Source of the DNA: Kiloniellales bacterium
Lineage (GTDB): Bacteria > Pseudomonadota > Alphaproteobacteria > Kiloniellales > JAKSBE01
Assembly (NCBI GenBank): GCA_030067055.1
Contig: JASJAL010000373.1
Coordinates: 1-6,664, forward strand
Direction of reading: 5' to 3'
DNA: 6,664 bases
Made by a program: the position numbers and the translations under genes. The first letter of the stretch is position 1; every line of letters starts with the position of its first letter. This document shows positions 1 to 6,664 of the stretch, piece after piece. The notes below the pieces were generated by a model. The model was not told the origin of the DNA and made no database searches. It saw nothing but the letters and a program-made list of their open reading frames with translations.

Positions 1-498
1 CGAGAAGGGCTCGTCCATCAGGACCACCGGCCGCTCCTCCATCAGGGTCCGGGCCAGGGCGCAGCGCTGGCGCATACCGCCGGAGAGAGCCGCGGGCAGG
101 GCTTCGCCTGAGCTTTGCAGGCCAACCCGCGCCAGCAGTTCCGCGGCGCGATCCCGCAGGGCCGACGTCACTGCCTCGCCGCGCAGGCGCGGCCCGAGCA
201 GCAAGTTGTCGCGGACCTTGAGCCAGGGCAGCAGCAGGTCCTGCTGTGCCATGTAGGCCACCCGACCGGTCAGGGGTTGGCCGGCACCGTCCTCGACCCG
301 GCCTTCGGCGCCCTCGGCCAAGCCGGCGATCAGTCGCAGCAGGGAAGACTTGCCGACCCCCGAGGGTCCCAGCAGGCAGGTGATCTCGCCGGCCGGAAGA
401 TCGAGTGACAGGTCTACGAAGAGTGCCTCGCCCTCAAAGCCCAGGTGGGCCTCTCGCAGGGCTATCGAGGGGGCGTCCGGCTCGACGGGTGGTTTCAT
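1..498 (-). CDS. thiZ: ABC transporter ATP-binding protein, probable thiamine/precursor importer (partial)
   Basis: This is the ATPase subunit of an ABC importer, which binds the cytoplasmic face of the permease and hydrolyses ATP. The 166 codons read here run off the left edge, so the D-loop end and switch histidine are missing. Walker A is GPSGVGKS (residues 44-51), the Q-loop is QQD (85-87), the signature is LSGGMRQR (138-145) and Walker B is VVLMDEP (158-164). The LLPWLKVRDN segment (89-98) is typical of the NitT/TauT branch (SsuB, TauB, ThiZ). The start is ATG at 498, with an AGGGAG Shine-Dalgarno 8 nt upstream. A TPP riboswitch sits in the leader, so the cargo is inferred to be thiamine or its pyrimidine precursor (HMP or a relative). 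The partner permease and binding protein would lie to the left, outside the window. The ATPase call is firm; the substrate and the symbol rest on the riboswitch. Confidence 0.85.
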   Translation of the reverse strand, partial: MKPPVEPDAPSIALREAHLGFEGEALFVDLSLDLPAGEITCLLGPSGVGKSSLLRLIAGLAEGAEGRVEDGAGQPLTGRVAYMAQQDLLLPWLKVRDNLLLGPRLRGEAVTSALRDRAAELLARVGLQSSGEALPAALSGGMRQRCALARTLMEERPVVLMDEPFS

Positions 499-505
499 CC
501 TTCAC

Positions 506-600
506 GCTCCCTGCGCCAGCATGACCTGGATCAGGTTTTAGGGGTCGTCCTGGGTTCCAGGACCTCTCAGCCGATTGACCGGCTCCCCCGGTGGCAGGCA
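506..600 (-). promoter_or_regulatory. TPP riboswitch (THI element)
   Basis: Read on the minus strand, this leader has the conserved THI-box parts in order. A GGGG run near 590 pairs with CCCC near 540 (P2). An AGCCG/CGGCU hairpin (P3) is followed by CUGAGA (plus 565-570), the pyrimidine-binding core. A variable hairpin GUCCUGG/CCAGGAC comes next. Then P4 forms from CCUG (plus 532-535) and CAGG (plus 510-513), enclosing P5 CCAG/CUGG (plus 526-529 and 516-519) with the conserved CAUG-CUGGCG-CAGGGA end. The family senses thiamine pyrophosphate and shuts expression when it is abundant. The 3' P4 arm overlaps the AGGGAG Shine-Dalgarno (507-512) of the ABC ATPase gene, and no U-tract terminator is seen. 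This favours control of translation initiation. The outer P1 stem is not clear to me. Confidence 0.93.
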
Positions 601-602
601 TG

Positions 603-632
603 ACTATAGGCAGCCCGGGGCTCAGAGAACAA
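603..632 (-). promoter_or_regulatory. candidate promoter for the riboswitch/ABC ATPase transcript
   Basis: On the minus strand TTGTTC (632-627), an 18-nt spacer and TATAGT (608-603) resemble a sigma-70 promoter. The -10 is good and the -35 is weak (first three bases match). The predicted start near 596 lies just inside the presumed riboswitch 5' end, which argues for caution. The -10 lies in the palindrome CTATAG (604-609), so it could be read from either strand. Confidence 0.35.
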
Positions 633-664
633 GCGGAGCCCAGAGTCGGCGGAGGGACTGCGAA

Positions 665-1828
665 GTGTCGTTGCAGGGACAGACCGCGTGGCCGGAGGCC
701 GCCGGACTCGAGCGCCCCAAGCTGATCGGCAGCGAGATCTACCGCAGCTCCTCCTACGGCGGTCGCCACCCGCTTTCGATTCCCCGGGTCTCGACGGTGA
801 TCGACCTTTGCCGGAGCCTGGGTTGGCTGCCGGACGCGGCCTACATCGACAGCCCGGTCGCTACGCCAGCCCAGCTGGCGCGCTTCCACGACACGGACTA
901 CGTTACGGCGGTCCGGACCCTGGAGCGGACCCAGGCCGCCAGCGAGGTCCAGCGCCGGCGCCACAACCTGGGCTGCAACGGCAATCCGGTCTTCCCGGAG
1001 GTGTTCCGGCGGCCGGCCACGGCCTGCGGCGGCTCGATACTCGGCGCCCGACTGATCCGCGACGGCGGAACGGTCTACAATCCCGCCGGCGGCACGCACC
1101 ACGGCCGGCCGGACCGGGCCAGCGGCTTTTGCTATTTCAACGACCCGGTCCTGGGGATCCTGACCCTGCTCGACGCCGGCCTGGAGCGGGTGCTCTACAT
1201 CGATGTCGACGCTCACCACGGCGACGGGGTCCAAGACGCCCTCAGCGGCGACGGCCGGGTCCTGGTGGTCTCGCTACACGAGGCCGGCCGCTGGCCGCTG
1301 CATCAAGGCGGGCCCTATGGCTCGGTGACGGATCTCGGCGGCGGCTGGGCGCGCAATCTGCCGCTGCCGCCCGAGACCAACGACAGCGAGTTCGCCTTCT
1401 TGATGGAGACTGCGGTGCTGCCGCTGGCCGAGAGCTTCGCGCCCGACGCAGTGGTCCTGCAGGGTGGGGCCGACGCCCTGGCGGAGGATCCGCAAAGCCG
1501 CCTGGGACTGTCGAACCGGGCGCTGTGGGACGCCGTGGAAGCGGTCTCTGGCCTCGCCCCGCGGCGGCTGGTGCTGGGCGGGGGCGGCTACAATCCCTGG
1601 TCCGTGGCGCGCTGCTGGAGCGGGGTCTGGGCGCGGCTCAACGGCTTCGAGATCCCGGAGCGGCTGCCGCCGGAGGGTGAGGCGGTGCTGCGCGCCCTAT
1701 CCTGGCGCCACAGCCGCGGCCGCAACCCGCCGGAGGCTTGGTTCACCACCCTGCAGGATCCGCCGAGGCCTGGTCCGGTCCGCGACGAGGTCCGGCAGCT
1801 CGCCGCGGCCCTGCCTGGCCTGGGATAG
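665..1828 (+). CDS. histone deacetylase family protein (AcuC-like zinc deacetylase)
   Basis: This is a zinc-dependent deacetylase of the arginase/HDAC fold, closest in motifs to class I HDACs and bacterial AcuC. The expected reaction is removal of acetyl groups from acetyl-lysine proteins or small acetylated amines in the cytoplasm; the substrate is not known. The start chosen is GTG at 665, with GGAGGG (651-656) 8 nt before it, giving 387 residues. An in-frame TTG at 575 would place coding inside the riboswitch DNA. Visible motifs are the catalytic His pair in GGTHHGRP (H145, H146), zinc ligands D182 and H184 in IDVDAHHGDG, the third ligand D270 in QGGADAL, and the catalytic tyrosine Y309 in GGGGYNPWSVARCW. 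ASGFCYFND (152-160) also matches class I enzymes. All catalytic residues are present, so it should be active. The DUF192 gene follows 38 bp downstream, probably in the same transcript. No acs or acuA is nearby. Confidence 0.93.
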   Translation: MSLQGQTAWPEAAGLERPKLIGSEIYRSSSYGGRHPLSIPRVSTVIDLCRSLGWLPDAAYIDSPVATPAQLARFHDTDYVTAVRTLERTQAASEVQRRRHNLGCNGNPVFPEVFRRPATACGGSILGARLIRDGGTVYNPAGGTHHGRPDRASGFCYFNDPVLGILTLLDAGLERVLYIDVDAHHGDGVQDALSGDGRVLVVSLHEAGRWPLHQGGPYGSVTDLGGGWARNLPLPPETNDSEFAFLMETAVLPLAESFAPDAVVLQGGADALAEDPQSRLGLSNRALWDAVEAVSGLAPRRLVLGGGGYNPWSVARCWSGVWARLNGFEIPERLPPEGEAVLRALSWRHSRGRNPPEAWFTTLQDPPRPGPVRDEVRQLAAALPGLG

Positions 1829-1866
1829 CCCTTGCGCAGGGCTTCGCTCGGCGATATGCCAGGGGC

Positions 1867-2349
1867 ATGTCCGCAGCTTGCCACGCCCTGTCCCGCATTC
1901 TTCTCCTGGTCGTGCTGATGGTGCCGGTCGCGACGCGGCCGACGTTTGCAGAGATCGAATTTCCGGAGGGGGATCTGGCGATCGTGACGGCGGACGGCGC
2001 GCGCCACGACTTTCGCATCGAACTTGCGGTGACCCCGGATCAGCGCGCGCAGGGCCTGATGCACCGAAAGGCGCTGGCGCCCGATGCGGGCATGCTCTTC
2101 GTCTATGCCCGGCCGGGGGAAGTGGCGATGTGGATGAAGAACACGCTCATCTCCCTCGATATGATGTTTATTTCGGCGGAGGGAGAGATCGTCAGGATTG
2201 CCGAGCGGACGGTGCCGCTGTCGCTGGCCACGATCGAGTCTGGATCACCGGCCAAGGGGGTACTCGAGGTTCCCGCTGGAACGGCTGCCAGGCTCGGCAT
2301 CCGACCCGGTGACCAGATTCTGCATCCGGCCTTCGGGTCTAGCCCCTAG
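1867..2349 (+). CDS. exported DUF192 family protein
   Basis: This 160-residue protein begins with a signal peptide: a short basic start, a hydrophobic run ILLLVVLMVPVA (11-22), and a likely cleavage after TFA (residue 28). The mature part matches the DUF192 fold, with the family motifs QGLMHRKAL (62-70), MWMKNT (88-93) and LDMMFI (97-102), and the C-terminal VLEVPAGTAARLGIRPGD (132-149). DUF192 proteins are small, mostly beta, usually exported, and lack a settled biochemical role. The start is ATG at 1867. AGGGG lies only 1 nt upstream, so the ribosome site is poorly spaced, and translation may depend on coupling to the deacetylase gene 38 bp upstream. No other in-frame start fits the signal peptide as well. 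Family call firm, function unknown. Confidence 0.88.
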   Translation: MSAACHALSRILLLVVLMVPVATRPTFAEIEFPEGDLAIVTADGARHDFRIELAVTPDQRAQGLMHRKALAPDAGMLFVYARPGEVAMWMKNTLISLDMMFISAEGEIVRIAERTVPLSLATIESGSPAKGVLEVPAGTAARLGIRPGDQILHPAFGSSP

Positions 2350-2373
2350 CAACCGCACTCAACAGCGTTGGGC

Positions 2374-2670
2374 TCAGGCCTCGGGCTCGAGAGCCAGCTT
2401 CTCCATCATCCGCCAGCCTTCGCCAGCGGCCACCAGGCAGCTCATGCCCTGCGGCGAGGTGATGATGATCGACCAGGTCTTGCCTTCGCCCGTGCTCAGC
2501 ACCTCGATCAGGCCACCATTGTGGGTGACGCCGAGCGCAACCGGAGCCTCGCGATACTTATCGGAAAGCTGCTTGATCACGCTGTCGCGCGTGTTGCACT
2601 GGGGCTCCGCAGATGCCGCGGAGGCCGAGAGGGCGAGGATGGCACCGGTGGTGATAACCGTCTTCCACAT
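2374..2670 (-). CDS. small exported protein of unknown function
   Basis: This 98-residue protein has an N-terminal signal peptide (MWKTVITTGAILALSASAASA) with a probable cleavage after residue 21, leaving about 77 mature residues in the periplasm. The start ATG at 2670 has AAAGGGG 6 nt upstream, a strong ribosome site. The mature part has two cysteines, C25 and C78, that could form a disulfide. It also has a Gly-rich SGEGKTW-type segment (around 59-66) and MSCLVAAGEGWR (76-87). From memory, similar short secreted proteins ending in C-x-VAAGE-x-W recur in Rhodospirillales-type genomes without an assigned function; that is recollection, not a search. It converges on the DUF192 gene with a 24-nt gap and has its own AT-rich upstream region, so it is probably a single-gene unit. 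Confidence 0.85.
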   Translation of the reverse strand: MWKTVITTGAILALSASAASAEPQCNTRDSVIKQLSDKYREAPVALGVTHNGGLIEVLSTGEGKTWSIIITSPQGMSCLVAAGEGWRMMEKLALEPEA

Positions 2671-2758
2671 GGGAGACCCCTTTCATGGGCAAGGGTTTTT
2701 CCGCGGCTGTCGGGCCAAGCGTGGCTGGCTGTCCGGCCGGCTCAGGGGTCGATTGTCA

Positions 2759-2857
2759 CTGGGAAGACTGAAAATCGGATTAATTTTCCCTAAAGAAAGT
2801 ATTAACCATGATTAATCGCAGTTTCTGTCACATTTTCAGTTACTTATGCTTAGTGTC
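2759..2857. promoter_or_regulatory. AT-rich intergenic region with operator-like repeats
   Basis: This part of the 187-bp gap between two leftward genes is strikingly AT-rich against a GC-rich background. It holds GATTAAT at 2778-2784 and again at 2810-2816, starting 32 bp apart (about three helical turns). The second copy is part of a near-perfect 16-bp palindrome, ATTAACCATGATTAAT (2801-2816, one mismatched pair). A perfect 9-bp inverted repeat, ACTGAAAAT (2767-2775) and ATTTTCAGT (2832-2840), encloses both. It should hold the promoter of the small exported protein gene and perhaps the end of the methyltransferase transcript. I could not settle on a convincing -35/-10 pair or a hairpin-plus-U terminator. 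Confidence 0.5.
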
Positions 2858-3520
2858 CTAGCGCTTTCGGGCCAGGCTGAGACCGTCACTGATAGGGACC
2901 ATCGAGAGCGAGATTCGGGGGTCTTCTCGCAGCCTGAGATTGAGGGCGCGGATCGCTTCGGTGTCCGGGTCCCGGGCCGCCGGGTTGGCCACGGCGCCGT
3001 TCCAGAGGACGTTGTCGATCGCGAGCAGGCCGCCCTGGCGCAGCAGAGCGAGGCAGCGCTCGTAGTACGCCACGTAGTTCTCCTTATCCGCGTCGATGAA
3101 GGCGAAATCGAAGCTCTCGGCGGCACCTGCGACCAGCAAGCCGTCGAGGGTGTCGAGCGCCGGGGCCAGCCGCAGGTCGATCTTCTCCGCGACCCCGGCC
3201 TCGGCCCAATATCGCTGGGCAACGGCGGTGGTCTCGGGCTCCACGTCGCAGGCGATGATCCGGCCGTCGGGTGGCAAAGCCAGGGCCATGGACAGGGCGG
3301 AATAGCCCGTGAAGGTGCCGATCTCCAGGACCCGCTTGGCGCCGGTCAACTCGATCAGTAGCGCCATGAACTGGCCCTGCTCGGGCGAGATCTGCATGCC
3401 GGCGTCGCCCCTCCGCGCCGTTTCCTCGCGTAGCCGTGTGAGCAGGTCAGGTTCGCGCAGGGAGAACTCCAGCAGGTACCGGTGCAGGTCTTCGGTTAGG
3501 GGGGTCGGTCGGTAGGACAT
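2858..3520 (-). CDS. SAM-dependent O-methyltransferase, family 3 (CCoAOMT-like)
   Basis: This 220-residue protein is full length for the bacterial relatives of caffeoyl-CoA and catechol O-methyltransferases. These transfer a methyl group from S-adenosylmethionine to a hydroxyl, usually of a catechol, with a divalent metal. The SAM-binding motif is VLEIGTFTGYSALSMA (64-79), followed by ACDVEP (90-95). The metal-site motifs are FIDADKENY (141-149, D143) and LLAIDNVLWNGAVA (165-178, D169 and N170), matching the Asp, Asp, Asn triad of plant CCoAOMT. The family C-terminal ISDGLSLARK is also present (210-219). The start ATG at 3520 has only a weak AGAGAG-type ribosome site about 7 nt upstream. The natural substrate cannot be read from sequence. 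It is divergent from the GNAT gene across 190 bp and probably monocistronic. Confidence 0.92.
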   Translation of the reverse strand: MSYRPTPLTEDLHRYLLEFSLREPDLLTRLREETARRGDAGMQISPEQGQFMALLIELTGAKRVLEIGTFTGYSALSMALALPPDGRIIACDVEPETTAVAQRYWAEAGVAEKIDLRLAPALDTLDGLLVAGAAESFDFAFIDADKENYVAYYERCLALLRQGGLLAIDNVLWNGAVANPAARDPDTEAIRALNLRLREDPRISLSMVPISDGLSLARKR

Positions 3521-3535
3521 CGCTGCTCTCTGCCA

Positions 3536-3548
3536 AGGTTTAAAACCT
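3536..3548. repeat. 13-bp perfect palindrome AGGTTTAAAACCT
   Basis: The arms AGGTTT and AAACCT flank a single central A, 16 bp upstream of the O-methyltransferase start codon. Its position in the presumed leader or promoter suits an operator for a dimeric regulator. No regulator for it is encoded nearby. Confidence 0.5.
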
Positions 3549-3582
3549 GTACCGGGCCGCTGCCAGGACCCGACCGGAAAGG

Positions 3583-3637
3583 CCTGTCCAATGAATCACC
3601 GCGGCCAGGCTGCTGCGCAAGGGCATTTCTGGACAGG
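3583..3637. repeat. 8-bp inverted repeat in the divergent intergenic gap
   Basis: CCTGTCCA (3583-3590) and TGGACAGG (3630-3637) are perfect reverse complements, 39 bp apart, within the 190-bp gap between the methyltransferase and GNAT genes. The right arm contains the predicted -35 hexamer of the GNAT promoter, so a bound regulator could affect transcription. Confidence 0.4.
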
Positions 3638-3658
3638 AACAAAACAAGAACATAGACT
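3630..3658 (+). promoter_or_regulatory. candidate sigma-70 promoter for the GNAT gene
   Basis: TGGACA (3630-3635, 5 of 6 to TTGACA), exactly 17 bp, then TAGACT (3653-3658, 4 of 6 to TATAAT). Transcription would start near 3665, leaving a leader of about 46 nt before ATG 3711. This is the best-spaced pair in the gap. Confidence 0.5.
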
Positions 3659-3710
3659 GCTGACGAGACCCAGTGACCTGAATCGGAACTTTGGAGACCC
3701 AGGCGAGACC

Positions 3711-4337
3711 ATGGGCGACAGGAATCCACCCAAATCCCGAAGCGTGGCCGCGCGGACCGCCGAGACGGGTGCGCTGAAGATCCTGCCAGCCACGCCGGCG
3801 CGCTGGACCGACTTCGAGGCGCTGCTCGGTCAACGCGGCGGATATGGCGGCTGCTGGTGCATGCTGTGGCGGCTTGAGCGCAAGGACTTCGAAGCCCAGT
3901 CCGGAGCCGGCAACCGGGCAGCGATGAAAGCGCTCTTCGAAGCCGGGGCGGAGCCCGGGTTGATCGCCTACGACGGCGACCAGCCGGTTGGCTGGTGCTC
4001 GGTCGCGCCGCGGACCGACTTTCCGCGTCTCGAGCGTTCCCGGGTGCTGCGAGCGGTGGACGATCGGGAAGTCTGGTCGTTGTCCTGCTTCCTGATCCGC
4101 AAGTCGCATCGCAACCGCGGGGTCTCGCGCGCGCTGCTGGCCGCGGCCTGTGACTTCGTCCGGGCGCGGGGCGGCCGCATTCTCGAGGGTTACCCCATCG
4201 ATCCCAAAACCACGCCCTATCCGGCGGTCTATGCCTGGACGGGGCTCGCCTCGGCCTTTCGGGCCGACGGCTTCGAAGAGGTCCTACGTCGCTCGGAAAC
4301 CCGGCCGATCTTCCGCAAGCGGCTTTCGCCCGATTGA
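3711..4337 (+). CDS. GNAT family N-acetyltransferase
   Basis: This is a predicted acetyl-CoA-dependent N-acetyltransferase of 208 residues from ATG 3711. The frame is open upstream to 3591, but that stretch holds the likely promoter, so the shorter form is chosen although its ribosome site is weak (GGAG lies 14 nt away). The GNAT core is clear. A substrate-side segment GGYGGCWCMLWRLERKDF (43-60) is followed by beta strands around GLIAYDGDQPVGWCSVAPR (83-101). Next is VWSLSCFLIRKSHRNRGVSRALLAAACDF (121-149), carrying the acetyl-CoA pyrophosphate loop RNRGVS (134-139). It ends with GGRILEGYPIDP (154-165), an aromatic AYAW-like segment and a final strand. The GCWCM and ILEGYP motifs mark a recurring bacterial GNAT subgroup with unknown substrates. 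It converges with the next leftward gene, only 22 bp away. Confidence 0.88.
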   Translation: MGDRNPPKSRSVAARTAETGALKILPATPARWTDFEALLGQRGGYGGCWCMLWRLERKDFEAQSGAGNRAAMKALFEAGAEPGLIAYDGDQPVGWCSVAPRTDFPRLERSRVLRAVDDREVWSLSCFLIRKSHRNRGVSRALLAAACDFVRARGGRILEGYPIDPKTTPYPAVYAWTGLASAFRADGFEEVLRRSETRPIFRKRLSPD

Positions 4338-4359
4338 CGCGAATGCGGAGCCGGTGTCG

Positions 4360-4734
4360 CTATCCGGTAGGTCTCGCCGCGCGCAGGGCGCGCTCCAGGT
4401 CGCGCAATGCCAAGCGCAGGTGGATCCGGCTCGCCGCTTGCCGGGCCAAGCGGTGCCGCCGCCGATGATAACCGAGGGCGAGCAGAGCCAGATCTTCACC
4501 GGTCCCGTCGGTCGCCGCGCGGGCCCGGCGGGTCTCGGCACAGCTGCTGCGGGCCTCGCGGCGCGCCACGGCCATCAGGCCTTCCAGCTGGAGCAGGCGC
4601 TGCCTGAGCGGATCGCGGTTCCGCAGCCGGTCTCGTAGCACCGGCGGCAGGGCATCGTAGCGTAGCTCTTCGGTCAGGTCGGGAGCCTGTTCGCAACCGA
4701 CCGGGCCGCGATCGGGGATAATATCGCACATCAT
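4360..4734 (-). CDS. uncharacterised phage-associated protein, 124 aa
   Basis: I do not recognise this protein. From the ATG pair at 4734 it has 124 residues. The frame stays open to an ATG at 4758, but that would put the promoter and operator repeat inside the gene. The first 30 residues include two cysteines (C3, C14). The rest is predicted to be mostly helical and rich in Arg, Leu and Ala, with an amphipathic stretch around LRDRLRNRDPLRQRLLQLEGLMAVARREA (33-61) and a basic end (89-122). That would suit a small nucleic-acid-binding or coiled-coil protein, but this is inference. There is no Shine-Dalgarno, and the predicted transcript start is the A of the ATG. The same promoter and operator plan drives the rightward early operon, which ties this gene to the repressor next door. 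It may be the leftmost gene of the element. Confidence 0.6.
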   Translation of the reverse strand: MMCDIIPDRGPVGCEQAPDLTEELRYDALPPVLRDRLRNRDPLRQRLLQLEGLMAVARREARSSCAETRRARAATDGTGEDLALLALGYHRRRHRLARQAASRIHLRLALRDLERALRAARPTG

Positions 4735-4756
4735 CGAGAGAACGTACGATATTATC
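4717..4756. repeat. 10-bp inverted repeat, predicted operator at the start of the 124-aa gene
   Basis: GATAATATCG (4717-4726) and CGATATTATC (4747-4756) are perfect reverse complements. The match extends past one mismatch as GATAATATCGcAC and GTaCGATATTATC. Centres are 30 bp apart, near three helical turns, so a dimer or tetramer could bind both on one face. The right arm overlaps the predicted promoter and the left arm lies in codons 2-6 of the gene. Each arm also contains the small dyad GATA-N-TATC. Confidence 0.7.
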
Positions 4757-4769
4757 ATAGCGCAGTCAA
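4735..4769 (-). promoter_or_regulatory. predicted leaderless promoter for the 124-aa gene
   Basis: On the minus strand TTGACT (4769-4764), 17 nt, then TACGTT (4746-4741), then 6 nt to ATG 4734. The -10 is weak alone (3 of 6) but sits in TCGTACGTT, which is nearly identical in sequence and position to the rightward promoter at 5648. An overlapping TATGAT (4760-4755) is a better -10 by sequence but has no matching -35. Confidence 0.5.
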
Positions 4770-4836
4770 AGGCGCTGTCGTGCGAAATCTCCGTGCGGCG
4801 ACCGACTTTCGAAGCCGAGCCGGGGCTGGCGCGGCC

Positions 4837-5607
4837 TCAGGTCCATTGCCAGCGACCGATGACCCGGCCGTTGACGGTAACGTCCTCCAACGGACGCTCG
4901 TAGACCGCATAGTCGGCGTTGGCGCTGATCAACCTAACGGTCGCCGGATCGGAATAGGGGATGACCTCGAGCCGCTTGATCACCAGGCCGAAACCGTCCC
5001 AAACGATGAACACGCCGGGCGGCGAGGGCAGGCGGTCGTCGGTGTTGACCAAGACCCGCTCGCCCGGCCGGAAATCGGGCACCATGCTGTCGCCGTGGAC
5101 CCGGATGATGCGCAGCGAAGCCGGCGCCGCTTGGGTGTGGCTGCGCAGGAACTCGAACGGGATCTGCCATTCGGCGATCATCGCCTGCGGGTCCGCGAGG
5201 TCCGGAATCGCGCCGCCTCCAGCCAGGGCTCTGACGTCGAGCTCGGGAACCGGGGCCAGGGTGGTCGCGGCCTCGGCGGGCCCGATCCGATGCCGCTGCG
5301 GGGTTCGCTCGGCACCGGGCCGATCGGACACGCCCGGCTCGCTTGCGAAGAGGGCCCGCGTCACCCCGGCGAGGGCAAGGACGTCATTGCTCGTGATCGC
5401 CGGCTCGCCTCGGCCGACCAGCACCGTCTCCAGCTGCTTGGCCAGTTCCAGCGGCAGGTAGGGCTTGCGGTACTTGTCCTCGTAAGAGGCATAGGTCGAG
5501 GCCGGCCGCTCGATGGCCGAAGCCACTTCGCGGACCGAAAGCCCGCTGCGTTCGCGCAGGCGCTTGAGGTCTCGGGCTGCTGCCGACGTTTCTGCCATGG
5601 TCGCCAT
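4837..5607 (-). CDS. prophage repressor: XRE-type HTH with S24 (LexA/CI-like) peptidase domain
   Basis: This is a CI/LexA-type repressor, 256 residues from ATG 5607. ATG 5598 is an alternative (253 aa), and the frame is open to 5685, but that longer form would cover the divergent promoter. Residues about 12-62 form the DNA-binding domain (LKRLRERSGLSVREVASAI, then the STYASYED recognition region). A linker follows to about 120. The S24 domain has a nucleophilic serine in GDSM (S174) and the lysine of the dyad in VIKRLEV (K211). An Ala-Gly bond at 129-130 (ALAGGG) lies where self-cleavage occurs in this family, so the repressor may be inactivated by RecA after DNA damage; cleavage itself is not proven. 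A TCGTAC site directly before the start suggests autoregulation. No good Shine-Dalgarno is seen at either start. It is divergent from the rightward small-gene operon. Confidence 0.92.
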   Translation of the reverse strand: MATMAETSAAARDLKRLRERSGLSVREVASAIERPASTYASYEDKYRKPYLPLELAKQLETVLVGRGEPAITSNDVLALAGVTRALFASEPGVSDRPGAERTPQRHRIGPAEAATTLAPVPELDVRALAGGGAIPDLADPQAMIAEWQIPFEFLRSHTQAAPASLRIIRVHGDSMVPDFRPGERVLVNTDDRLPSPPGVFIVWDGFGLVIKRLEVIPYSDPATVRLISANADYAVYERPLEDVTVNGRVIGRWQWT

Positions 5608-5610
5608 CTT

Positions 5611-5616
5611 GTACGA
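5611..5616 (-). promoter_or_regulatory. TCGTAC operator-like site at the repressor start
   Basis: Minus-strand TCGTAC (plus GTACGA, 5611-5616) lies 3 nt before ATG 5607 and 12 nt before ATG 5598. With the site at 5669 it forms a perfect 7-bp inverted repeat, TGTACGA (5610-5616) and TCGTACA (5669-5675). Bound repressor here would block its own translation start or late promoter region. Confidence 0.5.
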
Positions 5617-5640
5617 CTTGAACACACATTGCAACACGAA

Positions 5641-5683
5641 AATATCGTTGACACGAACAGCGAAAAAATCGTACATTCCGATC
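5641..5683 (+). promoter_or_regulatory. rightward early promoter with overlapping operators, predicted leaderless
   Basis: A perfect TTGACA (5648-5653), 18 bp, then TACATT (5672-5677, 4 of 6), followed by 6 nt and ATG 5684. The predicted +1 is about 5684, the A of the ATG, and no Shine-Dalgarno precedes it. Operator-like AATATCGT (5641-5648) touches the -35 and TCGTACA (5669-5675) covers the -10. This is a classic layout for repression by the divergent CI-like protein. Confidence 0.65.
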
Positions 5684-5899
5684 ATGATCTCAACATCTCA
5701 TCGCCGAAGGGAACGCCGCCGCCGAAGGTCGCGGCGCCCGCGCAAGCTTCTCAAGGGCATAGCCAGCAATCTGGTCCGTCACCCGCACTATCCCTGGTTG
5801 GCATTCGATCCGCGTGGCGTGGCCGCGGTGGAGGCCAGCCGCGACCTGCAGAAGAAGCCCGGCCTCTTCGCTCCCAGGACCCCGGCCCATGCCGACTAG
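5684..5899 (+). CDS. small arginine-rich protein, first gene of the rightward operon
   Basis: This encodes 71 residues from ATG 5684. The N-terminus is extremely basic (RRRERRRRRSRRPRK, 7-21). It is followed by a compact helical-looking part, LLKGIASNLVRHPHYPWLAFDPRG (22-45) and VAAVEASRDLQKKPGLFA (46-63). The basic arm suggests nucleic-acid binding, but no family is recognised and function is unknown. It is the first gene after the strong repressor-controlled promoter, and no Shine-Dalgarno precedes the ATG, consistent with a leaderless message. Its end overlaps the next gene by 11 nt. Support comes from promoter position and the overlapping gene chain more than from homology, so the exact start is uncertain. 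Confidence 0.6.
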   Translation: MISTSHRRRERRRRRSRRPRKLLKGIASNLVRHPHYPWLAFDPRGVAAVEASRDLQKKPGLFAPRTPAHAD

Positions 5900-6080
5900 G
5901 TTGCGGGCCTTTCTGGCCCAGCAGCGCTCCCGTGGCATGTCCGATCAGGCGATCCGACGGGCCCTGAGACTCTCGCGCCAGGAGGCTGCCGAGGCCGAGC
6001 TCTTCGGCCCGAAAGAGACGGTTGGACGGCCAGCCGATGGCAGAGATAAAGCGCCCGTCGGTCCGAGGCGGCGGTCATGA
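5889..6080 (+). CDS. small HTH-like protein, second gene of the rightward operon
   Basis: This encodes 63 residues from ATG 5889, with AGGA (5876-5879) 9 nt upstream. It begins inside the end of the preceding gene (11-nt overlap) and ends with a 4-nt ATGA overlap with the next, a layout that indicates translational coupling. Residues about 4-40 (LRAFLAQQRSRGMSDQAIRRALRL then SRQEAAEAELFG) look like a helix-turn-helix segment in which RGMSDQAIRRALRLS would be the turn and recognition part. The C-terminal third is basic, Pro/Gly-rich and probably disordered. No named family is recognised; a small phage DNA-binding protein is the likeliest reading. Confidence 0.6.
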   Translation: MPTRLRAFLAQQRSRGMSDQAIRRALRLSRQEAAEAELFGPKETVGRPADGRDKAPVGPRRRS

Positions 6081-6625
6081 GTCCGCCGTCAAGTGGCGCC
6101 AGGACCTGGGTTTCCTGGCCGGTGGCCGCGCGCCAGGGCGGCCGGCTACGCCGGCGGGTGGAAGTTCGGGACTGGGAGCCGCCGCCGGAAGACCCGATCG
6201 ACGAAGCGACCGGCGAGCCGCTGATCTGGCAGCCGGGCCACGTCCGTGCCTGGATCCGCGAGGCCATGGAGACCCTGCGGCGCCTGCCCCTGCCCAAGGA
6301 CGGCCTGCCCCGCCGGCCCAGCAGCCACATGCCCGATGTCCTGCACGAGTTCGTCGAGGCCTACGGTTACGATCGAGGCCGGGCCCGGGAACCGGTGTCG
6401 CGCCGCGAAATCGGCCGCCTCGACCGGGTCCTCGACTGGCTGATGTGGCTGGATGATCGGGAGGAGGCCGTGGTGGTCACCGGGCTGGCCCTGGGCCTCA
6501 ACCTGCGCGCCGCTGGCCGCCTGGTCGGCCGCAGCCACGAATGGTGCCGGCGGCGCGAACGGGCGGCGGTCGAGGAGATCGCCCGACGGCTGAACCGGGC
6601 CCGAAGGCGCAAGGCCGTCTTGTGA
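6077..6625 (+). CDS. DUF6362-like phage protein
   Basis: This encodes 182 residues from ATG 6077 with GAGG (6065-6068) 8 nt upstream. After a basic N-terminus (1-30), the conserved-looking part starts at WQPGHVRAWIREAMETLRRLPLP (51-73). It continues with MPDVLHEFVEAYGYDRGR (85-102) and RLDRVLDWLMWLDDREEAVVVTGLALG (114-140), then a C-terminal helix-turn-helix-like segment, NLRAAGRLVGRSHEWCRRRERAAVEEIA (142-169). From memory this arrangement (LRRLPxP, YGY/WG, LxWLxWLD, then HTH) is that of DUF6362, a family of alphaproteobacterial prophages placed between early genes and later modules. Its role is unknown; the HTH suggests DNA binding, perhaps regulatory. It ends at TGA 6623-6625 with a possible GTGA overlap to a further gene. 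Confidence 0.75.
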   Translation: MSPPSSGARTWVSWPVAARQGGRLRRRVEVRDWEPPPEDPIDEATGEPLIWQPGHVRAWIREAMETLRRLPLPKDGLPRRPSSHMPDVLHEFVEAYGYDRGRAREPVSRREIGRLDRVLDWLMWLDDREEAVVVTGLALGLNLRAAGRLVGRSHEWCRRRERAAVEEIARRLNRARRRKAVL

Positions 6626-6664
6626 TCGGGGTCGCCGGGCGATTCCGGCCGAGCGCCCCTCGGG
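6622..6664 (+). CDS. possible start of a further operon gene (partial)
   Basis: GTG at 6622 overlaps the preceding stop as GTGA, with AAGG (6611-6614) 7 nt upstream, and the frame stays open to the window end (14 codons). This continues the overlap pattern of the operon. Too little sequence is present to judge the product or to be sure it is a gene. Confidence 0.25.
   Translation, partial: MIGVAGRFRPSAPR

Follow-up and report, generated by a model that had tools for sequence, protein, structure and literature searches.

Does a prophage-type repressor hold down two early genes whose messages would carry no leader at all? The question arises from 6,664 nucleotides of Kiloniellales DNA (the whole stretch analysed, hereafter the window), in which a repressor gene lies between two outward-facing promoters, each so close to its gene that the transcript is predicted to start on the A of the ATG. 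Leaderless messages, with a 5′ AUG and no Shine-Dalgarno (SD) sequence, are known from the regulator's side of such switches: the available text of the reports describes them for lambda cI and PaaR2 (PMC8630535) and for SetR of SXT/R391 (PMC4542580), all three being regulators of the HTH or HTH-S24 type that belong to prophages or to an integrative element. In those systems, as far as that text goes, it is the repressor or regulator itself that is made from a leaderless message; here the layout is predicted for both of the repressed early genes. The locus would represent a new form of the lambda-type switch. Among the literature matches listed (titles and the starts of abstracts, with subscription journals mostly uncovered), there was no description of leaderless cro-side genes in prophages. 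Judged from sequence, leaderless messages from both early promoters are likely and constitute our best prediction.

The two early promoters

Close homologues come from MAGs named as Kiloniellales, in keeping with a Kiloniellales-type genome. Comparisons were made with three genomes (G001, G002 and G003), i.e., two species genomes with close repressors and a third that was reached through them. A repressor match at E ≤ 1e-20 occurs in 23 of 190 relatives, with about 90% identity only in these three, and the same three are the only ones of the 190 to carry the left gene. Alignments to all three (in two contigs for G001) cover most of the window, at 77–90% identity by block, and the right control region aligns without gaps across the window and its three relatives. 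The left gene of G001 lies on another contig that ends inside the gene, and the left layout at the DNA level rests on three genomes.

The right promoter, on the plus strand, comprises a -35 element TTGACA (5648–5653) that is invariant in all four genomes (window included), a spacer of 18 nt read directly from the sequence (5654–5671), and a -10 element TACATT (5672–5677), followed by the six bases CCGATC (5678–5683) and the ATG (5684–5686). A consensus scan, which found three sites where 0.3 would be expected in the window, lists it with a score of 10/12. Within the -10, TAC is invariant and the second half varies (in the alignment, TACATT, TACATT, TACTTA and TACAAA); because one relative has TACTTA, with 2/6 consensus bases by hand count, and another TACAAA, the assignment of this element rests on its position. 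The six-base gap has the same length in 4/4 genomes, and its letters have drifted to 42% mean pairwise identity.

The left promoter, on the minus strand, has the -35 element TTGACT (4769–4764), a spacer of 17 nt in 3/3 genomes, the -10 element TACGTT (4746–4741; TACGTT, TACACT and TACGTC in the three genomes), the six bases CTCTCG (4740–4735) and the ATG (4734–4732). CTTTGAC is kept in 3/3 genomes, and the four homologues of the left protein (of 17) that are annotated with N-terminal extensions all read FD-x5-SY-x3-M, the FD-x5-SY corresponding to the -35. The gap is constant in length in 3/3 genomes and in 4/4 of these extended homologues, at 44% sequence identity among the three genomes. This promoter scores 8/12 by hand count, below the scanner's cut-off of 9, and so went unlisted; the scanner's overlapping pick, ACGACA-16-TATGAT, is absent from both relatives that reach the region.

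Direct reading thus bears out the original prediction of two promoters with a common layout, sharing the stretch ATCGTACRTTC with one difference, and the exact distance of 6 nt from -10 to ATG turned out to be kept on the right in 4/4 genomes and on the left in the 3/3 that reach the region. A fixed length filled with drifting letters is what a constraint on distance, rather than on sequence, would leave. The same spacing appears in repressor proteins annotated through the right promoter, which carry YDFF near the start: M-x3-YDFF is the reading in 11 of 12 (P0001, from the window itself, is among them, as is probably the protein of G001; the twelfth, P0017, begins closer). The predicted lack of an SD sequence before either ATG also held, in that anti-SD duplex energies over the 22 nt before the ATG minus the last three were positive at both, +0.4 kcal/mol on the right (four genomes) and +0.6 kcal/mol on the left (three genomes). 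Eight other starts in the window, hand-picked and in two cases misplaced by one base, gave -2.1 to -9.7 kcal/mol, and the repressor start was also weak (-0.9 to -2.5 kcal/mol).

Predicted operators and the repressor

The inverted repeats of the window resolve into the motif CGA-N5-TCG with an AT-rich core, marking operator sites that were overlooked in the original prediction (coordinates are given without strand). The predicted operator OR1, CGAAAAAATCG (5661..5671), is identical in 4/4 genomes, and all five occurrences of the 14-mer CGAWWWWWTCGTAC in three whole genomes are at the switch locus. OR2, CGAAAATATCG (5637..5647), adjoins the right -35 and keeps CGA-N5-TCG in 4/4 genomes, with a centre-to-centre distance of 24 bp from OR1 in each. 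A weak and degenerate OR3-like site, CGACTTGAACA (5614..5624), lies 23 bp from OR2 beside the -10 of the repressor promoter, and agrees with the consensus at 4/6 bases in the window and at 5/6 in each of the three relatives. On the left, OL1, CGATATTATCA (4747..4757), is a perfect CGA-N5-TCG in both relatives with the region; OL2, GGATAATATCG (4716..4726, inside codons 3–7 of the left gene), and the operator-like OL3, CGAAATCTCCG (4783..4793, upstream of the left -35), each have one mismatch in the window as well as in both of those relatives, where the spacing is the same. The overlap of OL2 with codons 3–7 may lie behind the recurring M-x-Y-E/D-x-I start of the left protein.

The centres of OR1 and OL1 each lie 18 bp upstream of the A of the ATG, and both sites abut the -10. 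The promoters share ATCGTACRTTC because this stretch is half an operator plus the -10; its identity is mainly that of an operator half-site next to a -10, rather than a mark of leaderless promoters.

In the window, five of the six CGA-N5-TCG-like matches (at most one mismatch) fall within 197 bp of control DNA in two regions, whereas dinucleotide shuffles (n = 2000) gave a mean of 0.6 and a maximum of 4, and 0/2000 reached five; since the motif was derived from the same sites, this count measures fit only. Two tests are independent of that derivation, namely the retention of site sequence and spacing in relatives and the restriction of CGAWWWWWTCGTAC to the locus, and with these conserved predicted operators the proposed control of both early promoters by the repressor is well supported at the level of sequence.

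The repressor gene (4837..5598, minus strand) encodes an S24 (LexA/CI-type) protein with an XRE-type HTH (PF00717 and PF13560, both above cut-off). A Ser/Lys dyad and an Ala-Gly cleavage site are the markers of S24 autoprotease repressors; Ser175 and Lys212 (257-aa query numbering) are present in 19/19 rows and the Ala-Gly site in 16/19. Variable columns by codon position are [10,11,9] before 5598 and [2,0,9] after it, which places the start there. A further feature overlooked in the original prediction is a candidate -10 of the TCGTAC type before this gene, TACAAG (5608..5613, minus strand; TACAAT or TACAAA in relatives), which stands 9 nt before the ATG at 5598 in 4/4 genomes; no good -35 was seen by eye.

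On another reading, the motif would be a repressor operator only, with the true early promoters and starts elsewhere and ordinary leaders on the messages. Consistent with this, conservation is strongest in CGA-N5-TCG plus TAC, the last three -10 bases being those that vary, and TAC also flanks OL2, where there is no -10, in both relatives that have the region. However, TTGAC is kept unchanged on either side, at 17 or 18 bp, even though no operator adjoins it on the left, the -10-to-ATG length stays fixed as its letters drift, and within 22 nt of either ATG there is no SD sequence to serve a longer leader. We regard the operator-only reading as unlikely.

Distribution among related repressor loci

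The layout was then sought among related-repressor loci (L001–L186), 177 of which had usable upstream DNA; 96 of these 177 were non-redundant. In 58 of these 96, a divergent-strand promoter, picked regardless of any ATG, scores at least 8, and the first ATG with an open reading frame of at least 40 aa lies 5–10 nt after the best -10 in 26 of the 58 (Kiloniellales locus included). The density of ATGs per position is 4.7 at 5–10 nt against 0.5 at 11–99 nt after the -10, and decoy -35/-10 words (six hexamer sets, summed) gave 17/182 (p = 1e-8 against 26/58). By source, the layout occurs in 7/25 loci from the genome collection, 17/27 from viral contigs and 2/6 from the remaining genomes. Judging by their titles, most of the genome-collection loci are alphaproteobacterial, though not all: L078, which is among the 7 with the layout, comes from a Nitrospinota MAG. 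The viral-contig loci are presumably of alphaproteobacterial origin. Several divergent ORFs of the related loci resemble, by eye, small Cro-type HTH proteins.

As gammaproteobacterial controls (n = 18) we used lambda, P22 and 16 of the 60 phage matches listed (60 of 415 records), the 16 phages being chosen by name diversity before their promoters were inspected; viral-contig scans with the P22 and lambda CI repressors were left out as controls because their loci were near-identical. Fifteen of the 18 reach the promoter score and 0/15 have the layout (Fisher p = 0.0006 against 26/58); two pairs of controls are near-identical, which leaves 13 independent ones and p = 0.0014. For the genome-collection loci alone the contrast is weaker (7/25 vs. 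0/15; p = 0.03, or 0.07 with 13 controls). Neither of two named alphaproteobacterial phages has the layout: in RcapNL the best promoter is below threshold, and in phi2LM21 there is no qualifying ORF (at least 40 aa) within 150 nt. The codon-position test was left out for the Gluconacetobacter and L105 clusters because of indels in an ungapped comparison.

On the repressor side, 5–9 nt separate -10 and ATG in 11/30 loci. On the downstream (left) side of related repressors, 5–10 nt were found in only 2/37, without enrichment. The search of related loci called for by the original prediction thus succeeded for the right arm (26/58) and largely failed for the left (2/37), and its expectation that a matched early-side leaderless pair would be unusual fails for the right member (26/58 loci; 7/25 in the genome collection) and stands for the left (2/37). 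These numbers indicate that the right arm with its leaderless layout recurs across this group of switches, and that the left arm is this lineage's own. For comparison, the available text of the respective reports gives 375 leaderless mRNAs, or 9.6% of CDSs, in Caulobacter (PMC4117421) and 171 in Sinorhizobium (PMC3616915).

The spread over 5 to 10 nt in related loci, rather than a single value, would also fit messages with short but non-zero leaders, starting a few nucleotides before the ATG or shifted around it and hence near-leaderless, as the repressor message may be, with its 9 nt from -10 to ATG in 4/4 genomes. But within this lineage the distance is exactly 6 nt at both early promoters, and we hold short leaders there to be decidedly improbable.

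Translation starts of the early genes

The right early gene (5684..5899, plus strand) encodes 71 aa with an arginine-rich N-terminus. Its start was placed by codon-position statistics: variable columns by codon position are [11,10,9] in the 87 nt upstream of 5684, read in the same frame, and [2,1,10] in codons 1–29, and codon differences number 58 non-synonymous vs. 12 synonymous in those 87 nt and 7 vs. 38 in the 29 codons that follow. On this sequence statistic the predicted start at 5684 is confirmed. Of five homologues, three are annotated from the equivalent ATG, P0119 from a downstream start, and P0115 from an upstream ATG whose 87-nt stretch evolves like non-coding DNA; a check for homologues that start elsewhere behind a normal SD sequence, the outcome by which the original prediction was to be refuted, did not produce that outcome. 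The gene overlaps the second of its operon (63 aa; 5889..6080, plus strand, from its reading frame), which is followed by a DUF6362 gene with a predicted sigma-region-4-like HTH (6077..6625, plus strand). For the right gene no HTH family was found above cut-off in Pfam or PHROG, so that no divergent Cro-like HTH protein was recovered here, and the second gene, scanned as the longer ORF 5814–6080, also returned no family above cut-off.

The left early gene (4360..4734, minus strand) encodes 124 aa predicted to form a helical hairpin (AlphaFold pLDDT 78). Methionine occupies the start column in 17/17 homologues, and in G002 the frame offers no other start before the stop; codons 1–14 vary at all codon positions, so that codon statistics do not confirm this start. 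An upstream in-frame ATG at 4758, overlooked in the original prediction, was rejected as a start, having no counterpart in G002 or G003. Neither small protein, left or right, had a match in Pfam above cut-off or in PHROG, and a pattern scan of IMG/VR viral contigs confirmed no relative of either.

If translation began upstream, i.e., at the ATG 5597 (87 nt before 5684) on the right and at 4758 on the left, both promoters would lie inside coding DNA. The 87-nt frame is indeed open in 4/4 genomes, P0115 is annotated in this way, and 4/17 left homologues carry annotated extensions; the excess of non-synonymous differences upstream of 5684 and the missing counterparts of 4758 nevertheless make upstream starts very improbable.

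Across three whole relative genomes (5.2–6.0 Mb), TTGAC-N16-19-TACNNT-N6-ATG occurs five times, two of them at the switch locus, and the reversed-pattern control once; for so rare a pattern, an occurrence on each side of a single repressor gene goes far beyond what chance would give. A chance resemblance of two AT-rich spots, for which one could cite the left site's 8/12 by hand count and its absence from the scanner's list, is barely conceivable given conservation in relatives, the rarity of the pattern and operators unique to the locus.

Discussion

We consider it quite probable that the locus is the immunity region of a fixed phage-derived element, with repressor-blocked early promoters, leaderless messages and DUF6362 as a late regulator. 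An SOS-type S24 repressor would bind the CGA-N5-TCG operators; OR1 and OL1, which lie over the spacer and reach the margin of the -10, would block the right and left early promoters, and OR2 would sit against the right -35, about 41 bp from the predicted start of the repressor transcript. Upon cleavage of the repressor both early promoters would fire, and their messages, beginning at or within 1–2 bases of the AUG, would be translated without a leader. The right operon would then supply the arginine-rich 71-aa protein, the 63-aa protein and DUF6362, the putative late regulator or antiterminator of a distant terL operon.

This arrangement resembles the lambda immunity region, which also pairs an S24 repressor with divergent promoters and in which the OR sites (operator centres 38006, 37982 and 37959 in the annotated record) are spaced by 24 bp, as are OR1 and OR2 here, and by 23 bp, the distance here from OR2 to the weak OR3-like site. 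In the lambdoid phage mEp234, annotated by similarity to lambda, the right start is 17 bp from the centre of oR1, as compared to 18 bp here, and the repressor start is 42 bp from the centre of oR2, as compared to about 41 bp here with the predicted start at 5601; lambda CI activates its own promoter from about such a distance. Lambda differs in that cro has an SD-led leader, with 24 nt from -10 to ATG and the sequence AAGGAGG, whereas the right gene here has neither an SD sequence nor, unlike cro, an HTH match. It differs further in that the left promoter here directly follows the repressor gene and is also leaderless in layout.

Should the transcripts prove to start on the AUG, many related prophages would make their first lytic proteins by leaderless initiation, and prophage induction would be tied to translation by 70S ribosomes. 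The right-arm layout is a lead to a wider pattern among related switches, and the locus itself yields a testable operator model and a lead to an uncharacterised phage-derived element in Kiloniellales. A broader scheme is possible, although we advance it only tentatively: lytic-side leaderless messages, started by 70S ribosomes at a bare 5′ AUG, would be standing features of alphaproteobacterial prophage switches, and conversion of the left arm in this lineage would have produced a fully leaderless SOS switch over a vertically inherited, dispersed GTA-like element, with DUF6362 acting as a Q21-like antiterminator to open its late operon.

In its setting the locus resembles the control region of a phage-derived element that has become fixed in the chromosome. 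In both G002 and G003 a single contig carries the switch, terL and capsid genes, their order being shared, and in the relatives terL, portal and capsid genes sit among host-type genes (portal and intervening host-type genes were seen in G003 only), i.e., phage head genes keep a constant position in the chromosome with host genes among them, as expected of a gene transfer agent or domesticated prophage. In 3/3 relatives, terL is preceded by two further operator-like sites and an intrinsic terminator, the hairpins of which were folded. The gene transfer agent (GTA) of Caulobacter offers a parallel, being, in the available text of its description, a phage-derived late operon on the host chromosome under GafY/GafZ control, with terminators that are overcome by an antiterminator carrying a predicted sigma-factor-like HTH (PMC11150451). 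It differs, to the extent covered by that text, in that here an S24 repressor with operators precedes the early operon, and in that antitermination by DUF6362 is only surmised.

In its model, DUF6362 weakly resembles the antiterminator Q21 and sigma region 4; the model is of low confidence (pLDDT 66.7), Z does not reach 8, and the rows for Q21 rank level with those for sigma. With Foldseek, nothing in the PDB matched at E < 0.001, the best that a profile search against PDB sequences reached was E = 0.4, and a single-sequence search of IMG/VR viral contigs gave no relative. Against BFVD, there was one match below E = 0.001, and it is a viral protein.

The reading frames of both strands run uninterrupted through the control region between the repressor gene and the right early gene (5597-5684 of the window), both in the window itself and in three close relatives (4/4 genomes). 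Because the frames are open on both strands, gene callers can be misled on either side of this region.

In each of the three close relatives (loci L220, L221 and L222), the terL operon is preceded by a short promoter-to-terminator leader that carries two operator-like sites. Immediately after terL in one relative, G003, is a gene for a phytanoyl-CoA dioxygenase (PhyH; L190:3143-4195, minus strand).

The phage-derived cluster of G003 also contains, between its portal-side and capsid genes, two genes oriented opposite to the phage genes (L206:15093-18604, contig C19). One encodes a NACHT/NB-ARC protein that carries a cyclase domain, the other a TPR-like protein. Their GC3 (0.71-0.77) is below that of most neighbours, and the pair is possibly a defence-like insert.

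A second copy of DUF6362, the third gene of the window's right operon, occurs in another relative (G002:C236:1352-1849; 49% identity). At the window's left end, a minus-strand ORF (1-498) has a TPP riboswitch at its start (Rfam RF00059, 68.9 bits; 490-599, minus). Walker and signature motifs, spotted by eye, identify the ORF as an ABC-transporter-like ATPase.
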